Positions 1 through 64,000 of a DNA stretch of 64,000 nt are shown here, in pieces. Under the pieces are notes generated by a model. The model searched no databases. It worked only from the letters and a program-made list of their open reading frames with translations, and was not told the DNA's origin. The position numbers and the translations under genes are program-made. The stretch covers positions 1 through 64,000 of the forward strand of contig NZ_AUPM01000038.1 of the NCBI RefSeq assembly GCF_003265365.1, given 5' to 3'. Each line of letters starts with the position of its first letter. Positions within the stretch are counted from its first letter, which is position 1. Source of the DNA: Petrotoga sp. 9PW.55.5.1. GTDB taxonomy: Bacteria; Thermotogota; Thermotogae; Petrotogales; Petrotogaceae.

Positions 1-331
1 CATACTTATTTTTATTTTACTACTCCCCCTACTTTATCCAAATCCAACAGGGGCTAATTTTGCGGGGAATTAAAACCAAAAACCTCTCAAGAGAGGAATT
101 AAAGAGTGAGACCGTAACATAATAATTATACCTCCAAAGTAGTTTTGTAATTTTTATTAATTACGCGTCTAATTTGGAGGTATCATATCATAATACCGCA
201 GCTTTTTTTATTGATAATTTAATACTCAAAGCTATAAAATTTTAATACAATTGGCTTGTTTTTTAACATAAAAATCCTTTTATTTTGGTAATATATTAAT
301 ACGGATAACGAATCATTTTTAACAATAGAAG
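1..331. other. gene-free leader region with palindromes
   Basis: No convincing gene is seen in these 331 bases. Two symmetric elements stand out: a short palindrome with 6-base arms CCTCTC/GAGAGG at 83-96, and a larger inverted repeat at 128-183 listed separately. The strings GGAATTAAAAC (66-76) and GGAATTAAAG (95-104) resemble the 3' ends of type I-B CRISPR repeats. They are only 28 bases apart, so no repeat-spacer unit fits between them. The last 100 bases are AT-rich and probably hold the promoter of the MATE gene, but no good -35/-10 pair was identified. Confidence 0.4.
128..183. repeat. inverted repeat with 11-bp perfect arms
   Basis: The left arm ATACCTCCAAA (128-138) is the exact reverse complement of TTTGGAGGTAT (173-183). 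A nested pair GTAATT (147-152) / AATTAC (159-164) lies between them. Both strands therefore carry a GGAGGTAT string that resembles a ribosome binding site. There is no T-run, so it is not an ordinary intrinsic terminator. It could be an operator, a processed RNA hairpin or a mobile-element remnant; the sequence does not decide. Confidence 0.55.
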
Positions 332-1708
332 GTGACTAAAATAAAAACAAAGATTTCAGGAAAAGTTGATGTTTTGAAAATACCAATATGGAAAGCACTT
401 TTCACTCTTGCATGGCCGATTGTATTGATAAATATGATGCAGGCAATTTACAACATAACTGACGCTTTTTTCTTAGGAAAGTTGGGTGCGTTGGAACTAT
501 CCGTTCCCACGGTAGTTTGGCCATTAATATTCGTTTTCATTTCTTTTAGCGCTGGATTTTCTTACGCAGGAACATCCATGGTAGCACAATATACGGGTTA
601 CGGGAACCAAAGAAAGGCTGAAAAATCCGCTTCACAAACTATTATAGTGATGGCATTAGTTTCTTTTTCAATTATGGCCGTTATAATGATTTTTAATAAA
701 CCAATCTTGGGGCTATTAGAATTAAATTCAGAATTACTTGAACTCAGTCAAATATATTTGAAAATTATATCTTTGAGTTTACCTTTTAGTTTTTTAATGC
801 AAACCATTGCAGGAATTTTCAGAGGATGGGGTAATTCTCTAATTGCTTTAAAATTTAATGGAATAGCCATTCTTTTAAATGTGGTTCTTGATCCTATCTT
901 TATTTTTCAATTTGAACTCGGAGTTTTTGGAGCAGCATTGGCTACTTTGTTAGCTCAAGCAATTATGTCGATAGCTTTTTTAGTACTATTATTTAAGGGT
1001 AGTGAAGGTTTTAAAATACATATCAAAGATTTTACTCCGGATATTAAGATAATAAAAAAGGTGTTATCTATAGGATTGCCTTCATCAATCGGAGAATCTT
1101 TTACTGCAATAGGATTCGCTATAATAATGGGAGTTATAGCCCAATTTGGACCTGTTGTAATTAGTGGTTATGGTATTGGAAATAGAATGAACAATTTAAT
1201 CACTATGTTTGCTATGGGTATTTCTTTGGCAACTGCAACCATGGCAGGTCAATACGTTGGGGCAAAAAAACCTGAAAAAGCCGATGAAACAGTGAAAAAA
1301 GCTTCAATTGCAACTCTGCTGATTGTAGGCACAGCTTCTACTTTTATGTTTTTATTTGGCCACAACATAACACAATTTTTCATAAACGACCCAGATGTGA
1401 TTAAAGTAGGAGAGGAGTTCTTTAGATATGTATCTTTTTCTCTTCCCTTTTTCTCACTCGTTTCAATTTTTTTAGGCGCCTTAAGAGGAACGGGCCATAC
1501 TACACAATCTACTATTATAGATATGATAAGGTTATGGGGGATAAGAGTTCCGTTGGTGTTTTTCTTGGCAGAAACCCACGGCTATATAGGAGTTTTTATA
1601 GCCATGATAATAAGCAATTTCTCGGCTGTTTTACTTGCTATGGGCTTTTTAGTCTTTGGAAATTGGAAGAAGCCTGTTATAGAAGAAGCAGCTCCTAATA
1701 AAGCATAG
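332..1708 (+). CDS. MATE-family multidrug/sodium antiporter
   Basis: The 458-residue hydrophobic protein has the length and the two-halves architecture of MATE exporters, about 12 membrane segments in two repeats. The N-terminal stretch WKALFTLAWPIVLINMMQ and the FRGWGN/LRGTGHT loops that end each half are family-typical. It probably exports cationic organic compounds using a Na+ or H+ gradient; the substrate is not predictable. The start is uncertain. GTG at 332 lies inside AAGGTGA, which itself looks like a Shine-Dalgarno sequence, and an ATA codon follows about five bases later in frame. The phosphotransacylase gene follows after 27 bases on the same strand, so the two may be cotranscribed. 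Confidence 0.88.
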   Translation: MTKIKTKISGKVDVLKIPIWKALFTLAWPIVLINMMQAIYNITDAFFLGKLGALELSVPTVVWPLIFVFISFSAGFSYAGTSMVAQYTGYGNQRKAEKSASQTIIVMALVSFSIMAVIMIFNKPILGLLELNSELLELSQIYLKIISLSLPFSFLMQTIAGIFRGWGNSLIALKFNGIAILLNVVLDPIFIFQFELGVFGAALATLLAQAIMSIAFLVLLFKGSEGFKIHIKDFTPDIKIIKKVLSIGLPSSIGESFTAIGFAIIMGVIAQFGPVVISGYGIGNRMNNLITMFAMGISLATATMAGQYVGAKKPEKADETVKKASIATLLIVGTASTFMFLFGHNITQFFINDPDVIKVGEEFFRYVSFSLPFFSLVSIFLGALRGTGHTTQSTIIDMIRLWGIRVPLVFFLAETHGYIGVFIAMIISNFSAVLLAMGFLVFGNWKKPVIEEAAPNKA

Positions 1709-1735
1709 TAAAAGAAGTTAAGGGAGGCATAAAGA

Positions 1736-2620
1736 ATGAAGAACTTCCAAGAACTTTTAAAAAAGGCTAAATCTTCAACCAGAAAAAATGTCGTTTTAGT
1801 TGGAGCAGAAGATTTAGAAGCTCTAAAGGCAATTTCCATGGCTTATGAAGAAGGTTTTGTAAATCCAGTTTTAGTTGGCAATAAAGAAACAATAGCAAAA
1901 AATCTTGAAAGTATAGAACAAGATTTTGATATCATAGAAGCCGAAGACCCCAAAGAAGCTGCAGAAAAAGGAGTAAGACTAGTTTCAAGCGGCGCCGCAG
2001 ATCTTTTGATGAAAGGAAAAATAAAAACCTCTGAACTTTTAAAAGCGGTTTTAAACAAAGAATGGGGATTAAGAACAGGAAGTTTGCTCTCTCACGTAGC
2101 TGCTATTGAAACACCATATTTAGAAAGGTTACTGCTAGTAAGTGATGGCGGAATGATAATTAACCCTGATTTAACCCAGAAAATTGATATTATAAATAAT
2201 GCTGTTAAGGTTGCCAAAAACCTTGAAATAGACATCCCAAAAGTTGCTATTTTAGCTGCTGTTGAAGTTGTAAACCCCGATATGCCAGAAACAATAGACG
2301 CTTCGATTCTATCTCAAATGAACAAAAGAGGCCAAATAAAAGATTGCATAATAGATGGGCCTTTGGCTTTAGATAATGCTATTAGTGAAGAAGCAGCTAA
2401 AATCAAAAATATAAAAAGCGATGTCGCAGGTAAAGCGGATATATTAATAGTTCCTGATATTCATTCAGGAAATATATTGGGAAAATCAGCTGTGTATATC
2501 TCGGGTGGGAATGTAGCCGGTATGATTGTTGGAGCTAAAGCTCCAGTTGTTGTGGTTTCTAGATCGGATAACTCGCAATCCAAACTAGTGGCTCTTGCAC
2601 TCGGAGTTCTAAACGCTTGA
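1736..2620 (+). CDS. ptb: phosphate butyryltransferase (phosphate acetyl/butyryl transferase family)
   Basis: The 294-residue protein matches the single-domain Ptb/Pta_PTB family in length. Recognisable segments are LLMKGKIKT near residue 90, GLRTGSLLSHVA near 110, VSDGGMIINPDL near 135 and the C-terminal VVVVSRSDNSQSKL. It would transfer an acyl group between acyl-CoA and phosphate, giving acyl-phosphate for ATP formation by an acyl kinase. No butyrate or acetate kinase gene is adjacent, so a role as a phosphotransacetylase is also possible. The ATG at 1736 is preceded by a good ribosome site, AAGGGAGG. The gene converges with the haemolysin-III gene, with 34 bases between the stop codons and no clear terminator. 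Confidence 0.85.
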   Translation: MKNFQELLKKAKSSTRKNVVLVGAEDLEALKAISMAYEEGFVNPVLVGNKETIAKNLESIEQDFDIIEAEDPKEAAEKGVRLVSSGAADLLMKGKIKTSELLKAVLNKEWGLRTGSLLSHVAAIETPYLERLLLVSDGGMIINPDLTQKIDIINNAVKVAKNLEIDIPKVAILAAVEVVNPDMPETIDASILSQMNKRGQIKDCIIDGPLALDNAISEEAAKIKNIKSDVAGKADILIVPDIHSGNILGKSAVYISGGNVAGMIVGAKAPVVVVSRSDNSQSKLVALALGVLNA

Positions 2621-2654
2621 AGAAATGAATAGGTAAAAACCAAACTAAGAAGTA

Positions 2655-3302
2655 TTAAATCACATAAAAAAATACAGAGAAAAAATGGCAGATACTTCCT
2701 GCTAATACAATTAAATGCCATATCGCATGATGATAAGGAATTTTACGCCAGATGTAGAAAATTGTTCCCAATGTGTATAAAACTCCACCTATTACCAACC
2801 AAAAAAGACCCCAAAAATCTAAATTTTCTACTAAAGGCCCCATTGCAAAAACAACTAGCCATCCCATGGCTATATATAGGAGTGTTGAAAGTATCATAAA
2901 TTTTTTAACAAAGAAGATCTTAAACAAAATTCCTATAGCCGCCAAAATCCATACAACAGAAAATAAAATCCATCCTAAACGTCCATTCAATGTAATAAGG
3001 GCAAAAGGGGTATAAGTTCCTGCTATTAGAATATAGATTGCTGAATGATCAAAGATTTCAAAAAGTTCTTTAACCTTTTTGTTCTGGAAACTATGATAAA
3101 GTGTAGAAGCCGAATAAAGAATTATCAAAGAAGAACCATAAATAATAGAGCTAAAAATGCTCCAAGGTTGTTTGTTGATAGCTGAAAAAACCACCAACAA
3201 GACTAATGCAACTATACTCAGTAATGCCCCTATACCATGAATTACAGCGTTGGCTATTTCCTCTCTTATAGAAAATTTTTCTACATTCTCTAAATCTTTC
3301 AA
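2655..3302 (-). CDS. haemolysin III / PAQR family membrane protein
   Basis: The 215-residue protein has about seven membrane segments. Family signatures are the N-terminal EEIANAVIHGIGALL, the central LYHSF, DHSAIYILIAGTYTPF, and the C-terminal YHHAIWHLIVLAGS. The conserved His and Asp residues of these motifs form the presumed metal site of the PAQR/CREST hydrolase superfamily. The cellular role of bacterial members is poorly defined. The best start is TTG at 3302, eight bases after an AAGGGGA ribosome site, because the nearby ATG is out of frame. It begins one base after the stop of the upstream acetyltransferase gene, so the two form an operon. Confidence 0.85.
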   Translation of the reverse strand: MKDLENVEKFSIREEIANAVIHGIGALLSIVALVLLVVFSAINKQPWSIFSSIIYGSSLIILYSASTLYHSFQNKKVKELFEIFDHSAIYILIAGTYTPFALITLNGRLGWILFSVVWILAAIGILFKIFFVKKFMILSTLLYIAMGWLVVFAMGPLVENLDFWGLFWLVIGGVLYTLGTIFYIWRKIPYHHAIWHLIVLAGSICHFFSVFFYVI

Positions 3303-3303
3303 A

Positions 3304-3861
3304 TCATGATTCCCCTTTCAAGTTTAAGAATTCTTCTTTTAAAATATCCATAAATAAGATATCGAATCTTTCATTTTTGAAAAACTTAGCTTTTCTTCTC
3401 ACTCCTATTTCTTTGAAACCAGCTTTTTTATATGATTTTATAGCTCTTTTATTATAACTAAAAACTTCAAGCATTATATTTTGAAGATTTAAAAATCTAA
3501 AACCATAATTTAATAGCAATTTTATAGCTTCCGTGCCATAGCCTTTAGACAAATATTCTTTATCTCCTATGAATATCCCTAATGTAGCAGTTTGATTTAT
3601 ACTATCAACATTATGCAAACCACAGTTACCTATAAGCTTGTTTTCTTTTAAATCTACTATAGCGAAAACTGTATCGTTGCTTTTAGCCATCTTCTCTAAT
3701 ATGTCTTTTTCTTTATATAATGAGATAATACTAGGTTGTACTTGAAGGTTTTCATATATTTCAGGGTCATTTAACCATTCAGTATATTCTTCAAAGTCTT
3801 CTGGATTTACAGGTGATAAATAACATTTTTCTCCAACTATTTTCCGAAAATATTTGCTCAA
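3304..3861 (-). CDS. GNAT-family N-acetyltransferase (RimJ/RimL-like)
   Basis: The 185-residue protein reads as an Acetyltransf_3-type GNAT: an N-terminal YLSPVNPEDFEEYTEWLND segment, the acetyl-CoA loop KEYLSKGYGTEAIKLLLNY, and the C-terminal VFSYNKRAIKSYKKAGFKE motif. Proteins of this type acetylate protein N-termini, antibiotics or small metabolites, and the substrate here is unknown. The start is TTG at 3861, preceded by AAGAAGGG. A TATAAT -10 element lies on the minus strand at 3895-3900, although its -35 is weak. The gene precedes the haemolysin-III gene with one base between stop and start. Confidence 0.85.
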   Translation of the reverse strand: MSKYFRKIVGEKCYLSPVNPEDFEEYTEWLNDPEIYENLQVQPSIISLYKEKDILEKMAKSNDTVFAIVDLKENKLIGNCGLHNVDSINQTATLGIFIGDKEYLSKGYGTEAIKLLLNYGFRFLNLQNIMLEVFSYNKRAIKSYKKAGFKEIGVRRKAKFFKNERFDILFMDILKEEFLNLKGES

Positions 3862-4026
3862 ATTATTTTCCCTTCTTTCTTCTAACTTATATGCATTATA
3901 TCATATGTTAATGAAAAATTCCTGTATACAAAAGAAAAGTTGCTATGATTCTATAATTACAAATTATACTCAAAATGAGCACAATTTAGAAACTTAATCA
4001 ATTAAATTTCTTAAATTTTTTCGTTT

Positions 4027-4755
4027 TCAAATAGCTTTTATTTCTTTCTTTTCTTCTTGCGTATCCGTCCTTTCATAAACAAAATTTTTTGTAACTTTTC
4101 CATCTTTGATTTCTACTATTCTACCAGCATACCTTTCTACAATTTTCATGTTATGTGTAACCATGATTATTGTTAATCCCAATTCTTTGTTTATCTTCAT
4201 GGTAAGTTCCATTACCTTTTTCACATTTTTTGGATCAAGTGCTGCAGTATGTTCGTCTAATAGTAAAAGATCAGGTTTTGTTATTGAAGCAAGTACCATT
4301 GCAAGTGCCTGCTTTTGTCCTCCTGAAAATTCCTTTACTTTTGTTCTTAATCTGTCTTCTAGCCCCATATTCAAAGATTTTAAAAGTTCAAGTCCCTTGT
4401 ATTTACCAAAAGAGAAGAACCTATTGCCTTTTTTTGAGCCTAAGATAAGATTTTCTTCTAAAGTGAGATCAGGGAATACACCTCTATCAGGCTCTTGATA
4501 AACTATTCCTACATTTCTAAAAAGCTTATACGGTTTTGTCCGCTTAATAATTCTATCATTTAAAATGAATTCTCCTTGTTCTAATACTACTTCACCTGTG
4601 AGTACTTTGAAAAGTGTTGTTTTCCCCGCACCATTTGGACCTATTATAGTGACGAATTCTCCTTTTTTAATAGATAGATCAAAATTATTTAAAGCAATTT
4701 TCTCATTCACTTGATTTCTATTGTATACTACTCTGATGTTTTTAAGCTCAACCAT
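4027..4755 (-). CDS. ABC transporter ATP-binding protein, TrpXYZ-type importer
   Basis: This 242-residue ATPase has Walker A GPNGAGKTT (about residues 39-47), the signature FSGGQKQA, Walker B LLLLDEHTAAL and a switch His in IIMVTHN. It energises the permease encoded immediately upstream, whose 3' end it overlaps by 28 bases. Together with the PF04392-type binding protein, the trio matches the tryptophan/tyrosine-type importers known as TrpXYZ in streptococci. The substrate assignment rests mainly on the aromatic leader peptide at 6807-6893. DEHTAAL in place of the usual DEPTSGL is characteristic of this subfamily. Confidence 0.85.
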   Translation of the reverse strand: MVELKNIRVVYNRNQVNEKIALNNFDLSIKKGEFVTIIGPNGAGKTTLFKVLTGEVVLEQGEFILNDRIIKRTKPYKLFRNVGIVYQEPDRGVFPDLTLEENLILGSKKGNRFFSFGKYKGLELLKSLNMGLEDRLRTKVKEFSGGQKQALAMVLASITKPDLLLLDEHTAALDPKNVKKVMELTMKINKELGLTIIMVTHNMKIVERYAGRIVEIKDGKVTKNFVYERTDTQEEKKEIKAI

Positions 4756-5717
4756 TTTTTAAATTCCACCCTCCTTAATCCGATTACAATTATTATGAAT
4801 AAAGCGGTTATTAATTTCATATCACTGGATTGAAATCCTATTGTATAACCATATCTCATAGCCAAGGCAAGTAAAAATTGATATACAACAGCTCCGATTA
4901 TGGGACAAAGCATATTGTAAAAGAGATTTAATTTACCAAATATTATTTCTCCCAATATCACTGCTGCTAATGAAGTAACTACTATACCCTGTCCCATATT
5001 TACATCCGAAAATCCACCATACATAGAAAATAAAGCCCCAGATAATCCAGCAAAGAAGTTCCCTAAAAACAATCCTACTATACTCATAATTTCAGGATTC
5101 ATTCCCAAGTTTTTAATTCCAAGTTTGTTACCTCCATACCCTCTTAGAGCTATTCCAAATTCTGTTCTTAAAAAAATAATTGTTAAAACAGTTGAAATTA
5201 TAACTACTAACGTTATTAAAAGAGTGGAGTTATATCCTGAATTTTGTCTAAATGGAGACAAAGTTTCCTTTGATTCTTCTATAGTAATATAATCCTGTGT
5301 TTCTCTGTTTGAACTCATTCCTAAAAGATCGTCTAACTTTGTTCTTTCTGTATACTGTGCTTCCTGTTGTGCTTTTACTTCTTTAGGTACAGAGATATTT
5401 GGACCATTCATTACCCTAATGTTTATTGAATAAAGCATAGTCATTACTAAGATGCTAGCTAATAATGAATTAACCTTTAGTTTGTTGTGAATTATGGCAG
5501 TTATTATCCCAAAAAAGCCTGCCATTAATCCTCCCAGAATCATACACAATAACCATGGCATTCCAGCATACATAAAGGCGACGGTTACTGCTCCCCCTAA
5601 AACATATGACCCATCTGGAGTTAAATCTGGAAGATCTATTACCCTGAAACTTATAAATACTCCCATAGCCGCTAAGGACGCAATTAAACCTTGTTCTAAT
5701 ATACCTATTAAATCCAT
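4728..5717 (-). CDS. ABC transporter permease, TrpXYZ-type importer
   Basis: The 329-residue membrane protein belongs to the branched-chain permease superfamily (LivH-like). Family features are the N-terminal GLIASLAAMGVFISFRV, the DLTPDGSYVLGGAV segment and the C-terminal GLRRVEFKKW. About eight to ten membrane helices are visible, interrupted by a polar loop near residues 115-165 rich in Glu, Lys and Thr. ATG at 5717 follows a strong GGAGGAAAAA ribosome site. It lies 28 bases after the binding-protein gene and overlaps the ATPase gene, so all three are translated from one transcript. It would pass an aromatic amino acid through the cytoplasmic membrane. Confidence 0.85.
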   Translation of the reverse strand: MDLIGILEQGLIASLAAMGVFISFRVIDLPDLTPDGSYVLGGAVTVAFMYAGMPWLLCMILGGLMAGFFGIITAIIHNKLKVNSLLASILVMTMLYSINIRVMNGPNISVPKEVKAQQEAQYTERTKLDDLLGMSSNRETQDYITIEESKETLSPFRQNSGYNSTLLITLVVIISTVLTIIFLRTEFGIALRGYGGNKLGIKNLGMNPEIMSIVGLFLGNFFAGLSGALFSMYGGFSDVNMGQGIVVTSLAAVILGEIIFGKLNLFYNMLCPIIGAVVYQFLLALAMRYGYTIGFQSSDMKLITALFIIIVIGLRRVEFKKWLSLKTSE

Positions 5718-5745
5718 TTTTTCCTCCTAATATATCTTAAAACTC

Positions 5746-6687
5746 CTAGTTTACACCTACAACCTCATCTGCTATTTCTATAAATTGTTGTGGAATAGTT
5801 ACGTTTAGCTTTTTGGCTCTGTCTAAGTTAATGTAAAAGGTGAGTGAATCAGCACTTAACACTCGAGATTCAATTTCTGATGGTTTTTTGCCGTTTATAA
5901 GATCGTATACAATCTTCCCTGTTTCAATTCCTACTTGATAATAATCAAATCCGAATCCCAAAACAGAAGTATTTCTTGCTATATCTATATCTCCAGCCAC
6001 AACTGGAATATTTAATTTTTCGAATACTTGACCTAAAATTTCAGCAGATGAAGCAACAAGATTATCTGTGTATAAGTATCCAACATCTATTCTATTTGCA
6101 TTAGCATTTAAAGATGTAACAAGTTCGCTGGCGTTTGTTCCTGTGATTTCTATCACATTAAATCCCAACTGGGAACCAAATTTTTTAGTTTGATCGGCAA
6201 GAAATACAGAGTTTGCTTCTCCAGGATTGTAAAGTATAGCTAAATTTTTAGCATTTGGAAATATTGATCTCATAAGATTAACATGTGTTTCTACAGGTAC
6301 CATATCGCTTATTCCAACAACATTTCCTGGATTTTTCCCGAATTTTGGAATTAGACCGGCGCTTATTGGATCGGTAACTGCACTAAAAACAACAGGTTTA
6401 TCTTTTATTTCTGTGGCAGCTGCTTGTGCCGAAGGAGTTGCTATAGCTACTATAATATCAACATCGTTTTTAAACTTATTCGCAATCGCTATTGCGTTTT
6501 GAAAGGCGCCTTGAGCACTTTGATGCTCGAATTCAAAATCAACATTCTTTTCTTCTAGATAATCGAGTACACCTTGATAAATCCTATTTAAAGCAGGATG
6601 GTCAACGATTTGAGTAATTCCAATCTTAACAGAAAAAGATAATGTTACCAACAATATAACGCTCAATGTTAATGCTAACTTTTTCAT
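5746..6687 (-). CDS. ABC transporter substrate-binding protein (PF04392 type, TrpX-like)
   Basis: The 313-residue protein starts with a signal peptide (MKKLALTLSVILLVTLSFS) followed by the mature start KIGITQIVDHPALN. This is the typical beginning of ABC_sub_bind proteins. There is no lipobox cysteine, so it should be soluble in the periplasm. The segments DIIVAIATPSAQAA, PVVFSAVTDPISAGL and GNVVGISDMVPVETHV are family hallmarks. It is the first gene of the transporter operon and lies directly downstream of a leader peptide and terminator that probably tie expression to aromatic amino acid supply. GGAGGTG precedes the ATG at a good distance. Confidence 0.85.
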   Translation of the reverse strand: MKKLALTLSVILLVTLSFSVKIGITQIVDHPALNRIYQGVLDYLEEKNVDFEFEHQSAQGAFQNAIAIANKFKNDVDIIVAIATPSAQAAATEIKDKPVVFSAVTDPISAGLIPKFGKNPGNVVGISDMVPVETHVNLMRSIFPNAKNLAILYNPGEANSVFLADQTKKFGSQLGFNVIEITGTNASELVTSLNANANRIDVGYLYTDNLVASSAEILGQVFEKLNIPVVAGDIDIARNTSVLGFGFDYYQVGIETGKIVYDLINGKKPSEIESRVLSADSLTFYINLDRAKKLNVTIPQQFIEIADEVVGVN

Positions 6688-6719
6688 ACCTTTACACCTC
6701 CGAAAGTTTTTTGACGTAT

Positions 6720-6752
6720 AAAAAAAGGGTGTCTACTTTTTCGTAGACACCC
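6720..6752 (-). terminator. attenuator terminator of the aromatic-type ABC operon
   Basis: On the minus strand a 10-bp perfect stem, GGGTGTCTAC / GTAGACACCC, encloses a six-base loop and is followed at once by seven T. It lies between the leader peptide and the first structural gene, 33 bases before its ATG, so transcripts must read through it to express the transporter. Its 5' arm can also pair with AGACACC at the end of the leader-peptide reading frame, giving a competing structure. Confidence 0.88.
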
Positions 6753-6786
6753 GATTTTTTACCTTTCAACCTTTTTTTGAAAAACA

Positions 6787-6826
6787 GGCATTGAATAGGC
6801 ACCAAATCAGGTGTCTTTCCAATACC
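6787..6826 (-). promoter_or_regulatory. leader RNA hairpin competing with the attenuator
   Basis: In the transcript, GGTATTG (6826-6820) pairs with CAATGCC (6793-6787), allowing one G-U pair, and GACACC (6815-6810) pairs with GGTGCC (6803-6798) with one mismatch. The hairpin includes the last Trp-Tyr-Trp codons and the stop codon of the leader peptide. AGACACC can alternatively pair over seven bases with the 5' arm of the terminator (6746-6752). Mutually exclusive pairings around aromatic codons are the usual design of ribosome-mediated attenuation. Which stalled position favours read-through is not resolved here. Confidence 0.6.
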
Positions 6827-6893
6827 AAAAGTAAAAGTGATTATAATTATTATCTAAATTAGAATAAGGAATTAAACATGAATTTTTTTTCAT
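6807..6893 (-). CDS. leader peptide with Phe/Tyr/Trp codon run
   Basis: A 28-codon open frame starts with ATG at 6893, six bases after a GAGAGGG ribosome site, and ends with TGA at 6807-6809. Residues 19-25 read HFYFWYW. In total the peptide has two Trp, four Tyr and two Phe, which is far from chance for so short a frame. It sits between a near-consensus promoter and an intrinsic terminator. By analogy with the trp and phe leader peptides of other bacteria, ribosome stalling at scarce aromatic aminoacyl-tRNAs would control the terminator ahead of the ABC transporter operon. It is too short to be found by ordinary gene calling. Confidence 0.85.
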   Translation of the reverse strand: MKKNSCLIPYSNLDNNYNHFYFWYWKDT

Positions 6894-6928
6894 AGTAACC
6901 CTCTCTTAATTCAAAATTAATTTTTGAG

Positions 6929-6958
6929 ATTATACCATTAAAAAAGAAGATTTGTCAA
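6929..6958 (-). promoter_or_regulatory. sigma-70 promoter of the aromatic-type ABC operon
   Basis: On the minus strand TTGACA (6958-6953) and TATAAT (6934-6929) are both perfect consensus hexamers separated by 18 bases. Transcription would begin near 6922, about 30 bases before the leader-peptide start codon. So strong a promoter followed by an attenuator fits regulation by termination and not by initiation. Confidence 0.85.
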
Positions 6959-6974
6959 GAGAAAAATAAAATAT

Positions 6975-8435
6975 TTACAAAAGATTTGAAAAAATTCTAG
7001 AAAAAGCTTCTATGAATTTAACTGAGAAAGGCATTGTATTGAAGTAGTGGCTTGATATAAGATCACTGATTTTTAAATCATTCCAAAATATCTCTTCTAT
7101 CCGCTGTGTAACTTTTTTATCGTATATTAAAAGGTTAGATTCATAATTTAACTCAAAACTTCTGATATCAATGTTTGCTGTACCCACTGTAGAAATCAAA
7201 CCATCAACAGAAATAAATTTTGAGTGTATAAACCTGTCTTTTTTATAAAAATATACTTCAACCCCATATTTTATAAGTTCTTCTAAGTAAGTTCTAGAAG
7301 CAAAATACACTAAAAAGTGATCCATCTTCCCTGGAAATAATATCTTCACATCAACACCTGAAAGGGCAGCGGTTTTTATAGCGGAAACTATACTATCGTT
7401 TGGTATGAAGTATGGGGTAGTTATATATATGTGATCTTTTGCAATGTTAATCATTTTAAGAACCATCTGCATTATTGAAGGCATTTCAGATTCTGGACCA
7501 CTTAATGCTATTTGTATCAGTGAATTTCCAACTGCTTCTTGTTTTGTATAGTACTTTTTTGTATCTATTTTTTCCTCTTTTTTTTCTGCTTTTATTATTT
7601 TTTTGTAATCCTCTAAGAAGACCTTCTGTAATCCAGTAACTGCTTCTCCTTTAATTTTTAAATGTAGGTCTCTCCAATATCCCATTTTGCTTTTTCCAAT
7701 ATACTCATCTCCTATGTTTATTCCTCCAATAAAAGCAACATTTCCATCTATAACAGCGATTTTTCTATGATTTCTATAATTAACTTGAGTATTCATAAAT
7801 TTTAGCAAAGGAGATAAAAAATAACTGTAGAAAGCAACTTCTATACCTGCATTTTCTAAATCTTTTATATAACTTTTTTTAAGTCGCCCCGATCCTATTT
7901 TATCCATAACAAATTTAATTTCCACACCTTCATTTGCTTTTTTAATCAACAAATCTTTCAGTTTTTCTCCTGTTTCATCATCTTTAACTATATAATACTC
8001 TAAGTTTATAGTTTTTTTGGCACTTTCAATTTCCCTAAAAAAATCTTCAAACTTTTCTTTCCCGTTTTTAAAGATTTCAATTTTATTCCCAATAAATAAT
8101 GGGGATTTAGAATTTCTTTTCAATAGGGTAATAAGTTGAATATATTCTGTTCCAACTTCTCCTAGAGTATCTATTAAACTCTTTCTTTCATTTTCAGAAA
8201 GAGTTGGTTTTGAATCAAGATAAAGGTCACTTGTTAATTTTTTCCGTTTCCAATTCCTTCCAAAAAAAAGATATACTCCAAATCCTATAAGAGGAAATAC
8301 AGCGAAAATTAAAAGCCAGCTTATGGTTTTCTCTGGCCTTTTTCTTTCCAAAATTACTACAGTTGTTGCAATTACGGCATATATTAATACAAATAATGTC
8401 CAAAAACCAAACTCAAATATAACAGCAAAAGCCAT
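6975..8435 (-). CDS. cls: cardiolipin synthase (phospholipase D family)
   Basis: The 486-residue protein has two N-terminal membrane helices and two PLD domains, the layout and length of ClsA-type enzymes. The first HKD motif is NHRKIAVIDG near residue 222 and the second is IHSKFISVDG near 403, both with intact His, Lys and Asp. It would condense two phosphatidylglycerol molecules into cardiolipin and glycerol at the inner membrane. It directly abuts the stop of the upstream thymidylate kinase gene, implying cotranscription. It ends 17 bases before the promoter of the aromatic-type ABC operon, which is read in the same direction. Confidence 0.9.
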   Translation of the reverse strand: MAFAVIFEFGFWTLFVLIYAVIATTVVILERKRPEKTISWLLIFAVFPLIGFGVYLFFGRNWKRKKLTSDLYLDSKPTLSENERKSLIDTLGEVGTEYIQLITLLKRNSKSPLFIGNKIEIFKNGKEKFEDFFREIESAKKTINLEYYIVKDDETGEKLKDLLIKKANEGVEIKFVMDKIGSGRLKKSYIKDLENAGIEVAFYSYFLSPLLKFMNTQVNYRNHRKIAVIDGNVAFIGGINIGDEYIGKSKMGYWRDLHLKIKGEAVTGLQKVFLEDYKKIIKAEKKEEKIDTKKYYTKQEAVGNSLIQIALSGPESEMPSIMQMVLKMINIAKDHIYITTPYFIPNDSIVSAIKTAALSGVDVKILFPGKMDHFLVYFASRTYLEELIKYGVEVYFYKKDRFIHSKFISVDGLISTVGTANIDIRSFELNYESNLLIYDKKVTQRIEEIFWNDLKISDLISSHYFNTMPFSVKFIEAFSRIFSNLL

Positions 8436-9134
8436 TTATATTCCCTCGCCCTTCTTAATTAATTCCCAAAAAGAGTAAATCTCCTCGTGAATTTCTTCTA
8501 TGGTTTTTAAGTTTTTATTATTTTTCATACAATTAATTATTTTCCAATTGAATTTTTTAGCGATATATTTGGCATTTTGGTAAGTTTTATTAATGTAATT
8601 AATATCTTTCTCATGAATATCTTTTCCCTTAAGATCTATTATTTTTTCTTTTCTTTTTTTCAATAAATTAATGCTTACTTGTGGGGGAATATCCAAAAAA
8701 ATAACATGTTTTGGCTCTGGTAACTCAAATTTCTTAAATTCTAAATCCCATAACCATTCTAAAAATTCGTCTCTTTCTTTAACTTTCTCAAATTTTGAAG
8801 ATTGATATATCATATTAGAAGTAGAATACCGGTCTGCAATTATTATTCCTCCTGTTTCATAAAAACTTTTTAATTCTTTTTGATATGTTGCAAACCTATC
8901 CACAGCGAAAAAAGTAGATGAAGCATAAGGATTTACTTGTTCAGGATTTTCTCCAAATTCTCCTTTTAAATACATTTTAATAAGAGCAGAAGACTCGCTT
9001 TTATAGTTTGGAAACTCTGCTTTAATAGCATTTACATGCGCATTTCGTAATCTGGCGCATAACTTTTCAGCTTGTGTAGCTTTTCCACTTGCATCTGTGC
9101 CTGATTCTATAACAATTAGCATCCCTTTTTTCAT
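8436..9134 (-). CDS. tmk: thymidylate kinase (dTMP kinase)
   Basis: The 232-residue protein begins with the P-loop ESGTDASGKATQAEKL, the GxDxxGKxTQ form specific to thymidylate kinases. A DR(Y/F) motif follows in ADRYSTSNMIYQ. The C-terminal LID segment contains KKRKEK. It phosphorylates dTMP to dTDP with ATP for DNA synthesis. It is about 25 residues longer than the common bacterial enzyme, with the extra length around the FPNYKSESSALIKMYLKGEFG segment, like a known long subgroup. ATG follows AAGGAGA. It sits between the chromate transporter pair and cls. Confidence 0.85.
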   Translation of the reverse strand: MKKGMLIVIESGTDASGKATQAEKLCARLRNAHVNAIKAEFPNYKSESSALIKMYLKGEFGENPEQVNPYASSTFFAVDRFATYQKELKSFYETGGIIIADRYSTSNMIYQSSKFEKVKERDEFLEWLWDLEFKKFELPEPKHVIFLDIPPQVSINLLKKRKEKIIDLKGKDIHEKDINYINKTYQNAKYIAKKFNWKIINCMKNNKNLKTIEEIHEEIYSFWELIKKGEGI

Positions 9135-9146
9135 TAATAATCTCCT

Positions 9147-9710
9147 TTAAAATTTGAATATTATTCCAACTACTGCAGCTAAACCAAGATATACTACTGG
9201 GTGTTTTTTAAATCTTTTCATAAGATAAATTATTACAAGAAACAACAAAATTCCTTTTAAATTAAAAAAATCTGACAAATTTTGAGTATTATAAAAGATT
9301 TCTAAATTGAAAAGAGCTACCTTTGCTACTTCATATCCTGCCGCAGCTATCAATCCTATTACTGCTGGCCTTAATGCATAAAATCCGTTTTGAACTAAAG
9401 GTTTTTCGTTAAATCTTGAAAAATAATGAGCTATCAAACTAATTATTATTATAGATGGTGTAACTATTCCCAGTACAGCTATTATACCACCAAATATTCC
9501 GCCAGCTCTAAAACCTACAAACGTAGCTGTGTTTATTCCTATAGGACCTGGAGTAGATTCTGAGATCGCTATAAAATCTGCTAAATCCTGAGCTGTTAAC
9601 CATGGATATTTGTAGGAGAGTTCTTGTAAAAATGGTATGGTTGCTAATCCGCCACCTATTGAAAAAAGCCCAATTTTAAAAAACTCAAAATACAATAATA
9701 GGTAAATCAT
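9147..9710 (-). CDS. chromate transporter, second half-size subunit
   Basis: The 187-residue membrane protein is a single-domain CHR protein. It contains the family signature FSIGGGLATIPFLQEL near the N-terminus and SESTPGPIGINTATFVGFRAGG in the middle. Two such half-size proteins encoded in tandem replace the fused two-domain ChrA and are thought to form a heterodimer with opposite membrane orientation. The predicted activity is anion export (chromate or a related oxyanion), though the physiological substrate in an anaerobe is unproven. Its start codon overlaps the stop of the partner gene by four bases. Confidence 0.87.
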   Translation of the reverse strand: MIYLLLYFEFFKIGLFSIGGGLATIPFLQELSYKYPWLTAQDLADFIAISESTPGPIGINTATFVGFRAGGIFGGIIAVLGIVTPSIIIISLIAHYFSRFNEKPLVQNGFYALRPAVIGLIAAAGYEVAKVALFNLEIFYNTQNLSDFFNLKGILLFLVIIYLMKRFKKHPVVYLGLAAVVGIIFKF

Positions 9711-10252
9711 CTATTTTCAGCTTCTTTTTTATTTTGAAGGATAATACCTGTTAAAAAAGATATTACTACAACTACGATGGGTGAAACCTTTAAAAAAGCT
9801 GCAACCAAAAAAGATATTAGAAAGATTATTATACCTATATTATCTTTTATAGACTTTTTCCACATATTTATTATCGCGTTCAATATTAAAGCAACAACAG
9901 CGACTCTTAATCCGCCGAAGGCATGTTGAACTATTTCGTATTCTTGAAATCTTTGAAAGAAAATAGCTATTAAGGTTATTATTACTATAGAAGGAAAAAC
10001 CATTCCCAAGGTGGCAAAGATACCTCCAGAAATTCCCCTTAACTTATAACCAACAAAAGTGGAAGTGTTTATGGCAATTATTCCTGGAGTACTTTGTCCA
10101 ATAGCATAATAATCTATAACTTCTTCGTCTGTCGCCCATTTATGTTTTTTTACAACTTCTTCTTGAATCATAGGCAACATAGCGTAACCTCCCCCAAAGG
10201 TCAAACTACCAATCTTGGCAAAAGTTATAAATATTTCCCATAATTCTTTCAT
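9707..10252 (-). CDS. chromate transporter, first half-size subunit
   Basis: This 181-residue CHR-domain protein carries GSLTFGGGYAMLPMIQEEVV near the N-terminus and GQSTPGIIAINTSTFVGYKLRG in the middle, paralogous to the next gene. The two subunits are translationally coupled by a 4-base ATGA overlap. The ATG at 10252 follows AAAAGGAGA. A stem-loop with flanking A and T runs lies just upstream at 10278-10320, so expression may depend on read-through from the nuclease gene or on a promoter within that short gap. Confidence 0.87.
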   Translation of the reverse strand: MKELWEIFITFAKIGSLTFGGGYAMLPMIQEEVVKKHKWATDEEVIDYYAIGQSTPGIIAINTSTFVGYKLRGISGGIFATLGMVFPSIVIITLIAIFFQRFQEYEIVQHAFGGLRVAVVALILNAIINMWKKSIKDNIGIIIFLISFLVAAFLKVSPIVVVVISFLTGIILQNKKEAENR

Positions 10253-10277
10253 ATGTCTTTGAATCTCCTTTTCATTG

Positions 10278-10320
10278 AAAAAGACTTATGTACAGCACAC
10301 ACTATACATAGGTCTTTTTT
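10278..10320 (-). terminator. intrinsic terminator after the nuclease gene
   Basis: A stem of about 14 bp, TACATAGGTCTTTTTT pairing with AAAAAGACTTATGTA (one T-G pair), encloses a 12-base loop and is flanked by A and T runs. It would act on minus-strand transcripts leaving the nuclease gene, and possibly in both directions. It ends 26 bases before the chromate-pair start codon. Confidence 0.7.
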
Positions 10321-10342
10321 AAATAATTATGATTTATTGACA

Positions 10343-11443
10343 TTAGATTTTTCTTAGATTTTCTAATACAACTTTCGTGGCTCTACAATCATCTTCATTG
10401 TATCTGAAAATCTTATTTAATGATTCTTGATTCCCTTTTAAATAAGAAGAGTATTCAAGGATAACGGTGAATCCATTTAATTCTGTTTGCCAGGAGAAAC
10501 CAAAATATTTACTTATATCTTTTAAAGAATAAGAAACAACAGGCAAACTGTAATTCTTTCTTATGATTTCATATAGATCACAAGATTTTAAAACAATCTT
10601 GTTTATTTTTCCTTTCAACTTTGGATACATGAAAGAAAGTTTTCTAAGAGCTGTTATATCATTTTGATCGTAATGCAATAACAATTTGTCCTTATTATAA
10701 AGATAATCAACCATCTTTTCAACTTCTTTTATCCCGTTTTTACCAAGGAAAAAAGGAATATACCTATCTTCATCTAAAAAACCAAACAAAAAATCTTTAT
10801 TCTTATACGTTTCCACATCAAATACAATATAATCACTCGGAAGATCGGCCCTATTAATGGCATATGATTTATTTTCAACTAGTGATTTTAAGTTATAAAG
10901 AGGTTTTTTGAATTCTTTTCCAAATTTTTCAATCTGATCAGTTTTTATAATATTTATAGGATCAAGATTCATCTTTTTTAATTCTTCAACCATATTTTTA
11001 CTAAAATTTGGAACAACCGAATAGTCTCCACCTTTTAGAAACTGAATATGACAATCGTTTTTTAACTTGCAAAACTTACAGTGCGGCCCATGTTTTTTCT
11101 TTTCTGGCGAAAGATTATTAAACTCTTTTTTTATCCATTTCTCTTTTAAAAGAATTTCTGTAATACTTATTTCTTCACTGCCATTGGGAGTTTCTAAAAC
11201 AATTCTTTTTAGATTAGTTCCCTTTTCTTCAAAATATTTGTATACAGCATATATATGTAGCCAATAAGATTTTTTAAATCTTTGACCCATTCTAAAAATT
11301 TTTACTACACCCTTATCAATACTTTCGTAATTAGCCTGAACTTTTAATCCATTGATGTTCGTTTCAAAAGAAATTCCTTCTCTTTTATAAGTAGGTATAA
11401 AGTAGGTGCAATGTTTAAAATTCTCATAATAAAGTAAATCCAT
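10343..11443 (-). CDS. TM0106-type RecB-like/RNase H-like nuclease
   Basis: The 366-residue protein has two parts. The N-terminal part has Cys12 and a cluster Cys122, Cys125, Cys131 (HCKFCKLKNDC), the split four-cysteine arrangement that holds an iron-sulphur cluster in Cas4/AddB-type RecB nucleases. The usual E-x-K catalytic strand of the RecB fold is not obvious. From about residue 200 a DEDD exonuclease (RNase_H_2) domain is clear: YIVFDVETY (Asp209, Glu211), LLHYDQNDITAL and YNEDDCRATK. It is probably a DNA or RNA exonuclease of unknown pathway. It lies downstream of glyQS in the same direction. Confidence 0.72.
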   Translation of the reverse strand: MDLLYYENFKHCTYFIPTYKREGISFETNINGLKVQANYESIDKGVVKIFRMGQRFKKSYWLHIYAVYKYFEEKGTNLKRIVLETPNGSEEISITEILLKEKWIKKEFNNLSPEKKKHGPHCKFCKLKNDCHIQFLKGGDYSVVPNFSKNMVEELKKMNLDPINIIKTDQIEKFGKEFKKPLYNLKSLVENKSYAINRADLPSDYIVFDVETYKNKDFLFGFLDEDRYIPFFLGKNGIKEVEKMVDYLYNKDKLLLHYDQNDITALRKLSFMYPKLKGKINKIVLKSCDLYEIIRKNYSLPVVSYSLKDISKYFGFSWQTELNGFTVILEYSSYLKGNQESLNKIFRYNEDDCRATKVVLENLRKI

Positions 11444-11470
11444 TTACCAAAAACGCCTCATTTCCAACAT

Positions 11471-13537
11471 TTATCCTTTATATAACTTTTCTATGTCTCC
11501 AATTTCATAAAATAATTTTGATAGGACTTTCAAGAAACTAAGCCTATTGTTCCTTATAGACTCGTCTTCTGACATCACAAAGACATTATCAAAATATCTA
11601 TCAATATCTTCTTTAAGAGAGATCAAAGCATCTATAGCTCCATCGTAATCCAATTTTTTCAAATGATACTCAAATTGGGTTTTTACTTCTAAATACCTTT
11701 GAAATAATGACTTTTCTGCATCTTCTACAAACAATCTTCCATAGTATTTATCACTATTATGATTTTTAGAAATATTGTTAACCCTTTGAAATGCAATTAT
11801 AAAATTCTGAAATTCTTCTTTTTTGAAATATTTGTCTAAGCTTTTAGCAGCCAAATAAGCCCTTAAAGGCTTAAATGAATTAATTAAAACGGAATTTGTT
11901 GATTCTTTAATTATATTCTCTTTTTCTAGAATTGTTTCTAATCTGTTGGCAATAAAATCTCTTAACTTATTATCTTCAAGTGAAATTGAGATATTATTTT
12001 TCCCACTTTCATTATAAATTTCTTGTGACAATCTAAAAAGATATTCAAGATCTAAATCCCATTCAAAAGAAAGTAATATCCTCAAAATCCCAAAAACTTT
12101 CCTTCTCAAAGCAAAAGGATCTTTGGATCCCGATGGAACTTTACCAATACCAAAATAACCTACAATATCATCGATCTTATCCGCTAAAGATACTATATTT
12201 GCAATTAAGTTAGTTGATATTTCATCATTTTCAGAAAGTGGTTTGTAATGCTCTTGTGCAGTTAAATAAATATCTTCTTCTTCGCCTTTATGTTTCAAAT
12301 AAATTCTTCCCATAACTCCTTGTAATTCGGGAAACTCATAAACAACCTTTGAAGGTATATCTATTTTACACAAAATTCCAGCTCTTTTAACTAATTCCAA
12401 ATCTTTTATTCCAAGCTTCTCTGCAATTTTTATAGATAATTTTGAAATTCTTTCACACTTTTCTTTATAACTTCCAAGCCCTTCTTGATACATAATATCT
12501 TTGAGTTGCTCGAGTCGACTTTCTATATCTACTTTTAAGTCATCTTCATAATAAAAAGCGGCGTCATCTAACCTAGCGTTTATAACTCTGCTATAACCGT
12601 TGATTACATTTTTTTCACGGTCTAAACCATCTTGAAAGGCTATATATTTATTTGTTATAATACCGTCTTTCATAGCAACGAAACTTCTCTGATGATGTTT
12701 TACCGTGGCAACTACAATTTCTTGTGGTAAAGATAAGTACTTTCCTTCAAAAGTTCCAACGATTCCTTGTGGAAATTCCACCATCTTCGCTATCTCTTCA
12801 ACTAAATCTTTATGTTCTTCTATAGAAACCTCTATATCGTTTTTTTCTTGCAATTCTTTTATTTCTCTTTCTATCAATTCTATTCTTTCTTCATATGAAG
12901 GTATAACATAATTTCTTTTTAAATTATCAAAAAAAGTTTCAGGAGTATGAACTAATATCTCCTCTCCAAAAAAACGATGACCATAACTCTTTTTTGAAGC
13001 CATTTTTCCGAACAATTCCAAATCTATGATTTCATTGTTATATATAGCCATTAACCAATGAACTGGCCTCACAAATGAATATTTCCCTGTACCCCATTTC
13101 ATACTTTTTTTGAAGGTCATTTTGTTTATTATTTCTGATATGATCTTTTTCAATATGATTTTCGTTGGTTCGCCTTTTCTTATTAATTCTATATATGCAT
13201 ACTCACAATTATTAAACCATTTGAATTGAACTTCTTCTACTTTTACTCCTGAACTCTTCGCAAAACCTTCAAGTGCTTTTGTGGGTTTTTCGTTTTTATC
13301 AAAACAAATATTTTTTGGAGGACCTTTTCTTTCATCTTTTTTATCAGGTTGTTTATCAGGTAATCCTACAATATAAGCACCAAATCTTCTGGGAGTTATA
13401 AATATTCTTAAAGATAAAAAAGTAATCCCATTCATTTCAAAAGAATTTTTCAATCCTTCTTCTAGTTGAGTTCTTATACTGTCAAATTCAGTAGGAGGTA
13501 AGTCTTCAACGCCTAATTCAAAAATTACTTTATTCAA
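11471..13537 (-). CDS. glyS: glycyl-tRNA synthetase beta subunit
   Basis: The 688-residue protein matches the length of bacterial GlyS. It begins with [15 protein letters not shown], characteristic of the subunit (usually ELGTEELPP). It contains the GHRFFGEEI and [16 protein letters not shown] segments, an HD-like core and a C-terminal anticodon-binding region. With GlyQ it forms the alpha2beta2 enzyme that charges tRNA-Gly. Its start overlaps the end of glyQ by eight bases, giving translational coupling and equal stoichiometry. Confidence 0.95.
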
Positions 13538-14393
13538 CGTCGATTACCTCCTCTTCCAGACTCTCTATATATAATTTTGCACAGCTCTTGGCCATATTTC
13601 TTATATCTAAAATATATTGGTGCCTTTCATTAACTCCTATAGCATTTCTTGCATCTAATAAATTGAAAACATGCGCAGATTTTGCTAAATAATCGTACCC
13701 AGGAAGATACAATCCTTTTGTTATAAGAGATTGAAACTCTCTTTTGTAAGTATAATATAGATTTTTAAGCATTTCAGTATCTGCTATCTCAAAATTATAA
13801 ATAGAGAACTGTCTTTCATTCTCTTTATATATTTCTTTGTATTTTACATTTTTATTCCACATAGTTTCATAAACGTTATCTACCCCTTGGAGATACATAG
13901 CTATCCTTTCGATACCGTATGTTAGTTCAACAGGTATAAAAGTTAATGGCACCCCGCCCATTTGTTGAAAATAGGTAAACTGGGTAATCTCCATCCCATC
14001 AAGCCACACTTCCCAACCTACGCCCCAAGCACCTAAAGTCGGTGATTCCCAATTATCTTCGACAAATCTAATATCATGTTCTTTAGGAGAAATTCCTAAA
14101 GATTTTAAAGAATTTATATAGATGTTTTGAATATTTTCAGGAGATGGTTTAATTACTACTTGGTACTGATAAAATCTTTGCATTCGGTTAGGATTTTCAC
14201 CATACCTACCATCTGTTGGCCTTCTGCAAGGCTGTGCATAAGCTACTTTCCACTCATTTTCTCCAAAGGACCTAAAAAAAGTGGCGGGACTGTACGTCCC
14301 TGCCCCCATTTCTAAATCATACGGTTGATCTATGACACATCCAAAATCAGACCAAAATTTTTCTAAATTTATAATCACTTCTTGAATGTACAA
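13530..14393 (-). CDS. glyQ: glycyl-tRNA synthetase alpha subunit
   Basis: The 287-residue class II catalytic subunit shows the highly conserved [22 protein letters not shown] start. Also present are [20 protein letters not shown] and [19 protein letters not shown]. It activates glycine and transfers it to tRNA-Gly together with GlyS. ATG at 14393 is 45 bases after the stop of the DAK2 gene. No T-box leader is present in that gap, so glyQS is probably read as part of the longer upstream transcript. Confidence 0.96.
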
Positions 14394-14438
14394 AAGTTAT
14401 TCCTCCATTTCTTAACTATAATAACAAATTGTGAACCT

Positions 14439-16106
14439 TTATTCAACAGAGATTAGTAAAGGATAATGCCTTTGCCCACCTTCGTGTATCTCAATTTCTA
14501 TATCTGCAAATTTTTGTGTTAAATTTTTTACTAATTGATCGATTTTTTCTTTCTTTGCTCCTTCTCCGTATATAATTGTAACCATCTGATATCCTTTTTT
14601 AATAAGTTCTTCCAAACCTTTTTCGACTTCTTTGTAGATGTTTTTACTATGAGATTTTAACTCCTTCCCAATAAATAATAGATACTCGCCTTTTTTTATT
14701 TTTTCACCATTTACAACAGAATCTCTTACAGCATAAGTTACTTCGATAGGAACAACTGACCTAATATATTCCGTCATGGATTCAGTTAATTCTTCACTAT
14801 CCATACTATCATTAAATCCTAACATTGCACTTATCCCTTCTTGAATATGTTTTGTAGGTAAAACTAAAACTTCTTTATCTGTTAATTCTTTTGCCTTTTC
14901 TGCTGCCACAATAATATTAGGATTGTTGGGCAGCACGATAGCCTTTTTTTGGGATAATTTATTAATAGCATTAGAAATATCCTTTACACTGGGGTTAGTT
15001 GTCTGTCCTCCAAAAATAATCTCGTCTACTCCCAAACTTTTAAAAATATTAGATATTCCTTTCCCTGGAGAAATAGCAACTATACCCCATTTTTTATTGT
15101 TTTTATTATTGAGATTAGATACTTTAGCTTGTTGAATATCGTTAGATTTTTTTTCTTTTTGCCCCTCAATAACATGCTCATGCTGAGCTTTCATATTATC
15201 AATTTTTGTCTTAATTAGTTCTCCGTATTCCAAAAATTTTTCAAAGACCAAACCTGGATGATTTGTATGAACGTGTAATTTCAATATTTCTTCTTGATTA
15301 ACCAAAACAATAGAATCTCCAATACTTTCCAAAAAACCTTTTAGTTCTTCTAAAATTCTCTTTTGAACTGGTCTCTTATTAAATTTTACAATCGCCTCTG
15401 TACAATACTGAAAAGTTAACTCCTCATAAGCTATTTCTGCTATCTCTTCAGGAGAAGCTTCTTCTAATCTTTCTATTTCTATTTCTATATCTCCATGAAT
15501 TGCATCATTTATACCTTTAATAATGTAGGCAAAGCCTTTCGCACCCGCATCAACAACATTAGAATCACGTAATTTTTTTAAATATTTAGGTGTTTCATTT
15601 ACTATTTCAAATGAGTATTTAGTCATTGTTTCAAAAAAAAGGAGAAAATCTTTTTCATCTTTCATGGTCTCTTCCATCTGTTCCGATAATCTTCTTATAA
15701 GAGTAAGCATAGTTCCTTCAACAGGTTTCATAACTGCTTTATAAGCCAGTTCCCTTGCATTTTGAAGAGCTTTTAAAAAATCTTGAGTGTTAATCCTTTT
15801 CTTTTTTTCTAAAACCTCCGTCATACCTCTAAATATTTGTGAAAGAATAACTCCAGAATTACCTCTGGCACCTAATAAAAGACCTCTTCTTAATGCTTCC
15901 ATCATAGATTTCATATCATCTTTATCTTCTACTTCATCCATACTTTTGCATGCCTCGAGCATACCTGCTAACATATTTGTTCCAGTATCTCCATCGGGAA
16001 CCGGAAAAACATTTAACGCATTTATTTCATCTCTGTTCTTAGATAATTCTTCCGTACCTTTTTTTAGCGCTATATACAAATCTTTAGCATACAAAAATCT
16101 CTGCAT
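14439..16106 (-). CDS. fakA: DAK2-domain fatty acid kinase (FakA/YloV-like)
   Basis: The 555-residue protein has an N-terminal DAK2 (Dak phosphatase/kinase L) domain with NVFPVPDGDTGTNM near residue 30 and RGARGNSGVILSQIFRG-type residues near 97-110, where ATP and metal bind. A middle domain and a C-terminal DegV-like DUF1949 region follow (LPNNPNIIVAAEKA, GQRHYPLLISVE). FakA phosphorylates exogenous fatty acids bound to a FakB partner for phospholipid synthesis. No fakB is seen nearby. It is preceded by an Asp23-family gene, as in many Firmicutes (yloU-yloV). Confidence 0.85.
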   Translation of the reverse strand: MQRFLYAKDLYIALKKGTEELSKNRDEINALNVFPVPDGDTGTNMLAGMLEACKSMDEVEDKDDMKSMMEALRRGLLLGARGNSGVILSQIFRGMTEVLEKKKRINTQDFLKALQNARELAYKAVMKPVEGTMLTLIRRLSEQMEETMKDEKDFLLFFETMTKYSFEIVNETPKYLKKLRDSNVVDAGAKGFAYIIKGINDAIHGDIEIEIERLEEASPEEIAEIAYEELTFQYCTEAIVKFNKRPVQKRILEELKGFLESIGDSIVLVNQEEILKLHVHTNHPGLVFEKFLEYGELIKTKIDNMKAQHEHVIEGQKEKKSNDIQQAKVSNLNNKNNKKWGIVAISPGKGISNIFKSLGVDEIIFGGQTTNPSVKDISNAINKLSQKKAIVLPNNPNIIVAAEKAKELTDKEVLVLPTKHIQEGISAMLGFNDSMDSEELTESMTEYIRSVVPIEVTYAVRDSVVNGEKIKKGEYLLFIGKELKSHSKNIYKEVEKGLEELIKKGYQMVTIIYGEGAKKEKIDQLVKNLTQKFADIEIEIHEGGQRHYPLLISVE

Positions 16107-16122
16107 TGAATTACACCTTCTC

Positions 16123-16467
16123 TCAATATTTCAATCCAGATATGCTCACATTCACTTTAATATTGTTGAAATTTAACATGGATTTTACTCTATGATGAAC
16201 ATTTTCTTGTATATTTTGAGCAACTTTTTTTATAGGTAAACCGTATTCAAGCACAAGGTAAAGCTCAACAGTAACACTTTCTTCATCTTCTAAAATATTA
16301 ATTCCTCTGTCTTCACTTTTTGACCACAGACTCGATATTCTATCAAAAAAACCTTGCTTCCCAGTGATTTCAACGGCTCCATAAGATTCAATAACCGCTT
16401 TATAAACTAATTCTTTGATTACTTCGCTTTTAACATCAATGGTTCCAAATTCCGTTTCCATTAACAT
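16123..16467 (-). CDS. Asp23/Gls24 family envelope-stress protein (YloU-like)
   Basis: The protein of about 114 residues has the Asp23 fold signature. An N-terminal GTIDVKSEVIKELVYKAVIESYGA is followed by VTVELYLVLEYGLPIKKVAQNIQENV. Such proteins are membrane-associated or cytoplasmic and are linked to envelope homeostasis and fatty acid kinase expression; their biochemical role is unclear. The start is set at the ATG at 16467, five bases after GGAGGTGA; an upstream ATG at 16482 overlaps the ribosome site itself. It sits between the MEMO gene and fakA with tight spacing. Confidence 0.85.
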   Translation of the reverse strand: MLMETEFGTIDVKSEVIKELVYKAVIESYGAVEITGKQGFFDRISSLWSKSEDRGINILEDEESVTVELYLVLEYGLPIKKVAQNIQENVHHRVKSMLNFNNIKVNVSISGLKY

Positions 16468-16481
16468 GAGGTTCACCTCCA

Positions 16482-17306
16482 TTATTTAATGTTTTTTACT
16501 GAAGTTAAAATTGCAGACATATACCCAACAACACTTTCAAAATCTCCGCTTCTTTCGCCGCTAGTAACATGCTCAATTATTTCTATATCATTAAATCCCA
16601 TGTATAGCAAAGTTGAGATAGGTCCATAACCACACATAGTTATTTTGTATGTTTTAATTGTATCATAAATACCTTCTATATCCATATTTTTTATTTTTTC
16701 TATAACTTTTTGGTCTTTTTTTAAAGTGGTTTCGTGACTTTCATAATGATTCATATCAGATGAGGCGACTATTAAATCACCATCTGAAATTATCTCTCTT
16801 AAAACTTGCCCGATTTTTTTTGCGGCAGAATTCGATTGATCCATCATACATATTGGAATGATTTTAAAGTTATTATCCATGACATATTGAATAAAAGGCA
16901 ACTGAACTTCCAAAGAATGTTCTTGTAGATGCCCAATTTCATCATTAGGTATATTTAAAGCTTTTGAAATATATTTAGAGATTTCACCATCAACTTGCAC
17001 TTTACCAAAAGGAGTTTCCCAAGACCCTTCAGGAAAAATTGATATAGGTAAACCCATACCTGTATGGTTAGGACCTAACAGAAAGACACGTTTTACAACG
17101 CCTCTTTCAAAGACTTTTTTAAACGCTTTAGCAGCAGTTTCGCCTGAGTATATGTACCCAGCATGAGGTACTATTATTCCTATAGGAGGAATTAAAGTAT
17201 TTCCGTTAACTTTAAAACTTTCCCCATAAAAATCCCTTACAACTCTTTTCAACTCTTGCAGATTTGATGGATAAAAAAATCCCGCTACCACCGGTTTTCT
17301 TTCCAT
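16482..17306 (-). CDS. MEMO1-family protein (AmmeMemoRadiSam system protein B)
   Basis: The 274-residue protein matches the MEMO family. It has PVVAGFFYP at the N-terminus, IVPHAGYIYSGETAAKAF near residue 48, LLGPNHTG near 80, ASSDMNHYE near 185 and MCGYGPI near 228. The two His and the Cys in these motifs line the putative metal site, related to class III extradiol dioxygenases. Bacterial members often accompany an AMMECR1 protein and a radical SAM enzyme, neither of which is adjacent here. It lies within the large minus-strand run and its stop overlaps the leader of the Asp23 gene. Confidence 0.87.
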   Translation of the reverse strand: MERKPVVAGFFYPSNLQELKRVVRDFYGESFKVNGNTLIPPIGIIVPHAGYIYSGETAAKAFKKVFERGVVKRVFLLGPNHTGMGLPISIFPEGSWETPFGKVQVDGEISKYISKALNIPNDEIGHLQEHSLEVQLPFIQYVMDNNFKIIPICMMDQSNSAAKKIGQVLREIISDGDLIVASSDMNHYESHETTLKKDQKVIEKIKNMDIEGIYDTIKTYKITMCGYGPISTLLYMGFNDIEIIEHVTSGERSGDFESVVGYMSAILTSVKNIK

Positions 17307-17316
17307 ATACTCTCAC

Positions 17317-19482
17317 CTAAAAATAATCTTCAAATTGAGGCCCATTTAAAACTTCTACGTTAATTATAATAAACAAATCGTAAATATTTTCTGTTTTATT
17401 ATATGACGTAAACAACTTCCCAACCACCGGTATATCTTTCAAAATAGGTATCCCAGTTTTATTTTCGACTACACTTGTAAAATTTAAACCACCTAGTTTA
17501 ATAAAACCACCATTTGGTATTATAAAATGACTACTTATACTTCTTTCATCCACAATATTTTTTTCTTCGCTTTTTAACTCACTAATACTTATTTGTAACT
17601 GAGTATCAACTACATCTGTTATATTATCGTAACTTCCATATATTTTCATCACAAATCCCGATTCAATTTTTGAAATTATCTTCCCATCTTCATCAAACAC
17701 AGGAACTGATAATACAGATTTTATGGAGGCTTCTTTCTCTTCGTTAACATAAATCACCGGTTTAGATATCAAAGAAGCGGAATCTTTACCATTTCTAATT
17801 ATACCATCAAACTGTTTAGTTAGTAGATAAAGTTCTTCTATAGTAAATCTATCAATATTCTGCCCTGAAAAAAGAAATACTTCGTATTTCAGCAACTTTT
17901 TTTGTTCAAAAAATCTATATGTATTCTCTCCTATTTTTTCATACATTACATCTTGTGTAACTAAGTATGGTTGTAAAGAGTGCATATCTATATCAAAATT
18001 GTTAATGTATAATTCTTTATCATTTTCAAAATCTGATATAACGTTTATAGATTCGATTTCGGCAATTAATGAGATTAATTCTTTTAGAGTAATTTTAACT
18101 TTAGTATCTTTAGAATCAATCACATTAAAAATATTTTGAACGAATTCTTTTTGGTTTTCTTCATATTCCAAAAGATAGAGAACATTATTTTCGAGAATCG
18201 AAACTTTTGAAAATTTTATCTTTTCTTCTATAAATATTTTATCAAAAAAATCGGTCATTTTAACTGGTATAGAAACAATTTCTTTCTTTATCGTAGCTTC
18301 AGGGGTCACTTTTTTTTCTTCAGAAAGTTTGACATCTTCCTCTATACTTGTTTTGGTATTTATAATTCTAATAACTCCATCAACTAAACTAAGAGTTTCT
18401 TTATCTGCTTGGATGAAATAATTATTATCATCCAATTTATACACTCTAACAGGAAAGATATCACTCAAAAAAGAAAGATCATATTCCGAAATAAAAACCT
18501 CATAACTTTCTTCGATTTCTTTCTCATTTTTTATAGTTTTTTCATCCTTTTCTATATTCTCATCTATTTCTACCAAAGAAGTTGAAGGAGTAAAAGTAGA
18601 AATAGAATCCAAATACTCTAACAGTTGGTCGATCTTTTCCTTCTGACTTTCTTTGGCTAGAATTGCATATTGATTTCCATCGAATAACACAACCTTACAA
18701 TTAAAAAGTTCTTTTAAACTAGTAAGATCATATTTTGATTCTAAAAGAATAAGAACATCTTCCTCTAATTGACTGTTATGTATTTTTGAATGATCAAAAA
18801 TTATCGAATTTAAAGTACTTTCGTCAGTTGCTACAGCATTTTCAGAACTAATTTTCTCTATATTTTCTATAAACAAAGGTAGATCATTTTCAAAAAGATA
18901 TGAATTTTTGCCTAATAAAAGAGTGTTTTCATCATAAAAAGTAGTATTTAGAGAATATACTTCTGCTAACATTCTAAGAAAATATTCTACACTTATTTTT
19001 TTAGAGTTCACTGATAGGGTTGCATCTGGAATTTCATCGGTTTTTATCCAATTCCATCCAACATAGTTAAAAATCATTTCAATAGCATCATTTAATTTTA
19101 TTTTTTCAAAACTGACTTTTTGCGAAGTTACAGGTAGATACCCATAAAATGTAATTTTATCTTTTTTTACCTCTACATTTTTCATTGGGTATAAGAATTT
19201 TATAGTTAAAGTATCTTTGGAAGAAGAGATTTCTTTCATTGGGCCTTTGTTTATTTTGTATGAGGATTGCTCAAATTCTTGAGAGTCAAAAATTAATTTA
19301 TAAATGGTTTTATTATCGTTAGAGAATATTTGAAAGACATTTTCAGATTCAAAGTAAAGTATATTCGAATTAGACGATATATCATAATCAATATAAAAAG
19401 CAAAAAAACTAGCTGGCAATATAAAAATTATATATAAAAATAAAATTAAAAATCTTTGATATTTTACTAGAAAATTGCACAT
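17317..19482 (-). CDS. secretin-like outer-membrane protein (PilQ/GspD family)
   Basis: The 721-residue protein has an N-terminal membrane anchor, long beta-rich repeats with two or three NolW/N-domain-like segments (such as residues 238-290 and 330-375), and a C-terminal secretin signature. That signature includes GGFIKLGGLNF and GIPILKDIPVVGKLFTS near residues 660-700, typical of the secretin pore. It would form the outer-membrane gate for type IV pili, type II secretion or DNA uptake. The start overlaps the preceding PilP-like gene by 16 bases and has AAGGAGAAG before it. The sequence is very divergent outside the secretin core. Confidence 0.8.
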   Translation of the reverse strand: MCNFLVKYQRFLILFLYIIFILPASFFAFYIDYDISSNSNILYFESENVFQIFSNDNKTIYKLIFDSQEFEQSSYKINKGPMKEISSSKDTLTIKFLYPMKNVEVKKDKITFYGYLPVTSQKVSFEKIKLNDAIEMIFNYVGWNWIKTDEIPDATLSVNSKKISVEYFLRMLAEVYSLNTTFYDENTLLLGKNSYLFENDLPLFIENIEKISSENAVATDESTLNSIIFDHSKIHNSQLEEDVLILLESKYDLTSLKELFNCKVVLFDGNQYAILAKESQKEKIDQLLEYLDSISTFTPSTSLVEIDENIEKDEKTIKNEKEIEESYEVFISEYDLSFLSDIFPVRVYKLDDNNYFIQADKETLSLVDGVIRIINTKTSIEEDVKLSEEKKVTPEATIKKEIVSIPVKMTDFFDKIFIEEKIKFSKVSILENNVLYLLEYEENQKEFVQNIFNVIDSKDTKVKITLKELISLIAEIESINVISDFENDKELYINNFDIDMHSLQPYLVTQDVMYEKIGENTYRFFEQKKLLKYEVFLFSGQNIDRFTIEELYLLTKQFDGIIRNGKDSASLISKPVIYVNEEKEASIKSVLSVPVFDEDGKIISKIESGFVMKIYGSYDNITDVVDTQLQISISELKSEEKNIVDERSISSHFIIPNGGFIKLGGLNFTSVVENKTGIPILKDIPVVGKLFTSYNKTENIYDLFIIINVEVLNGPQFEDYF

Positions 19483-20057
19483 AAATTCTTCTCCTTTGTT
19501 AAAATTAAGATTCCGTCTTCAAATACTTCTAAAACCTGATCTTCCCCAATTTTATCTCCAACAGACACCTTTAACAATTCATCAAAATAATAAAGAAATC
19601 CAACCTTTTCTCCTTTTTCGTTTTGGTAATAACCTGAAAATTCAATTCCTGACTTATCATATTTTGAAATAATTTCTTTTTCATTCCAAAGATCATTCAA
19701 TTCAATTTTAAAGCTGTTGAAAATAGAAGTATTTTGAAAAAAAGATGATGAAAGTTGAGTTTTAACCGCAATATGTTGAAATTGTGGTTTAGAAAAATAT
19801 ACAGAAAAAGTAAAATCATCTGGAAGATCAAAAAAATACTCTGTGTTTCTACTAAGATTGAGATTTTCTATTAAAAGTTGAGAATGTAATATTTCATCAA
19901 ATTTTTCTTGCAATACTTTCGAAGAAAAATTGTCATTGATATCCATGGCGCTTTTAATCTTCAATTCTAAACTAGAATTAGAATTAGATATTTCATAATT
20001 TCTTATGAATAAAATCCCAATGAGTAATAGGGTAATTAAAATTAAATAAGGTTTCAT
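19467..20057 (-). CDS. PilP-like pilus assembly protein (probable)
   Basis: The 196-residue protein has one N-terminal membrane helix (YLILITLLLIGILFI). Its C-terminal beta domain ends LKVSVGDKIGEDQVLEVFEDGILILTK, the homology region of PilP/GspC proteins that contact the secretin. The gene stands directly before the secretin gene, the usual place of pilP before pilQ. The assignment rests on this short C-terminal similarity and on position; the middle of the protein is not recognised. Confidence 0.6.
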   Translation of the reverse strand: MKPYLILITLLLIGILFIRNYEISNSNSSLELKIKSAMDINDNFSSKVLQEKFDEILHSQLLIENLNLSRNTEYFFDLPDDFTFSVYFSKPQFQHIAVKTQLSSSFFQNTSIFNSFKIELNDLWNEKEIISKYDKSGIEFSGYYQNEKGEKVGFLYYFDELLKVSVGDKIGEDQVLEVFEDGILILTKEKNLCAIF

Positions 20058-20070
20058 TTTTCTTCACTTC

Positions 20071-20472
20071 CTAATTCAATTCTTTAATCTCTAAAATCAA
20101 AAAGTATTTGTCTTCTATTCTAACCTTTGTGATTTCTGTCAATGAATATTTACTCGTTATCGTTTCTGAAGCGGACATTATTTTAGCAACTTTTGCATAT
20201 AAACCATAATTATAAGAATAATTAAATTCTATAATCTTGAAATCATTGTTATCTAGAAAAATTAAGAAATCATATAATTTTTCTCTTTGAGTTGAAACTC
20301 TACTAATATAATTAGTATAACTATAATTTAACTGACTCCCAAACTGTTTGATAGCTAAAAAGTCTTGATGTTTTCTAAAGATTTCAAAAAATAGAATTAT
20401 AAAAAGAAATATTAAGACTAGTAAAAGCAAAATTTTAAGAATTTTTCTCACGTTAGATTCTAATAAAAACAT
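20071..20472 (-). CDS. PilO-like small membrane protein (by position)
   Basis: The 133-residue protein has an N-terminal helix of about 20 hydrophobic residues followed by a coiled region and a small beta/alpha domain. This is the outline of PilO/GspM alignment-complex proteins, though shorter than the usual 200. It overlaps the preceding gene by 20 bases and is followed by the PilP-like gene after 13 bases. No diagnostic motif is present, so the call is from topology and gene order only. Confidence 0.45.
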   Translation of the reverse strand: MFLLESNVRKILKILLLLVLIFLFIILFFEIFRKHQDFLAIKQFGSQLNYSYTNYISRVSTQREKLYDFLIFLDNNDFKIIEFNYSYNYGLYAKVAKIMSASETITSKYSLTEITKVRIEDKYFLILEIKELN

Positions 20473-20935
20473 CTTTTTTATCCTCCAAACTGTTCAAAGC
20501 CAACCTTATTAATTCATTGTTGTTATAGAAATATTCATTTTTTTCAACAACTTCCCGAGCTGAATATGCAAATTCACTATCTCTGATAAATTCATAATTA
20601 TTATGTTCACTTCCTATTATGTACCTTCCTTCTGGGAATTCTAAGACTTTTTTTAGAAAAATCGACTGAACCGGTAAAAGAATATCAAACAAAATTGATC
20701 TTTTCCATTTTTTATAATATTTCTTGTTGATTATCAGAAAATAATCTTTTTGAGAAGAATATATCTTTTTAAAAACGATTTTATTAGAAGATAACTCTTC
20801 AAAATATGTTTTCCTCAATTGAAATTCATTTTCAAAGGGTTTAATAAAACAATCCATATGACTTATAGCTACACTTTTACCCTTGAATTTGAAATTGATT
20901 ATATCATTTTTATTATTTTTAATTTTCAAATTCAC
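20453..20935 (-). CDS. unrecognised protein of the pilus cluster
   Basis: The 160-residue protein is rich in Lys, Asn and aromatic residues. It has a possible hydrophobic stretch around residues 82-95 (SILFDILLPVQSIFL) and no family motif recognised. It lies between the prepilin gene and the PilO-like gene, where pilM or pilN would be expected. The segment KGKSVAISHMDCFIKPF could be a remnant of the actin-like PilM/GspL fold, but this is weak. Tight overlaps on one side suggest it works in the same complex. Confidence 0.45.
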   Translation of the reverse strand: MNLKIKNNKNDIINFKFKGKSVAISHMDCFIKPFENEFQLRKTYFEELSSNKIVFKKIYSSQKDYFLIINKKYYKKWKRSILFDILLPVQSIFLKKVLEFPEGRYIIGSEHNNYEFIRDSEFAYSAREVVEKNEYFYNNNELIRLALNSLEDKKDVFIRI

Positions 20936-20948
20936 CTACCTAGAAATA

Positions 20949-21380
20949 TCATTTTTTAGGATTAGTTAGTATACCAGTAACCGGAACAACATTAAAAATA
21001 GTTTCTCCTTCAGAATTTATAATTTTTCCTCCAGGGGTTATAATTTTCCCTTCATACCACCAAAGAGCTTCTCCTGATTCTCCTGTTACGTAGTACTTAA
21101 TATCGTTAGTAACAATCTTAATCTTTCCTTGAACAATTTGAGAAGAGATTATCCCGTTTAAGTTATAATCCTCTCCATAATGCATGGAAGCGCTCCTTGT
21201 TTTATAAACCATTTCAGACGCGATAAATTTTTCAGTAAGAGTCGTGAAGTACTCTTTAAGTGGAACTACCACAAAAAAACTTATTGAAGAGAAAAAGATA
21301 ATTTCGACAAGTAAAGAAATTACAACTTCAATTAGCAAAAAACCTTTATTATAATCTTTACAAGTAGCCTTCAACTTCAA
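20949..21380 (-). CDS. prepilin-like protein with type III/IV cleavage site
   Basis: The 143-residue protein has the prepilin signature NKGFLLIEVVISLLVEIIFF: Gly-Phe cleavage at residues 14-15, Glu at position +5 and a hydrophobic helix. It is probably a minor pilin or pseudopilin processed by prepilin peptidase. A short leader before the cleavage site contains a Cys (residue 7). The gene overlaps the end of the PilC-like gene by 23 bases. Confidence 0.72.
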   Translation of the reverse strand: MKLKATCKDYNKGFLLIEVVISLLVEIIFFSSISFFVVVPLKEYFTTLTEKFIASEMVYKTRSASMHYGEDYNLNGIISSQIVQGKIKIVTNDIKYYVTGESGEALWWYEGKIITPGGKIINSEGETIFNVVPVTGILTNPKK

Positions 21381-22506
21381 AACCCATTCCCCCTAAATAG
21401 ACATTTGAATATACTTCTATAGCTAAACTCAAAATAATTATGGATAAAAAAATTATTAAAATTGGTTCGATCATCTTCATAATTTTATCCGCCATATCTT
21501 TAAACGAAGAATAATAAAATTTTTCCAAAAAATCAAAAACTTCACGGTAATTTCCTTTTCTTTTTGAAACACTCATGGTTAAAGATAATTCCTTGACATC
21601 TTTAACTTTTGAAAATACTTCTGTCAAATCCTCTCCCTTTTCTATATCCAAATAAACAGATAAAAAATTAGTATATATGTAATGAGATTTTATGTGTGAC
21701 AATACTATTTCTAGTGAATTATATATGGTAAACCCACTCTTCAACAATAAATTTACGTTTCGTGTAAAATCATGCAGAACATAGTTTTTATAAAGAGTCT
21801 TTACTAAAGGTATCTTAATCCATAAAAGGTCGTTCTTTTTTCCAACAATAAAAATTATCAACCCCAAGATAAAAATTATCAACATAGTTATCAACATATA
21901 TGTTGAAAAACCTAAAGTTATTTCATAACCTAACAAATTAGAAAACTGAGGGATAATAAAAAAATTTAATAGAAATAATAGAATTAAAATAGAAGAAAGA
22001 ACTACTAGAGGATAAATTAAAGATTTTTCGGCAGTTGACCTTGAAAGTTTCATATTATTATAATAATTTTTTAAATTAGCTAAGTTTTGCCTGAGAACTG
22101 AGGTTGTTTTTGAAATATTAATTGTATATTTAAAGTATTTATCTATCTCTGGAAAATCAAATGCAGTTTCATAATTAAAACCTTTTCTGACTAAAAAATA
22201 AATTTTGGTAACTATGCCTTTTGTGAACTTATCAACTTGTTCGTTGAAAACTAAAAACTCTAAAGCTTCAAACAGTGACATACCCGAATTTACAAGTAAA
22301 TACAAATTATCAACTAATGTAATCATTTGATCAATATTGAATTTTTTTGAACTAAAATAAAAGCTATCAACTTTTATGTTGATAACTCTAATACTCAAAT
22401 TGTTTAAAAAAAAGTCAATTTTTTCTTCTGGGTTCAAAGTTATATAAAAATTATATCTCTTCTTTGAATCTATTTCTTCGACTGATACCTTATAAAGCTT
22501 TTTCAC
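21358..22506 (-). CDS. type II secretion/type IV pilus inner-membrane platform protein (PilC/GspF-like)
   Basis: The 382-residue protein has the GspF layout. A divergent N-terminal domain is followed by two T2SSF repeats with MITLVDNLYLLVNSGMSLFEAL near residue 60 and LLLKSGFTIYNSLEIVL near 255. Each repeat precedes transmembrane helices, and the C-terminal MIEPILIIFLSIIIL helix is typical. It anchors the assembly ATPase, for which no gene lies in this window, so pilB/pilT homologues must be elsewhere. Confidence 0.8.
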   Translation of the reverse strand: MKKLYKVSVEEIDSKKRYNFYITLNPEEKIDFFLNNLSIRVINIKVDSFYFSSKKFNIDQMITLVDNLYLLVNSGMSLFEALEFLVFNEQVDKFTKGIVTKIYFLVRKGFNYETAFDFPEIDKYFKYTINISKTTSVLRQNLANLKNYYNNMKLSRSTAEKSLIYPLVVLSSILILLFLLNFFIIPQFSNLLGYEITLGFSTYMLITMLIIFILGLIIFIVGKKNDLLWIKIPLVKTLYKNYVLHDFTRNVNLLLKSGFTIYNSLEIVLSHIKSHYIYTNFLSVYLDIEKGEDLTEVFSKVKDVKELSLTMSVSKRKGNYREVFDFLEKFYYSSFKDMADKIMKMIEPILIIFLSIIILSLAIEVYSNVYLGGMGFEVEGYL

Positions 22507-22514
22507 TTATCCCC

Positions 22515-23153
22515 CTAAGATAATAATTTCACTTTGTTTTGAGAACTTACTTTATCAATACATATCTTATAAAAATATCTACTTCTCATAACTTGTATCG
22601 ATTTGTACAATCTTTGTATCGTTGAAGATTTATTGTATTTTAAAGAGTCAGCGTATATTTCTATTTCTTCATCTTTATACTTTAATAGTGAATAGCAAGG
22701 TGCTCTAGAAAACGAAGAAGTATTATACCAGTCATTTGATGGGGGTCTTATCCCTGGTAAAAGAGTGGAGTAATAAAATGCTCCTTTCAGTGTATCTATT
22801 CGCTTAGTTTCAATTTTCTTTGATTTTAAGTTTATAATTTCTATTTCTAAATTAAAGTCTAATTTTATATCTAATTCAAACTCGTAATTATAATCCCCAA
22901 AAGATGAATTGAGTTTAAAACAATTTTTTATATTTCCAAACAAAGGGTAATCTTTATCTACCGTATTTAAATAAGGCTTTAAACTTTTGACTACTTCTTT
23001 TGATAATTCTTTTTTATTTAAATAATTACAAGCCATAAAAAAGCCGGGCAAACCATTAGTGATTATTTTATCATATCTTTTTAAATTTAAATGTTTAATT
23101 TTTTCTGCAACTTCTATACCTTTCCAGCCGTAACCTCCAACTACCAAGATCAT
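22515..23153 (-). CDS. degenerate patatin-like paralogue lacking catalytic residues
   Basis: The 212-residue protein is not an obvious family member on its own but aligns with the adjacent patatin along its length. ILVVGGYGWKGIEVAEKIKH matches the oxyanion-loop region, and IITNGLPGFFMACNYL matches the GTSIG elbow. STLLPGIRPP matches SMAMPGAFRP, and NTSSFSRAP falls where DGGALEKTP should be. The nucleophile Ser is replaced by Gly34 and the catalytic Asp by Thr144 in this alignment, so it should have no lipase activity. Its start overlaps the end of the active-looking paralogue by four bases. It may be a regulatory partner; this is inference from my own alignment. Confidence 0.6.
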   Translation of the reverse strand: MILVVGGYGWKGIEVAEKIKHLNLKRYDKIITNGLPGFFMACNYLNKKELSKEVVKSLKPYLNTVDKDYPLFGNIKNCFKLNSSFGDYNYEFELDIKLDFNLEIEIINLKSKKIETKRIDTLKGAFYYSTLLPGIRPPSNDWYNTSSFSRAPCYSLLKYKDEEIEIYADSLKYNKSSTIQRLYKSIQVMRSRYFYKICIDKVSSQNKVKLLS

Positions 23154-23953
23154 GATATTGTCTCCAATATAAGGTCTTTTTTATCTGAAATTGCCTTCCT
23201 TCCGGTTTCGATTAAATCTTTAGTTTGAGTGAAATCCAATGTGTGAAAATTTTCTGTAGGAAGTTCTATGATGAGATTCTCACCGCTTTTTGTTAAATCC
23301 TCTGAAATTTTCTCTCTTATGTCGTCTATTCTTTCAAATGCACTAGCAGAATTCTTGACTTCTTTAAATTTTATTTTTTTTGATAAAAGTTTCAACACAA
23401 TAACCTTATCAGCACCAAGATTTCTTGGAGTTAATACTGGAGTTTTTTCTAAAGCCCCACCATCTATATATCTCATTCCATTTATTTTTACAGGTCTAAA
23501 AGCTCCGGGCATTGCCATACTTGCTTTTAAAGCAGGGTAAAGAAGTCCTTCATTAAAGATTTCTAATTCTCCACTTTCAAGATTGACAGCTGTACAAAAA
23601 AAATTCATTTTTAAATCTTCAAATTTTACGCCTTTAAAGATTTTTTTTAATATATAAAAATAAACATATGAAGGAAAGATTGAGGGCAATAAATTTGCTC
23701 CTATACAGGTCAAAAACGAAGGGACATTTTTTGAACCTGGCATTTTTTTTAATAATACACTTTTTCCTAATCTTAAAGCATAATCATGCAAAGGTTTTGC
23801 TTCACCCAAAAGTGAATAACCAGCTCCAACAAGAGCCCCTATACTCGTTCCAACTATCATATCAAACTTAATACCCAACTCTTCAAGTTCTAAAAGAGCA
23901 CCTACATGTGCGGCACCCTTTGCTCCCCCGCCAGATAACGAAAGGGCTAACAC
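23150..23953 (-). CDS. patatin-like phospholipase (RssA/YlbK-type)
   Basis: The 267-residue protein has the complete patatin catalytic set. LSLSGGGAKGAAHVGAL forms the oxyanion hole, VGTSIGALVGAGYS holds the nucleophile Ser37, and MRYIDGGALEKTPV holds Asp164. No signal peptide is seen, so it is probably cytoplasmic or peripheral at the inner membrane, hydrolysing phospholipid acyl esters. GTG at 23953 follows GGAGGTTTAAAG. It is three bases after alaS and is translationally coupled to the degenerate paralogue that follows. Confidence 0.88.
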   Translation of the reverse strand: MLALSLSGGGAKGAAHVGALLELEELGIKFDMIVGTSIGALVGAGYSLLGEAKPLHDYALRLGKSVLLKKMPGSKNVPSFLTCIGANLLPSIFPSYVYFYILKKIFKGVKFEDLKMNFFCTAVNLESGELEIFNEGLLYPALKASMAMPGAFRPVKINGMRYIDGGALEKTPVLTPRNLGADKVIVLKLLSKKIKFKEVKNSASAFERIDDIREKISEDLTKSGENLIIELPTENFHTLDFTQTKDLIETGRKAISDKKDLILETIS

Positions 23954-23955
23954 CT

Positions 23956-26587
23956 TTAAACCTCCAAAAAATCAGATATATGATCCATTACATCCTTTAG
24001 CTTTTCAACTTTTTTCCCACCAGCTTGGGCGAAAGTAGGCCCACCACCTCCGCCACCATCTAAATAAGAAGAGATTTTTTTTGCAATTTTTCCAGCGTGA
24101 AATTTATCTGTAACATCTTTAGAAACTTTAACAACCAAACTGATACTTTCGTTATTATTTTTATTGAAAACTATTACTACTCCACGTTTCAACTTTTGAA
24201 GTAAAAGATCGGCAGTATTGGAATGAACATCTTTTTCAACGCCTTCCAATTCACCGATTATTACTTTTTCATCTTTTATTATTAACGGTTTTTCTACTAA
24301 ATTTTGAGTTTTCTCTACTGAGAGAATAGATTGAAGTTTTTTTATCTCTCTTTCTTGATTCTTAACTGTTTCAACGATATTTTCAACCTTTTCTAATAAC
24401 TTCTCTTTAGGGGATTCTAGAATATAAGAAAGGTCTCTTATCATTTTTTCTAATTCTGAAACCATAATTAAAGATTCCATACCGGATACAGCCTCTATCC
24501 TTCTAACCCCAGAGGAAATTGAATACTCATCAACAATCTTAAAAAGACCTATCTCTCCCGTATTTGTAACGTGGGTGCCTCCGCAAAGCTCTCTTGAAAA
24601 TCCTTCTATATCAACAATTCTTACAGTATTACCATACTTCTCTTCAAAAAGGGCTATAACATCCATATTCTTTGCTTCTTCAATACTTTTTATGTAAGTT
24701 TTAACTGGTAGAGCCTTTTGTATTTGTTGATTTATTAAAACTTCGATCTGGTGTTTTTGTTCGAGAGTTAGAGGCTCGTAATGAGTAAAATCAAACCTTA
24801 ACCTATCTGGTCCAACATACGATCCAGCTTGTTTGATGTGGCTGCCAACTAATTTCCTTAATGCGGTATGAAGAAGATGAGTGGAGGTGTGATTTTTTTC
24901 TATGGCTTTTCTTGTTTCTTTATTGACTTTGAGAGTTAGCTTATCAGCAACTCTCAAGAAGCCTTTTTTAACTTTTACTTTATGAGATACGATATCATTT
25001 TTTACAGCTTTAACATCAATAACTTCAGCCTCAAAATTTTCATTAAAAATAATTCCTTTATCAGATACTTGTCCTCCTTTTTCAGCATAAAACGGGGTCC
25101 TTATAAAAAACAATTCCGCTTCTTCTCCCTCTTCAACTTTTTGGACTATTTCGTCATCTTTTATTATCAATTTCACTTCTTCATTTGAAACAAGTTCATT
25201 GTAACCTATAAAAATAGTTGAAGGTAAATGTTTATCTATCTCGTTATAAACAGATTTAGATTCATCATATTCCACTTTGCCAGAAGCAGATCTTGCCATC
25301 TCTTTTTGCTTTCCCATTAATTCTTCAAATACTGCTTCATCTACCTTCATCCCTTTTTCAGATACAATTTCTCTTGTAAGATCCAACGGAAATCCATATG
25401 TATCATAAAGTTCAAACGCAACATTTCCAGGAAGAGTTTTTTCATCATTTAGAGAGCTTAATATATTGTTCAACCTTTCTATACCCTTGCCCATCGTTTC
25501 AATAAATTTCCTTTCTTCTACAGTTGCTATCTCTAATATTAATTTTTCTTTTTCTTTTAGCTCAGGGTATATATCTCCCATCTTTTTAATAACAGTTTTA
25601 AGCACACTATTTAAAAAAGGTTGATTTGCTCCTAGTAAGGTTCCATGCCTGACAGCCCTTCTGATCAATCTTCTTAAAACATATCCTCTGCCTTCATTCG
25701 AAGGAATAAGTCCCTCTGAAATCAAAAAAGATACCGCTCTTGCATGGTCGGCAATTACTTTTATGGAAACATCTTTGTTTTTGTCTTCTCGGAATTTTAC
25801 TTTAAATAAACTTTCTATTTTTTCAATTATCTCTTTAAACAAATCTGATTCAAAATTATCGTACTTGTCTTGAACTACTGCACAAATCCTTTCAAAACCT
25901 GCCCCAGTATCGATATTTTTTCTTGGAAGAGTTGAAAGATTACCGTTTTCATCAGAATAATATTCTGTAAATACTATATTCCATATTTCAACAAAACGTC
26001 CACAATCACAGGCAGGGGTACAATTTTCTGAATCGGGACAATTTTCTATATGTCCTGTGTCAAAATAAATTTCTGATGAAGGTCCACACGGCCCTGTTGG
26101 CCCGGCTGGTCCCCACCAATTTTCTTCTTTACCAAATCTCAGAATTTTATTTTTTGGCAATTTTATGTTATTCTCCCAAATATAAAAAGATTCATCATCC
26201 GTTTCATATACCGATGCCCAAAGTTTGTCGGAAGATAACCCCAATTCTTCTGTTAAAAATTCCCATGCCCACTCTATCGCTTCTTTTTTGAAATAGTCTC
26301 CAAAAGAGAAATTTCCCAGCATCTCAAAAAAAGTATGATGCCTGGCTGTTCGCCCTACATTATCTATATCATTTGTTCTTAAACATTTTTGACATGTAGT
26401 TATTCTTTTGTATGTGGGTTCCACTTTCCCCCAGAATATAGGTTTGAAAGGGACCATCCCAGCTACTGTGAATAATAATTGAGGATCATTAGGTAACAAC
26501 GAAGCACTTGAAAGCCTTTTGTGATTTTTTTTTCTCAAAAAAAGACAAAAATAATTCTCTGATTTCTTCAGAGTTACGGTATTTCAT
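23956..26587 (-). CDS. alaS: alanyl-tRNA synthetase, frame interrupted at an A9 run
   Basis: The bulk of AlaRS is intact from codon LSSASLLPNDPQLLFTVAGM onward, with the catalytic core, the editing domain (HTSTHLLHTAL and CGGTH) and the C-terminal DGGGGGGPTFAQAGG. The expected N-terminus MKYRNSEEIRELFLSFFE is encoded from ATG at 26587 after an AGGAGG site, but in another frame. The two frames meet at nine A residues (26525-26533); eight would give a continuous protein of about 878 residues. Read without correction, translation from the ATG stops after 33 codons. A TTG at 26538 could start a shorter 860-residue form lacking the first helix. The cause is either a homopolymer sequencing error or slippage. 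Confidence 0.9.
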
Positions 26588-26630
26588 ATATATTTTTTCC
26601 TCCTGTTATTAAAAATCGATACTGTTCTAT

Positions 26631-27047
26631 TTAGAATTTTACGAGTAAATAAGCATTGTTATTTTCAATTGTAAGATTATTATTTATTTTTTTCAATTCT
26701 AACGCAGAAGGAGAATCACCTGTGTATAAAATTTTAATTTGATTGATGCCTCCGTCAGCTAAACTTATTATTTCATTTTCATTTTCTTTATAATTAAAGC
26801 TAGATGATAAATAACCGTCAGAAATCAAGGTCTCTATTGTTAAACCACTGAGGTTATTGTTATATAGTGAATAATTTAACACTGCTACCTGAACATTCTG
26901 CATATCGGTCACTATCTTTGTAGCATTTGCTTGATTTATTATCCCTTTGACAGACGGAACAGCGATACTTGTTAGAACCGCGATAATCCCTAAAACTATC
27001 AACACTTCAACAAGTGTAAACCCTTCTTTTAGTTTCTTTTTTTTCAT
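26631..27047 (-). CDS. type IV pilin-like protein
   Basis: The 138-residue protein has a textbook prepilin N-terminus, KEGFTLVEVLIVLGIIAVL, with cleavage between Gly and Phe, Glu at +5 and a hydrophobic helix. The globular domain follows (ATKIVTDMQNVQVAVLNYSL). It would be processed by a prepilin peptidase and assembled as a pilus or pseudopilus subunit. It lies between cdsA and alaS, about 4 kb upstream of the PilC/PilQ cluster and in the same direction. GGAGGAAATA precedes the ATG. Confidence 0.85.
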   Translation of the reverse strand: MKKKKLKEGFTLVEVLIVLGIIAVLTSIAVPSVKGIINQANATKIVTDMQNVQVAVLNYSLYNNNLSGLTIETLISDGYLSSSFNYKENENEIISLADGGINQIKILYTGDSPSALELKKINNNLTIENNNAYLLVKF

Positions 27048-27056
27048 TATTTCCTC

Positions 27057-27902
27057 CTATATCCAAAGTATTCTAAGCAATAAATACCACATAGGAGTAA
27101 CTATAAGCAACCCATCTATTCTATCTAGCATACCCCCATGCCCCGGTAAAACATTCCCTGAATCTTTTGCTTTATAATATCTTTTTATAATTGATTCGGT
27201 CAAATCTCCTATTGTATCAAAAGAACTTACCATAATCGCAAAAAATAAAACTTGTAATATAGTTATTTTCTGAATCGTTCCAAAAAAAATCCCAATGGTA
27301 TCAAATAAATATATATAAATAAAAGTGATGAAGGTACCACCAATAAATCCCTCCCAACTTTTTTTTGGTGAAAAATTAGGTGATAATTTATGTTTTCCAA
27401 AACTCAAACCAAAGAAATAGGCTCCTGCATCATAAGCCCAAACAGATGTTAAAGCTAAAATTGCCATGCCAGCACCATAATTTATTTGAATTAAGTAAAA
27501 ATTAGACAAAAAAAATGAAACATAAATAAGACTTAGAGCACTTGACTCTATGAATCTCTTTGCATGAGTAATATCTTTAATTAAAATCATTATTGAAAAG
27601 ACACTCGCAACAAAGGCTAAAAAAAATATTCCTTCACTTTCAAAAGGTAATATTCCTCTATACTCTGCTTCGATTGAAAAACCGTACAAAAGGCTAGATG
27701 CCCCGATAATAAAAGTTAATACAAGTTTCATAAGATTGTTTTTTACGTCACTGGTAAATAATTCAATCAACTCAAATGACGAAAGCATAACTATTGTTGT
27801 AACTAATCCAAGTAAAGTTGGATAAGTTAAAAAAGAAAAAACAACTATGGGGCCTATTATAACCCCAGATAATACTCTAATTGCGAGTTCTTTTTTATTC
27901 AA
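27057..27902 (-). CDS. cdsA: phosphatidate cytidylyltransferase
   Basis: The protein of about 281 residues is a polytopic CDP-alcohol synthase. It carries the C-terminal CTP_transf_1 signature SFDTIGDLTESIIKRYYKAKDSGNVLPGHGGMLDRIDGL in two parts: SxxGDLxES and KDSGxxxPGHGGxxDRxD. It makes CDP-diacylglycerol from phosphatidate and CTP. I set the start at TTG 27902, seven bases after GGAGG; an in-frame upstream extension to 27941 would overlap uppS. It forms the common frr-uppS-cdsA order. Confidence 0.92.
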   Translation of the reverse strand: MNKKELAIRVLSGVIIGPIVVFSFLTYPTLLGLVTTIVMLSSFELIELFTSDVKNNLMKLVLTFIIGASSLLYGFSIEAEYRGILPFESEGIFFLAFVASVFSIMILIKDITHAKRFIESSALSLIYVSFFLSNFYLIQINYGAGMAILALTSVWAYDAGAYFFGLSFGKHKLSPNFSPKKSWEGFIGGTFITFIYIYLFDTIGIFFGTIQKITILQVLFFAIMVSSFDTIGDLTESIIKRYYKAKDSGNVLPGHGGMLDRIDGLLIVTPMWYLLLRILWI

Positions 27903-27921
27903 GACATTTCCTCCACTATGC

Positions 27922-28617
27922 TTATTGTTTAATAGCTCCAAATCTTCTTTCTCTTTTTGAATAATCTTTCAGAGCATTTAAATATTCTTCGTATGAAAAA
28001 TCGGGCCATAATGTCTTTGTAAAGTAAAGTTCAGAATAGGCTGATTCCCATAATAAAAAATTACTTAGTCTGACCTCTCCACCCGTTCTAATAATTAGAT
28101 CGGGATTTGGTACATGGGGTAAATACAGATTTCTTTCCATATCTTCTATAGTTATTTCTTCTTTCCCTTCTTTTATAATCTTATTAACAGCGTCTACTAT
28201 TTCTTGCTTTCCTCCATAATTCAGTGCTAGTATTAGATTAAATTCCTTATTATTTTTACTAATATTTTGAATCTCTTTACAAGTATCTTTTAAACTTTTG
28301 GGAAGATCGTCAATTTTCCCCAAAAAACTTATTTTTACTCCATTTTCTATAATTCTATTTAAATTCTCCTCAAAGTATCTTATAATAAGTTCGAATAAGA
28401 ATTCTATTTCTTCTTTAGGCCTTTTCCAATTTTCCTGAGAAAATGTATAAAGTGTTAGATAATCAACTCCAAATTCTTTAGACCATTCTATCACATTCTC
28501 TGCAACTTCTACACCTTTTTTGTGGCCATAATTTCTTTCTCTATTATTTTTTATAGCCCATCTTCCGTTTCCATCCATAATAATACCAACATGTTTAGGA
28601 ACTTTTAAGAAGTTCAT
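27922..28617 (-). CDS. uppS: undecaprenyl (polyprenyl) diphosphate synthase
   Basis: The 231-residue cis-prenyltransferase shows HVGIIMDGNGRWA near residue 9 with the catalytic Asp. It also has GHKKGVE, LTLYTFSQENWKRP, and the C-terminal DLIIRTGGEVRLSNFLLWESAYSEL, where the usual GG(E/Q)xRxSNFLLWQ reads WE. It condenses isopentenyl diphosphates to the lipid carrier for cell-wall synthesis. It lies 17 bases after frr and just before cdsA. Confidence 0.95.
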   Translation of the reverse strand: MNFLKVPKHVGIIMDGNGRWAIKNNRERNYGHKKGVEVAENVIEWSKEFGVDYLTLYTFSQENWKRPKEEIEFLFELIIRYFEENLNRIIENGVKISFLGKIDDLPKSLKDTCKEIQNISKNNKEFNLILALNYGGKQEIVDAVNKIIKEGKEEITIEDMERNLYLPHVPNPDLIIRTGGEVRLSNFLLWESAYSELYFTKTLWPDFSYEEYLNALKDYSKRERRFGAIKQ

Positions 28618-28634
28618 TTGAATTATTACCGCCT

Positions 28635-29198
28635 TTATGATTCCATAATTTCTTTTTCTTTTTTTTGAAATATTTTTTCTGCCTCTTCTTCATTCTCTTT
28701 CAAAATTTCTTGAATTTCATCTTCCATTTTTTTTGCCTCATCTTCACTTAATACACTTGAATTCAAATCTTCCTTTATTTTTTTGATATCGTCTCTTCTT
28801 ATGTTTCTTAAGGCGATTTTTGTTTCTTCCAACATTTCTTTTACGCCTTTAACTAACTTTTTTCTTTCTTCAATCGTTGGATTAGGGAAAGAAACTCTTA
28901 CTACGTTACCATCGTTAATTGCGTGAAAACCAAAATTAGAAGAGTTTATTGCCTTTTCAATTGCTTCTAGCATTTTTTTATCCCAAGGTGTAATAATAAC
29001 TACCCTTTCTTCTCCAACAGACAAATTTGCTACTTGATTTATAGGAGTAGGAACACCATAGTAATCAACTTTTATGTCCTCAAAGATAGCTGTTGAAGGC
29101 CTTCCAGTTCTTACTTTTTTTAACTCATCCGCAAAATGTTCCAAAGTTTTTTTCATTTTTTCATCTGCTTGTCTAGCATAAACGCTTTTCTTTGCCAT
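28635..29198 (-). CDS. frr: ribosome recycling factor
   Basis: The 187-residue protein has the length and helical composition of RRF. The conserved KVRTGRPSTAIFEDIKVDYYG, ITPWDKKMLEAIEKAI, FPNPTIEERKKLVK and ALRNIRRDD segments are all present. With EF-G it splits post-termination ribosomes. It is the first gene of the long minus-strand run, preceded by GGAGGTGAA and a good promoter at 29226-29255. Confidence 0.97.
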   Translation of the reverse strand: MAKKSVYARQADEKMKKTLEHFADELKKVRTGRPSTAIFEDIKVDYYGVPTPINQVANLSVGEERVVIITPWDKKMLEAIEKAINSSNFGFHAINDGNVVRVSFPNPTIEERKKLVKGVKEMLEETKIALRNIRRDDIKKIKEDLNSSVLSEDEAKKMEDEIQEILKENEEEAEKIFQKKEKEIMES

Positions 29199-29225
29199 AA
29201 ATTCACCTCCATCTTAAATTTCATC

Positions 29226-29255
29226 ATTATAACTTTAAACGATATTCACAGTCAA
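29226..29255 (-). promoter_or_regulatory. promoter of the frr-uppS-cdsA run
   Basis: On the minus strand TTGACT (29255-29250) and TATAAT (29231-29226) are separated by 18 bases and lie 27 bases before the frr ATG. A second TATAAT preceded by GG is present at 29257-29262 without a clear -35. This is the only strong promoter seen ahead of the nearly 19-kb co-directional gene run. Confidence 0.7.
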
Positions 29256-29373
29256 TATTATACCACATTGAACTTTTCTGAGTAACATTTGCCATTCATA
29301 ATAATCAAGATAAAATAAATTTGTGTTAAAATTTTAAAAAACTTTAGAAATCAGCAAATCGGAGGTCAAGATT

Positions 29374-31416
29374 ATGAGAAAACTTTTTTTGCTTTCTTTA
29401 ATTATGTTAATTTCCTTAATTTCACTTCCAAATAATCAAGCCAGCCAAATTAATAATTCTTTCCTTTTGTCCAATGAATATCTAGAAGTAGAAATATCTA
29501 AAGAAACAGGTTTTATAGAGTCATTAAAACAAAAAGGAATAGATAAATCACTTTTTTCCTCTCATAGATTCATTATCTCGGGAATAGAATTTAAGAATGA
29601 AATTATAGAACTTTCTGAGAATTCTATCTCATTTCTTTCTACCACCGATGATTACACTATCATGACGAAATACTATTTAGAGCATAATGAAGTAGTTATA
29701 ATGACGAAAATAACTAATAAAACAAATACAAATAAGAAGATTCAAATCAACGAAATTATCGATTACTCAGATACTTACCCCTTTTTTAGGAGCCCTAAGA
29801 TTTTTGAGAATTACGCTTTTTTATTGCAACAAGATTATGGAAGTCTTGGATATTTCAATTTAAACAGCTCTTCTTTTCAAAGATTGATATCAAACGATGC
29901 ATTCACAACTAGCATTTCGTTCTTCAATATTAATCCAAATGAAGCTATTGAATTAAACAGAACTGTAACTGTTGATAGAAGCGTTAGTGAAATTGAAAAA
30001 AAGTACTTTGATAAATTCAATATTCCGTATAATACTATTGAGAAAGATATTATTTTAAATACAGAAAAATCTTCTCAAGGAATAAGAGTTATATTAGAAG
30101 ATGAACTAAATAAGATACTAAGTGTTCAAATTGTTGACGATAAAGGTAAAGCTAAATTTTATATTCCATTAGAAAAAAATTATCAAAATTACAAAATGAA
30201 GGTTGATCATGGAAATCTAAAAACAGAACCTATTGATATTCTTACTTCCAAAGACATTTTTATTGAAGTCCCAGAAAATTATTTTTACTACAAGCCTTTT
30301 TTGACGGTAAAAAAAGAAGACGGTATAACTGTTAATTTTAGAACCTTTGTTCCTGCTCGTTCGAAAATATCAGTGTATTCTTTGAAAGAAAATTCAATAA
30401 TTATGGAGGTTCAAAATAATTTACCTTTAGAGTATCATAACATAGAAATTTCTACTTTAAATTCTAATACAACTTATTACTATGTAGTAAATGTTGAAGA
30501 TACTTATACTATAAACAAATTAGAAAGTGAGAAGAAAACTTTTTCCACCAAACCTTTGGATAAGGATATTAAAAGTTTCCAATTTGTAGTTTATGGTGAT
30601 ACTCAAATATATGATGAAAGACATACTTTTGTGGTGGAAAAAATACTTGAAAATGAAGAACTTAAACCTATTTTTATTATTAAACCTGGAGATCATACTG
30701 AAGAAGGCACTTCAGAAAATAGTTGGCACAATTTTTTTGAATCAACTTATCCATTGAGTTCTCAAATTCCATATTATTTAGCTCTTGGAAATCACGAACG
30801 TAATAGTTTGCTTTATTATAGAGCTTTTGCACTCCCAAAGGGTGGTGGGGATTACTCAAAAAGGTGGTACTCTTTTGATTATGGAAATGCTCATTTCATA
30901 ATATTAGATTCCAATATTTTAGAGTCTTCTTCTTTATATAAAAAACAAATGGAATGGTTAGAAAACGATCTCAAAGACAATCAAGACAAGAAATTCACGT
31001 TTGTTATTTTTCACCATCCTTTTTGGACTACTGCTACTGAATATGGATCAATGGAAGAAAATTCACCACAAGGGCATTTCAACACAAAAAATTGGCTTCC
31101 TTTGTTTAAAAAATACAATGTTGATGTCGTAATTAACGGACATATTCACGCATATGAAAGACATTTCAGAGACGGCATAATGTTCATTACTACAGGTGGT
31201 GGTGGAGCAAAACTCAATACTTCTCATGAAGCTAACCCCCTACCTTGGCACGTTAAGCACGTTTTAGGAAAGCTGCATTACATACTCTTTGAAGTGTTTG
31301 AAGATTCTATAAAAGTTACTGTAAAAGCAGTTGGAGAGATTGACAATCCTCTTTTCCCAAACGAATATACTGAAATTAACGAAATAATAGATGAGTTTTA
31401 TATCTACAAAAAATAA
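29374..31416 (+). CDS. secreted purple-acid-phosphatase-like metallophosphoesterase
   Basis: The 680-residue protein has a signal peptide (MRKLFLLSLIMLISLISLP). An N-terminal part of about 290 residues is unrecognised, then a fibronectin-like linker (about 305-390), then a calcineurin-like phosphoesterase domain. The metal-binding motifs are in order: YGDTQ, KPGDHTE, LGNHERN, VIFHHPF and INGHIHAYER followed by TTGGGGAKL. GNHE and GHIHAYE match purple acid phosphatases. It would hydrolyse phosphate esters in the periplasm or outside the cell. GGAGG precedes ATG. It is a single-gene unit closed by a hairpin. Confidence 0.85.
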   Translation: MRKLFLLSLIMLISLISLPNNQASQINNSFLLSNEYLEVEISKETGFIESLKQKGIDKSLFSSHRFIISGIEFKNEIIELSENSISFLSTTDDYTIMTKYYLEHNEVVIMTKITNKTNTNKKIQINEIIDYSDTYPFFRSPKIFENYAFLLQQDYGSLGYFNLNSSSFQRLISNDAFTTSISFFNINPNEAIELNRTVTVDRSVSEIEKKYFDKFNIPYNTIEKDIILNTEKSSQGIRVILEDELNKILSVQIVDDKGKAKFYIPLEKNYQNYKMKVDHGNLKTEPIDILTSKDIFIEVPENYFYYKPFLTVKKEDGITVNFRTFVPARSKISVYSLKENSIIMEVQNNLPLEYHNIEISTLNSNTTYYYVVNVEDTYTINKLESEKKTFSTKPLDKDIKSFQFVVYGDTQIYDERHTFVVEKILENEELKPIFIIKPGDHTEEGTSENSWHNFFESTYPLSSQIPYYLALGNHERNSLLYYRAFALPKGGGDYSKRWYSFDYGNAHFIILDSNILESSSLYKKQMEWLENDLKDNQDKKFTFVIFHHPFWTTATEYGSMEENSPQGHFNTKNWLPLFKKYNVDVVINGHIHAYERHFRDGIMFITTGGGGAKLNTSHEANPLPWHVKHVLGKLHYILFEVFEDSIKVTVKAVGEIDNPLFPNEYTEINEIIDEFYIYKK

Positions 31417-31420
31417 AAAA

Positions 31421-31440
31421 GGGGAAAAGCTCCCCTCATT
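31421..31440. terminator. short bidirectional terminator between convergent genes
   Basis: A stem GGGGA/TCCCC with a five-base loop lies five bases after the phosphoesterase stop, with an A run before it and TCATTT after it. It can serve both the phosphoesterase transcript and the rnf operon arriving from the other side. The stem is only five base pairs, so it is a weak candidate. Confidence 0.55.
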
Positions 31441-31442
31441 TA

Positions 31443-32018
31443 TTAGAGTTTTACAAGTCCAGAAAACCCCATAAAAGCCATAGATAATAATCCTGCTGTT
31501 ACAAGGGCCAATGCTGTTCCTTGAAAAGCTTTTGGAACGTTATTTAACTCCATCTTTTCTCGAATAGAAGAGAAGATTATCAATGCTAACGCGAAACCTA
31601 ACCCAGATGCAAAAGAATTCACCAAGGTTTCCATAAAATTATAATTAGTTTGAACATTTAATAAGGCTACTCCTAATATAGCACAGTTGGTTGTAATAAG
31701 TGGAAGATATATTCCTAAGGCCTCGTACAAAGCCGGGCTTGATTTTTTTATAAAAAACTCAACAAATTGTACTAAAACAGCAACTACTAAGATGAATACA
31801 ATGGTTTTTAAAAATTCAACGCCAAGTATAATAAGTAATTGGTTTAAAAACCATGTGATTACTCCCGCCATTGTCATTACGAACACAACCGCAATAGACA
31901 TCCCTATAGCTGAACTTTTAGATCTTGAAACTCCCAAAAAGGGACAGATACCCAAAAACCTTGTTAAAATTATATTATTGACTAAAGCCGCAGAAATAAA
32001 TAACAAAACTAAATTCAT
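31443..32018 (-). CDS. rnfA: Rnf electron transport complex subunit A
   Basis: The 191-residue membrane protein has the RnfA/NqrE signature ALVNNIILTRFLGICPFLGVS near the N-terminus and LITTNCAILGVALLN in the middle, with six helices. RnfA and RnfE form the antiparallel core of the pump that couples ferredoxin:NAD oxidoreduction to ion transport; the conserved Cys in the two motifs hold an intramembrane iron centre. It is the last gene of the operon and overlaps rnfE by four bases. No rnfB follows. Confidence 0.94.
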   Translation of the reverse strand: MNLVLLFISAALVNNIILTRFLGICPFLGVSRSKSSAIGMSIAVVFVMTMAGVITWFLNQLLIILGVEFLKTIVFILVVAVLVQFVEFFIKKSSPALYEALGIYLPLITTNCAILGVALLNVQTNYNFMETLVNSFASGLGFALALIIFSSIREKMELNNVPKAFQGTALALVTAGLLSMAFMGFSGLVKL

Positions 32019-32635
32019 TTCTTAGCACCTGCCTTTTTCCTTCTGTTTTCTCTACTTATACCTATGGAATTAAACATTCCCAACAACAACCCCAAAGCTA
32101 TAAATGCTCCGGGAGGAAGGATGAAAAGATATAGATTCAAGGCATCTCCCCAGATAGGAAATCCAAAAATAGTACCATTTCCTAATAATTCTCTTACTGA
32201 ACCCAAGAGAACTAATGCCCCAGTGAATCCTATGCCTATTCCCAAAGCATCGAAAATTGAGTCTATTACACCATTTTTGGAGGCAAAGGCTTCTGCTCTT
32301 CCCATAATAATACAATTTACAACTATCAAAGGAATGAAAATTCCCAAAGTTTGCCATAATTCATAAGTTAACCCATGCATGATTAGATCAATCATTGTAA
32401 CAAAAGAAGCAATAACAACAATATAAATAGGTATCCTTATTTTTTTTGGAACTATTTTTCTTATTAAAGAAATAACAATATTAGACATGGTTAAAACAGA
32501 TAAAGTTGCTATACCCATTCCAAGAGCATTTTGAGCACTAGTAGTAGTTGCCAAAGTTGGACACATTCCTAAAACTTGTACAAAAACGGGATTGTTATTT
32601 ATTAAACCATTGGTAAAATTTTTAAAATTCGCCAC
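32015..32635 (-). CDS. rnfE: Rnf electron transport complex subunit E
   Basis: The 206-residue integral membrane protein shows GLINNNPVFVQVLGMCPTLATTTSAQNALGMG in family order (NPVFxQxLGxCPxLAVT) and IPLIVVNCIIMGRAEAFASKNG. Both mark RnfE/NqrD. It pairs with RnfA. A lysine-rich tail ends the protein (RRKKAGAKK). The start follows rnfG by one base. Confidence 0.95.
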   Translation of the reverse strand: MANFKNFTNGLINNNPVFVQVLGMCPTLATTTSAQNALGMGIATLSVLTMSNIVISLIRKIVPKKIRIPIYIVVIASFVTMIDLIMHGLTYELWQTLGIFIPLIVVNCIIMGRAEAFASKNGVIDSIFDALGIGIGFTGALVLLGSVRELLGNGTIFGFPIWGDALNLYLFILPPGAFIALGLLLGMFNSIGISRENRRKKAGAKK

Positions 32636-32636
32636 C

Positions 32637-33335
32637 TCAGATCACCCCTTCTTGAGTCAAAAATTCAACAGCAGCGTTAATAGAATCTGATACCGCACGA
32701 GGAGTAATAGTTGCTCCTGTCATGACATCACTCGTTTTAACTACACCTTCTGATTTAAACGATTCTAAAGAATTAGAAGGGATATTAACTCCCGCATCTT
32801 TGTCAACTTTTACTCCCGAGATTAAACCAGACTCTGGAATTAGACTGAATCTCTTTTTTACTTCATCTTCAGCAATTCTCGCTCCTAAACCGGGTGTTTC
32901 TTGAGAGTAGTTTATCACTTCTATTTTATTCAAAACTATCTCATTATTTTTCTCCTTTACAAAAGAAATTACACTAGTCACATCACCACCGTATCCTACA
33001 CCAGAAACAGTTAAAACAAAAACATCAAGAGTTTCAGTATTAAACTTATATACAGGAGAATAAACCTTTGCATTTTTAAGGCTTACAAACAAAACACCTG
33101 ATTCATCTTCTTTCCAAATATTTTGGTTTAATTCTTCTTTGTTTGAAGGGATATTACTAATAAGATATTCTTCGCTTTCAGCATCTTTTAGTACTTTTTC
33201 AATGGCAGATAAGGTATTATCAAACTCAGCTTGTTGAATTAAAGGATTTACAAAATTATAAACCACAGAAACAAGTAAAGCAGAAGCTATCATGAATAAA
33301 GCTAAGATAAGTCCAGTCTTTAAATATTCACGCAT
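32637..33335 (-). CDS. rnfG: Rnf electron transport complex subunit G
   Basis: The 232-residue protein has one N-terminal membrane helix and a periplasmic FMN-binding domain. The motif DVMTGATITPRAV carries the Thr to which FMN is covalently attached by a flavin transferase (ApbE). Another family segment is QETPGLGARI. It relays electrons in the Rnf complex. It overlaps rnfD by eight bases. Confidence 0.93.
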   Translation of the reverse strand: MREYLKTGLILALFMIASALLVSVVYNFVNPLIQQAEFDNTLSAIEKVLKDAESEEYLISNIPSNKEELNQNIWKEDESGVLFVSLKNAKVYSPVYKFNTETLDVFVLTVSGVGYGGDVTSVISFVKEKNNEIVLNKIEVINYSQETPGLGARIAEDEVKKRFSLIPESGLISGVKVDKDAGVNIPSNSLESFKSEGVVKTSDVMTGATITPRAVSDSINAAVEFLTQEGVI

Positions 33336-34338
33336 TTGTTATCCCACCTTTATTTGTTCCATAGATTCTTGGTTTAAGCCAATCATCTATCAATGGAACC
33401 AAAGCATTCATAATTAATATTGAGAAAGAAACGCCTTCTGGATAACTTCCAAAATATCTTATAACCATTGTTAAAACTCCTGCACCTAATCCAAAAACAA
33501 ATTGGCCTTTTAATGTCATGGGAGATGTTACCATGTCTGTAGCCATAAACAAAGCTCCAAGCATTAACCCCCCTGCCAAAAGATGAAATAGAGGTGATCC
33601 AAATCTAGATGGATCGACTAAATAAAATATAGAACTAAAAACTAACACGGTTGATATATACGATACAGGAATCATTAATTTAATTCTTCCTTTTATAACT
33701 AGATATATAAAACCTATCAACAAAGCTAGAGCGCTTACTTCCCCTATTGAACCAGGAATCTTCCCAATAAACATATCCCAATAACTATAGCTTTGAAGAA
33801 CATTTTCGAAACTTGATCCAATAACCATTCCCAAAGGTGATGCTGTGGTTATAATATCTTGATAAGGTGAAGCTATGGTTATAATATCTGAATTATTATA
33901 AAAAAAAGGTGCATACCATGTAGTCATTGCGGTTGGAAAAGAAATAAGCATAAATGCTCTTCCAACCAAAGCTGGGTTGAAGAAATTCTGCCCCAAACCT
34001 CCAAAAATTTGTTTAGCTAACACAATAGAAACAGTTACACCAAGTAAAATTTGCCACCAATTTACTGCTAAGGATAAGTTCATACCCAATAGTAATCCGG
34101 TTACTGATGCAGAAAGATCAGGTGTATAATTTTTTTGATTTCTGAGAAAACGTACCACTACAAAATCTAGTATTTCAGAAAAAACCATAGAAAACAACAT
34201 TATATATAAAGCTCTTAATCCAAAGATCCATGTGGAAAAAACTACAGCAGGTATCAACGCTATTAATACATCAAGCATTATCTTTCTAGTAGTATCCTTT
34301 GTTCTGAAATGGGGAGCTGCTTCAGTACTTAGCTTCAA
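33328..34338 (-). CDS. rnfD: Rnf electron transport complex subunit D
   Basis: The 336-residue polytopic protein matches RnfD/NqrB. It has FRTKDTTRKIMLDVLIALIPA at the N-terminus, GGLGQNFFNPALVGRAFMLISFP in the middle and ATDMVTSPMTLKGQ near residue 265, where the Thr in SPMT/DMVTSP is the expected covalent FMN site. The C-terminal GVSFSILIMNALVPLID is typical. It lies one base after rnfC. Confidence 0.94.
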   Translation of the reverse strand: MKLSTEAAPHFRTKDTTRKIMLDVLIALIPAVVFSTWIFGLRALYIMLFSMVFSEILDFVVVRFLRNQKNYTPDLSASVTGLLLGMNLSLAVNWWQILLGVTVSIVLAKQIFGGLGQNFFNPALVGRAFMLISFPTAMTTWYAPFFYNNSDIITIASPYQDIITTASPLGMVIGSSFENVLQSYSYWDMFIGKIPGSIGEVSALALLIGFIYLVIKGRIKLMIPVSYISTVLVFSSIFYLVDPSRFGSPLFHLLAGGLMLGALFMATDMVTSPMTLKGQFVFGLGAGVLTMVIRYFGSYPEGVSFSILIMNALVPLIDDWLKPRIYGTNKGGITNA

Positions 34339-34339
34339 C

Positions 34340-35665
34340 TCAACCCCTCCTCTTTTGAATAGCTTTTATAACTTTTTTACTTGTTTTAAAACTTTTTACC
34401 AAATCAATATTTGAAGGGCATATATATGAACATGAACCACATTCTATACAATCCATAATTCCATTTTCCTCTGCAATATTGTTTTTTCTACTATCAACAA
34501 GTTTCTTAAGATAGTAAGGTTGAAGACCTATTGGACAACTTTTTACACAAGATGCGCATCGAATACATGGATATTCTGTTTTCGTTTGAATTTCACCTTT
34601 ACTTAAAACTGTTAGTGCATTATTTCCTTTGAAAGTTGGAAGATCTATATTTGGAAGAGGAATACCCATCATTGGGCCACCATACAAAATTCTGTCAATG
34701 TTTTCCTCTTCTATGATACCAACTTGATCTAATATATCTGAAACCTTAGTCCCGATACGAAACCAGAAATTACCAGGGTTTCTAACCCCCTCCCCACTTA
34801 TTGTTATACCTCTTTCTACTAAAGGTTTACCATTTACAACTGCATCAAAAATCGCGTATGTTGTAGAAACATTGAAAACAATACATCCTACATCTATAGG
34901 TAAGCCACCTGAAGGAACTTCTTTTTTAGTAATTGCATTAATCAATTGTTTTTCTGCTCCTTGAGGGTATTTTGTTTTCAAAGGAATTACTTCTATATTT
35001 TCTTTTTTTGTTGCATTTGATAAAATTTTAATAGCTTCAGCTTTGTTATCTTCTATACCAATAAAGGTACGTTGGGGTTTGACTACATGCTGAATAATTC
35101 TTATACCTTTTATTATCTCTTCAGTTTTTTCTCTCATTAGTGAATCATCTACTGTTATGTAAGGTTCACATTCGGCTCCATTTATTATGAGATGCTCTAC
35201 TTTTTTCCCTTCGGGAATAATCAATTTTACATGGGATGGAAACATTGCTCCCCCCAACCCTACAATTCCTGCATCTTTTACTATTTCGATAATTTTTTCT
35301 GGAGCAAACTTTTCAAAATCCTCATCATGTTCCAACAACTGCCAATCATCTTCGGAAGTTCTTTTTATTACTATTGTGTTATCTTTTCTACCTGTTGCTG
35401 CATTAACAAAAGATTCAATTCCTATAACCTCTCCCGTAACAGAAGAATGAAGATTTGCAGATATAGCACCGTTTGCTTCAGCTATCAACTGACCTGTTTT
35501 TAATTTATCCCCCTCTTTTACTAATGGCTTAGCGGGTGCTCCCAAATGATTTGTGAGATATAGGTAGACAACGTCTGGTAAATTCAATTTTTGAAATTTC
35601 TTATTTATAGTTCGAGTTTTTTTCTGTGGTGGGTGTACCCCACCTTTAAAAGTAGCACTTGGCAC
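34340..35665 (-). CDS. rnfC: Rnf electron transport complex subunit C
   Basis: The protein of about 441 residues shows FKGGVHPP at the N-terminus, the NADH/FMN-binding GLGGAMFPSHVKL and NGAECEPYITVDD segments, and two 4Fe-4S motifs near the C-terminus. The motifs are CIRCASCVKSCP and CIECGSCSYICP. It is the NAD-reducing soluble subunit. I place the start at GTG 35665, eight bases after GGGAGG; a TTG two codons earlier is too close to the ribosome site. It is the first gene of rnfCDGEA, divergent from rpoD. Confidence 0.94.
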   Translation of the reverse strand: MPSATFKGGVHPPQKKTRTINKKFQKLNLPDVVYLYLTNHLGAPAKPLVKEGDKLKTGQLIAEANGAISANLHSSVTGEVIGIESFVNAATGRKDNTIVIKRTSEDDWQLLEHDEDFEKFAPEKIIEIVKDAGIVGLGGAMFPSHVKLIIPEGKKVEHLIINGAECEPYITVDDSLMREKTEEIIKGIRIIQHVVKPQRTFIGIEDNKAEAIKILSNATKKENIEVIPLKTKYPQGAEKQLINAITKKEVPSGGLPIDVGCIVFNVSTTYAIFDAVVNGKPLVERGITISGEGVRNPGNFWFRIGTKVSDILDQVGIIEEENIDRILYGGPMMGIPLPNIDLPTFKGNNALTVLSKGEIQTKTEYPCIRCASCVKSCPIGLQPYYLKKLVDSRKNNIAEENGIMDCIECGSCSYICPSNIDLVKSFKTSKKVIKAIQKRRG

Positions 35666-35955
35666 AAACAAACCTCCCTTTCATTATTATTTATTATTAT
35701 TTTGAAAGCTCGCTTTTTATTATAACACTTACTTCTGAATATTTATTAAATGTATTTTCAGATTTAATTTTTTTATTACATTATTGTATCTTAATTGTTT
35801 TTTCATGCTTATTTAATATTATATAGTTATAATATTTAACAGATAAATAACTGTATGTTTTAAAAAATTTTTTTAATACCTAACCTTTCTTAGCCATTTC
35901 ATTATTAACTGGTTTCTTCCATTTTTTCAACTTCAAAACAGAAGGTGAGATATAA
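35666..35955. other. divergent intergenic region between rnfC and rpoD
   Basis: About 290 AT-rich bases separate the divergent rnfC and rpoD genes. No gene is visible. A TATAAT faces rnfC at 35719-35724 without a recognisable -35, and several TATAAT-like strings face rpoD around 35820-35835. The ribosome site AGAAGGTGAG precedes rpoD. Nothing shows an rnfB gene here. Confidence 0.5.
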
Positions 35956-37203
35956 ATGCCTAAAAAAGAAATAAGTAAACATTTTGAATCGAAGAGCGAA
36001 GAAATTTCGCCAAATATAATAAGTATTGTTAAAAAAAACCGTTTAGATATTAACAAAGAAATAGTATCAAAAATCAAAAAAAAGGCTTTAAAAAATATGA
36101 ATACTATCTCTTTTGAAGAGATAGATGAATCCATCCCCGATTTTATGAATGATAATTTTACTCTGGAATTCCTAATATTTTTTTACAAAGAATTAAAAAA
36201 TGCCGATATTAACGTAATTAATGATTCACAAGAAGAATTAGATATGGAATCGGATAATAATGAAAATGATGATGGTTCTGAGGATTTCAAAGGCTCAGAA
36301 GAATTTAATGAAATATTTAGTGATTTTTCTGAAGTCGAAGTTGAAATGTGTGACAATATTTCAATGCAAGATCCAATTAAAATTTACTTAAAAGAAATAA
36401 GTAAAAGTAAATTGCTTACTCCTTCTAGGGAAAGAAAATTGGCAAGAAGAGCTCAAATGGGTGAGATGAAAGCAAGAGAAGAACTAATCAAAGCAAATTT
36501 GAGACTGGTTATTAGCATCGCAAAACGCTATGTGGGTCATGGTTTAAGCTTTTTGGATTTGATTCAAGAAGGAAATATAGGTTTAATGAAAGCCGTAACC
36601 AAATTCGATTGGAAAAAAGGTTATAAATTTTCTACTTATTCTTATTGGTGGATTAGACAAGCTATTACCAGAGCTATCGCTGATCAAGGAAGAACTGTAA
36701 GAATACCCGTACATTTGGTAGAAACAATAAATAAGATGAATAGAGTTGTAAACAAGTATGTTCAAGAAAAAGGTGAAGTTCCTGACCTTGAAGAATTGGC
36801 TGAATTGATGGATAAACCGGTTGACAAAATGAAAGAAGTTTTGATAAATGCCAAAAATATATTTTCATTAAATGCGCCTATCTCAAATGATGGCGATTCA
36901 GAAGGAGAATCGGAGGTTCTGGATTTTATTGATTCGGATATACCTACCCCTGACGAGGAAGGAAGAAAGATGATTATTAGACAAAGAATGGAAAAAATCA
37001 TAGATACACTTTCTCCAAAAGAAGCCCTTATTTTAAAAATGAGATATGGATTCATAGATGGAAAACAAAAAACTTTAGAAGAAGTTGGAGAATTTTTCAA
37101 CGTTACTAGAGAAAGGATTAGGCAAATAGAATCAAAGTCTATTAGAAAATTAAAGCATCCCGCAAGAAAAAAGATGATAGAAAATATTATGCAAGACTTT
37201 TAA
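35956..37203 (+). CDS. rpoD: RNA polymerase primary sigma factor (sigma-70/RpoD)
   Basis: The 415-residue protein has an acidic, variable N-terminal third (residues 1-125), then region 1.2 (DPIKIYLKEISKSKLLTPSRERKLARRAQMG). Region 2 contains NLRLVISIAKRYVGHGLSFLDLIQEGNIGLMKAVTKFDWKKGYKFSTYSYWWIRQAI in several motifs. Region 3 and region 4.2 (TLEEVGEFFNVTRERIRQIESKSIRKLKHP) complete it. The intact regions 2.4 and 4.2 recognise TATAAT and TTGACA, agreeing with the consensus promoters in this window. The tRNA-Glu gene follows with its own promoter. Confidence 0.97.
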   Translation: MPKKEISKHFESKSEEISPNIISIVKKNRLDINKEIVSKIKKKALKNMNTISFEEIDESIPDFMNDNFTLEFLIFFYKELKNADINVINDSQEELDMESDNNENDDGSEDFKGSEEFNEIFSDFSEVEVEMCDNISMQDPIKIYLKEISKSKLLTPSRERKLARRAQMGEMKAREELIKANLRLVISIAKRYVGHGLSFLDLIQEGNIGLMKAVTKFDWKKGYKFSTYSYWWIRQAITRAIADQGRTVRIPVHLVETINKMNRVVNKYVQEKGEVPDLEELAELMDKPVDKMKEVLINAKNIFSLNAPISNDGDSEGESEVLDFIDSDIPTPDEEGRKMIIRQRMEKIIDTLSPKEALILKMRYGFIDGKQKTLEEVGEFFNVTRERIRQIESKSIRKLKHPARKKMIENIMQDF

Positions 37204-37226
37204 AAAGAGAGAATCAATAATACACA

Positions 37227-37255
37227 TTGACAATTTTACCGGTTACTGATATAAT
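37227..37255 (+). promoter_or_regulatory. consensus promoter of tRNA-Glu
   Basis: TTGACA (37227-37232) and TATAAT (37250-37255) are separated by exactly 17 bases, a perfect sigma-70 promoter. Transcription would start near 37262, about 24 bases before the mature tRNA, as expected for a strongly expressed tRNA gene. Confidence 0.9.
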
Positions 37256-37285
37256 AAACTAAGAAAAATTAAAAATAATATTGAT

Positions 37286-37360
37286 GGCCCCATAGGATAA
37301 CGGCTAGTCCATTGGATTCTCAGTCCAAGAGTCAGGGTTCGATTCCCTGTGGGGCTGCCA
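37286..37360 (+). tRNA. tRNA-Glu (anticodon CTC)
   Basis: The 75-base gene folds as a complete cloverleaf. The acceptor strand GGCCCCA pairs with TGGGGCT (one G-U at the end), a D-arm follows, and the anticodon stem TTGGA/TCCAA has loop TTCTCAG giving CTC. The T-arm is CAGGG-TTCGATT-CCCTG, followed by discriminator G and an encoded CCA. It reads GAG codons, which are the minor Glu codon in this AT-rich genome. Confidence 0.95.
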
Positions 37361-37372
37361 AAAAATTAAAAA

Positions 37373-37400
37373 CCCCCTTTAATTAATTGGGGGTAATTTT
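37373..37400. terminator. terminator after tRNA-Glu, shared with convergent gene
   Basis: CCCCC (37373-37377) pairs with GGGGG (37389-37393), with TTTAATTAATT between them. An A-rich run precedes and TAATTTTATTTA follows. It closes the tRNA transcript and probably also the opposite-strand sugar-kinase-like gene that ends at 37403. Confidence 0.75.
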
Positions 37401-37402
37401 AT

Positions 37403-38233
37403 TTATAGAGTATCAAAATTCACTAATGTCCCATATTCAATTACATAGTTGTAAATATTGAAAGAATGCTCTAACGCTTTTTTCAGTGTATGATCTTTCA
37501 TAATATCTGATATAAAAGTTGCCTCATAGGCTGATATTGCTTCCTCAAAATATTTTTTCTCTTTAGATTTGACTTCTTGAATTCTGCCTTCATAAGAAAT
37601 AACATCTTTTGTTATTAGAATCTTTATTCCAGTAAATCTTTTAATTTGAGCTTTTATTTCATTATCAATTTTATCTGAAATAAAAAATAAATAGTCGCTA
37701 ACTATTTCTTCATCTTTTATTAAGTTTAAATCCCTGATATCAAGAAAGGTTCTTCTGTTCTTTTTATTAATGAAACTTAATAACTGGCTATTCCAAGAGG
37801 CAAAGCTAATAAAAACATTGCTAACATTATACAAAAACTCATTTAAGAACTCTGGTTCTATTTTAATCCCTTTATTTCGGTAATCTTTGTATTCTTTGTC
37901 TTCAGAAACATTCCTGACTTTTCTAGTATTTCCATTAGGTTTATCAAGCCAAGTTATTGGGATTTGTTTTACATTAAAAGTTTTAATTATGAAATCTATA
38001 TATTCATCGTAACTTAAAAAATCAAAAAGAGAAGGTTTTAGGCCATAAAAATCATTAAGATAAATAGCAACTCGTCCCCCAGGACCACCTACTTCAGTTG
38101 TTATTTTACTTTTCTTTTCTCCATGTTTAATAATATGTTCAACTTCAATCCCACCTACTACCCCAATATCCGGAATTTTCTCCTTGTTAACTATAGAAAG
38201 GAATTGTTCCTGATATTGATAAAAAGTTTTCAA
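37403..38233 (-). CDS. PfkB-fold (ribokinase-like) protein without the catalytic motif, probable pseudokinase
   Basis: The 276-residue protein follows the PfkB carbohydrate-kinase order. An N-terminal strand DIGVVGGIEVEHII leads to a glycine-rich substrate motif TTEVGGPGGRVAIYLNDFYGL. A lid region follows, then ILITKDVISYEGRIQEV, and a C-terminal helix LKKALEHSFNIYNYVIEYG. The essential D-T-x-G-A-G-D anion-hole/base motif is replaced by FEEAISAYEATF. The protein would therefore be expected to bind but not phosphorylate a ligand. The family call rests on fold-order similarity that I judged by eye. It directly follows the conserved jag-yidC block in the same direction. Confidence 0.55.
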   Translation of the reverse strand: MKTFYQYQEQFLSIVNKEKIPDIGVVGGIEVEHIIKHGEKKSKITTEVGGPGGRVAIYLNDFYGLKPSLFDFLSYDEYIDFIIKTFNVKQIPITWLDKPNGNTRKVRNVSEDKEYKDYRNKGIKIEPEFLNEFLYNVSNVFISFASWNSQLLSFINKKNRRTFLDIRDLNLIKDEEIVSDYLFFISDKIDNEIKAQIKRFTGIKILITKDVISYEGRIQEVKSKEKKYFEEAISAYEATFISDIMKDHTLKKALEHSFNIYNYVIEYGTLVNFDTL

Positions 38234-38251
38234 AAATATTCCTCCTAAGAA

Positions 38252-38929
38252 TTAATTTTCTATATATTTTTTCCCATTTTTAGAAGGATAAATAATAACT
38301 TTTCTATAGGGCTCTAACCCTTCGGATACAGTATATAACTTGGGATAATTAAAGTTTATGTACTTATGTATTATCTTTCTTTCGAATGAAAACATCGGAG
38401 CTAGTTCCACGCAGGTTTTTGTTTTCAAGACCTTTTTAGCAGCTTGTTCAGCTATTATTTCTAAATTCCTTTTTCTATTTTTCCTATATTCGCCTACATC
38501 TAATTTTACTTCGCATTTTGTATCCGTCATTCGATTCACATAAATCATGATTAGATGTTGTAATGCTCCAAGGACCCTCCCTTGCTTACCGATTACTTTT
38601 CCTAAATTTTCTCCCTCTAATGAAACTTTCAATATTTTATTACTGTAATTCACATATATTTCAATTTCCTCTTCAAAATAAGAAAGTATATTTTTTAAGA
38701 ACTCTTTTACTTTGTTTATTAAATATTTTTCATTTGGATAAGCTTCTATAACTAAAGGCCTTTTACCTAAACCAAATAAAAAACCTTTATTTGGTTCTTG
38801 AATAATTTTGTAGGATATCTCATCAACGTCAGAAGCCTTAAAAGAAATTTTGGCTTTTTCCAATACAGTTTCCAAATTTTCGCCTTCAAATTTAGTCTCG
38901 TTTTCCAATTTTAACACTAACCAGTTCAC
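38252..38929 (-). CDS. jag: Jag/KhpB RNA-binding protein
   Basis: The 225-residue protein has a Jag N-terminal domain (residues 1-55, ending GFLFGLGKRPLVIEAY), a type II KH domain with VIGKQGRVLGALQHLI near residue 115, and an R3H domain with ELAPMFSFERKIIHKYI near 178. It binds RNA and is linked to elongasome regulation (EloR/KhpB) in Gram-positives. It overlaps the end of yidC by four bases, the standard rpmH-rnpA-yidD-yidC-jag order. Confidence 0.93.
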   Translation of the reverse strand: MNWLVLKLENETKFEGENLETVLEKAKISFKASDVDEISYKIIQEPNKGFLFGLGKRPLVIEAYPNEKYLINKVKEFLKNILSYFEEEIEIYVNYSNKILKVSLEGENLGKVIGKQGRVLGALQHLIMIYVNRMTDTKCEVKLDVGEYRKNRKRNLEIIAEQAAKKVLKTKTCVELAPMFSFERKIIHKYINFNYPKLYTVSEGLEPYRKVIIYPSKNGKKYIEN

Positions 38930-40314
38930 CTCCTAACAGGTTTAGGACCTAAACCAAATAATTCTCTAACAGTTATACCTTTAACATTATAGATTTTATT
39001 GTAAACGAAAGTCAAAACTGTTTGAATAATAGAGTTCATAGCATAGTAGATAAAAACTCCAGAGGGTAAACTTATCAAAATAAAAGGAAATACTACAGAC
39101 ATTATAACTGAGGTCCAAGCGCTTCTTGAATCTTGAGACATTAACATCGCATTAATAAGGGATGCTACTATAGCAACTAATAGTAAAATAAAGTTGGCTT
39201 GAAACCCTCCTTGAGAAAGATCTGACCAAAAAAGAAATTGGGGATTATAAGCATAACTACCTTCAAAATAATAAATAACTTGCCACAAAATAATCATTAT
39301 AGGTAAAGGTAACAAGGAAGTTAAACATCCTCCGGCTGGATTAACACCTTTTTCTTTATATAATTTCATCATTTCTTCTTGTTGCTTTTGAGGATTTTTA
39401 TACTTCTTTTTTAGTTTATCTATTTCCGGCTGTAATTGCTTCATTTCAATCATCGACTTTTTCTGTTTACCATAAATCGGAAACAAAATAGCATTTACAA
39501 TAAGTGTGAAAAGTATTATTGCCCACCCAAAGTTTCCACTTACATTGAACAACCACCAAAAAAAGAATACGAACCAATAAAAAATGTTTGAAAAAGGTCC
39601 GAACTTGCCTAAATCCTTCATCATATCAATTATATTTGAATAAACAACTCCTTCTTCGATACCTGAAAATGTTTCTCTAATAAATATTTTTTTAGTAGGA
39701 CCCAAATATGTAACAACTTTTTGATTATACCCTTTTAATTCAAACATATATTCGTTCTGCGAATATTCTATCTGATGTGGGGTATATATAGCCAAAGTAG
39801 TATCAAGATTTTCTCCTGTAGCAATTGATTTATCAATGTAAGAAACAAATTCATTACTGTTATACCTTATTCCTGAAGGAAAAGAAATAGTAGGGAGTAC
39901 AACATAGCCATTTAAATTATTGAATTCAACATCAAAGTGATAATTTGGATCATTATAAAATCTATACGTCTTATTACCTCCACCAGGAAAATAATATACA
40001 ACTTCAACGTAACGTTGTTCATTATCAATTCTTATATCATAACTATTTGGCACTATTTCTTCTAAATTTTGTTTATCCAAAATATCAAAACTATCTCCAA
40101 TATATTCATAAATTAAGTTATATTTTTTTACTCTACTATCAAAAAGCTCAAAATTTAATATATGGCCTTTTTGATCTAATGTTAATCTATAAAGCTTCAT
40201 CTCAATACGTATTTCTTCTTTCAAAGTACTTTCAGTGACGAAAATATCTGGGATCGTAAACGCAGTAATACTGAATAAAAACAAAAACAATAACATATAT
40301 AATCTTTTTTTCAA
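38926..40314 (-). CDS. yidC: membrane protein insertase YidC
   Basis: The protein of about 462 residues has a cleavable or anchor N-terminus (MKKRLYMLLFLFLFSI), a periplasmic domain of about 200 residues and the insertase core. The core includes NFGWAIILFTLIVNAILFPIYGKQKKSM, YKEKGVNPAGGCLTSLLPLPIMI and QDSRSAW. It inserts proteins into the inner membrane with or without SecYEG. The periplasmic P1 domain marks it as the diderm type. The start is set at TTG 40314, eight bases after AAGGAG; the upstream GTG at 40323 would overlap the ribosome site. Confidence 0.94.
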   Translation of the reverse strand: MKKRLYMLLFLFLFSITAFTIPDIFVTESTLKEEIRIEMKLYRLTLDQKGHILNFELFDSRVKKYNLIYEYIGDSFDILDKQNLEEIVPNSYDIRIDNEQRYVEVVYYFPGGGNKTYRFYNDPNYHFDVEFNNLNGYVVLPTISFPSGIRYNSNEFVSYIDKSIATGENLDTTLAIYTPHQIEYSQNEYMFELKGYNQKVVTYLGPTKKIFIRETFSGIEEGVVYSNIIDMMKDLGKFGPFSNIFYWFVFFFWWLFNVSGNFGWAIILFTLIVNAILFPIYGKQKKSMIEMKQLQPEIDKLKKKYKNPQKQQEEMMKLYKEKGVNPAGGCLTSLLPLPIMIILWQVIYYFEGSYAYNPQFLFWSDLSQGGFQANFILLLVAIVASLINAMLMSQDSRSAWTSVIMSVVFPFILISLPSGVFIYYAMNSIIQTVLTFVYNKIYNVKGITVRELFGLGPKPVRR

Positions 40315-40335
40315 GTCATACACTCCTTCTCTCTT

Positions 40336-40587
40336 TTAATTCTTTATTTTATATTTTCTAACAAAAAAATAAAATCTATCGGGTACAGGATCATACCCAC
40401 CTTTTCGGAATGGATTACACCTAAGGAAGCGCCTTAAACCTAAATACAACCCTCTAAAAACACCAAATTTTTCTACAGCTTCGTAGGTGTATGCAGAGCA
40501 TGTAGGAAGATATATACATTTTGGAGGAGTCGCAGGAGAAATACGCTTTCTATAAAAACTTATCATTTTTAAAACTAATTTCTTCAT
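40336..40587 (-). CDS. yidD: membrane protein insertion efficiency factor YidD
   Basis: The 83-residue protein matches Yid[33 protein letters not shown] contains the conserved Cys pair, and [16 protein letters not shown] follows. It is a small basic membrane-associated factor that helps YidC. It overlaps the 3' end of rnpA by 38 bases in another frame, and yidC follows after 21 bases. Confidence 0.95.
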
Positions 40588-40939
40588 TTTTCAAATTCCT
40601 CACCATTTCTAGAAGGATGCTTTCAAATTTTCTATAAGATATTCTTTTAAATTCTTTTGACAAAAATTTTCTGGGAATAAAAATATAATCAAAACCATTT
40701 TGAAAAGATTCTTTGTTTTTTCTATAGATTTCTCTCATATACCTTTTAAATTTATTTCTTACTACTGCATTACCAAATTTTTTGGGAACAATTATTCCAA
40801 TCCTATTATATTGTAACCCGTTTTGAAAATATATAATTACCAAGTAATTATTTAATAAACGCCCGCCCTTTTCAAAAACATTGCTAAAATTGCCTTTAAG
40901 CCTTAATCGTTCTTTTTTCTTAAAGGTTTGGTTTTTCAT
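40550..40939 (-). CDS. rnpA: ribonuclease P protein component
   Basis: The 129-residue basic protein starts ATG at 40939, overlapping the rpmH stop as TGATG. Motifs are [47 protein letters not shown] (the RNR region) and the following Phe-rich segment. It assists the RNase P RNA in tRNA 5' processing. Its end overlaps yidD. Confidence 0.94.
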
Positions 40940-41073
40940 CAAACTACTAAACGTTTCCTTCCTTTTTGTCTTCTTCTTCTTAAAACATTTCTCCCACCTG
41001 GAGTTTTCTTTCTTGCTAAAAACCCATGTGTCCTTTTTCTTTTTATCCTTGATGGTTGATATGTTCTTTTCAT
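40939..41073 (-). CDS. rpmH: 50S ribosomal protein L34
   Basis: A 44-codon frame encodes [20 protein letters not shown] followed by [20 protein letters not shown] and a short hydrophobic end. This is L34 by its invariant MKRTxQPS start and RTHGF motif. GGAGGTGAAAAG precedes the ATG. It is the first gene of the rpmH-rnpA-yidD-yidC-jag operon, and its stop codon shares bases with the rnpA start. It is easily missed because of its length. No dnaA is next to it. Confidence 0.96.
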
Positions 41074-41162
41074 CTTTTCACCTCCGATGTATAATTTTTA
41101 TTTTTATAATATTTATTTTTTTATTCATTTGAGAAAGATTACCAATTAAAGTTGTCGGATAT

Positions 41163-41191
41163 ATTATAATGATTTAATGTTTTAATGTCAA
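41163..41191 (-). promoter_or_regulatory. consensus promoter of the rpmH operon
   Basis: On the minus strand TTGACA (41191-41186) and TATAAT (41168-41163) are separated by 17 bases, a perfect sigma-70 promoter. It lies about 90 bases before rpmH, leaving a 5' leader of roughly 85 bases. Confidence 0.85.
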
Positions 41192-41317
41192 GAAATAGAC
41201 GTAACATTTTTTTAGAAAGAATATATTTGAAAATCTAGAAAAATATGATAAAATTTAAATACCTATCAAGGGTATATTAATTGTTTTTTATCTGTACATG
41301 TGAGGTGAAAATTACTT

Positions 41318-42001
41318 ATGAACTCATTAATAATTACAACTTCTGTGGGTTATTTAACAGCTTTTACAGGCGGTTTGATTTCTTTTTTTAGTCCGTGTGT
41401 ACTACCTTTGATACCTGTCTTTTTTGGCATAGTAATACCTAATATTTCTAACCCATGGATAGTTTTAAAACGTGGTTTTGGTTTCTTTTTAGGCCTTTCA
41501 ACTTTTTTTTCGATTTTAGGAGTGGTTTCTGGAAGTATAGGAATATTATTTTCAAAATATCAAAATATAATAAATATTTTTGCGGGACTTCTAATAATAA
41601 TATTTGGTTTGATGATTTTAATGAATAAAAAAATAATCTCAGCAAAAAAAATAGATCTTAATAAATACAACAAAAGTAACTCTTTCATCTCTGCATTTTT
41701 CATTGGTATTTTAATCTCTATTGTATGGATACCATGTGCTAGCCCTGTTTTGGCTTCTATTCTAGCTCTTGCTTCTACATCAGGTAACGCATTCAGAGGT
41801 TCTACGCTTCTTTTTGTATACTCTTTAGGAATTTCCATACCTTTTTTATTTTTTACTGGAATTGTCAGCAAAATTATATCAAAAGTAACCTTTGGTGAAC
41901 CAAAGTGGCAGAAATCGTTAAGAATTTTTGGCGGTATTCTACTTATCTTAGTGGGTGGATTAGTTTCAACTGGTTTTTTTAATACTCTTGGATACTTATA
42001 A
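41318..42001 (+). CDS. CcdA/DsbD-type transmembrane thiol-disulfide carrier
   Basis: The 227-residue protein has six membrane helices in two repeats, each with the redox cysteine motif. The motifs are LISFFSPCVLPLIPVFFG near residue 25 and IVWIPCASPVLASILALAS near 140. It moves reducing equivalents from cytoplasmic thioredoxin across the inner membrane. The next gene encodes a secreted thioredoxin-fold protein and is probably its partner. A TATAAT-like element lies upstream, and GAGGTGAAAA precedes the ATG. Confidence 0.9.
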   Translation: MNSLIITTSVGYLTAFTGGLISFFSPCVLPLIPVFFGIVIPNISNPWIVLKRGFGFFLGLSTFFSILGVVSGSIGILFSKYQNIINIFAGLLIIIFGLMILMNKKIISAKKIDLNKYNKSNSFISAFFIGILISIVWIPCASPVLASILALASTSGNAFRGSTLLFVYSLGISIPFLFFTGIVSKIISKVTFGEPKWQKSLRIFGGILLILVGGLVSTGFFNTLGYL

Positions 42002-42028
42002 AAATATGAAAAATGGAGGTTTGTAAAT

Positions 42029-42709
42029 ATGAAAAAGCTAATGACTATATTGATCATATTAATAACAACGGTGATATTCTCAGTTCCTATTGAAAACTTT
42101 GTACTTAGAAATTTCAACGATGCATTTGAAGTCGCTAATCTTACAAATAAAAAGGTTGTAATAATGTTTTCCACCCCAACATGTCCTGCTTGTATTGAAT
42201 TTAAAAGATCAACGCTTTTGGATGAAGAAATCCAAAAGTGGTTAAGAACAGAGTTTGTTTTTGCAGAGATTTATCCAACTAATGAAATTGCTATATTTCA
42301 AGGAGACGAATTTCGATATGGTGATCTTTTCTTTGTTTTAGGTGCGAGATATACACCAACTTTTGTTTTCTTTGAAGCTGATCAAACGCCCGTTGGTGCC
42401 ATTACAGGAGCATATCCGCCGGAAATATTTTTGGATGTTTTAAAGTACGTAAATTATGATCTTAATAATGAAATTAGCTTAGATAAATTCATTCAAGAAC
42501 AAATTGGGAAAAATATTGATATTCAACCAAAAACAATTTATTTAAGCCAAAATGAAATAGAAAGATTAGTTTATCTTGATCCTAATACAAAATTATACGA
42601 TTCAAAAAAACAACTCGATCCTTTTACAAATATAGTTTTAATAGATCCATACAAAAACTCTTCAGACTTAGATGAGTTCTATATAAAGATCATTGAAGAA
42701 AATCTTTAA
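42029..42709 (+). CDS. secreted thioredoxin-fold protein (CPAC motif)
   Basis: The 226-residue protein has a signal peptide (MKKLMTILIILITTVIFS). A thioredoxin-like domain has FSTPTCPACIEFKRS with the Cys-Pro-Ala-Cys active site near residue 53 and a cis-proline loop ARYTPTFVFF near 107. The C-terminal 75 residues are not recognised. It probably receives electrons from the CcdA-like protein encoded 27 bases upstream and reduces periplasmic disulfides or repairs proteins. GGAGG precedes the ATG. Its end overlaps the convergent AlaX gene by four bases. Confidence 0.82.
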   Translation: MKKLMTILIILITTVIFSVPIENFVLRNFNDAFEVANLTNKKVVIMFSTPTCPACIEFKRSTLLDEEIQKWLRTEFVFAEIYPTNEIAIFQGDEFRYGDLFFVLGARYTPTFVFFEADQTPVGAITGAYPPEIFLDVLKYVNYDLNNEISLDKFIQEQIGKNIDIQPKTIYLSQNEIERLVYLDPNTKLYDSKKQLDPFTNIVLIDPYKNSSDLDEFYIKIIEENL

Positions 42710-43830
42710 TTGTATAACTCTAGTTCTTTAAGGAGTTCTTCTTTTTTCAAATCACCTTTAATATTTCCCCTTATCTGACTGCCTCCACCTTGGAGGCTTT
42801 TTTGTTTTTTCAATTTTTCTATAAAATCCTTGCAATTTATAACTTTTGAAAAAATAGTGATTGTTTTACTTTCCCCATCGTAAATACATAAGATATATTC
42901 CTCTAAATCAACGTATTTATACAAAAAATCTGCTGCTTCATTTTCTTTCTCACAATAAATTACTTTTTTGTTATTTATTAAGATTGCATCTTTTTTTAAT
43001 TCATTAGCTAAATAAAACGCTGCATACTCAGATATTTTTCTTATTTTATTTCTACTCTCTTTGTTTTCTTCAATAATATTTTCTATCTTTTTTTCCAATT
43101 CGTCTATTCCAGATGTTAGTTTTTGAGAAATTTTTTGGAATATCCTGTCTTTTTTTGAATAATCATTCAACGCTCTAGTTCCTGCAACAAAATACACTCT
43201 TGTTAAATTTCCCTTTATTTTTTCAGAGTTTAATATTTTTATTAGATTTATGTTACCTGTATTTTTTACATGAAACCCTCCACATGCCGATGTATCGAAA
43301 TCACCAATCTTTATTAACCTTACGTCTCCAGAAATCTTTTGACTTAAAGGTTTTCTTAATTTATAATTTTTGATATCTTCTATAGAAGTAATTATTTCTT
43401 CTACTTTTATACATCTTGCTATAATCTCGTTTGAAAGGGTTTCAGCTTTCTTAAAAATCTGTACGTCAATAAATTCTCTGTCTAAATCAATAGTTGAATA
43501 TTCATTGTCCATTCTAAAAGACAAGGTCTTTATTGATGCAACTTCTTCAAATGCCGCTGATAAAATGTGCTGGGCGGTATGTTGCTTTGAAATATCTTCC
43601 CTTCTCTCTTCATTAATCTTGTAAGTGTAATTTCCAATTTCTAAGTATTTGTCTATAACCACTGAATCTTTTGTAACCTCTAGGATTCTTGCTTCATCTA
43701 TTTTACCTCTGTCTCCTAACTGTCCACCTTTACCATCTGGGTAGAAAGGTGAATCTTCTAAATAAGCTATGTATCTTCCCTTTTCTTTATTTTCTTCGAA
43801 AATTTTTTTGATTTTAACAGTTCTGTTCAA
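42706..43830 (-). CDS. alanyl-tRNA editing protein (AlaX, long form with DHHA1-like tail)
   Basis: The 374-residue protein is related to the AlaRS editing half. DSPFYPDGKGGQLGDRG is followed by zinc motifs KQHTAQHILSAAF (His84, His88) and CGGFHVKNTG (Cys183, His187). A C-terminal region with coiled coil (about 215-255) and SLQGGGSQIRG resembles DHHA1. It hydrolyses Ser- or Gly-mischarged tRNA-Ala. The long form may be more discriminating than the 150-residue AlaX. The start is TTG after GGAGGAATTAGA. It is convergent with the thioredoxin gene and divergent from the WD40 gene. Confidence 0.88.
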   Translation of the reverse strand: MNRTVKIKKIFEENKEKGRYIAYLEDSPFYPDGKGGQLGDRGKIDEARILEVTKDSVVIDKYLEIGNYTYKINEERREDISKQHTAQHILSAAFEEVASIKTLSFRMDNEYSTIDLDREFIDVQIFKKAETLSNEIIARCIKVEEIITSIEDIKNYKLRKPLSQKISGDVRLIKIGDFDTSACGGFHVKNTGNINLIKILNSEKIKGNLTRVYFVAGTRALNDYSKKDRIFQKISQKLTSGIDELEKKIENIIEENKESRNKIRKISEYAAFYLANELKKDAILINNKKVIYCEKENEAADFLYKYVDLEEYILCIYDGESKTITIFSKVINCKDFIEKLKKQKSLQGGGSQIRGNIKGDLKKEELLKELELYN

Positions 43831-43930
43831 TCTAATTCCTCCATTTTTTTATTATTTTTTCCCTAAACAAAGATTTTATTATATAATTATACTAAATAAG
43901 AAATTTTGATAAAAGAGAGAGTGATCTTTT

Positions 43931-46336
43931 TTGAAAAAAATATATTGGATTCTTATTATTATCTTCACGACTACAAGTCTATTTTCCAATTTAATAGTAA
44001 ATAATTATGAACACACAGAGATTATAGATTTTTTTGTAAATCCATATAACGGGGAAATTGCAACAATCGTAGAGAATTATTATGTAAAAACTTATGATCC
44101 TGTTGAAAAATCTATTAATAAATACTACAAGACATCCTCTTTGCCAACACATGTAATTTGGATAATGGATAATAAATACACTTTGATTGCAGAAGAAAGT
44201 GGAATAATAGAGGTTTTTAACAATGACTCTTCACTATTAAACTTTCTGATAAGTGTTAGTAATGAATCAATAACACATATTTCAACTTTTGAAGACAAAG
44301 TCGCCTTTACATCATTAGACAAAACTGCTTATGTATACAATATTACAAAAAGAAGGCTAGAATACCATAGAAAGTTCTCAACAAACCTTGTATCCATCAA
44401 ATTTTATAATAGCAACTCAATATTAATAGGCGATCATCAAGGAAATATACATTTAATAGATTATACAAATGGAAATGAAATTAATACAAAAAAGATAGAT
44501 AATTATTCAATCTTAGAGATGGAAATAGTAGAAGACAAAATATTAATTTTTACTATGAATGGGAATGTATATCTATTAAATTATCAACTAGAAACAATCA
44601 ATTCAATAAACATTGGGCAAAGAATTATAGAGGTTTCTTTTTCTCCAAACAAAGATAAATTCGCAGTTTTAACTCTAAATAATACTTTGTTCTTTTACGA
44701 TTCCTTTACTCTACAAAATACATCTCAATTTAATTCCACTTTGTTAAATCCTAAAAGTTTCGATTGGAATTACATCACCCCAGAATACATATATATAAAT
44801 AATGGTTCTGATATATACTCTTTTAATATAACTACCAGAAATTTAGAAAAAGTTTTAGAATTAAAAAAATCTGACGTTGTCAAATTAATTAAACAAGATA
44901 AACTAATCTACTATTTATCTACAAACAACGAAATCGGCATTCTAAATACTGACTCGGGAAAAATAGTTAAAAATCTTAGTTTTAATGAAGAAATAAATGA
45001 TTTTATAATTACCAAAAATCAAGATATAATCATTTGTAATAACCTTGGATACGTTTCTATATATGATATAGAAGGCAATTTAAAAAAAAGTAAGAAGATA
45101 AGTGATTCAAGACTAACAACATTGGAGATTTCCCCCGAAGAAAATTTTTTAGTCGTTGGTGGATGGGGCAATAAAATTTATGTTATTAATATCGATGATT
45201 TAAGCATCTATAAAACGGTTGAGAACCTTCACAATAACTGGATAAAAGATATCTCCATCAACTCTACAGGAAATCGAGTTGCAGTTAGTGCGTTAGATAA
45301 AAGAATAAGTGTATCAATGTTTCCTGGCTTTCACCTACCAACATTTATAGAAGATTTTTTGTATATAATATGGTCAATAGATTGGGCAAATAACTCTAAC
45401 TTTCTTGCTTTTGGTGGCTTTGATGGAACTTTACATATTTGGGATGCTAGATTTGAAAATTTATATAAAAAATTTGAAGTTGTGACGTCTCCTATAAATA
45501 TTGTTAAATGGAGCCCTGATGATAATTACTTAGCTACTGGAACTACTGCTGGAATTGTTTATGTTTGGGATTTTAGAAGCGGGTCTTTGAAATCCATTAT
45601 TAATGTTTCTAATTCAGAAATCTTAGATTTATTTTGGAGTGATGATGGAAGATATTTGTTTGTTTTAAGCAGAGGAAATTTAATAAGCCTAATAGATTTG
45701 CAGCAAATCAATGTGATATTACAAACTCTTATCTTCGAGAAAGGATATTTTGTTTCATACAGAAAAAACGGAGAATACTCTACCAATATCCCTCCAGAGA
45801 AAGAAAGTAATTACTTTTATAAAAACAGACCTATAAGTCTTTTTGAATCTGTAAAATTTCAGAGAATAGATTCTATAAATATTAGAAGTTTAGAAGCCCC
45901 AATAATAGAAGCTCCTTCAGAGTTTTTAATAACTAGCAGAAATAATTTATTGCCCATCAACATATTTGATAGTGAATTTATAACTAAAGTCCGAATACTT
46001 GATCAAACTTTCACAATTAATAGTGATTCTTACTACTTATCTATGAGAGTAAACTTAGAAAAACTTAAGTCAGATGTTTTAGAAATAGAAGCCTTTGATA
46101 GTGATGGAAACAGATCACTAAAAACTGTCCATTTAAGATACGAAGATATTTACGTCCAAGTATTTACGAATCAAGCTGAAATTACAAACATCAATAACGA
46201 AGTAATAGCAATTGTAAACCGTGGAGATATTTTAAAATTAAAGGGAGTTTTAGGAGACAGTTACCGAGTTGAATACAAAGACAAAGAAGGTTTCATCAAA
46301 AAAGCTTATGTAACTTTAAATACAAATCCTTTTTAA
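43931..46336 (+). CDS. secreted WD40 beta-propeller protein with C-terminal SH3-like domain
   Basis: The 801-residue protein has a signal peptide (starting KKIYWILIIIFTTTSLFS) and then many WD-like blades across residues 25-590. The clearest are near 490-560: FGGFDGTLHIWDARF and ATGTTAGIVYVWDFRSG. The final 60 residues (VQVFTNQAEI to GFIKKAYV) look like a bacterial SH3 domain. It is probably a periplasmic or surface scaffold; no catalytic motif is visible. The start is TTG after GAGAGAGTGA. It stands alone between a divergent AlaX gene and a terminator. Confidence 0.75.
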   Translation: MKKIYWILIIIFTTTSLFSNLIVNNYEHTEIIDFFVNPYNGEIATIVENYYVKTYDPVEKSINKYYKTSSLPTHVIWIMDNKYTLIAEESGIIEVFNNDSSLLNFLISVSNESITHISTFEDKVAFTSLDKTAYVYNITKRRLEYHRKFSTNLVSIKFYNSNSILIGDHQGNIHLIDYTNGNEINTKKIDNYSILEMEIVEDKILIFTMNGNVYLLNYQLETINSINIGQRIIEVSFSPNKDKFAVLTLNNTLFFYDSFTLQNTSQFNSTLLNPKSFDWNYITPEYIYINNGSDIYSFNITTRNLEKVLELKKSDVVKLIKQDKLIYYLSTNNEIGILNTDSGKIVKNLSFNEEINDFIITKNQDIIICNNLGYVSIYDIEGNLKKSKKISDSRLTTLEISPEENFLVVGGWGNKIYVINIDDLSIYKTVENLHNNWIKDISINSTGNRVAVSALDKRISVSMFPGFHLPTFIEDFLYIIWSIDWANNSNFLAFGGFDGTLHIWDARFENLYKKFEVVTSPINIVKWSPDDNYLATGTTAGIVYVWDFRSGSLKSIINVSNSEILDLFWSDDGRYLFVLSRGNLISLIDLQQINVILQTLIFEKGYFVSYRKNGEYSTNIPPEKESNYFYKNRPISLFESVKFQRIDSINIRSLEAPIIEAPSEFLITSRNNLLPINIFDSEFITKVRILDQTFTINSDSYYLSMRVNLEKLKSDVLEIEAFDSDGNRSLKTVHLRYEDIYVQVFTNQAEITNINNEVIAIVNRGDILKLKGVLGDSYRVEYKDKEGFIKKAYVTLNTNPF

Positions 46337-46359
46337 ACCAGTGTTTTAACACCCAATTA

Positions 46360-46390
46360 AAAAGCCTCTTTCTAAAAAAGAGGCTTTCTA
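46360..46390. terminator. bidirectional terminator
   Basis: AAAGCCTCTTT (46361-46371) pairs exactly with AAAGAGGCTTT (46376-46386), with a four-base loop and A/T flanks. It ends the WD40 gene transcript and also the secDF operon coming from the opposite strand. Confidence 0.85.
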
Positions 46391-46407
46391 TATTTTCAAT
46401 AAACCAT

Positions 46408-47316
46408 TTAAGCTTTTGCTTTTTTTCTCTTTCGACTTACAAATCCAATAATTATTGGGCTGGCTATGTATAAAGAAGAATAAGTACCTATTATGACACC
46501 AATCGTCAGACCGAAAGCAAACGAAGCGATAGATCTTCCACCAAGGATAAACATCATAAAAACTACAATAAAAGTTGTTATGGAAGTGTTTAAAGATCTT
46601 ATAATTACCTCGTTAATACTTTTGTTTGTTATTACTTCAATAGGGGTTCCTCTGCTTTTAGACCTGTTTTCCCTTATCCTATCATAGATAACTATAGTAT
46701 CGTTCAAAGAATATCCTGCTAACGTTAAAAAAGCTGCTATAGCTGTTAAATTCATTTCTATGCCAAATAACGAATAAAAACCTAAAGTAATAATTACATC
46801 ATGTGCTAAAGCAATGATGGCACCAACTCCATAAACGAATTGAAATCTAATGGTAATATAAGCTAATAAAACAACTAAAGCAATTATTACTGCATACCAA
46901 GCATAGGATCTTATTTCTCTAGCAGCATAACCTGAAACATCGTTAAACTGTTCTACTTTTAAATTAGAATCAGAAAAAACTTCTTCAAGACCACTTATAA
47001 ACTTTTCTTTTTCTTCTAAAGATGGAAAAGAATCTCTCACTGTTATTATGTAGAAATATTTATCGCTTGAGCCTACACCAGGATTAGTTTCTATAATTCT
47101 AGCTGTAGCATAATTTGGGTCAATGATTTGCATTCCTTCTCTCAATTCCTCAATTGTGTATTCTTTATCAAAAGATAAAATAATTTCACTTCCACCAGAA
47201 AAATCTACTCCAAAGTTAAACCCTTTTACAAAAATAACGATTAACGAAAATATTATTAAAGCAAATGATATATAAAGAAATAATTTTCTCTTACCTACGA
47301 AATCTAGATTAGGCAT
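46408..47316 (-). CDS. secF: protein translocase subunit SecF
   Basis: The 302-residue protein has six predicted membrane helices and the SecF signatures FNFGVDFSGGSEI near residue 30 and YSLNDTIVIYDRIRENR near 200, then the C-terminal FAFGLTIGVIIGTYSSLYIA. With SecD it uses the ion gradient to pull secreted proteins out of SecYEG. The ATG at 47316 overlaps the secD stop as TGATG. An in-frame GTG one codon earlier is less likely. Confidence 0.95.
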   Translation of the reverse strand: MPNLDFVGKRKLFLYISFALIIFSLIVIFVKGFNFGVDFSGGSEIILSFDKEYTIEELREGMQIIDPNYATARIIETNPGVGSSDKYFYIITVRDSFPSLEEKEKFISGLEEVFSDSNLKVEQFNDVSGYAAREIRSYAWYAVIIALVVLLAYITIRFQFVYGVGAIIALAHDVIITLGFYSLFGIEMNLTAIAAFLTLAGYSLNDTIVIYDRIRENRSKSRGTPIEVITNKSINEVIIRSLNTSITTFIVVFMMFILGGRSIASFAFGLTIGVIIGTYSSLYIASPIIIGFVSRKRKKAKA

Positions 47317-48737
47317 CACTTAACTCCCCCTTTTTCCACAACAATACCTTTAACATATTTTTCAGGTTTTAAAAATCTTGAAGTACTTTCTAAAAGCAAC
47401 CTACTAACAACTAAATTTGTAAACATGGCTCCTAAAACACCTATAATCAAAGTAACTGAAAATCCTCTGATACTTCCTGAGGTGAAAAAGAACAATACTA
47501 AACCAGCTAAGATAGTTGTCAAATTTGCATCAAAAATAGTTGAAAAAACTTTATTAAATCCAAACTTCACTGCCGTTAAAGGGGGCCTCCCAACTCGAAG
47601 TTCTTCCTTTATTCTTTCATATATAATAATGTTGCCATCTACCGTAGTACCAAAAGTTAGGATAATACCTGCAATACCAGGGAGAGTTAGTATTGCACCT
47701 GTCCAACTTAAAATACCCATCAACAATAATGAGTTATATAATAAAGCTATTACAGCAACAATTCCCATCCATTTATAAACTACTATCATGTAAATCATCA
47801 CAATTAGTAACCCAATAATTCCAGCATTAATAATCGTTGTAACTATATCTCTTCCTAAGGTAGGGCCTAAAGTTCTTTCTTGGAATTTGATCAAATCAAC
47901 GGGTAAATTACCGGATTTAATTAAAACTGCAATATTTTGTGCTTCTTGCAAATTTTCAATCCCACTAATTTCTGCTCTACCTTGTGAAATCTTTTCTCTT
48001 ACAACAGGGGCTATTATAGCTTCGTTGTCTAAGATTATGGCTATTCTTTGATTTACAAGATTAGCTGTTGCAAGTTCAAACTTTCTTCTACCTTCGTTGT
48101 TAAAACTCAAATTAACAACGAATCCTGCTCCTTGAGGGTTGAGAGAAGCGACTGTATCGCTAACATCTAATCCGGTGATTTGAAAAGGATCATCACCAAA
48201 TTCAAAAATATTCTTTACCCTATACCAAACATTAGGGTTATTACTATCCCTAACGTAACTGTACATTTCGATTTCTTCTCCGTCGATAGTTACTACTCTA
48301 TTTCTTGTAATTTGAGGGACTGTTGAAGATTCAACCACCTCCAAAACTTCGGCAAAATACAATTTCCCCTTACTACCTATCAATTCCTCAGCTCTTTGTG
48401 TATCAGATATACCGGGTATCTCGACCCTAACCCTTCTTTCCCCACCAGAGTTAACTTCAGAAACTATAGCTTCTGTATAACCGGCACTATCCATTCTTCT
48501 TCTTAAAACTGTTATTACATTGTCAACAATTGTTCCCCCGTCTTGTCCTTCGGGTATATCTAAACTATACTCTAATAGGACTCCACCTTGTATATCCAAT
48601 CCTAAATTAATATTCGGGAAAAACTTGAGTATGCTTATATCATTCTCATTATCAGAAAGAGGTAATATAATTCCTAAAAAAGCGAAAACTATAATTACTA
48701 TTGTAAACAATGCCCTTATTCTTCGATTCCTCAACAA
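47316..48737 (-). CDS. secD: protein translocase subunit SecD
   Basis: The 473-residue protein has an N-terminal helix, NLGLDIQGGVLLEYSLD, a shortened periplasmic P1 domain (VDNVITVLRRRMDSAGYTEAIV, VEIPGISDTQRAEELIGSKGKL), and a membrane core with GTTVDGNIIIYERIKEE. The TTG at 48737 or the adjacent TTG starts translation after GAGGGGG. It is shorter than the 615-residue E. coli SecD, as is common outside Proteobacteria. It lies between yajC and secF. Confidence 0.95.
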   Translation of the reverse strand: MLRNRRIRALFTIVIIVFAFLGIILPLSDNENDISILKFFPNINLGLDIQGGVLLEYSLDIPEGQDGGTIVDNVITVLRRRMDSAGYTEAIVSEVNSGGERRVRVEIPGISDTQRAEELIGSKGKLYFAEVLEVVESSTVPQITRNRVVTIDGEEIEMYSYVRDSNNPNVWYRVKNIFEFGDDPFQITGLDVSDTVASLNPQGAGFVVNLSFNNEGRRKFELATANLVNQRIAIILDNEAIIAPVVREKISQGRAEISGIENLQEAQNIAVLIKSGNLPVDLIKFQERTLGPTLGRDIVTTIINAGIIGLLIVMIYMIVVYKWMGIVAVIALLYNSLLLMGILSWTGAILTLPGIAGIILTFGTTVDGNIIIYERIKEELRVGRPPLTAVKFGFNKVFSTIFDANLTTILAGLVLFFFTSGSIRGFSVTLIIGVLGAMFTNLVVSRLLLESTSRFLKPEKYVKGIVVEKGGVK

Positions 48738-48770
48738 CTTCGCCCCCTCTTTAAAACATGCTAAAAATAT

Positions 48771-49175
48771 TTATTCTTCTGTTTTATCAGGTTTTTCAGC
48801 TGAAACTTCTTGTTCTCCTTCTGTATTACTTCTAGAAAGAACCGCTGCTACAGCATTTTTTGTTATATCAATTTCAGTTTTATCTGCTGTTGTAATTCTA
48901 ATTCTCTCGTTAGTTATAGATATAATTTTTCCTATTATACCAGAAGAAGTAACTATTTTATCTCCTTTTTTCAATGCTGATAACATTTCCTTATGTTTCT
49001 TCTCTTGCCTTCTTTGAGGTAAAAATAACATCACCCACATTAATATTATTATAACCAAAAAGAAAAGTAAGCCTCCAAATCCACCGCCACCTGCAGGCGC
49101 AGCTTGAGCTTGCTCAACAACATTTGCCGAATCCGTTACTCCGGCAGGACCAAAGTTTATAAAATCAAATAACAT
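48771..49175 (-). CDS. yajC: preprotein translocase subunit YajC
   Basis: The 134-residue protein has one membrane helix (GLLFFLVIIILMWVMLFLPQ) followed by QRRQEKKHKEMLSALKKGDKIVTSSGIIGKI, the defining YajC sequence, and a variable acidic tail. It associates with SecDF. GGAGGTGTATT precedes the ATG. It is the first gene of yajC-secD-secF. Confidence 0.94.
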   Translation of the reverse strand: MLFDFINFGPAGVTDSANVVEQAQAAPAGGGGFGGLLFFLVIIILMWVMLFLPQRRQEKKHKEMLSALKKGDKIVTSSGIIGKIISITNERIRITTADKTEIDITKNAVAAVLSRSNTEGEQEVSAEKPDKTEE

Positions 49176-49376
49176 AATACACCTCCAAAATTATTTTCTT
49201 AATATCATGCTTCTTTACCGTTAGATTTTACCATATTTTTTTGTTAGGGTCAATTATTTCAAAAACACCCTTTTGAAAATATCTAGAGTTTAAGTTACGT
49301 TTTCTAAAAATTGTGTTATTATATATGTAGATATTTATTGATATAAAAATATAAAAATGCTTTAGGGGGGTTTTTT

Positions 49377-49979
49377 ATGGAAGAACCCGTTTATGCAAAA
49401 ATCATCGATGGTGATATAATTTTTTATTTCACCAAAGGAAATACTCAAAAAGAACTATTTGAACACTTCAAAAAGGAACTAGTTAAGATGAAAAGCTTTT
49501 TTAACATAGGAGATAGTTTTTATGTTTATTTTGAAGACGGATCCCAGCATAACTTATTAAATAGCGTAATTAAATTCGCTAAAACTTTGGATTTAAACGT
49601 TGCAGGCGCTTATTTTGGTAAATTGCCTGAAGGAAAAGTGGGTAACAAAGAGTTAAATTTATCTAGTACCCAGATCTATAGAAAACATTTAAGATCAGGT
49701 CAAGTAGTACAAAATCCAGGGGACATAATTATTTTTGGCAATGTGAACCAAGGTGCCGAAGTTAATGCGGGCGGAAGTATTATAATATTCGGTAAGGTAT
49801 ATGGCACTCTTAGAGCAGGAATTACTTTAAAAAAGAATGTTTTTATTATAGCCTACGAGTTAAACTCCCCTTTAGTAGAAATTGCTGGTATTCCTTTCTT
49901 CAACCATGAGTGGCCTAAATCACCAGTATCTATTAGAATAGAGGAAAATAAAGCATTAGTCGAACCCGTTGAATTATAA
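49377..49979 (+). CDS. minC: septum site-determining protein MinC
   Basis: The 200-residue protein has a small N-terminal domain (about 1-95) and the C-terminal beta-helical MinC domain. The latter includes LRSGQVVQNPGDIIIFGNVNQGAEVNAGGSI and IFGKVYGTLRAG. It inhibits FtsZ polymerisation away from mid-cell. No minD or minE gene is adjacent. AGGGGGG precedes the ATG. It lies just upstream of the M42 peptidase genes. Confidence 0.9.
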   Translation: MEEPVYAKIIDGDIIFYFTKGNTQKELFEHFKKELVKMKSFFNIGDSFYVYFEDGSQHNLLNSVIKFAKTLDLNVAGAYFGKLPEGKVGNKELNLSSTQIYRKHLRSGQVVQNPGDIIIFGNVNQGAEVNAGGSIIIFGKVYGTLRAGITLKKNVFIIAYELNSPLVEIAGIPFFNHEWPKSPVSIRIEENKALVEPVEL

Positions 49980-50019
49980 AAAAATATACATAACACTGTA
50001 AGAGCAAAGGAGGCTACAA

Positions 50020-51060
50020 ATGCGAACTTCTGAGTTAATCAAAAAATTGTCAAATTCTTTTGGCGTTTCTTCTCTTGAAAGTTATACTTTTCCTGTAATA
50101 GAAGAGGAACTAAAGAATATTGTACCAGATATTAAGCTAGAAAAAATTGGAATAGGTAATTTAATTGCTACATATGGAAGTGGTAAACCTAAAATTTCTT
50201 TTTTTGCCCATGTTGATGAAATTGGTATTGTCGTATCGAAAATTATTGATGAACATTTCGCTCGTCTAGCATCTGTTGGAGGAGTAGATCCTCGAACTTT
50301 AATTGGAAAGAGAGTGGTCTTCAAAACAGCAAACCAAGAAAAAATCGGTGTAGTTGGATTTTTGGCCCCACATCTTCAAAAAAAAGAAGACAGAGATAAA
50401 TCACCATCGTTTGACGAACTTTTTATTGACTTCTCTATTTCTGGTGGCACAAAAGATTTAAATGTTGGCGATATGGGGGTTATAAAAACTGAAGCTATTG
50501 AACTTGAAAACAATAAGATAACCGGAAAATCTCTAGACAATAGGGTAGGATGCGCTGTTTTAATTAAATCATTAGAATACCTACAAAAATTACGTTTTGA
50601 TGGTCAATTAATACTTTCATTCAACAAAGGAGAAGAAGTGGGACTTGTTGGAGCAAAAGGCAGTGCTGAGTATATTAATCCTGATTATGCCATAGTTACT
50701 GATGTAACCTTTGGAGAAAAACTTCCTGAAAATATAGAACCTATAAATTTAGGTGCTGGGCCAGCTATCGCTATCGGAACAACAGTTGATAGAACTATCT
50801 TTCAAGAACTTACTAAAATAGCGAAAGATAATAACATAAGTTATCAAGTAGAAACGATAACACGTAGAAGCGGAACAGAAGGGGATGTAGTTCAAATTGT
50901 AAATAGCGGGATAAAGACAGGTATTGTATCGGTCCCTATCTTAAATATGCATTCTCCAAATGAAGTTGTTGATGTAAAAGATATTGAAGAAACTTCAAAA
51001 CTTTTATCTTTATTTGCTTTAAATGTTTCTGTAAAAGAGAAAGGGAGTAGTTCGAAATGA
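50020..51060 (+). CDS. M42-family metallopeptidase, paralogue 1
   Basis: The 346-residue protein has the two-zinc ligands of M42 aminopeptidases: FFAHVDEIG, SLDNRVGCAVL, KGEEVGLVGAKG, VTDVTFG and NMHSPNEVVD. The catalytic and metal residues (His, Asp, Glu-Glu, Asp, His) are all present. M42 enzymes form dodecameric tetrahedra that trim peptides after the proteasome or ClpP. It overlaps the next paralogue by four bases. The substitutions around the usual VQEEVG (NKGEEVG) mark it as the most divergent of the three. Confidence 0.88.
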   Translation: MRTSELIKKLSNSFGVSSLESYTFPVIEEELKNIVPDIKLEKIGIGNLIATYGSGKPKISFFAHVDEIGIVVSKIIDEHFARLASVGGVDPRTLIGKRVVFKTANQEKIGVVGFLAPHLQKKEDRDKSPSFDELFIDFSISGGTKDLNVGDMGVIKTEAIELENNKITGKSLDNRVGCAVLIKSLEYLQKLRFDGQLILSFNKGEEVGLVGAKGSAEYINPDYAIVTDVTFGEKLPENIEPINLGAGPAIAIGTTVDRTIFQELTKIAKDNNISYQVETITRRSGTEGDVVQIVNSGIKTGIVSVPILNMHSPNEVVDVKDIEETSKLLSLFALNVSVKEKGSSSK

Positions 51061-52079
51061 GAGAATATTTAAAAGAACTTACAGAAATTCCAGGAATAGC
51101 TTCCAGGGAAGAACAAGTTAGAGATTACATAAAAAATCAAATTGAAAATAAAGTAGATGAAATTTTTGAAGACAATATGGGAAATTTAACGGCATTTGTT
51201 CCAGGAAAAGACCCTTCAAAAAGATTAATGATAGATGCTCATATGGATGAAGTAGGTTTTATGATAACAAAAATAAACGATGATGGAACTTTTGGAATTT
51301 CTCCAGTAGGTGGAGTAGACCCAAGGGTAGTTAAAAGTCAACGGCTAAAAATAGAAGGGAAAATAACTGCTGTTGTTAATTCAATGCCCATTCATCTTGA
51401 AAAAGAAACTTCCAAAGTAGTAAATTATGATGTAATGAAAATCTACGCTGGCTTTTCAAATAAAGAAGAATCATCTGAAAAAGTTAATTTAGGAGATATG
51501 GTTACTTTCGACACTTCTTACCTTGAAAAAGATCATTATGCATTAGCAAAAGCCTTTGATGATAGAGTTGGTTGTTCCATTATGCTTGATTTAATTGATT
51601 TTTACCATAAAAATAATGAAACTCCCACTTATGATACATACTTCAATTTTGCAACTCAAGAAGAAACAGGCTTAAGAGGTACAGGAACGGCCGCTTCAAA
51701 GATCAAACCGGATTTTGCTATTGTACTAGAAGGAACTACTGCGGGAGATAACCCTGAAAACACTCCTGATAAATGGGCTACTCACATTGGAAATGGCCCT
51801 GTTCTAACCTTCATGCATAGCGGATTAGTTTTAAATAAAGAAATATTTGAAAAAATCGTAGATACTGCAAAGAATTTAGGAATAAAATATCAGTATAAAA
51901 TGCGAACTGCTGGTGGAACAGATGCTGCAAGGCTTGCAAAAACTTTATACGGAATCCCCGCGGGCGTTATCTCAGTTCCATGTAGATATATCCATTCCCC
52001 TCAATCTATAATTGATTTAAACGACTATGAAAATACTTTCATCCTGGTAAGAGAATTAGTTTTTAAAACAGAATTTTAA
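51057..52079 (+). CDS. M42-family metallopeptidase, paralogue 2
   Basis: The 340-residue protein shows MIDAHMDEVGFM, KAFDDRVGCSIM, ATQEETGLRGTG, VLEGTTAGDNPE and YIHSPQSII. The EGTTAxD motif is the form found in M42 peptidases such as YsdC/FrvX. It is translationally coupled to paralogue 1 by an ATGA overlap and is followed by paralogue 3 after 17 bases. Three different M42 subunits in one operon suggest different peptide specificities or a hetero-oligomer. Confidence 0.9.
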   Translation: MREYLKELTEIPGIASREEQVRDYIKNQIENKVDEIFEDNMGNLTAFVPGKDPSKRLMIDAHMDEVGFMITKINDDGTFGISPVGGVDPRVVKSQRLKIEGKITAVVNSMPIHLEKETSKVVNYDVMKIYAGFSNKEESSEKVNLGDMVTFDTSYLEKDHYALAKAFDDRVGCSIMLDLIDFYHKNNETPTYDTYFNFATQEETGLRGTGTAASKIKPDFAIVLEGTTAGDNPENTPDKWATHIGNGPVLTFMHSGLVLNKEIFEKIVDTAKNLGIKYQYKMRTAGGTDAARLAKTLYGIPAGVISVPCRYIHSPQSIIDLNDYENTFILVRELVFKTEF

Positions 52080-52096
52080 AGGCAGGTGCATAAATT

Positions 52097-53101
52097 ATGA
52101 AAGAGCTAATAAAAAAGATAACTGAATTATACGGACCAAGTGGAAGGGAAGAAAAGGTAAGAGATTTTATAAAAGAAGAGATTAAAGACCACGTAGATGA
52201 AATAAAAACTGATAAAATAGGAAACTTGATTGCTATAAAAAAAGGAAATTCTGGAAAAACTATATTATTTGATGCTCATATGGATGAAATAGGCGTTGTT
52301 GTTACACACATATTAGATAATGGTTTTTTGAAAGTAGAACAAGTTGGTGGGCAAGATGTTGTTAATTTAATTGGAAGTAGACTCAAATTGAACGATAGAA
52401 TCGGAGTTGTTGGGGTTGAAGGAGAAAGTCAGAAAGAACTACAAGAAAATTATAAAAATTTATCTTTCGATAATATATATGTAGATATAGGTGTTTCATC
52501 AAAAGAGGAAGCGGAAAAAATAACTCCAATCGGTACTTTTGGAACTTTTTCCGATGGTTTTGTTGATTATGGGAATTACTGTTTATCAAAAGCCATGGAT
52601 GACAGAATTGGTTGTGCTATTCTTATAGAAACCATAAAAACCATAAAAAATAATAAACATACAATTATTTTTGCCTTTACCGTCCAAGAAGAAGTTGGTA
52701 TTGTTGGAGCTTTTGTTTCTTCATATGACTATGATGTTGACAGGGCTATAGCAGTAGATGTAACAGATTCTTTGGATACTCCAAAAGCTCTTAAAAGAAT
52801 GAATATGGCCTTAGGTAAAGGACCTTGCATTAAAATAAAAGATAACCTATCAGTAAGTGACCGAGAAGTTGTAGAATGGATAAAAGACACTTCAATAAAA
52901 AATAATATTCCTTATCAACTAGAAGTGCTCACTTTTGGAGGAACAAATGCGGCAGGATATCAAAGAACAAAATCAGGTATCCCAAGCTGTACGATATCTA
53001 TTCCAACAAGATATATTCACTCACCACACGAAATGATCGCATATAATGATGTAACCCACTCGGTTGAGTTGTTGTCAAAACTAACAGAAAGTGAATTTTA
53101 A
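52097..53101 (+). CDS. M42-family metallopeptidase, paralogue 3
   Basis: The 334-residue protein has LFDAHMDEIGVV, AMDDRIGCAIL, FTVQEEVGIVGA, AVDVTDSLDTP and YIHSPHEMI, matching the classic M42 metal-binding set. It is the closest of the three to the consensus. Methylglyoxal synthase follows after 35 bases, probably on the same transcript. Confidence 0.9.
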   Translation: MKELIKKITELYGPSGREEKVRDFIKEEIKDHVDEIKTDKIGNLIAIKKGNSGKTILFDAHMDEIGVVVTHILDNGFLKVEQVGGQDVVNLIGSRLKLNDRIGVVGVEGESQKELQENYKNLSFDNIYVDIGVSSKEEAEKITPIGTFGTFSDGFVDYGNYCLSKAMDDRIGCAILIETIKTIKNNKHTIIFAFTVQEEVGIVGAFVSSYDYDVDRAIAVDVTDSLDTPKALKRMNMALGKGPCIKIKDNLSVSDREVVEWIKDTSIKNNIPYQLEVLTFGGTNAAGYQRTKSGIPSCTISIPTRYIHSPHEMIAYNDVTHSVELLSKLTESEF

Positions 53102-53136
53102 ATTTTCAATAAATCTATTTCGGGAGAGATTAAAAC

Positions 53137-53523
53137 ATGGTAAATGTAGCTTTGATAGCTCACGACAAAAAGAAGCTAGATTTAGCAATGTTCGCCAAAG
53201 AATGGAAAGATGTATTCAAAAATTGCAAATTATATGCCACAAATACCACTGGAAAAATCTTAAAAGAGAAAGTGGGATTAGAAATACAAACCTTTGAATC
53301 TGGACCGTTAGGAGGAGATTTGCAAATCGGTGCTTTGGCAGTATCCGGTAGAATTGATTTTGTTATTTTCCTTAGAGACCCCTTAACTGCTCAACCACAC
53401 GAACCTGATGTATCTGCTGTTCTGAGAATATGTGATGTACATAATATACCTTTAGCAACTAATTTAGCAACTGCTGAAGCCATAGTCTTAGAGATTCAAA
53501 AAAAGCTTAACAATCAAAAGTGA
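53137..53523 (+). CDS. mgsA: methylglyoxal synthase
   Basis: The 128-residue protein matches MgsA. It has [12 protein letters not shown] at the N-terminus, [22 protein letters not shown] with the catalytic Asp, [20 protein letters not shown]-type sequence, and [16 protein letters not shown]. It converts dihydroxyacetone phosphate to methylglyoxal and phosphate, relieving phosphate limitation in glycolysis. GGGAGAG precedes the ATG. It ends 7 bases from the convergent SecB-like gene. Confidence 0.95.
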   Translation: [128 protein letters not shown]

Positions 53524-53530
53524 AATTTTT

Positions 53531-53959
53531 CTAAAAAGATTGATTTTCTATATTAATAGGTAATATTATTTGCGGAAGTCTGGATTTCATAAGAACTTCA
53601 TTTAAATATATTCTAAGATAGGGCCAAAGAATTTTATCTGCATAGTTTTCTAGATAGAATTTTTTGGCCCTAGAATTTTTTAACAATGATTCAAAATTTA
53701 TATCAGTTTCAAAAATTTCTCTAAAAGTTATAGTGTAATATGCTACCCTAGTATTTTCTCTTTCCAGAAAGATTCTATAAGTTACTATTAAATTTAATTC
53801 TTTTTGAACTTGCTCATAAACATATCCTCTTTCTATAGAAATTTCATCAATTTTTTCCAATTGCTTTTTACTTGTTCTTTCAAAAAATTCACTCTCTAAA
53901 AAGATATTTTTAATTTTTAATTCTCTAAGAAGCTTTATCTTGTTGTTTTTTTCTTTCAC
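53531..53959 (-). CDS. SecB-like chaperone (atypical, paired with XRE gene)
   Basis: The 142-residue protein resembles SecB in length and in its C-terminal half. NYADKILWPYLRIYLNEVL (residues 105-123) and SRLPQIILPINIE (126-138) parallel the SecB segments CPNILFPYARECI and GTFPQLNLAPVNF. The N-terminal FLESEFFERTS and the central beta strands (NLIVTYRIFLERENTRVAYY) fit the same fold. It lies 36 bases after an XRE regulator gene on the same strand. Classical SecB is largely proteobacterial; SecB-like proteins elsewhere often belong to toxin-antitoxin-chaperone modules. The fold call is from my own alignment by eye. Confidence 0.68.
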   Translation of the reverse strand: MKEKNNKIKLLRELKIKNIFLESEFFERTSKKQLEKIDEISIERGYVYEQVQKELNLIVTYRIFLERENTRVAYYTITFREIFETDINFESLLKNSRAKKFYLENYADKILWPYLRIYLNEVLMKSRLPQIILPINIENQSF

Positions 53960-53995
53960 AAAAAATCTACTCCTTATTTTATATTTATTATCAAA

Positions 53996-54322
53996 TTATT
54001 CCTCTAATTTTAGGTGAAAAATCTCTTCGAAATTATCTTCATTATTAAAATTTGAATCTTTTTTTATTTTTTCATCATTTACTACCTCCAAATATAATTT
54101 TATCTTACCACCCAAAACTTCTGCAAGTCTCTGTAAGAACATAAAAGTGGGGTTATAATTACCTTTTTCAAATTTGGAGATAATAGCTTGAGTTGTACCC
54201 ATCTTCTGTGCGAGACTTTTTTGGGTAATCCCTAATTGTAACCTTCTTTTCTTTATCTCGTACACGAAATCTAATAAAGAGCTCTTATCTATTTCTTCCC
54301 ATTTATTTTCTTTCTCATTCAA
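53996..54322 (-). CDS. XRE-family regulator, HigA-like antitoxin candidate
   Basis: The 108-residue protein has an HTH_3 domain (about residues 20-75) with LGITQKSLAQKMGTTQAIIS and KFEKGNYNPTFMFLQRLAEVL. The ending GGKIKLYLEV is typical of HigA antitoxins. Residues 80-108 form an acidic tail (NNEDNFEEIFHLKLEE), where chaperone-dependent HigA1 of Mycobacterium carries its chaperone-addiction sequence. The TTG at 54322 follows GAGGTGAGATAA; the nearby ATG is out of frame. No HigB-type toxin gene lies upstream, only 185 bases before a divergent transporter gene. Confidence 0.8.
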   Translation of the reverse strand: MNEKENKWEEIDKSSLLDFVYEIKKRRLQLGITQKSLAQKMGTTQAIISKFEKGNYNPTFMFLQRLAEVLGGKIKLYLEVVNDEKIKKDSNFNNEDNFEEIFHLKLEE

Positions 54323-54507
54323 TTATCTCACCTCTCAATAAAAATATTTTAAAAGATTTTAATTTTTATATTTTTACTCAATTGTAACTTTTTTATATTT
54401 TAAAAAGATTAAAAGTATGTTATAATAATTATTACCAAACTAATTATATCCAATTAAATTTCTATTCAAAATATTTATTTATGAAGAAACAGTAAAGGAG
54501 TGAGATT

Positions 54508-55164
54508 GTGGAGCTTTTTGAATATATTTCGACTAATTCAAGTATTATTTGGAAAGAATTCCTGAATCATTTAAAGATTATTGGATTATCATTACCTTTT
54601 TCTATTGGTATAGGAGTTCCTACAGGAATCTTTATTTCCCGCCATCCTAAAGCTGCAAATATAGTAATATACATTGCAAGCATTTTAATGACCATACCTA
54701 GTTTAGCGCTTTTTGGAATCATGGTTGTTGTTCTTTCTCCTTTTGGTGCTGGATTGGGGGTAACTCCTGCAGTTATCGCTTTAATAATTTATTCTCTACT
54801 ACCTATAATTAGAAACACATTAGTTGCTATTCAATCTCTTGATCCCGGAATGATTGAAGCCGCCAAAGGCATGGGCATGACAGAATCTCAGATTTTATTC
54901 AAAATCAGGTTACCATTATCTATAGCAACAATAATGTCCGGTGTAAGAAACGCTGTAGTCATGGGAGTAGGAGTAGCAACTTTAGGATACTTTGTTGCAT
55001 CTGGAGGATTAGGATATTTTATATTCGCAGGTTTAAGCCGATCAAGATATCCAATGGTTATTACTGGGGTAATTTTAGTTTCAATTTTAGGTATTTTAGC
55101 TAATTATTTACTTCTAAAATTCGAAGATTTAATAACTCCTAAAGGATTAAAAATAAAAGATTAA
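54508..55164 (+). CDS. glycine betaine/choline-type ABC permease (OpuCB/OpuCD-like), first
   Basis: The 218-residue permease has about five to six helices and the EAA-type loop IEAAKGMGMTESQILFKIRLPLS near residue 125. The N-terminal ISRHPKAANIVIYIASILMTIPSLALFG matches OpuBB/OpuCB. The start is GTG at 54508 after AAAGGAGTGAG. It is the first gene of a four-gene osmoprotectant importer (permease, ATPase, permease, binding protein). Confidence 0.9.
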   Translation: MELFEYISTNSSIIWKEFLNHLKIIGLSLPFSIGIGVPTGIFISRHPKAANIVIYIASILMTIPSLALFGIMVVVLSPFGAGLGVTPAVIALIIYSLLPIIRNTLVAIQSLDPGMIEAAKGMGMTESQILFKIRLPLSIATIMSGVRNAVVMGVGVATLGYFVASGGLGYFIFAGLSRSRYPMVITGVILVSILGILANYLLLKFEDLITPKGLKIKD

Positions 55165-55198
55165 AAACACTATAAAGAAATAGGAGGAACAATTTCAA

Positions 55199-56299
55199 AT
55201 GGCTATACAATTAATAGATCTAACCAAAAAATATGGAGATTTCACAGCAGTTAACAATTTAAATATTGAATTTGAAGATCATAAATTAACGATTCTAATA
55301 GGACCTTCTGGATGTGGAAAAACCACAACATTAAAGATGATAAATAGATTAATTGAAAGAACCTCAGGGGATATTAAATTCGATGGAACTTCAATAGATG
55401 ATATAAACCCAATTGAACTTAGAAGACGTATTGGTTATGTTATTCAAGAGATTGGATTATTCCCACATATGAATGTTTTTGACAATATAGCAGTTGTTCC
55501 GAGACTTTTAAAATGGACTGAAGATAAAATAAAAAAGAGGGTATATGAGTTAGTGGATTTAGTAAATTTGGAAGAATCTCAAACTTTAAAATATCCTGCT
55601 CAATTATCAGGTGGGCAACGGCAAAGAGTGGGTGTAGCAAGAGGTCTTGCAGCTGATCCAGATATTTTGTTAATGGATGAACCTTTTGGCGCTATCGATC
55701 CGATTAATAGAGAAACTTTACAAGATGCTTTTATAGAAATACAAGAAAAAATTAAAAAGACGATCATTTTTGTTACCCATGATATTAGAGAAGCATTAAA
55801 ACTAGGAGATAAAATTGCAATTTTTAATGAAGGAAAACTCGTTCAATATGATGAGACACAACAAGTTGTTCAAAATCCAAAAAATGATTTCGTGAAAGAT
55901 ATTTTAGGTGAGGATAGCCAATTTAAATCCTTGGAATTCATGAAAGTAAAGGAAAGTTTATTCAAAGACATTCAAATATTCAAATTGAACGAAGATTTTG
56001 AAAAAATTAAAAGCAAATCAAAAAATTATTATCCTATCACCATATTTGTCAATCAAAATAATAAATTTATAGGCTTCGTTGAAACCAAAAAATTAAAACG
56101 CATACCCGATTTTTCCAGACTTCAAAAAGCATTTAAAAAAGATTTTGTCACAGAAAATTCTAGCTTATATGAAGCTTTGAATAAGATATTAAGTTCTTCT
56201 AGTACAAATATACCAGTAATCACAGATAAGCAAGAGGTCTTAGGAGTAATAAACTTAAAAGCTATATTCGAACAGATACCAAACAGTGAAGAAGTTTGA
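55199..56299 (+). CDS. opuCA: glycine betaine/choline-type ABC ATPase with CBS domains (OpuCA-like)
   Basis: The 366-residue protein has Walker A GPSGCGKTT near residue 36, Q-loop, signature LSGGQRQR, Walker B ILLMDEPFGAI and VTHDIREALKLG. A C-terminal tandem CBS-like region follows from about residue 245. The CBS domains in OpuA/OpuC ATPases sense ionic strength or cyclic-di-AMP and gate uptake of compatible solutes. GGAGGAAC precedes the ATG. Confidence 0.93.
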   Translation: MAIQLIDLTKKYGDFTAVNNLNIEFEDHKLTILIGPSGCGKTTTLKMINRLIERTSGDIKFDGTSIDDINPIELRRRIGYVIQEIGLFPHMNVFDNIAVVPRLLKWTEDKIKKRVYELVDLVNLEESQTLKYPAQLSGGQRQRVGVARGLAADPDILLMDEPFGAIDPINRETLQDAFIEIQEKIKKTIIFVTHDIREALKLGDKIAIFNEGKLVQYDETQQVVQNPKNDFVKDILGEDSQFKSLEFMKVKESLFKDIQIFKLNEDFEKIKSKSKNYYPITIFVNQNNKFIGFVETKKLKRIPDFSRLQKAFKKDFVTENSSLYEALNKILSSSSTNIPVITDKQEVLGVINLKAIFEQIPNSEEV

Positions 56300-56312
56300 A
56301 AAGGAGGATAAT

Positions 56313-56963
56313 ATGGCTTTTTTTTCTTACGTAAGTCAGAATTTAGGATATATGGGAATAAAAGCTTTAGAACATTTATATTTATTCGCTATATCTTGGG
56401 CACTAGCTATTGTTGTTGGAATGTTAATAGGAATATACGTTACTCGCCCTGGTAGAGAAAGAGGAGGAAGAGTAGCTCTAATAATTACCGGTATGGCGCA
56501 AGCCGTACCAAGTATAGCTGTTATTGCTCTAGTTTTTATATTCATGGGAATAGGAGCTGCTCCAGCGATTTTCGCACTTTTTCTATATAGTATAGTCCCT
56601 ATCACATTTAATACTGCTTCCGGGCTTTTCGGAATCGATAAAGATATGATTGAAGCAGCGAAAGGTATGGGCATGACCAACAGAATGATTTTATGGAGAG
56701 TTGAAATACCTAACGCAATACCAACTATTTTTTCAGGTATTAGAAACGCAGCTATTATAAACCTGGGAACAGCTACTATAGCATCAGCAATTGGTGCAGG
56801 AGGTTTAGGAGAACTTATCTTTATCGGACTAGGTACGTTCAAATATGAAATGATATTAGCCGGTGCGATACCTGTTTCAATAATGGCTGTCTTAATTGAT
56901 CTCATTCTAGGAGTAGTTCAAAATAAAATGACATCGGAAGGTCTCAAATTACAAAGTGAATAA
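56313..56963 (+). CDS. glycine betaine/choline-type ABC permease, second (OpuCD-like)
   Basis: The 216-residue permease contains IEAAKGMGMTNRMILWRVEIPNAIPT, an EAA loop nearly identical in form to that of the first permease, and ASAIGAGGLGELIFIGLGTFK. I set the start at ATG 56313 after AAGGAGGATA; an upstream GTG would lie inside the ribosome site and in the end of the ATPase gene. It pairs with the first permease as a heterodimer. Confidence 0.9.
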   Translation: MAFFSYVSQNLGYMGIKALEHLYLFAISWALAIVVGMLIGIYVTRPGRERGGRVALIITGMAQAVPSIAVIALVFIFMGIGAAPAIFALFLYSIVPITFNTASGLFGIDKDMIEAAKGMGMTNRMILWRVEIPNAIPTIFSGIRNAAIINLGTATIASAIGAGGLGELIFIGLGTFKYEMILAGAIPVSIMAVLIDLILGVVQNKMTSEGLKLQSE

Positions 56964-57014
56964 AGATATATTGGTTTACTTTCTTTCCAAAATCTTTTAA
57001 TGGAGGTGTTAACA

Positions 57015-57899
57015 TTGAAAAAATTGGTATTACTTCTTTTAATAGGTGTTGTTTCATTAACTAGTGTGTTTGGAGCTACTTTAACCGTTGGTGCAAAAAA
57101 TTTCACTGAGCAATATGTTTTAGGTAATTTAGCATCATTACTTCTTGAAGAAAATGGTTTTCAAATTGTCGAAAGATTTGGACTAAGTTCTTTAGTTGCA
57201 AGACAAGCCTTGTTAACAGGACAAATTGATTTATACGCAGATTATACAGGTACAGCATGGGTTACTTATCTTGACCAAGAAGAATTGATAGCAGATCCCG
57301 ATGAATTACTTCAAAAAGTAAGAGAATTAGATGCAGAAAATGAAATAGTTTGGCTTGATAGGATCAACGCTAATAATACCTATGCATTAGCTATACGAAG
57401 AGAAGATCATGAAAAGTATGGATTTGAAAATTTATCTGATTTAGTTGCTTATTGGAATGAACATCCTAAAGAATTTGTTGTAGGAGTTGGTTATGAATTT
57501 TACGAAAGACCAGATGGATTCTTTGCTTTTGCAGAACATTACGGTTTAAATATTCCAAATTCTCAAGTATCAACTATGGATGACGGTTTGACTTATGAAG
57601 CTCTTGCAAACAAAAAAATAGACATAGCAATGGTCTTTGCCACCGATCCAAAGATTTTAAGATATAATTTATACGTTCTTGAAGACGACTTGAACTTCTG
57701 GCCATACTATCATATTTCTTATGCTGTAAGGGAAGATGTATTAAATAAATACCCGGAAATTGAAGAAATATTGAGACCACTTACTTTATATCTTAATCAA
57801 GATGTACTTATAAGGTTAAACTATAGAGTGGATATCGAAGGATTAGAACCTAAAATAGTTGCAAGAGATTATTTGGAAGGTTTAGGACTAATAGATTAA
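57015..57899 (+). CDS. glycine betaine/choline-type substrate-binding protein (OpuCC/ProX-like)
   Basis: The 294-residue protein has a signal peptide (MKKLVLLLLIGVVSLTSVFG) without a lipobox Cys, then TLTVGAKNFTEQYVLGNL, the standard OpuAC start. Other family segments are YADYTGTAWVTY and YYHISYAVREDV. Aromatic residues (for example Trp and Tyr in those motifs) would box the quaternary ammonium group. TTG at 57015 follows GGAGGTG; the apparent ATG at 57000 overlaps that site. A clear terminator follows. Confidence 0.9.
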   Translation: MKKLVLLLLIGVVSLTSVFGATLTVGAKNFTEQYVLGNLASLLLEENGFQIVERFGLSSLVARQALLTGQIDLYADYTGTAWVTYLDQEELIADPDELLQKVRELDAENEIVWLDRINANNTYALAIRREDHEKYGFENLSDLVAYWNEHPKEFVVGVGYEFYERPDGFFAFAEHYGLNIPNSQVSTMDDGLTYEALANKKIDIAMVFATDPKILRYNLYVLEDDLNFWPYYHISYAVREDVLNKYPEIEEILRPLTLYLNQDVLIRLNYRVDIEGLEPKIVARDYLEGLGLID

Positions 57900-57910
57900 G
57901 TTTAAAAATT

Positions 57911-57937
57911 AAAAAACCGGGACTATCCCGGTTTTTT
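57911..57937. terminator. bidirectional terminator between opu and met operons
   Basis: AAAAAACCGGGA (57911-57922) pairs exactly with TCCCGGTTTTTT (57926-57937) across a three-base loop. The symmetrical A and T runs let it stop both the opu transcript and the opposing met transcript. The last two bases overlap the metI stop codon. Confidence 0.9.
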
Positions 57938-58574
57938 ATTTTCTTAAAGAATTCGCTAACTTTGATCCAGAAAATTGAATGATTTGAGTTAATAAGATTA
58001 AAATCGCAACATCATATAATAAAACATCCATTCTAAATCTTTGATAACCATAATTTATAGCCATTGCTCCAAGCCCCCCAGCTCCTACTGCACCGGCTAT
58101 CGCTGTATAAGTAATCAAGTTAATAATCAATAAAGTTATATTAGAAATCATCTCAGGAGCAGTTTCAGGCAACAATACCTTCAAAACAAACTGCCTGTTT
58201 GTCATACCCATCGAAACTGAGGTATCCCACAATCCTTGTGAAAGATTATTAAAAGAGTTTTCAGCGAGTCTTGCCATAAAAGGTATTGCGGCAATACTTA
58301 AAGGAACAATAGCCGCAGTCGAACCAATTATCGTACCAGTCAACAATCTTGTCAATGGAATTATCAATATTATCAAAATTATAAAAGGTATGGATCTAAA
58401 AATATTTACAATCCAATCAAGTACAGAATATAACTTTCTAGAGGAACTATTGTTACTTTTAGATAGTAAATAAAGCGCTATTCCCAAAGGAATACCTAAC
58501 AATATTGATATAAATCCTGAAACAAAAGTCATGTACAACGTTTCAAGTGTGGCTACTATAAGATCTTGGACCAT
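57936..58574 (-). CDS. metI: methionine ABC transporter permease
   Basis: The 212-residue permease matches MetI: LETLYMTFVSGFISILLGIPLGI at the N-terminus, IPFIILIILIIPLTRLLTGT, the EAA loop LWDTSVSMGMTNRQFVLKVLLPETAPEMI, and GAVGAGGLGAMAINYGYQRFR. It forms the channel for D/L-methionine with MetN and MetQ. It abuts metN. The SAM riboswitch assigned upstream supports methionine as substrate. Confidence 0.93.
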   Translation of the reverse strand: MVQDLIVATLETLYMTFVSGFISILLGIPLGIALYLLSKSNNSSSRKLYSVLDWIVNIFRSIPFIILIILIIPLTRLLTGTIIGSTAAIVPLSIAAIPFMARLAENSFNNLSQGLWDTSVSMGMTNRQFVLKVLLPETAPEMISNITLLIINLITYTAIAGAVGAGGLGAMAINYGYQRFRMDVLLYDVAILILLTQIIQFSGSKLANSLRK

Positions 58575-59573
58575 TTATTTCAGCACCTCAACTTTATAAA
58601 CTTTGGCAGAAAGTTCTTCTAGAAATTTCTCCATCTCATTTTCATCAGAAACAACTTCTAAAATTAAAGTTCCGTATGGGTTATCTTTTAAATGTTCTAT
58701 TTTGCCATAAAGTACATTTAACGTAATATCATACTTTTTAGAAACTTCATGTAATATAGGTTCATGAGTTTTTTCGCCCCAGAAAACTACTTTTATCAAC
58801 CTGTCGTGTTCACCTTTAACTACTTCTCTAACTTTTTTCCAATCAATATTTATTTCCTGATAAAATTCTTTATTTAATTCGTTTTCTTTTTCTATAAAAA
58901 ATTCGTGAACTTTACCAAAGAAATCAACACTACCATTTTTTAAATAAACTACTTTATCACATATCTTCTTAATAACATCCATTTCATGTGTGACTATCAA
59001 TATTGACTTTTTAGTACTCTTGTTAATCTCTAATATCAAATCAAGTATCTTTTGAGTGGTACTTGGATCAAGCGAAGAAGTAGGTTCATCGAATAAAATA
59101 ATATCAGGATTACTGATTAATGCTCTAGCAATAGCTGTTCTTTGTTTTTCTCCACCAGAAAGTTGGGATGGATAAGCATCTTTTCTATGAGACAGATTAA
59201 GATCATTCAATATTTTATCTACAGATGATTTTATATCTACTTTAGCAATTTTTTCTATCTCTAGCGGTAAAGATACATTTTGAAAAACCGTTCTCGAACT
59301 TAACAAATTAAAATTTTGAAATACTATACTTATTTTCTTCCTTATTTTTCTTAATTCGTTACTCTCTAAATGAGTTATCTCCAAATCATCCAAATAAATT
59401 TCCCCGGAAGTGGGCGATTGGAGGAGGTTGAGTGTTCTTAAAAGAGATGTTTTACCTGCTCCAGAAAGCCCAATTATTCCTAAAATTTCTCCATCTTCTA
59501 CGGTAAAGTTTATATTTTTTAAAACATGCAAGTTTTCGTCATATACAAGATTAAGATCTTTTATTCTTAACAC
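58575..59573 (-). CDS. metN: methionine ABC transporter ATPase with NIL domain
   Basis: The 332-residue protein has Walker A GLSGAGKTS near residue 36, signature LSGGEKQR, Walker B IILFDEPTSSLDP and a C-terminal NIL domain (about 255-330). In MetN the NIL domain binds methionine and inhibits transport when the cytoplasmic pool is full. It lies between metQ and metI with a one-base junction to metI. Confidence 0.93.
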   Translation of the reverse strand: MLRIKDLNLVYDENLHVLKNINFTVEDGEILGIIGLSGAGKTSLLRTLNLLQSPTSGEIYLDDLEITHLESNELRKIRKKISIVFQNFNLLSSRTVFQNVSLPLEIEKIAKVDIKSSVDKILNDLNLSHRKDAYPSQLSGGEKQRTAIARALISNPDIILFDEPTSSLDPSTTQKILDLILEINKSTKKSILIVTHEMDVIKKICDKVVYLKNGSVDFFGKVHEFFIEKENELNKEFYQEINIDWKKVREVVKGEHDRLIKVVFWGEKTHEPILHEVSKKYDITLNVLYGKIEHLKDNPYGTLILEVVSDENEMEKFLEELSAKVYKVEVLK

Positions 59574-59597
59574 TTATAATATTCTCCTTTTAAAAAA

Positions 59598-60428
59598 TTA
59601 GAAAACAGGAACTACTGCTCCATTGTATTTTTCTAGGATAAAGTTTCTTACCTTTTCCGTAGTTAACACTTCAACAAGTGCCTTAACTAACTCATCATCA
59701 GCTCTATTTTCTTTAACCGCAATTATATTGGCATACGGAGATTCAGCTCCTTCATAGAAAACTGCATCTTTTAATGGATTTAAATCAGCTTCAATAGCAT
59801 AATTTGTGTTAATAACTGCTCCTACAACGTTCTTGTCACTCTTATAAGTTCTTGGCAAATAAGGTGCTTCTAATTCCTTGAATTTTAAACCATAAGGATT
59901 TTCAAGAATATCTTTAATAGTTGCAACCAAAGGATCTTCTCTATCGTTTAATTTTATAATCCCGTTTTCTTGAAGTAATAACAAAGACCTTCCTTCGTTT
60001 GTTACATCGTTAGGTAGTATTATCAAATCACCTTTTTTTAAATCTTTTAGATCCTTTTTTAAATAGAAACCCATAGGTTCAACGTGTATCTTAGCAATAG
60101 AAACTAAATCATTTATACCCCTTTCTCTTGTAAAAGTTTCTAAATAAGGTTCGTGTTGAAAATAATTCGCATCAATTGAACCATCTTCCAAAGCCAAATT
60201 AGGTTGTACGTAATCTGTGAAGATAACTATATCCAATTTTACTCCCGTCTTTTCTTCAAAATCATCTTTAACAAACTCAAGGATTTCTGCATGTGGAACA
60301 GGTGTAGCTCCTACTTTAAAGCTTTTTCCCCCTCCAAATCCAAATGCAGCAAAACCAACTTGATTTAATAAAACTCCAAAAAAAACAAATAGAATCAATA
60401 CCTTTACTACTCTTGTGTTTATTTTCAT
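59598..60428 (-). CDS. metQ: methionine-binding protein (NlpA/MetQ family)
   Basis: The 276-residue protein has a signal peptide (starting MKINTRVVKVLILFVFFG) with no lipobox cysteine, unlike most MetQ lipoproteins. The mature start KVGATPVPHAEILEFVKDDF is diagnostic, followed by TDYVQPNLALEDGSIDANYFQHEPYL and ILPNDVTNEGRSLLLLQENG. It delivers methionine to MetNI. GGGAGGGAG precedes the ATG. It is the first gene behind the SAM riboswitch. Confidence 0.94.
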   Translation of the reverse strand: MKINTRVVKVLILFVFFGVLLNQVGFAAFGFGGGKSFKVGATPVPHAEILEFVKDDFEEKTGVKLDIVIFTDYVQPNLALEDGSIDANYFQHEPYLETFTRERGINDLVSIAKIHVEPMGFYLKKDLKDLKKGDLIILPNDVTNEGRSLLLLQENGIIKLNDREDPLVATIKDILENPYGLKFKELEAPYLPRTYKSDKNVVGAVINTNYAIEADLNPLKDAVFYEGAESPYANIIAVKENRADDELVKALVEVLTTEKVRNFILEKYNGAVVPVF

Positions 60429-60468
60429 GTGTACTCCCTCCCTAGGTTTTAGTTTTTAGATAAATATT

Positions 60469-60500
60469 AAAAAACCTCTTCCTGGGTATGGAAGAGGTTT
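60469..60500 (-). terminator. SAM riboswitch terminator
   Basis: On the minus strand AAACCTCTTCC pairs with GGAAGAGGTTT across a loop of about seven bases and is followed by a T run. It lies about 40 bases before the metQ ATG. The aptamer 3' segment GGAGAGG can pair imperfectly with CCTCTTCC, giving the antiterminator expected for an OFF switch. Confidence 0.88.
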
Positions 60501-60524
60501 AATTATTTATAAATTTTTCCTCTC

Positions 60525-60631
60525 CTTATCTCCCAGAATTCCTCTGCAGGATTTGGCACCGTTACATGATATTTTGTATCATGTAGGTTGCCGGGCTTCA
60601 CAGGGCCAGTCCCTCCACCACTCTTGATAAG
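60525..60631 (-). promoter_or_regulatory. SAM-I riboswitch (S-box)
   Basis: The minus-strand sequence contains the S-box core CTTATCAAGAG...GGTGGAGGGA, then GGCCC, TGAAGCCCGGCAACC and GGTGCCAAATCC. P1 is closed by CTTATC (60631-60626) with GATAAG (60530-60525), and the variable P3/P4 arm is the hairpin of TACATGATA with TATCATGTA. Binding of S-adenosylmethionine stabilises P1 and permits the downstream terminator to form, shutting off metQNI. All class-defining conserved segments are present. Confidence 0.96.
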
Positions 60632-60652
60632 GAAATTTATTAATTTTAACTA

Positions 60653-60681
60653 ATAATACCATATTTATTTTTAAAAGTCAA
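60653..60681 (-). promoter_or_regulatory. promoter of the metQNI operon
   Basis: On the minus strand TTGACT (60681-60676) and TATTAT (60658-60653) are separated by 17 bases and lie about 22 bases before the riboswitch P1. It is close to the consensus sigma-70 promoter. Confidence 0.75.
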
Positions 60682-60711
60682 GACAACATCTTTCTCTTTC
60701 CAAAAGAAAAA

Positions 60712-60869
60712 TTACAAATAATTCTTATCTATTCCAACTTGTTTTAATATTTCTTAGTCTTTTCGTTAACATAAATATGATGACTACCTTTTACTCTATC
60801 CAATTTAAAACCATTTTTTCTCAAAGTCCTTATTATCTGTTTAGAATTAAAAGAAGGTAATTTTGACAT
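60712..60869 (-). pseudogene. decayed hicA mRNA-interferase toxin
   Basis: An ATG at 60869, immediately after the hicB stop (TAAATG), opens a 41-residue frame: MSKLPSFNSKQIIRTLRKNG, then FKLDRVKGSHHIYVNEKTKK. This is the HicA N-terminal half with the catalytic His in GSHH. It stops at 60744-60746. The expected HicA C-terminal end reappears in another frame as ILKQVGIDKNYL (60750-60715, stop 60712-60714). The central beta strand with its VPxH motif is missing, so an internal deletion with a frameshift destroyed the gene. Confidence 0.8.
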
Positions 60870-61097
60870 TTAAATATCAACCGTCAATGTATATTCTAAA
60901 GTTTTATCCTCGGTAGGTATTTCTTCCCCATTTTCAATCAAACTTTCTAAATACAAATCGATAGCCTCTTTAGCCATTTTTATAGCTTCTTCTATTGTTT
61001 TTCCGTAGGTAACACATCCTGTTAATGTTGGAACTATTACTGTGTATCCTCCTTCCGGTTCTTTTCTCAAAAGTATCTTATAAGTCAATTTTTTCAT
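60870..61097 (-). CDS. hicB: HicB-family antitoxin
   Basis: The 75-residue protein is the partial RNase H fold of HicB: LLRKEPEGGYTVIVPTLTGCVTYGKTIEEAIKMAKEAIDLYLESL. It lacks a C-terminal DNA-binding domain, as in short HicB proteins. Its partner gene hicA directly downstream is broken, so no active toxin is encoded here. The -10 TATAAT at 61130-61135 preceded by TGG forms an extended -10 promoter. It may be kept as a regulator or be a relic. Confidence 0.88.
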   Translation of the reverse strand: MKKLTYKILLRKEPEGGYTVIVPTLTGCVTYGKTIEEAIKMAKEAIDLYLESLIENGEEIPTEDKTLEYTLTVDI

Positions 61098-61131
61098 ATA
61101 ATCACCTCAAAGTTTGTCTTTCTTATTTAAT

Positions 61132-61167
61132 TATACCATACGTTATACAATACTATATATACCATAC
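61132..61167. repeat. 10-bp direct repeat between hicB and fprA
   Basis: TATACCATAC occurs at 61132-61141 and again at 61158-61167, 26 bases apart, in the short region between the divergent hicB and flavodiiron genes. The first copy overlaps the hicB -10 element. It could be an operator for autoregulation; the region is AT-rich, which limits the significance. Confidence 0.45.
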
Positions 61168-61172
61168 TTATT

Positions 61173-61202
61173 TTGAAATTAGCATATATACTGTGATATA
61201 AT
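61173..61202 (+). promoter_or_regulatory. promoter of the flavodiiron protein gene
   Basis: TTGAAA (61173-61178) and TATAAT (61197-61202) are separated by 18 bases. Transcription would start near 61209, which rules out the GTG at 61208 as a start and supports the ATG at 61244. Confidence 0.7.
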
Positions 61203-61243
61203 AATTAGTGAATAATCAAACAAACATGCAAGGAGGAATGAAT

Positions 61244-62440
61244 ATGAACGGTAATATAAAAATCAGTGATAATGTTTATTATGTTGGGGTAAATGATAGG
61301 GATACAGTGCTTTTTGAAAAACTTTGGCCTCTTGAAAAAGGGGTTAGTTATAATTCTTATCTAATAGTAGATGAAAAAACTGCCTTAATAGATGCTGTTA
61401 AAGAAACAAAAATCTCTGAACTTTTTTCCAAGATAAGACAACTTTTAAATGGCAAACCTCTTGATTACCTTATCGTTAATCATATGGAACCAGACCATTC
61501 TGGGGCTATTCCGGAACTTCTACATGAATTTCCAAATCTTAAAATTATTGGAAATCGAACTACATTTCAATTTATGCAAAACCTATATCAAATACAGGAC
61601 AACTATCAAGAAATAAAAGATGGAGATCTTTTAGACTTGGGAAATCACAAACTAAAATTTTATCTTACCCCGATGGTTCATTGGCCTGAAACTATGATGA
61701 CTTATGATGAAACTGATAAAATTCTTTTTTCAGGCGATGCTTTTGGAGGATTTGGTACATTAGATGGAGGAATATTTGATGATGAGGTTAAGATAGACTT
61801 TTTTGAAGATGAAATTAGAAGATACTTTTCTAATATAGTTGGAAAATACTCCCCTATGGTTCAAAAAGCTTTTGGAAAATTAAATGAAGCTAATATTGAA
61901 ATAAAAATAATCGCTGCAACTCATGGCCCTGTATGGCGAAAAGATCCTCAAAGAATATTTACATTATACGATAAATGGAGTAAATATGAAACAGAAAAAG
62001 GCGTTGTAATTGCATATGGGTCAATGTATGGAAACACCGAAGAAATGGCAGATTATATAGCAAGAAAGCTCGCCGAAGATGGAATTAAAGAAATTAAAAT
62101 TATGGATGTTTCCAAAACTCATATATCTCATATAATAAATGAAATTTGGAGGTATAAGGGTTTAATATTAGGGAGTTGTACATATAACCAAGGACTTTTC
62201 CCATATATGGAATCTTTAGTTCAATGGTTATCTCACAATAATATTAAAAATCATGTCTTAGGTATCTTTGGTACATATGGATGGAGTGGTGGTGGAGTAT
62301 CAACTATAGTAAAATACAATGAACAGATGAAATGGCCCCTCGTGTATGAACCAGTAGAAGCAAGACTTTCTGCAAAGGAAGATGATTTTAAAAAATTGGA
62401 TGAACTTGCAAAAGCTATGTCTAATAAAATAAATTCATGA
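61244..62440 (+). CDS. fprA: A-type flavodiiron protein (FprA-like)
   Basis: The 398-residue protein has an N-terminal metallo-beta-lactamase-like diiron domain and a C-terminal flavodoxin domain. The diiron ligands are in NHMEPDHSGA (His80, Glu82, Asp84, His85), TPMVHWPETM, FSGDAFGGFG and ATHGPVWR; FMN is bound by AYGSMYGNTEEMAD. It reduces O2 to water and/or NO to N2O and protects anaerobes from oxidative stress. The ATG at 61244 follows AAGGAGGA. A strong terminator follows. Confidence 0.94.
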   Translation: MNGNIKISDNVYYVGVNDRDTVLFEKLWPLEKGVSYNSYLIVDEKTALIDAVKETKISELFSKIRQLLNGKPLDYLIVNHMEPDHSGAIPELLHEFPNLKIIGNRTTFQFMQNLYQIQDNYQEIKDGDLLDLGNHKLKFYLTPMVHWPETMMTYDETDKILFSGDAFGGFGTLDGGIFDDEVKIDFFEDEIRRYFSNIVGKYSPMVQKAFGKLNEANIEIKIIAATHGPVWRKDPQRIFTLYDKWSKYETEKGVVIAYGSMYGNTEEMADYIARKLAEDGIKEIKIMDVSKTHISHIINEIWRYKGLILGSCTYNQGLFPYMESLVQWLSHNNIKNHVLGIFGTYGWSGGGVSTIVKYNEQMKWPLVYEPVEARLSAKEDDFKKLDELAKAMSNKINS

Positions 62441-62471
62441 ATCTGTAAATCATTATCTTTTTTGTCGTGTT

Positions 62472-62511
62472 AAAATACTAGAAGAAATAATTTCTCTTCT
62501 AGTATTTTTTT
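62472..62511 (+). terminator. intrinsic terminator after fprA
   Basis: ATACTAGAAGA (62475-62485) pairs exactly with TCTTCTAGTAT (62495-62505), extended by flanking A-T pairs, followed by a run of six T. It lies about 35 bases after the fprA stop. Confidence 0.88.
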
Positions 62512-62552
62512 ACTTTTGGTTTTCTTAATGAAAAAGAGGTGATTTTAAAAAT

Positions 62553-64000
62553 ATGGAACAAAAAACTAAAACAAGAATATCTAGAGCACAACTTTGTGAA
62601 GAAATAAAACCTGGTCCCTCATCAATAATAATTTTTGGGGCATCAGGAGATTTAACTTTTAGAAAATTGATTCCTTCTATATACACACTTTTTAAGAAAA
62701 ATTTACTACCTGAAGAGTTCTTTTTGTTAGGTATAGCAAGAACTAAATACACAGACGAAGAATATCGAGAGAATATAAAGTCACGACTATTAGAAGAAAA
62801 AGAAGATTTATTCATTGTTGATAAATTTTTAGAAAAAATATTCTATCTCTCAGGTTATTATAATGATGATTCTTTATACACAAATTTAAAAAATCGTCTT
62901 AATCTTCTTGATAATATTTTTAAAACAAACCAAAATTATTTATTTTATCTCTCTACACCTCCAAACGTTTATCTAGAAATAATAAAACGTTTGGGAAATT
63001 TTGAATTAACTGTCGAAAAAGAAGGAAGTTATTCAAGAATAATTATAGAAAAACCATTCGGAAGAGACTTAAAAACCTCCCAAGAAATAGACAAAGAATT
63101 ACACAAATATTTAAACGAATCTCAAATATACAGAATTGATCACTATCTTGGAAAGGAAACCGTTCAGAATATTATGATGCTCAGGTTCGCAAATATTGTT
63201 TTTGAACCTATTTGGAATTATAAATACATAGATAACGTTCAAATAACTGTTGCTGAAACACTTGGTGTGGAGCACAGAGCCGGCTACTTTGAACAAGCTG
63301 GTCTATTAAGAGATATGTTTCAAAACCATATGATGCAACTTCTAACTCTTGTTGCAATGGAACCTCCAGCTTCTTTAGAAGACAGAAGTGTAAGAGATGA
63401 AAAAAATAAATTACTAAAAAGTATAAGATCCTACGATAAAAAAGATATAGACAAATATTTTGTAAGGGCTCAATACAAAGAAGGGTTTTTAAACGGTGAA
63501 GAAGTCTCCGCTTATCGATCAGAAAAAAATGTGAACCCAAATTCTAATATTGAAACATTTGTTGCGGGCAAATTTAATATAGACAATTGGAGATGGAGTG
63601 GTGTTCCTTTTTATTTAAGAGCTGGAAAAAGACTCAAAAGAAGAGTTACTGAAATAGCGATAATTTTCAAAGAAGTTCCACATTCTATCTTTGCAAAAAA
63701 TAATCTTGATTTAGAGCAGAATATTTTGATACTCAACATCCAACCAGATGAAGGTTTCTCACTAAAAATACAAGCGAAACAGCCTGGCTCTAAACTTTGT
63801 TTAAACACGTTAAGTATGGATTTTAACTACAACGATTTTTTCAAATTTAAAGGTCCTGATGCCTATGAAAGGTTACTACTAGATGCAATGGTTGGAGATC
63901 AAACCCTTTTTGTAAGAAGCGATGCAATGGACGTGTCTTGGAAACTTTTCACACCACTTTTAGAAAAATGGGAAGAACAAAAAGATAAAGGTTTACTATT
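62553..64000 (+). CDS. zwf: glucose-6-phosphate 1-dehydrogenase (truncated by window end)
   Basis: The open frame runs from ATG 62553 to the end of the window, about 482 codons, so the gene is nearly complete. Signature segments are IIIFGASGDLTFRKLIPSIY (NADP site) near residue 26, IIEKPFGRDL near 165, RIDHYLGKETVQNIM with the catalytic His near 190, and VPFYLRAGKRLKRR near 350. It oxidises glucose-6-phosphate in the oxidative pentose phosphate pathway, making NADPH. AAAGAGGTGA precedes the ATG. It lacks only the last few residues. Confidence 0.96.
   Translation, partial: MEQKTKTRISRAQLCEEIKPGPSSIIIFGASGDLTFRKLIPSIYTLFKKNLLPEEFFLLGIARTKYTDEEYRENIKSRLLEEKEDLFIVDKFLEKIFYLSGYYNDDSLYTNLKNRLNLLDNIFKTNQNYLFYLSTPPNVYLEIIKRLGNFELTVEKEGSYSRIIIEKPFGRDLKTSQEIDKELHKYLNESQIYRIDHYLGKETVQNIMMLRFANIVFEPIWNYKYIDNVQITVAETLGVEHRAGYFEQAGLLRDMFQNHMMQLLTLVAMEPPASLEDRSVRDEKNKLLKSIRSYDKKDIDKYFVRAQYKEGFLNGEEVSAYRSEKNVNPNSNIETFVAGKFNIDNWRWSGVPFYLRAGKRLKRRVTEIAIIFKEVPHSIFAKNNLDLEQNILILNIQPDEGFSLKIQAKQPGSKLCLNTLSMDFNYNDFFKFKGPDAYERLLLDAMVGDQTLFVRSDAMDVSWKLFTPLLEKWEEQKDKGLL

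Follow-up and report, generated by a model that had tools for sequence, protein, structure and literature searches.

The trp, pheA, his and ilvGMEDA operons of E. coli are preceded by leaders in which a short translated open reading frame (ORF) carries control codons cognate to the operon, and in which an antiterminator and a terminator are mutually exclusive. Most descriptions of amino-acid leader-peptide attenuators of this kind come from Proteobacteria and Actinobacteria (PMC2965389, PMC3766115); attenuators of the type collected in Rfam may have a gammaproteobacterial origin with few transfers (PMC3766115), and very few attenuated ABC transporters are known (PMC2965389). Before reporting the histidine leader peptides of bacillar hisS and hisZ, the authors of that study were aware of no leader-peptide system outside these two phyla (PMC2965389). 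In streptococci, the trpXYZ importer operon is controlled by a T-box, an RNA that binds uncharged tRNA directly, reads one specifier codon, and senses tRNA charging through a choice between terminator and antiterminator (PMC9382623).

Here we describe a leader from Petrotoga sp. 9PW.55.5.1, found in a 64,000-nt stretch of contig NZ_AUPM01000038.1 (the window), which, as judged from its sequence and that of its relatives, very probably regulates an ABC importer of aromatic amino acids by ribosome-mediated transcription attenuation, in response to the charging of tRNA-Phe, tRNA-Tyr and tRNA-Trp. Its segments A, C and D, listed below, correspond in a textbook comparison to segments 2, 3 and 4 of classical attenuators. 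Unlike the E. coli leaders, however, (i) its target is an importer and its codons mix three amino acids, and (ii) segment A lies at or over the 3' end of the ORF and has an alternative partner downstream, not only upstream. With the T-box of the homologous streptococcal operon it would share the sensing of tRNA charging, although a ribosome-read ORF would do the sensing here, and no T-box was found. Like the bacillar leaders, it lies outside Proteobacteria and Actinobacteria and exchanges the type of sensor at one gene, but in a different phylum and at different genes.

The leader, its switch segments and the genes that follow

All elements of the locus lie on the minus strand, a detail absent from the original prediction.

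6929-6958, minus: sigma-70 type promoter, TTGACA-18-TATAAT, with TG ahead of the -10 box; 12/12 consensus positions matched
6899-6906, minus: ribosome-binding site AGAGAGGG, 5 nt before the ATG
6893-6807, minus: leader peptide ORF, MKKNSCLIPYSNLDNNYNHFYFWYWKDT followed by a stop codon; 28 aa, with 2 Trp, 4 Tyr and 2 Phe
6819-6836, minus: control codons TTT TAC TTT TGG TAT TGG (F Y F W Y W)
6804-6816, minus: segment A, AGACACCTGATTT, 5' strand of the antiterminator; near-copy of the terminator 3' arm; the leader stop codon lies within segment A
6787-6826, minus: local (protector) hairpin from the Trp codons to CAATGCC, enclosing segment A; -17.7 kcal/mol at 37°C
6743-6757, minus: segment C, AAATCGGGTGTCTAC, terminator 5' arm and alternative partner of A
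6720-6752, minus: intrinsic terminator, GGGTGTCTAC-GAAAAA-GTAGACACCC plus TTTTTTT; 10-bp hairpin with T run called at 6752-6727, the best of 9 found
5746-6687, minus: substrate-binding protein (SBP), PF04392 ABC_sub_bind, a TrpX relative; first gene after the leader
4728-5717, minus: ABC permease, BPD_transp_2 (PF02653)
4027-4755, minus: ABC ATPase

The original prediction had placed a 28-codon frame with its own ribosome site, and with two Trp, four Tyr and two Phe clustered at its end, between a perfect promoter and a terminator. Each of these particulars proved correct, from the ribosome-binding site and the residue counts (the peptide ends HFYFWYWKDT) to the full consensus match of the promoter and the hairpin with its T run. 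No second promoter site scoring above 10 occurs in the scanned 8 kb, and the predicted fold of the leader RNA lies 5.6 sd below those of its shuffles.

Segment C can pair either with the terminator 3' arm (D) or with segment A, the latter pairing being a helix of 12 to 13 bp, so that A and D compete for it. We infer from this arrangement that the ORF is translated and that ribosome stalling on it changes termination. When an aromatic aminoacyl-tRNA is scarce, the ribosome would stall on the F-Y-F-W-Y codons and leave A free to pair with C, and RNA polymerase would continue through to the importer genes. With a good supply, the ribosome would reach the stop codon, which lies inside A in the window species, and would cover A; C would then pair with D, and transcription would terminate.

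Conservation, covariation and the modelled switch point

Among 101 related Thermotogota genomes, 40 carry the SBP gene, in 47 copies altogether. A leader ORF with ribosome site, aromatic run and terminator stands ahead of every one of them (47/47; the leader start of genome G051 and the terminator of copy G009b in genome G009 were placed by hand). The ribosome site, present in all 47 leaders, is GGAGGT-like in most, and promoter-like hexamers also occur upstream in relatives. The peptide ahead of the run differs in sequence and length, whereas the Phe/Tyr/Trp run is kept, as illustrated by NQYFYFWYWKDTQLGAF (Petrotoga-like), SYYYWYGKG, FAYAYWWFRGKPSSG, VYAYWFRRNVLS and FYFYYFWWKALS. Tyr occurs in every mixed run and Trp in most mixed leaders, the run of genome G031 being without Trp. 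The original prediction, which named relatives lacking the frame or the aromatic codons as evidence against it, had proposed an alignment in which these codons and the terminator would persist while the remainder varied; this is the pattern we observed, and both frame and codons are present in all copies.

Beyond this set, inspection by eye revealed no leader ahead of the Alkalibacillus homologues. In another phylum, a Bipolaricaulota contig (JAGXKX010000046.1) with an operon 35% identical shows by eye a leader ORF, MRNIQKNEVIRPASDSLAHYAYSYWYPRF followed by a stop codon, and a hairpin with a T run upstream of the SBP gene at 3001; our detector did not recover A:C pairing at this locus.

A T-box or another ligand-binding leader RNA, with the ORF incidental, would accord with the control of the streptococcal homologue (PMC9382623) and with the strong structure of the leader. 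Nevertheless, no Rfam T-box or other riboswitch was detected at this leader or at 18 loci, an open frame with a ribosome site is kept in all 47 copies, and a survey covering two genomes of Fusobacteria/Thermotogae reported no T-box in them (PMC2494555); we thus regard this explanation as highly improbable. The Rfam amino-acid leaders (Phe, Trp, His, Leu, Thr) likewise gave no match above the gathering threshold, the best being a full-length match to Phe_leader at 19.9 bits versus a threshold of 55 (E 0.54).

Because RNAalifold recovered the terminator alone from the wider alignment, we tested the A:C helix for covariation explicitly. Across 19 leaders, 96% of the cells were paired, with 27 double changes versus 9.5 in shuffled and at most 14 in slid controls; the 8 closest leaders (the Petrotoga group) vary too little to show such covariation. 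A fitted its own C better than the C of other clades in 15/15 clades (Wilcoxon p = 6e-5), and in every copy segment A starts 5 to 12 nt past the first base of the last aromatic codon (G062 by eye). In the window species, the ORF ends early, with TGA versus CAA in most close relatives; this stop falls inside segment A, and a compensating change in C (A-U to G-C) preserves the pair.

To model ribosome positions, each leader was truncated immediately upstream of D and then folded with the sequence as far as 12 nt past the A-site masked (an assumed footprint). The modelled probability of A:C pairing was ~1 for ribosome positions on or before the run, 0.68 to 0.72 on the last codon of the run, 0.2 to 0.4 one to two codons past it, and 0.01 to 0.02 at the stop. 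More specifically, the values for the window leader by stall site were 1.0 (F, Y and F), 0.9 (first Trp), 0.5 (Tyr) and 0.0 (last Trp). In the model, therefore, Phe, Tyr, Phe and Trp are the productive stall codons, the last Tyr is partly so, and the last Trp lies past the computed switch point. By these probabilities, the aromatic run occupies the last codons at which a stall still frees A; theory refers to the last stall positions that are still effective as the end of the control region (PMC1183508).

In the absence of a ribosome, or when one stood upstream of the run, the equilibrium probability of A:C pairing was 0.95 to 0.97, although without a ribosome the local hairpin over A is nearly as stable as A:C. 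Since A:C forms at equilibrium even then, either the ribosome or co-transcriptional folding must be responsible for repression. For the same reason, expression is predicted to rise if leader translation is blocked, the reverse of what holds for E. coli trp: a leader left untranslated would allow read-through here, unlike E. coli leaders, instead of super-attenuating.

The importer, its predicted substrate and its duplicated receptors

The SBP matches PF04392 and is encoded next to a permease and an ATPase, the composition of an ABC importer operon, in an order kept in relatives. Against the TrpX family NF041285 of NCBIfam it scores 209.7 bits, below the equivalog cut-off of 390. Its sequence homologues TrpX, CD0873 and VC_1101 bind Trp, Tyr and Phe, respectively; the pocket residues of these proteins have been named, and a Glu of CD0873 binds the Tyr hydroxyl (PMC6816091). 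The window SBP carries Asp233 and Tyr249 where the Trp-binding S. pneumoniae protein SP1069 has Ala and Gln. Asp233 stands in place of Glu263 of CD0873 and of the Ala of VC_1101 and SP1069. Tyr249, as in the Tyr and Phe binders, replaces the Trp-type residue (Gln284 of SP1069) in the window protein as well as in each of the 47 homologues. The predicted TrpXYZ-type importer thus holds with respect to kinship with TrpX and the SBP-permease-ATPase operon, but not with respect to the TrpX cut-off or the Trp-type pocket residue. A general aromatic or Tyr-like specificity appears more likely than a TrpX-type one, and the operon is best read as a putative importer of aromatic amino acids with Tyr-like pocket features, its substrates being deduced from the protein sequence. 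A trp operon is also present in the same genome, so the importer is not explained simply by auxotrophy. Elsewhere in the window, two adjacent short membrane-protein genes (9147-10252, minus) resemble, by eye, the split halves of a chromate transporter.

In four genomes (G039, G051, G009 and G033) the SBP gene is duplicated, and the tree places these duplications in three separate lineages. The copy accompanied by permease and ATPase genes always has a mixed leader, whereas the copies without them (orphan SBPs) have single-residue runs: Phe (FVFAF, FAFAF) and Tyr (YAYY) in G039 and G051, Phe (FSFF) and Trp (WWW) in G009, and Trp (WWW) in G033. Asp233 is lost in 3 of the 47 proteins, in two evolutionary events, and all three are among the five whose leader runs are without Tyr; it is kept with the Tyr-less leaders of G009 and G009b. 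The tie between loss of Asp233 and leaders without Tyr codons is suggestive only. A two-residue pocket code does not suffice to predict the ligand in full: Tyr249 does not vary at all, and G009 and G009b retain Asp233 despite leaders without Tyr.

One of the orphan SBP leaders of G009 (contig C10) ends NNWWWHL-stop and is near-identical to the Petrotoga trpE leaders (NIINWWWHL-stop), which suggests a shared origin or the transfer of a leader between genes.

Sister leaders on other operons

A covariance model of the leader identified the same arrangement ahead of further operons, where gene identities were read from translations, apart from families that were also searched. A KKFFYAYWFRG leader precedes an aroF-aroA-aroE-aroC operon, WWW leaders precede trpE, EYYYYFR precedes a chorismate mutase-aroF-tyrA operon, and AMMMYGN precedes metQ in Mesotoga-like genomes. 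Family searches for aroF, metQ, trpE and hisG, together with a leader scan, widened this set. The genome of the window species itself has NNYYWYFSK ahead of the DAHP synthase gene aroF (contig C39), NIINWWWHL-stop ahead of trpE (contig C47) and, in the region upstream of hisG, NRHHHTWRG (contig C34). A strict detector retrieved aromatic leaders at 24/26 importer copies and 13/30 aroF loci, Met leaders at 13/30 metQ loci, Trp leaders at 9/30 trpE loci and His leaders at 17/30 hisG loci, and the run was of the expected residue class in all 76 of these leaders. At 30 ilvB loci it retrieved no leader, nor did it in any of 822 control windows, which were drawn from ilvB loci only.

At metQ, the sensor differs between genomes: in Mesotoga-like genomes (loci L136, L137 and L188-L198) the gene follows a Met-codon leader, whereas in our window the methionine importer gene metQ (~59601-60317, minus) follows a SAM riboswitch (60523-60633, minus). 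In G041 (contig C43, ~350-467), a Trp leader, NSAWWWHRSLFF, precedes a TIGR04076-like gene and a ferredoxin gene, followed by an aldehyde-ferredoxin-oxidoreductase-like gene and a branched-chain-type SBP (identities by eye), a cluster possibly concerned with Trp use or uptake.

These comparisons bear on three other explanations of the leader. If Trp alone were sensed, the Phe and Tyr codons would be incidental and favoured by AT-rich DNA, in keeping with the Trp codons of most mixed leaders and the relationship of the SBP to TrpX. Yet Tyr is found in all mixed runs, the G031 run has no Trp, Phe-only and Tyr-only runs occur, and the pocket is not Trp-type; moreover, the WWW at trpE and YYWYF at aroF of the window species indicate that Trp-only leaders are within the reach of this organism, which employs mixed ones where functions are shared. 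We consider Trp-only sensing unlikely. In tna, too, a short Trp-containing leader lies ahead of a transporter, and our peptide might by that likeness be a TnaC-type arrest peptide, whose nascent chain halts the ribosome on binding the free amino acid within the exit tunnel. This explanation is very unlikely, given that the peptide before the run is variable, whereas WWW, FFF, YYY, HHH and MMM switch with the downstream gene, which fits the reading of codons rather than an invariant arrest sequence. Lastly, the frame could be a chance ORF in AT-rich intergenic DNA beside an ordinary terminator: short single-residue runs alone are not rare in dinucleotide shuffles, the composition test being weak for such runs. 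Mixed runs are a different matter, as an equally dense aromatic run arose in any ORF in 1/300 shuffles, and in none with Trp up-weighted. A chance origin, to which we give next to no credence, is refuted by comparison across relatives, with conservation in every copy, covariation, pathway-matched codons and empty control windows.

Codon-reading attenuation is thus the explanation we retain. The leader combines, as determined by computation, an ORF with a ribosome site, a cognate codon run, a terminator and an exclusive antiterminator that a modelled stall exposes. The original proposal of attenuation by several aromatic aminoacyl-tRNAs accordingly gains computational support from these parts and their conservation, the covarying A:C helix, a run placed at the switch boundary, and sister leaders whose codons agree with the genes that follow them.

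Our literature search returned no published report of this leader; the attenuation survey of Lopatovskaya et al. 2010 (doi 10.1134/S0026893310010164, listed in PMC4833913), which lay outside its reach, reportedly covers many bacteria and may already predict some biosynthetic Thermotogae leaders. The mechanism is classical; the phylum, the importer as target and the division of leaders among duplicated receptors are, as far as the literature searched shows, unreported. We think it probable, if well short of certain, that one leader-peptide architecture in Thermotogota serves aromatic, Trp, His and Met supply and has been subdivided by gene duplication, such that shared importers keep mixed leaders induced by shortage of any aromatic amino acid, and orphan receptors have Phe-, Tyr- or Trp-only leaders whose codons reveal the ligand.

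The candidate importer attenuator spans a deep-branching thermophile phylum, in which its sister leaders serve four other functions. T-box specifier reading has been used to predict specificity in Firmicutes (PMC2494555); in Thermotogota, leader codons would offer a cheap predictor of amino-acid specificity for biosynthesis and transport genes. Finally, the receptors whose leaders changed from mixed to single-residue runs, in at least three lineages, would provide a natural test of the co-evolution of regulation and ligand.

Follow-up and report, generated by a model that had tools for sequence, protein, structure and literature searches.

SecB-like chaperones outside Proteobacteria have so far been viewed mainly as guards of toxin-antitoxin systems. 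In HigBA1-SecB-TA of Mycobacterium tuberculosis (Rv1955-Rv1956-Rv1957), a toxin-antitoxin-chaperone (TAC) module, an XRE antitoxin with a C-terminal extension precedes the SecB-like protein Rv1957. In known TAC antitoxins, the chaperone-addiction element (ChAD) is a variable extension at the C-terminus, and that of the mycobacterial system binds via aromatic and basic residues (PMC5105189, PMC6377645); a C-terminal ChAD alone suffices to make unrelated proteins dependent on SecB-like chaperones (PMC5105189). In CmdTAC (PD-T4-9) of E. coli ECOR22, the SecB-like chaperone CmdC is titrated by the T4 capsid protein, and the C-terminus of CmdA is a ClpXP tag, LAA (PMC11618068). Loci with an antitoxin-type gene and a SecB-like gene but no toxin (AC loci) were mentioned in 2014 by Sala, Bordes and Genevaux, and hence the kind is already known; there they are no more than counted as part of surveys of TAC systems, the text names no Thermotogota, and what toxin-less or solitary SecB-like chaperones do is posed as an open question (PMC4257090).

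We analysed a window (the whole stretch of 64,000 nucleotides from Petrotoga sp. 9PW.55.5.1, Thermotogota) carrying an XRE gene and a SecB-like gene, together with the orthologous loci of five sister species. The pair falls within the definition of an AC locus and adds to the loci of those surveys vertical retention across the genus, selection, a tail that is conserved, and a form that is probably fused. No description of such a pair in Thermotogota, of genus-wide retention, or of an XRE-SecB fusion was found in the open-access literature, and both the retention across the genus and the likely fusion appear to be new. We give about an even chance to the reading that the pair is a domesticated antitoxin-chaperone pair, namely a toxin-free regulator of transcription that depends on a chaperone. 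The features of the locus are as follows.

53996..54322, minus strand: XRE (HTH_3) DNA-binding protein gene, 108 aa, TTG start, with an HTH_3 match
53999..54037, minus strand: XRE C-terminal tail, residues 96-108, DNFEEIFHLKLEE, a candidate ChAD-like motif after a variable acidic linker
53960..53995, minus strand: gap between the XRE and SecB-like genes, 36 bp, with a GGAG ribosome-binding-like sequence
53531..53959, minus strand: SecB-like chaperone gene, 142 aa, GTG start, recognised by PADLOC, hhalign and Foldseek of the AF2 model
53137..53523, plus strand: mgsA-like (methylglyoxal synthase) gene, convergent with the SecB-like gene
54323..54507, no strand: XRE/opuBB intergenic region, 185 bp, common to the divergent XRE-SecB unit and opuBB
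54399..54426, plus strand: promoter-like site for opuBB, TTTAAA-16-TATAAT with TG ahead of the second hexamer, within the conserved core
54508..57899, plus strand: opuB-type ABC transporter operon (choline/betaine family) encoding permease, ATPase, permease and binding protein, divergent from the pair

Both open reading frames and the 36-base gap between them lie where the first-pass annotation, made from the DNA letters alone, had placed them. On the minus strand the XRE gene is followed by the SecB-like gene, with the mgsA-like gene next downstream and the opuBB-like permease gene next upstream. In the sister species the XRE/SecB-like spacing is 53-68 bp and contains GGAGGAG in each, and the two genes are probably co-transcribed, as judged from this arrangement. 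The convergent SecB-like and mgsA-like stops are only 7 bp apart, leaving no space for a toxin gene downstream.

The assignment of the second protein as SecB-like, made in the first-pass annotation, was borne out by profile and structure comparisons, though not by the Pfam SecB model: PF02556 matched neither the 142-aa protein nor its sister proteins, and the NCBIfam SecB model gave a weak, partial match (E=1.2e-3). The PADLOC profiles of CmdC (PD-T4-9_C) did match it, PDLC04071 at E=2e-7 over residues 20-135 and PDLC04072 at E=2.4e-6, and PD-T4-9_C matched all six orthologues. Furthermore, hhalign of a profile of the six orthologues against a set of Thermotogota SecB-like proteins gave a probability of 90 (E=1.5e-6), and this set in turn matched E. 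coli SecB in the PDB at 3e-6. An AlphaFold2 model of the 142-aa protein (low confidence, pLDDT 51) was built from the single sequence without alignment or template, so that the fold evidence is independent of the profile evidence. When it was searched with Foldseek against 350,542 PDB chains, ranks 1-6 were all SecB (probability 0.97-1.00, E 4e-3 to 9e-3), beginning with E. coli SecB (PDB 1qyn) and M. tuberculosis Rv1957 in complex with the ChAD peptide of its antitoxin; SecB chains made up nearly all of the top 22 matches, none of which had an E-value below 1e-3. Taken together, these comparisons establish the protein as SecB-like with a predicted SecB fold (a beta-sheet and a long helix) at the level of the monomer. 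It thus resembles canonical SecB in predicted fold, but differs from it in lacking a PF02556 match and in being operonic with a regulator. A search of solved structures with the Petrotoga alignment alone gave only chance coiled-coil matches, the link to SecB having come via related SecB-like proteins and the fold search, and Pfam matches of the chaperone to Terminase, TetR_C_5 and ParE-like families (E 0.03-0.5) were judged to be due to chance.

CmdC as the closest profile in the defence library raises the question of an anti-phage sensor, in which a phage capsid protein would titrate the chaperone, as T4 capsid protein does with CmdC (PMC11618068), and loss of the XRE protein would release a transcriptional defence response. 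The likeness to CmdTAC ends with the chaperone, however: the Petrotoga locus has no CmdT-like ADP-ribosyltransferase and no CmdA-type antitoxin, and the XRE protein has neither a PD-T4-9 match in PADLOC nor an LAA-type ClpXP tag. The surroundings (mgsA, XRE, opuB) are syntenic and housekeeping in character rather than a defence island, and the neighbouring targets would be transporters. We accordingly give this explanation the slightest chance of those considered.

The XRE protein is a member of HTH_3 (Pfam, E=1.4e-14), with orthologues of 70-74% identity in syntenic positions in the five sister species and a TTG start kept in all six. It scored 15.6 bits against the NCBIfam HigA-family model, far below the cut-off of 47.7 bits, and hence the earlier description of it as a HigA-like antitoxin holds here only in the sense of HTH_3/XRE. 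The acidic C-terminal tail described with it was confirmed by counting from the sequence (net charge of about -5 for residues 82-108). In the comparison with mycobacterial HigBA-SecB, the antitoxin-chaperone order, the C-terminal extension of the XRE protein and the match to Rv1957 are shared. The Petrotoga locus differs in having no toxin, in an XRE protein that scores below the cut-off of the HigA model, and in a tail without evident similarity to the M. tuberculosis ChAD, ChADs being variable (PMC5105189). The analogy with HigA drawn in the first-pass annotation is accordingly a loose one, and the closest chaperone profile is that of CmdC.

The XRE and SecB-like genes were found adjacent, on the same strand and at the same genomic place in all six Petrotoga genomes examined, without internal stops in either gene. 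The pair is therefore genus-wide, beyond an oddity of one genome, and the linkage of the two genes in relatives, on which the first-pass interpretation depended, is seen in every species. Pairwise dN/dS values, calculated by a counts method with many dS values near saturation, were about 0.15-0.44 for the SecB-like gene and 0.05-0.32 for the XRE gene, as compared with 0.00-0.06 for mgsA and opuBB on either side. The pair is thus faster-evolving than its housekeeping neighbours yet clearly constrained, as the substitution patterns indicate purifying selection.

None of the six species was found to have a toxin ORF or toxin remnant at the locus, which extends to the orthologous loci the earlier observation that no toxin lies next to the pair. 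A tblastn search with 13 toxins against the six loci gave only short matches with E-values of at least 0.13, while a positive control recovered its targets, and the XRE-opuBB gap contains no open stretch of more than 55 aa. These results bear on the proposal that the pair is a recently decaying remnant of a HigBA-SecB operon after loss of the toxin. Full HigB-XRE-SecB operons do occur in the same family (L023, L036, L037), one of them with a chaperone of the same clade as that of Petrotoga (G006a). However, the intact ORFs in six species, dN/dS values well under 1 for both genes over a long divergence, the conserved promoter core described below and the missing toxin fragment all speak against decay. 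Since the genes are intact in six of six species and under purifying selection, the pair is not a decaying relic, and the remnant suggested in the first-pass annotation is in that sense disfavoured; we consider it highly improbable.

A related possibility is that a TAC module has been split in trans, with the pair neutralising a toxin that is encoded elsewhere in the genome or belongs to an unrecognised family. TAC toxins are diverse (PMC4257090, PMC11618068), and the window's own genome carries two Gp49/HigB genes. Each of these adjoins its own antitoxin gene (HigA), however, and Gp49/HigB is absent from the five sister species, all of which keep the pair; PF05015 and PF05016 had no matches in any of the six Petrotoga genomes. 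A trans-encoded HigB was rejected on these grounds. The genome-wide search covered Gp49/HigB, PF05015 and PF05016, and within these families the toxin elsewhere that had been envisaged finds no support. A TAC split in trans is therefore, in our judgement, quite improbable. The two HigB-HigA pairs, on contigs 49 and 72 (L064:1426-2078 and L065:516-1168), are nearly identical, pointing to recent acquisition or duplication.

The region between the divergent XRE-SecB unit and opuBB contains a core of 89 columns conserved in the six species, in which the window shows 82-89% identity to each sister (41% expected from composition), and identity in the flanking intergenic columns is near chance. Consensus matches such as the opuBB promoter-like site were no commoner in the region than in shuffled sequences; hence it is conservation that singles out this site. 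As candidate XRE operators, 18-mer repeats were no better than in shuffles and the dyads were short and AT-rich, and no operator is claimed. In one sister genome (G016, L020:6060-6530) the gap between XRE and opuBB exceeds that of the other sisters by about 220 bp and contains a G+C-rich insert resembling a small mobile or repeat element.

In two genomes of another genus, g3 (L085, L086), mgsA is directly followed by a metI-like permease gene, without the pair and without opuB, whereas in Petrotoga this junction is filled by the SecB-like gene, the XRE gene and the four-gene opuB operon; opuB is missing from both of these g3 genomes, and not from the junction alone. The corresponding block of the window (53524-57935), which is absent at the same g3 junction, was likely gained together or moved there. 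In genera that carry opuB elsewhere, the XRE-SecB pair does not stand beside it, so that control of opuB is suggested by the divergent arrangement only.

The C-terminal part of the XRE protein showed an uneven pattern of conservation. In residues 96-106, DNFxxIFHLKL, 9 of 11 positions are invariant in the six species, as compared with 3 of 17 in the linker (residues 79-95; Fisher p=0.0015), and synonymous changes are present inside the DNFxxIFHLKL codons of the Petrotoga orthologues. This resembles the conservation of a short binding motif, and the tail is a candidate chaperone-addiction motif. In a low-confidence structure model of the XRE protein (pLDDT about 50), the tail forms a strand beside another strand, and its conservation could therefore be structural instead. 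The Petrotoga XRE proteins end in HLKL or HLKLEE, and several TAC antitoxins of Thermotogota end in -AA (LTAA, GSAA, SEAA, GFAA). The HLKL or HLKLEE end would be compatible with a loss of addiction-style turnover.

SecB-like genes were described in the first-pass annotation as unusual in this kind of organism, and indeed PF02556 matched at E<=0.01 in only 9 of 103 Thermotogota genomes, to which the six Petrotoga genomes are added by their own profile. Most Thermotogota SecB-like genes are the third gene of operons of a HigB/ParE-like gene, an HTH gene and the SecB-like gene, i.e. full TAC modules. The HigB-XRE-SecB operons among them (L023, L025, L036, L037, L058, L060-L063) share with the Petrotoga pair the phylum and the order of XRE and SecB-like genes, but they start with a HigB/ParE-like ORF, and most of their chaperones belong to a separate clade. 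In a tree of the SecB-like proteins (unrooted, with long branches), two clades were separated with a support of 100/100. The first consists of TAC chaperones whose genes each follow a toxin-sized ORF and a gene for an HTH protein. The second, with a WPYLR-type helix at the end, is mostly toxin-less and contains the Petrotoga proteins, the chaperone of a full TAC from another genus of the same family (G006a), that of an MqsA-SecB pair (G004), a solitary protein of a Kosmotogales MAG (G021/L066), and the C-terminal part of a 258-aa protein (G018).

Other arrangements were observed among these relatives. In G004 (L028:4243-5381), the gene for an MqsA-like antitoxin overlaps the SecB-like gene, no MqsR gene adjoins, and an uncharacterised 202-aa ORF lies 359 bp upstream; this is possibly a second toxin-less AC pair with another antitoxin family. 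TAC-like loci of G050 and G051 (L057:685-1923, L059:503-1828) carry an excisionase/MerR-type HTH_17 antitoxin (E=1.1e-8) between a ParE-like toxin (2.7e-11) and the SecB-like protein, the TAC antitoxin families reported so far being HigA, MqsA and HicB. In G028 and G033 (L025:6152-9640, L026:4761-8510), a stretch of under 4 kb contains two different HigB-XRE-SecB-like operons, in opposite order in the two genomes, suggesting that TAC modules have been rearranged or duplicated. Collections of phages, plasmids and viruses contained no relatives, and in a search of a genome collection, which may omit records near the window's genome, the only relative was the Kosmotogales MAG.

The 258-aa protein of G018 (genus g7, same family) is the closest XRE protein outside Petrotoga (E=8e-13), and no toxin is encoded beside its gene. 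Its C-terminal domain scored 13.1 bits against the clade profile, a score reached by none of 3000 shuffles (best, 7.7). In a profile comparison with 114 aligned columns it took a place among true SecB-like proteins, with all the non-SecB proteins of the 264 compared ranking lower. The domain shares 30% identity with G006a over about 115 residues and grouped with the Petrotoga-containing clade in the tree (89/90, long branch). Hhalign with the Petrotoga profile alone was negative, the domain being recognised only with the broader clade profile, and its matches in other genomes were at chance level, leaving it a singleton. For these two reasons, the negative Petrotoga-profile comparison and the lack of a second copy, we regard the protein as a probable, rather than certain, natural XRE-SecB fusion.

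These relatives also bear on the possibility that the two genes are independent neighbours, the XRE protein being an ordinary regulator, e.g. of opuB, while the SecB-like protein acts on its own as a general or export chaperone. Thermotogota covered by a toga export outer-sheath proteins, and the Kosmotogales MAG (L024/L066) has a SecB-like gene of the same clade without an adjoining HTH gene. However, SecB-like genes are missing from most Thermotogota, which argues against a general need in export, and the adjacency on the same strand in six of six genomes, the probable fusion in another genus and the conserved XRE tail argue for a functional link. Independence of the two genes is therefore unlikely in our view.

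Among the remnant, the toxin elsewhere and the regulator under chaperone control that the first-pass annotation had offered, the last fits these sequence comparisons best. The reading as a chaperone-dependent regulator is based on the intact syntenic pair in six of six species, purifying selection, the SecB fold, the conserved tail, the lack of a toxin at the locus and of a HigB/ParE-family toxin common to the genus, and the conserved promoter core, as well as on the empty site in g3, the probable G018 fusion, and the precedent of ChAD transfer (PMC5105189). Against it stand the lack of an operator above AT-rich chance, a tail that may be structural, the occurrence of opuB elsewhere without the pair, and a fusion that is a singleton with a statistical domain assignment. 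Under this reading, an XRE dimer would bind the conserved intergenic core and repress the transcript of its own two genes, and perhaps the divergent opuB operon for osmolyte transport as well. DNFxxIFHLKL would serve as the chaperone-addiction element, which a tetramer of the SecB-like protein would have to hold for the XRE protein to fold or escape proteolysis. Unfolded clients arising under heat, osmotic or export stress would titrate the chaperone, as could a phage protein, the XRE protein would be lost and the promoters would open, so that the output would be changed transcription and not growth arrest.

More tentatively, and with rather less confidence than doubt, we propose a toxin-free class of regulators in which a DNA-binding XRE protein owes its stability to a dedicated SecB-like chaperone, the two being paired in Petrotoga and fused in g7, and in which chaperone availability is read as transcription. 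If this is true, the class would be a regulatory counterpart of, or an evolutionary alternative to, TAC modules, in a separate and mostly toxin-less clade of SecB-like proteins. The Petrotoga pair and the probable fusion in a neighbouring genus offer a clean system for asking whether chaperone addiction serves gene regulation alone, and the pair would show one route by which addiction modules are domesticated.
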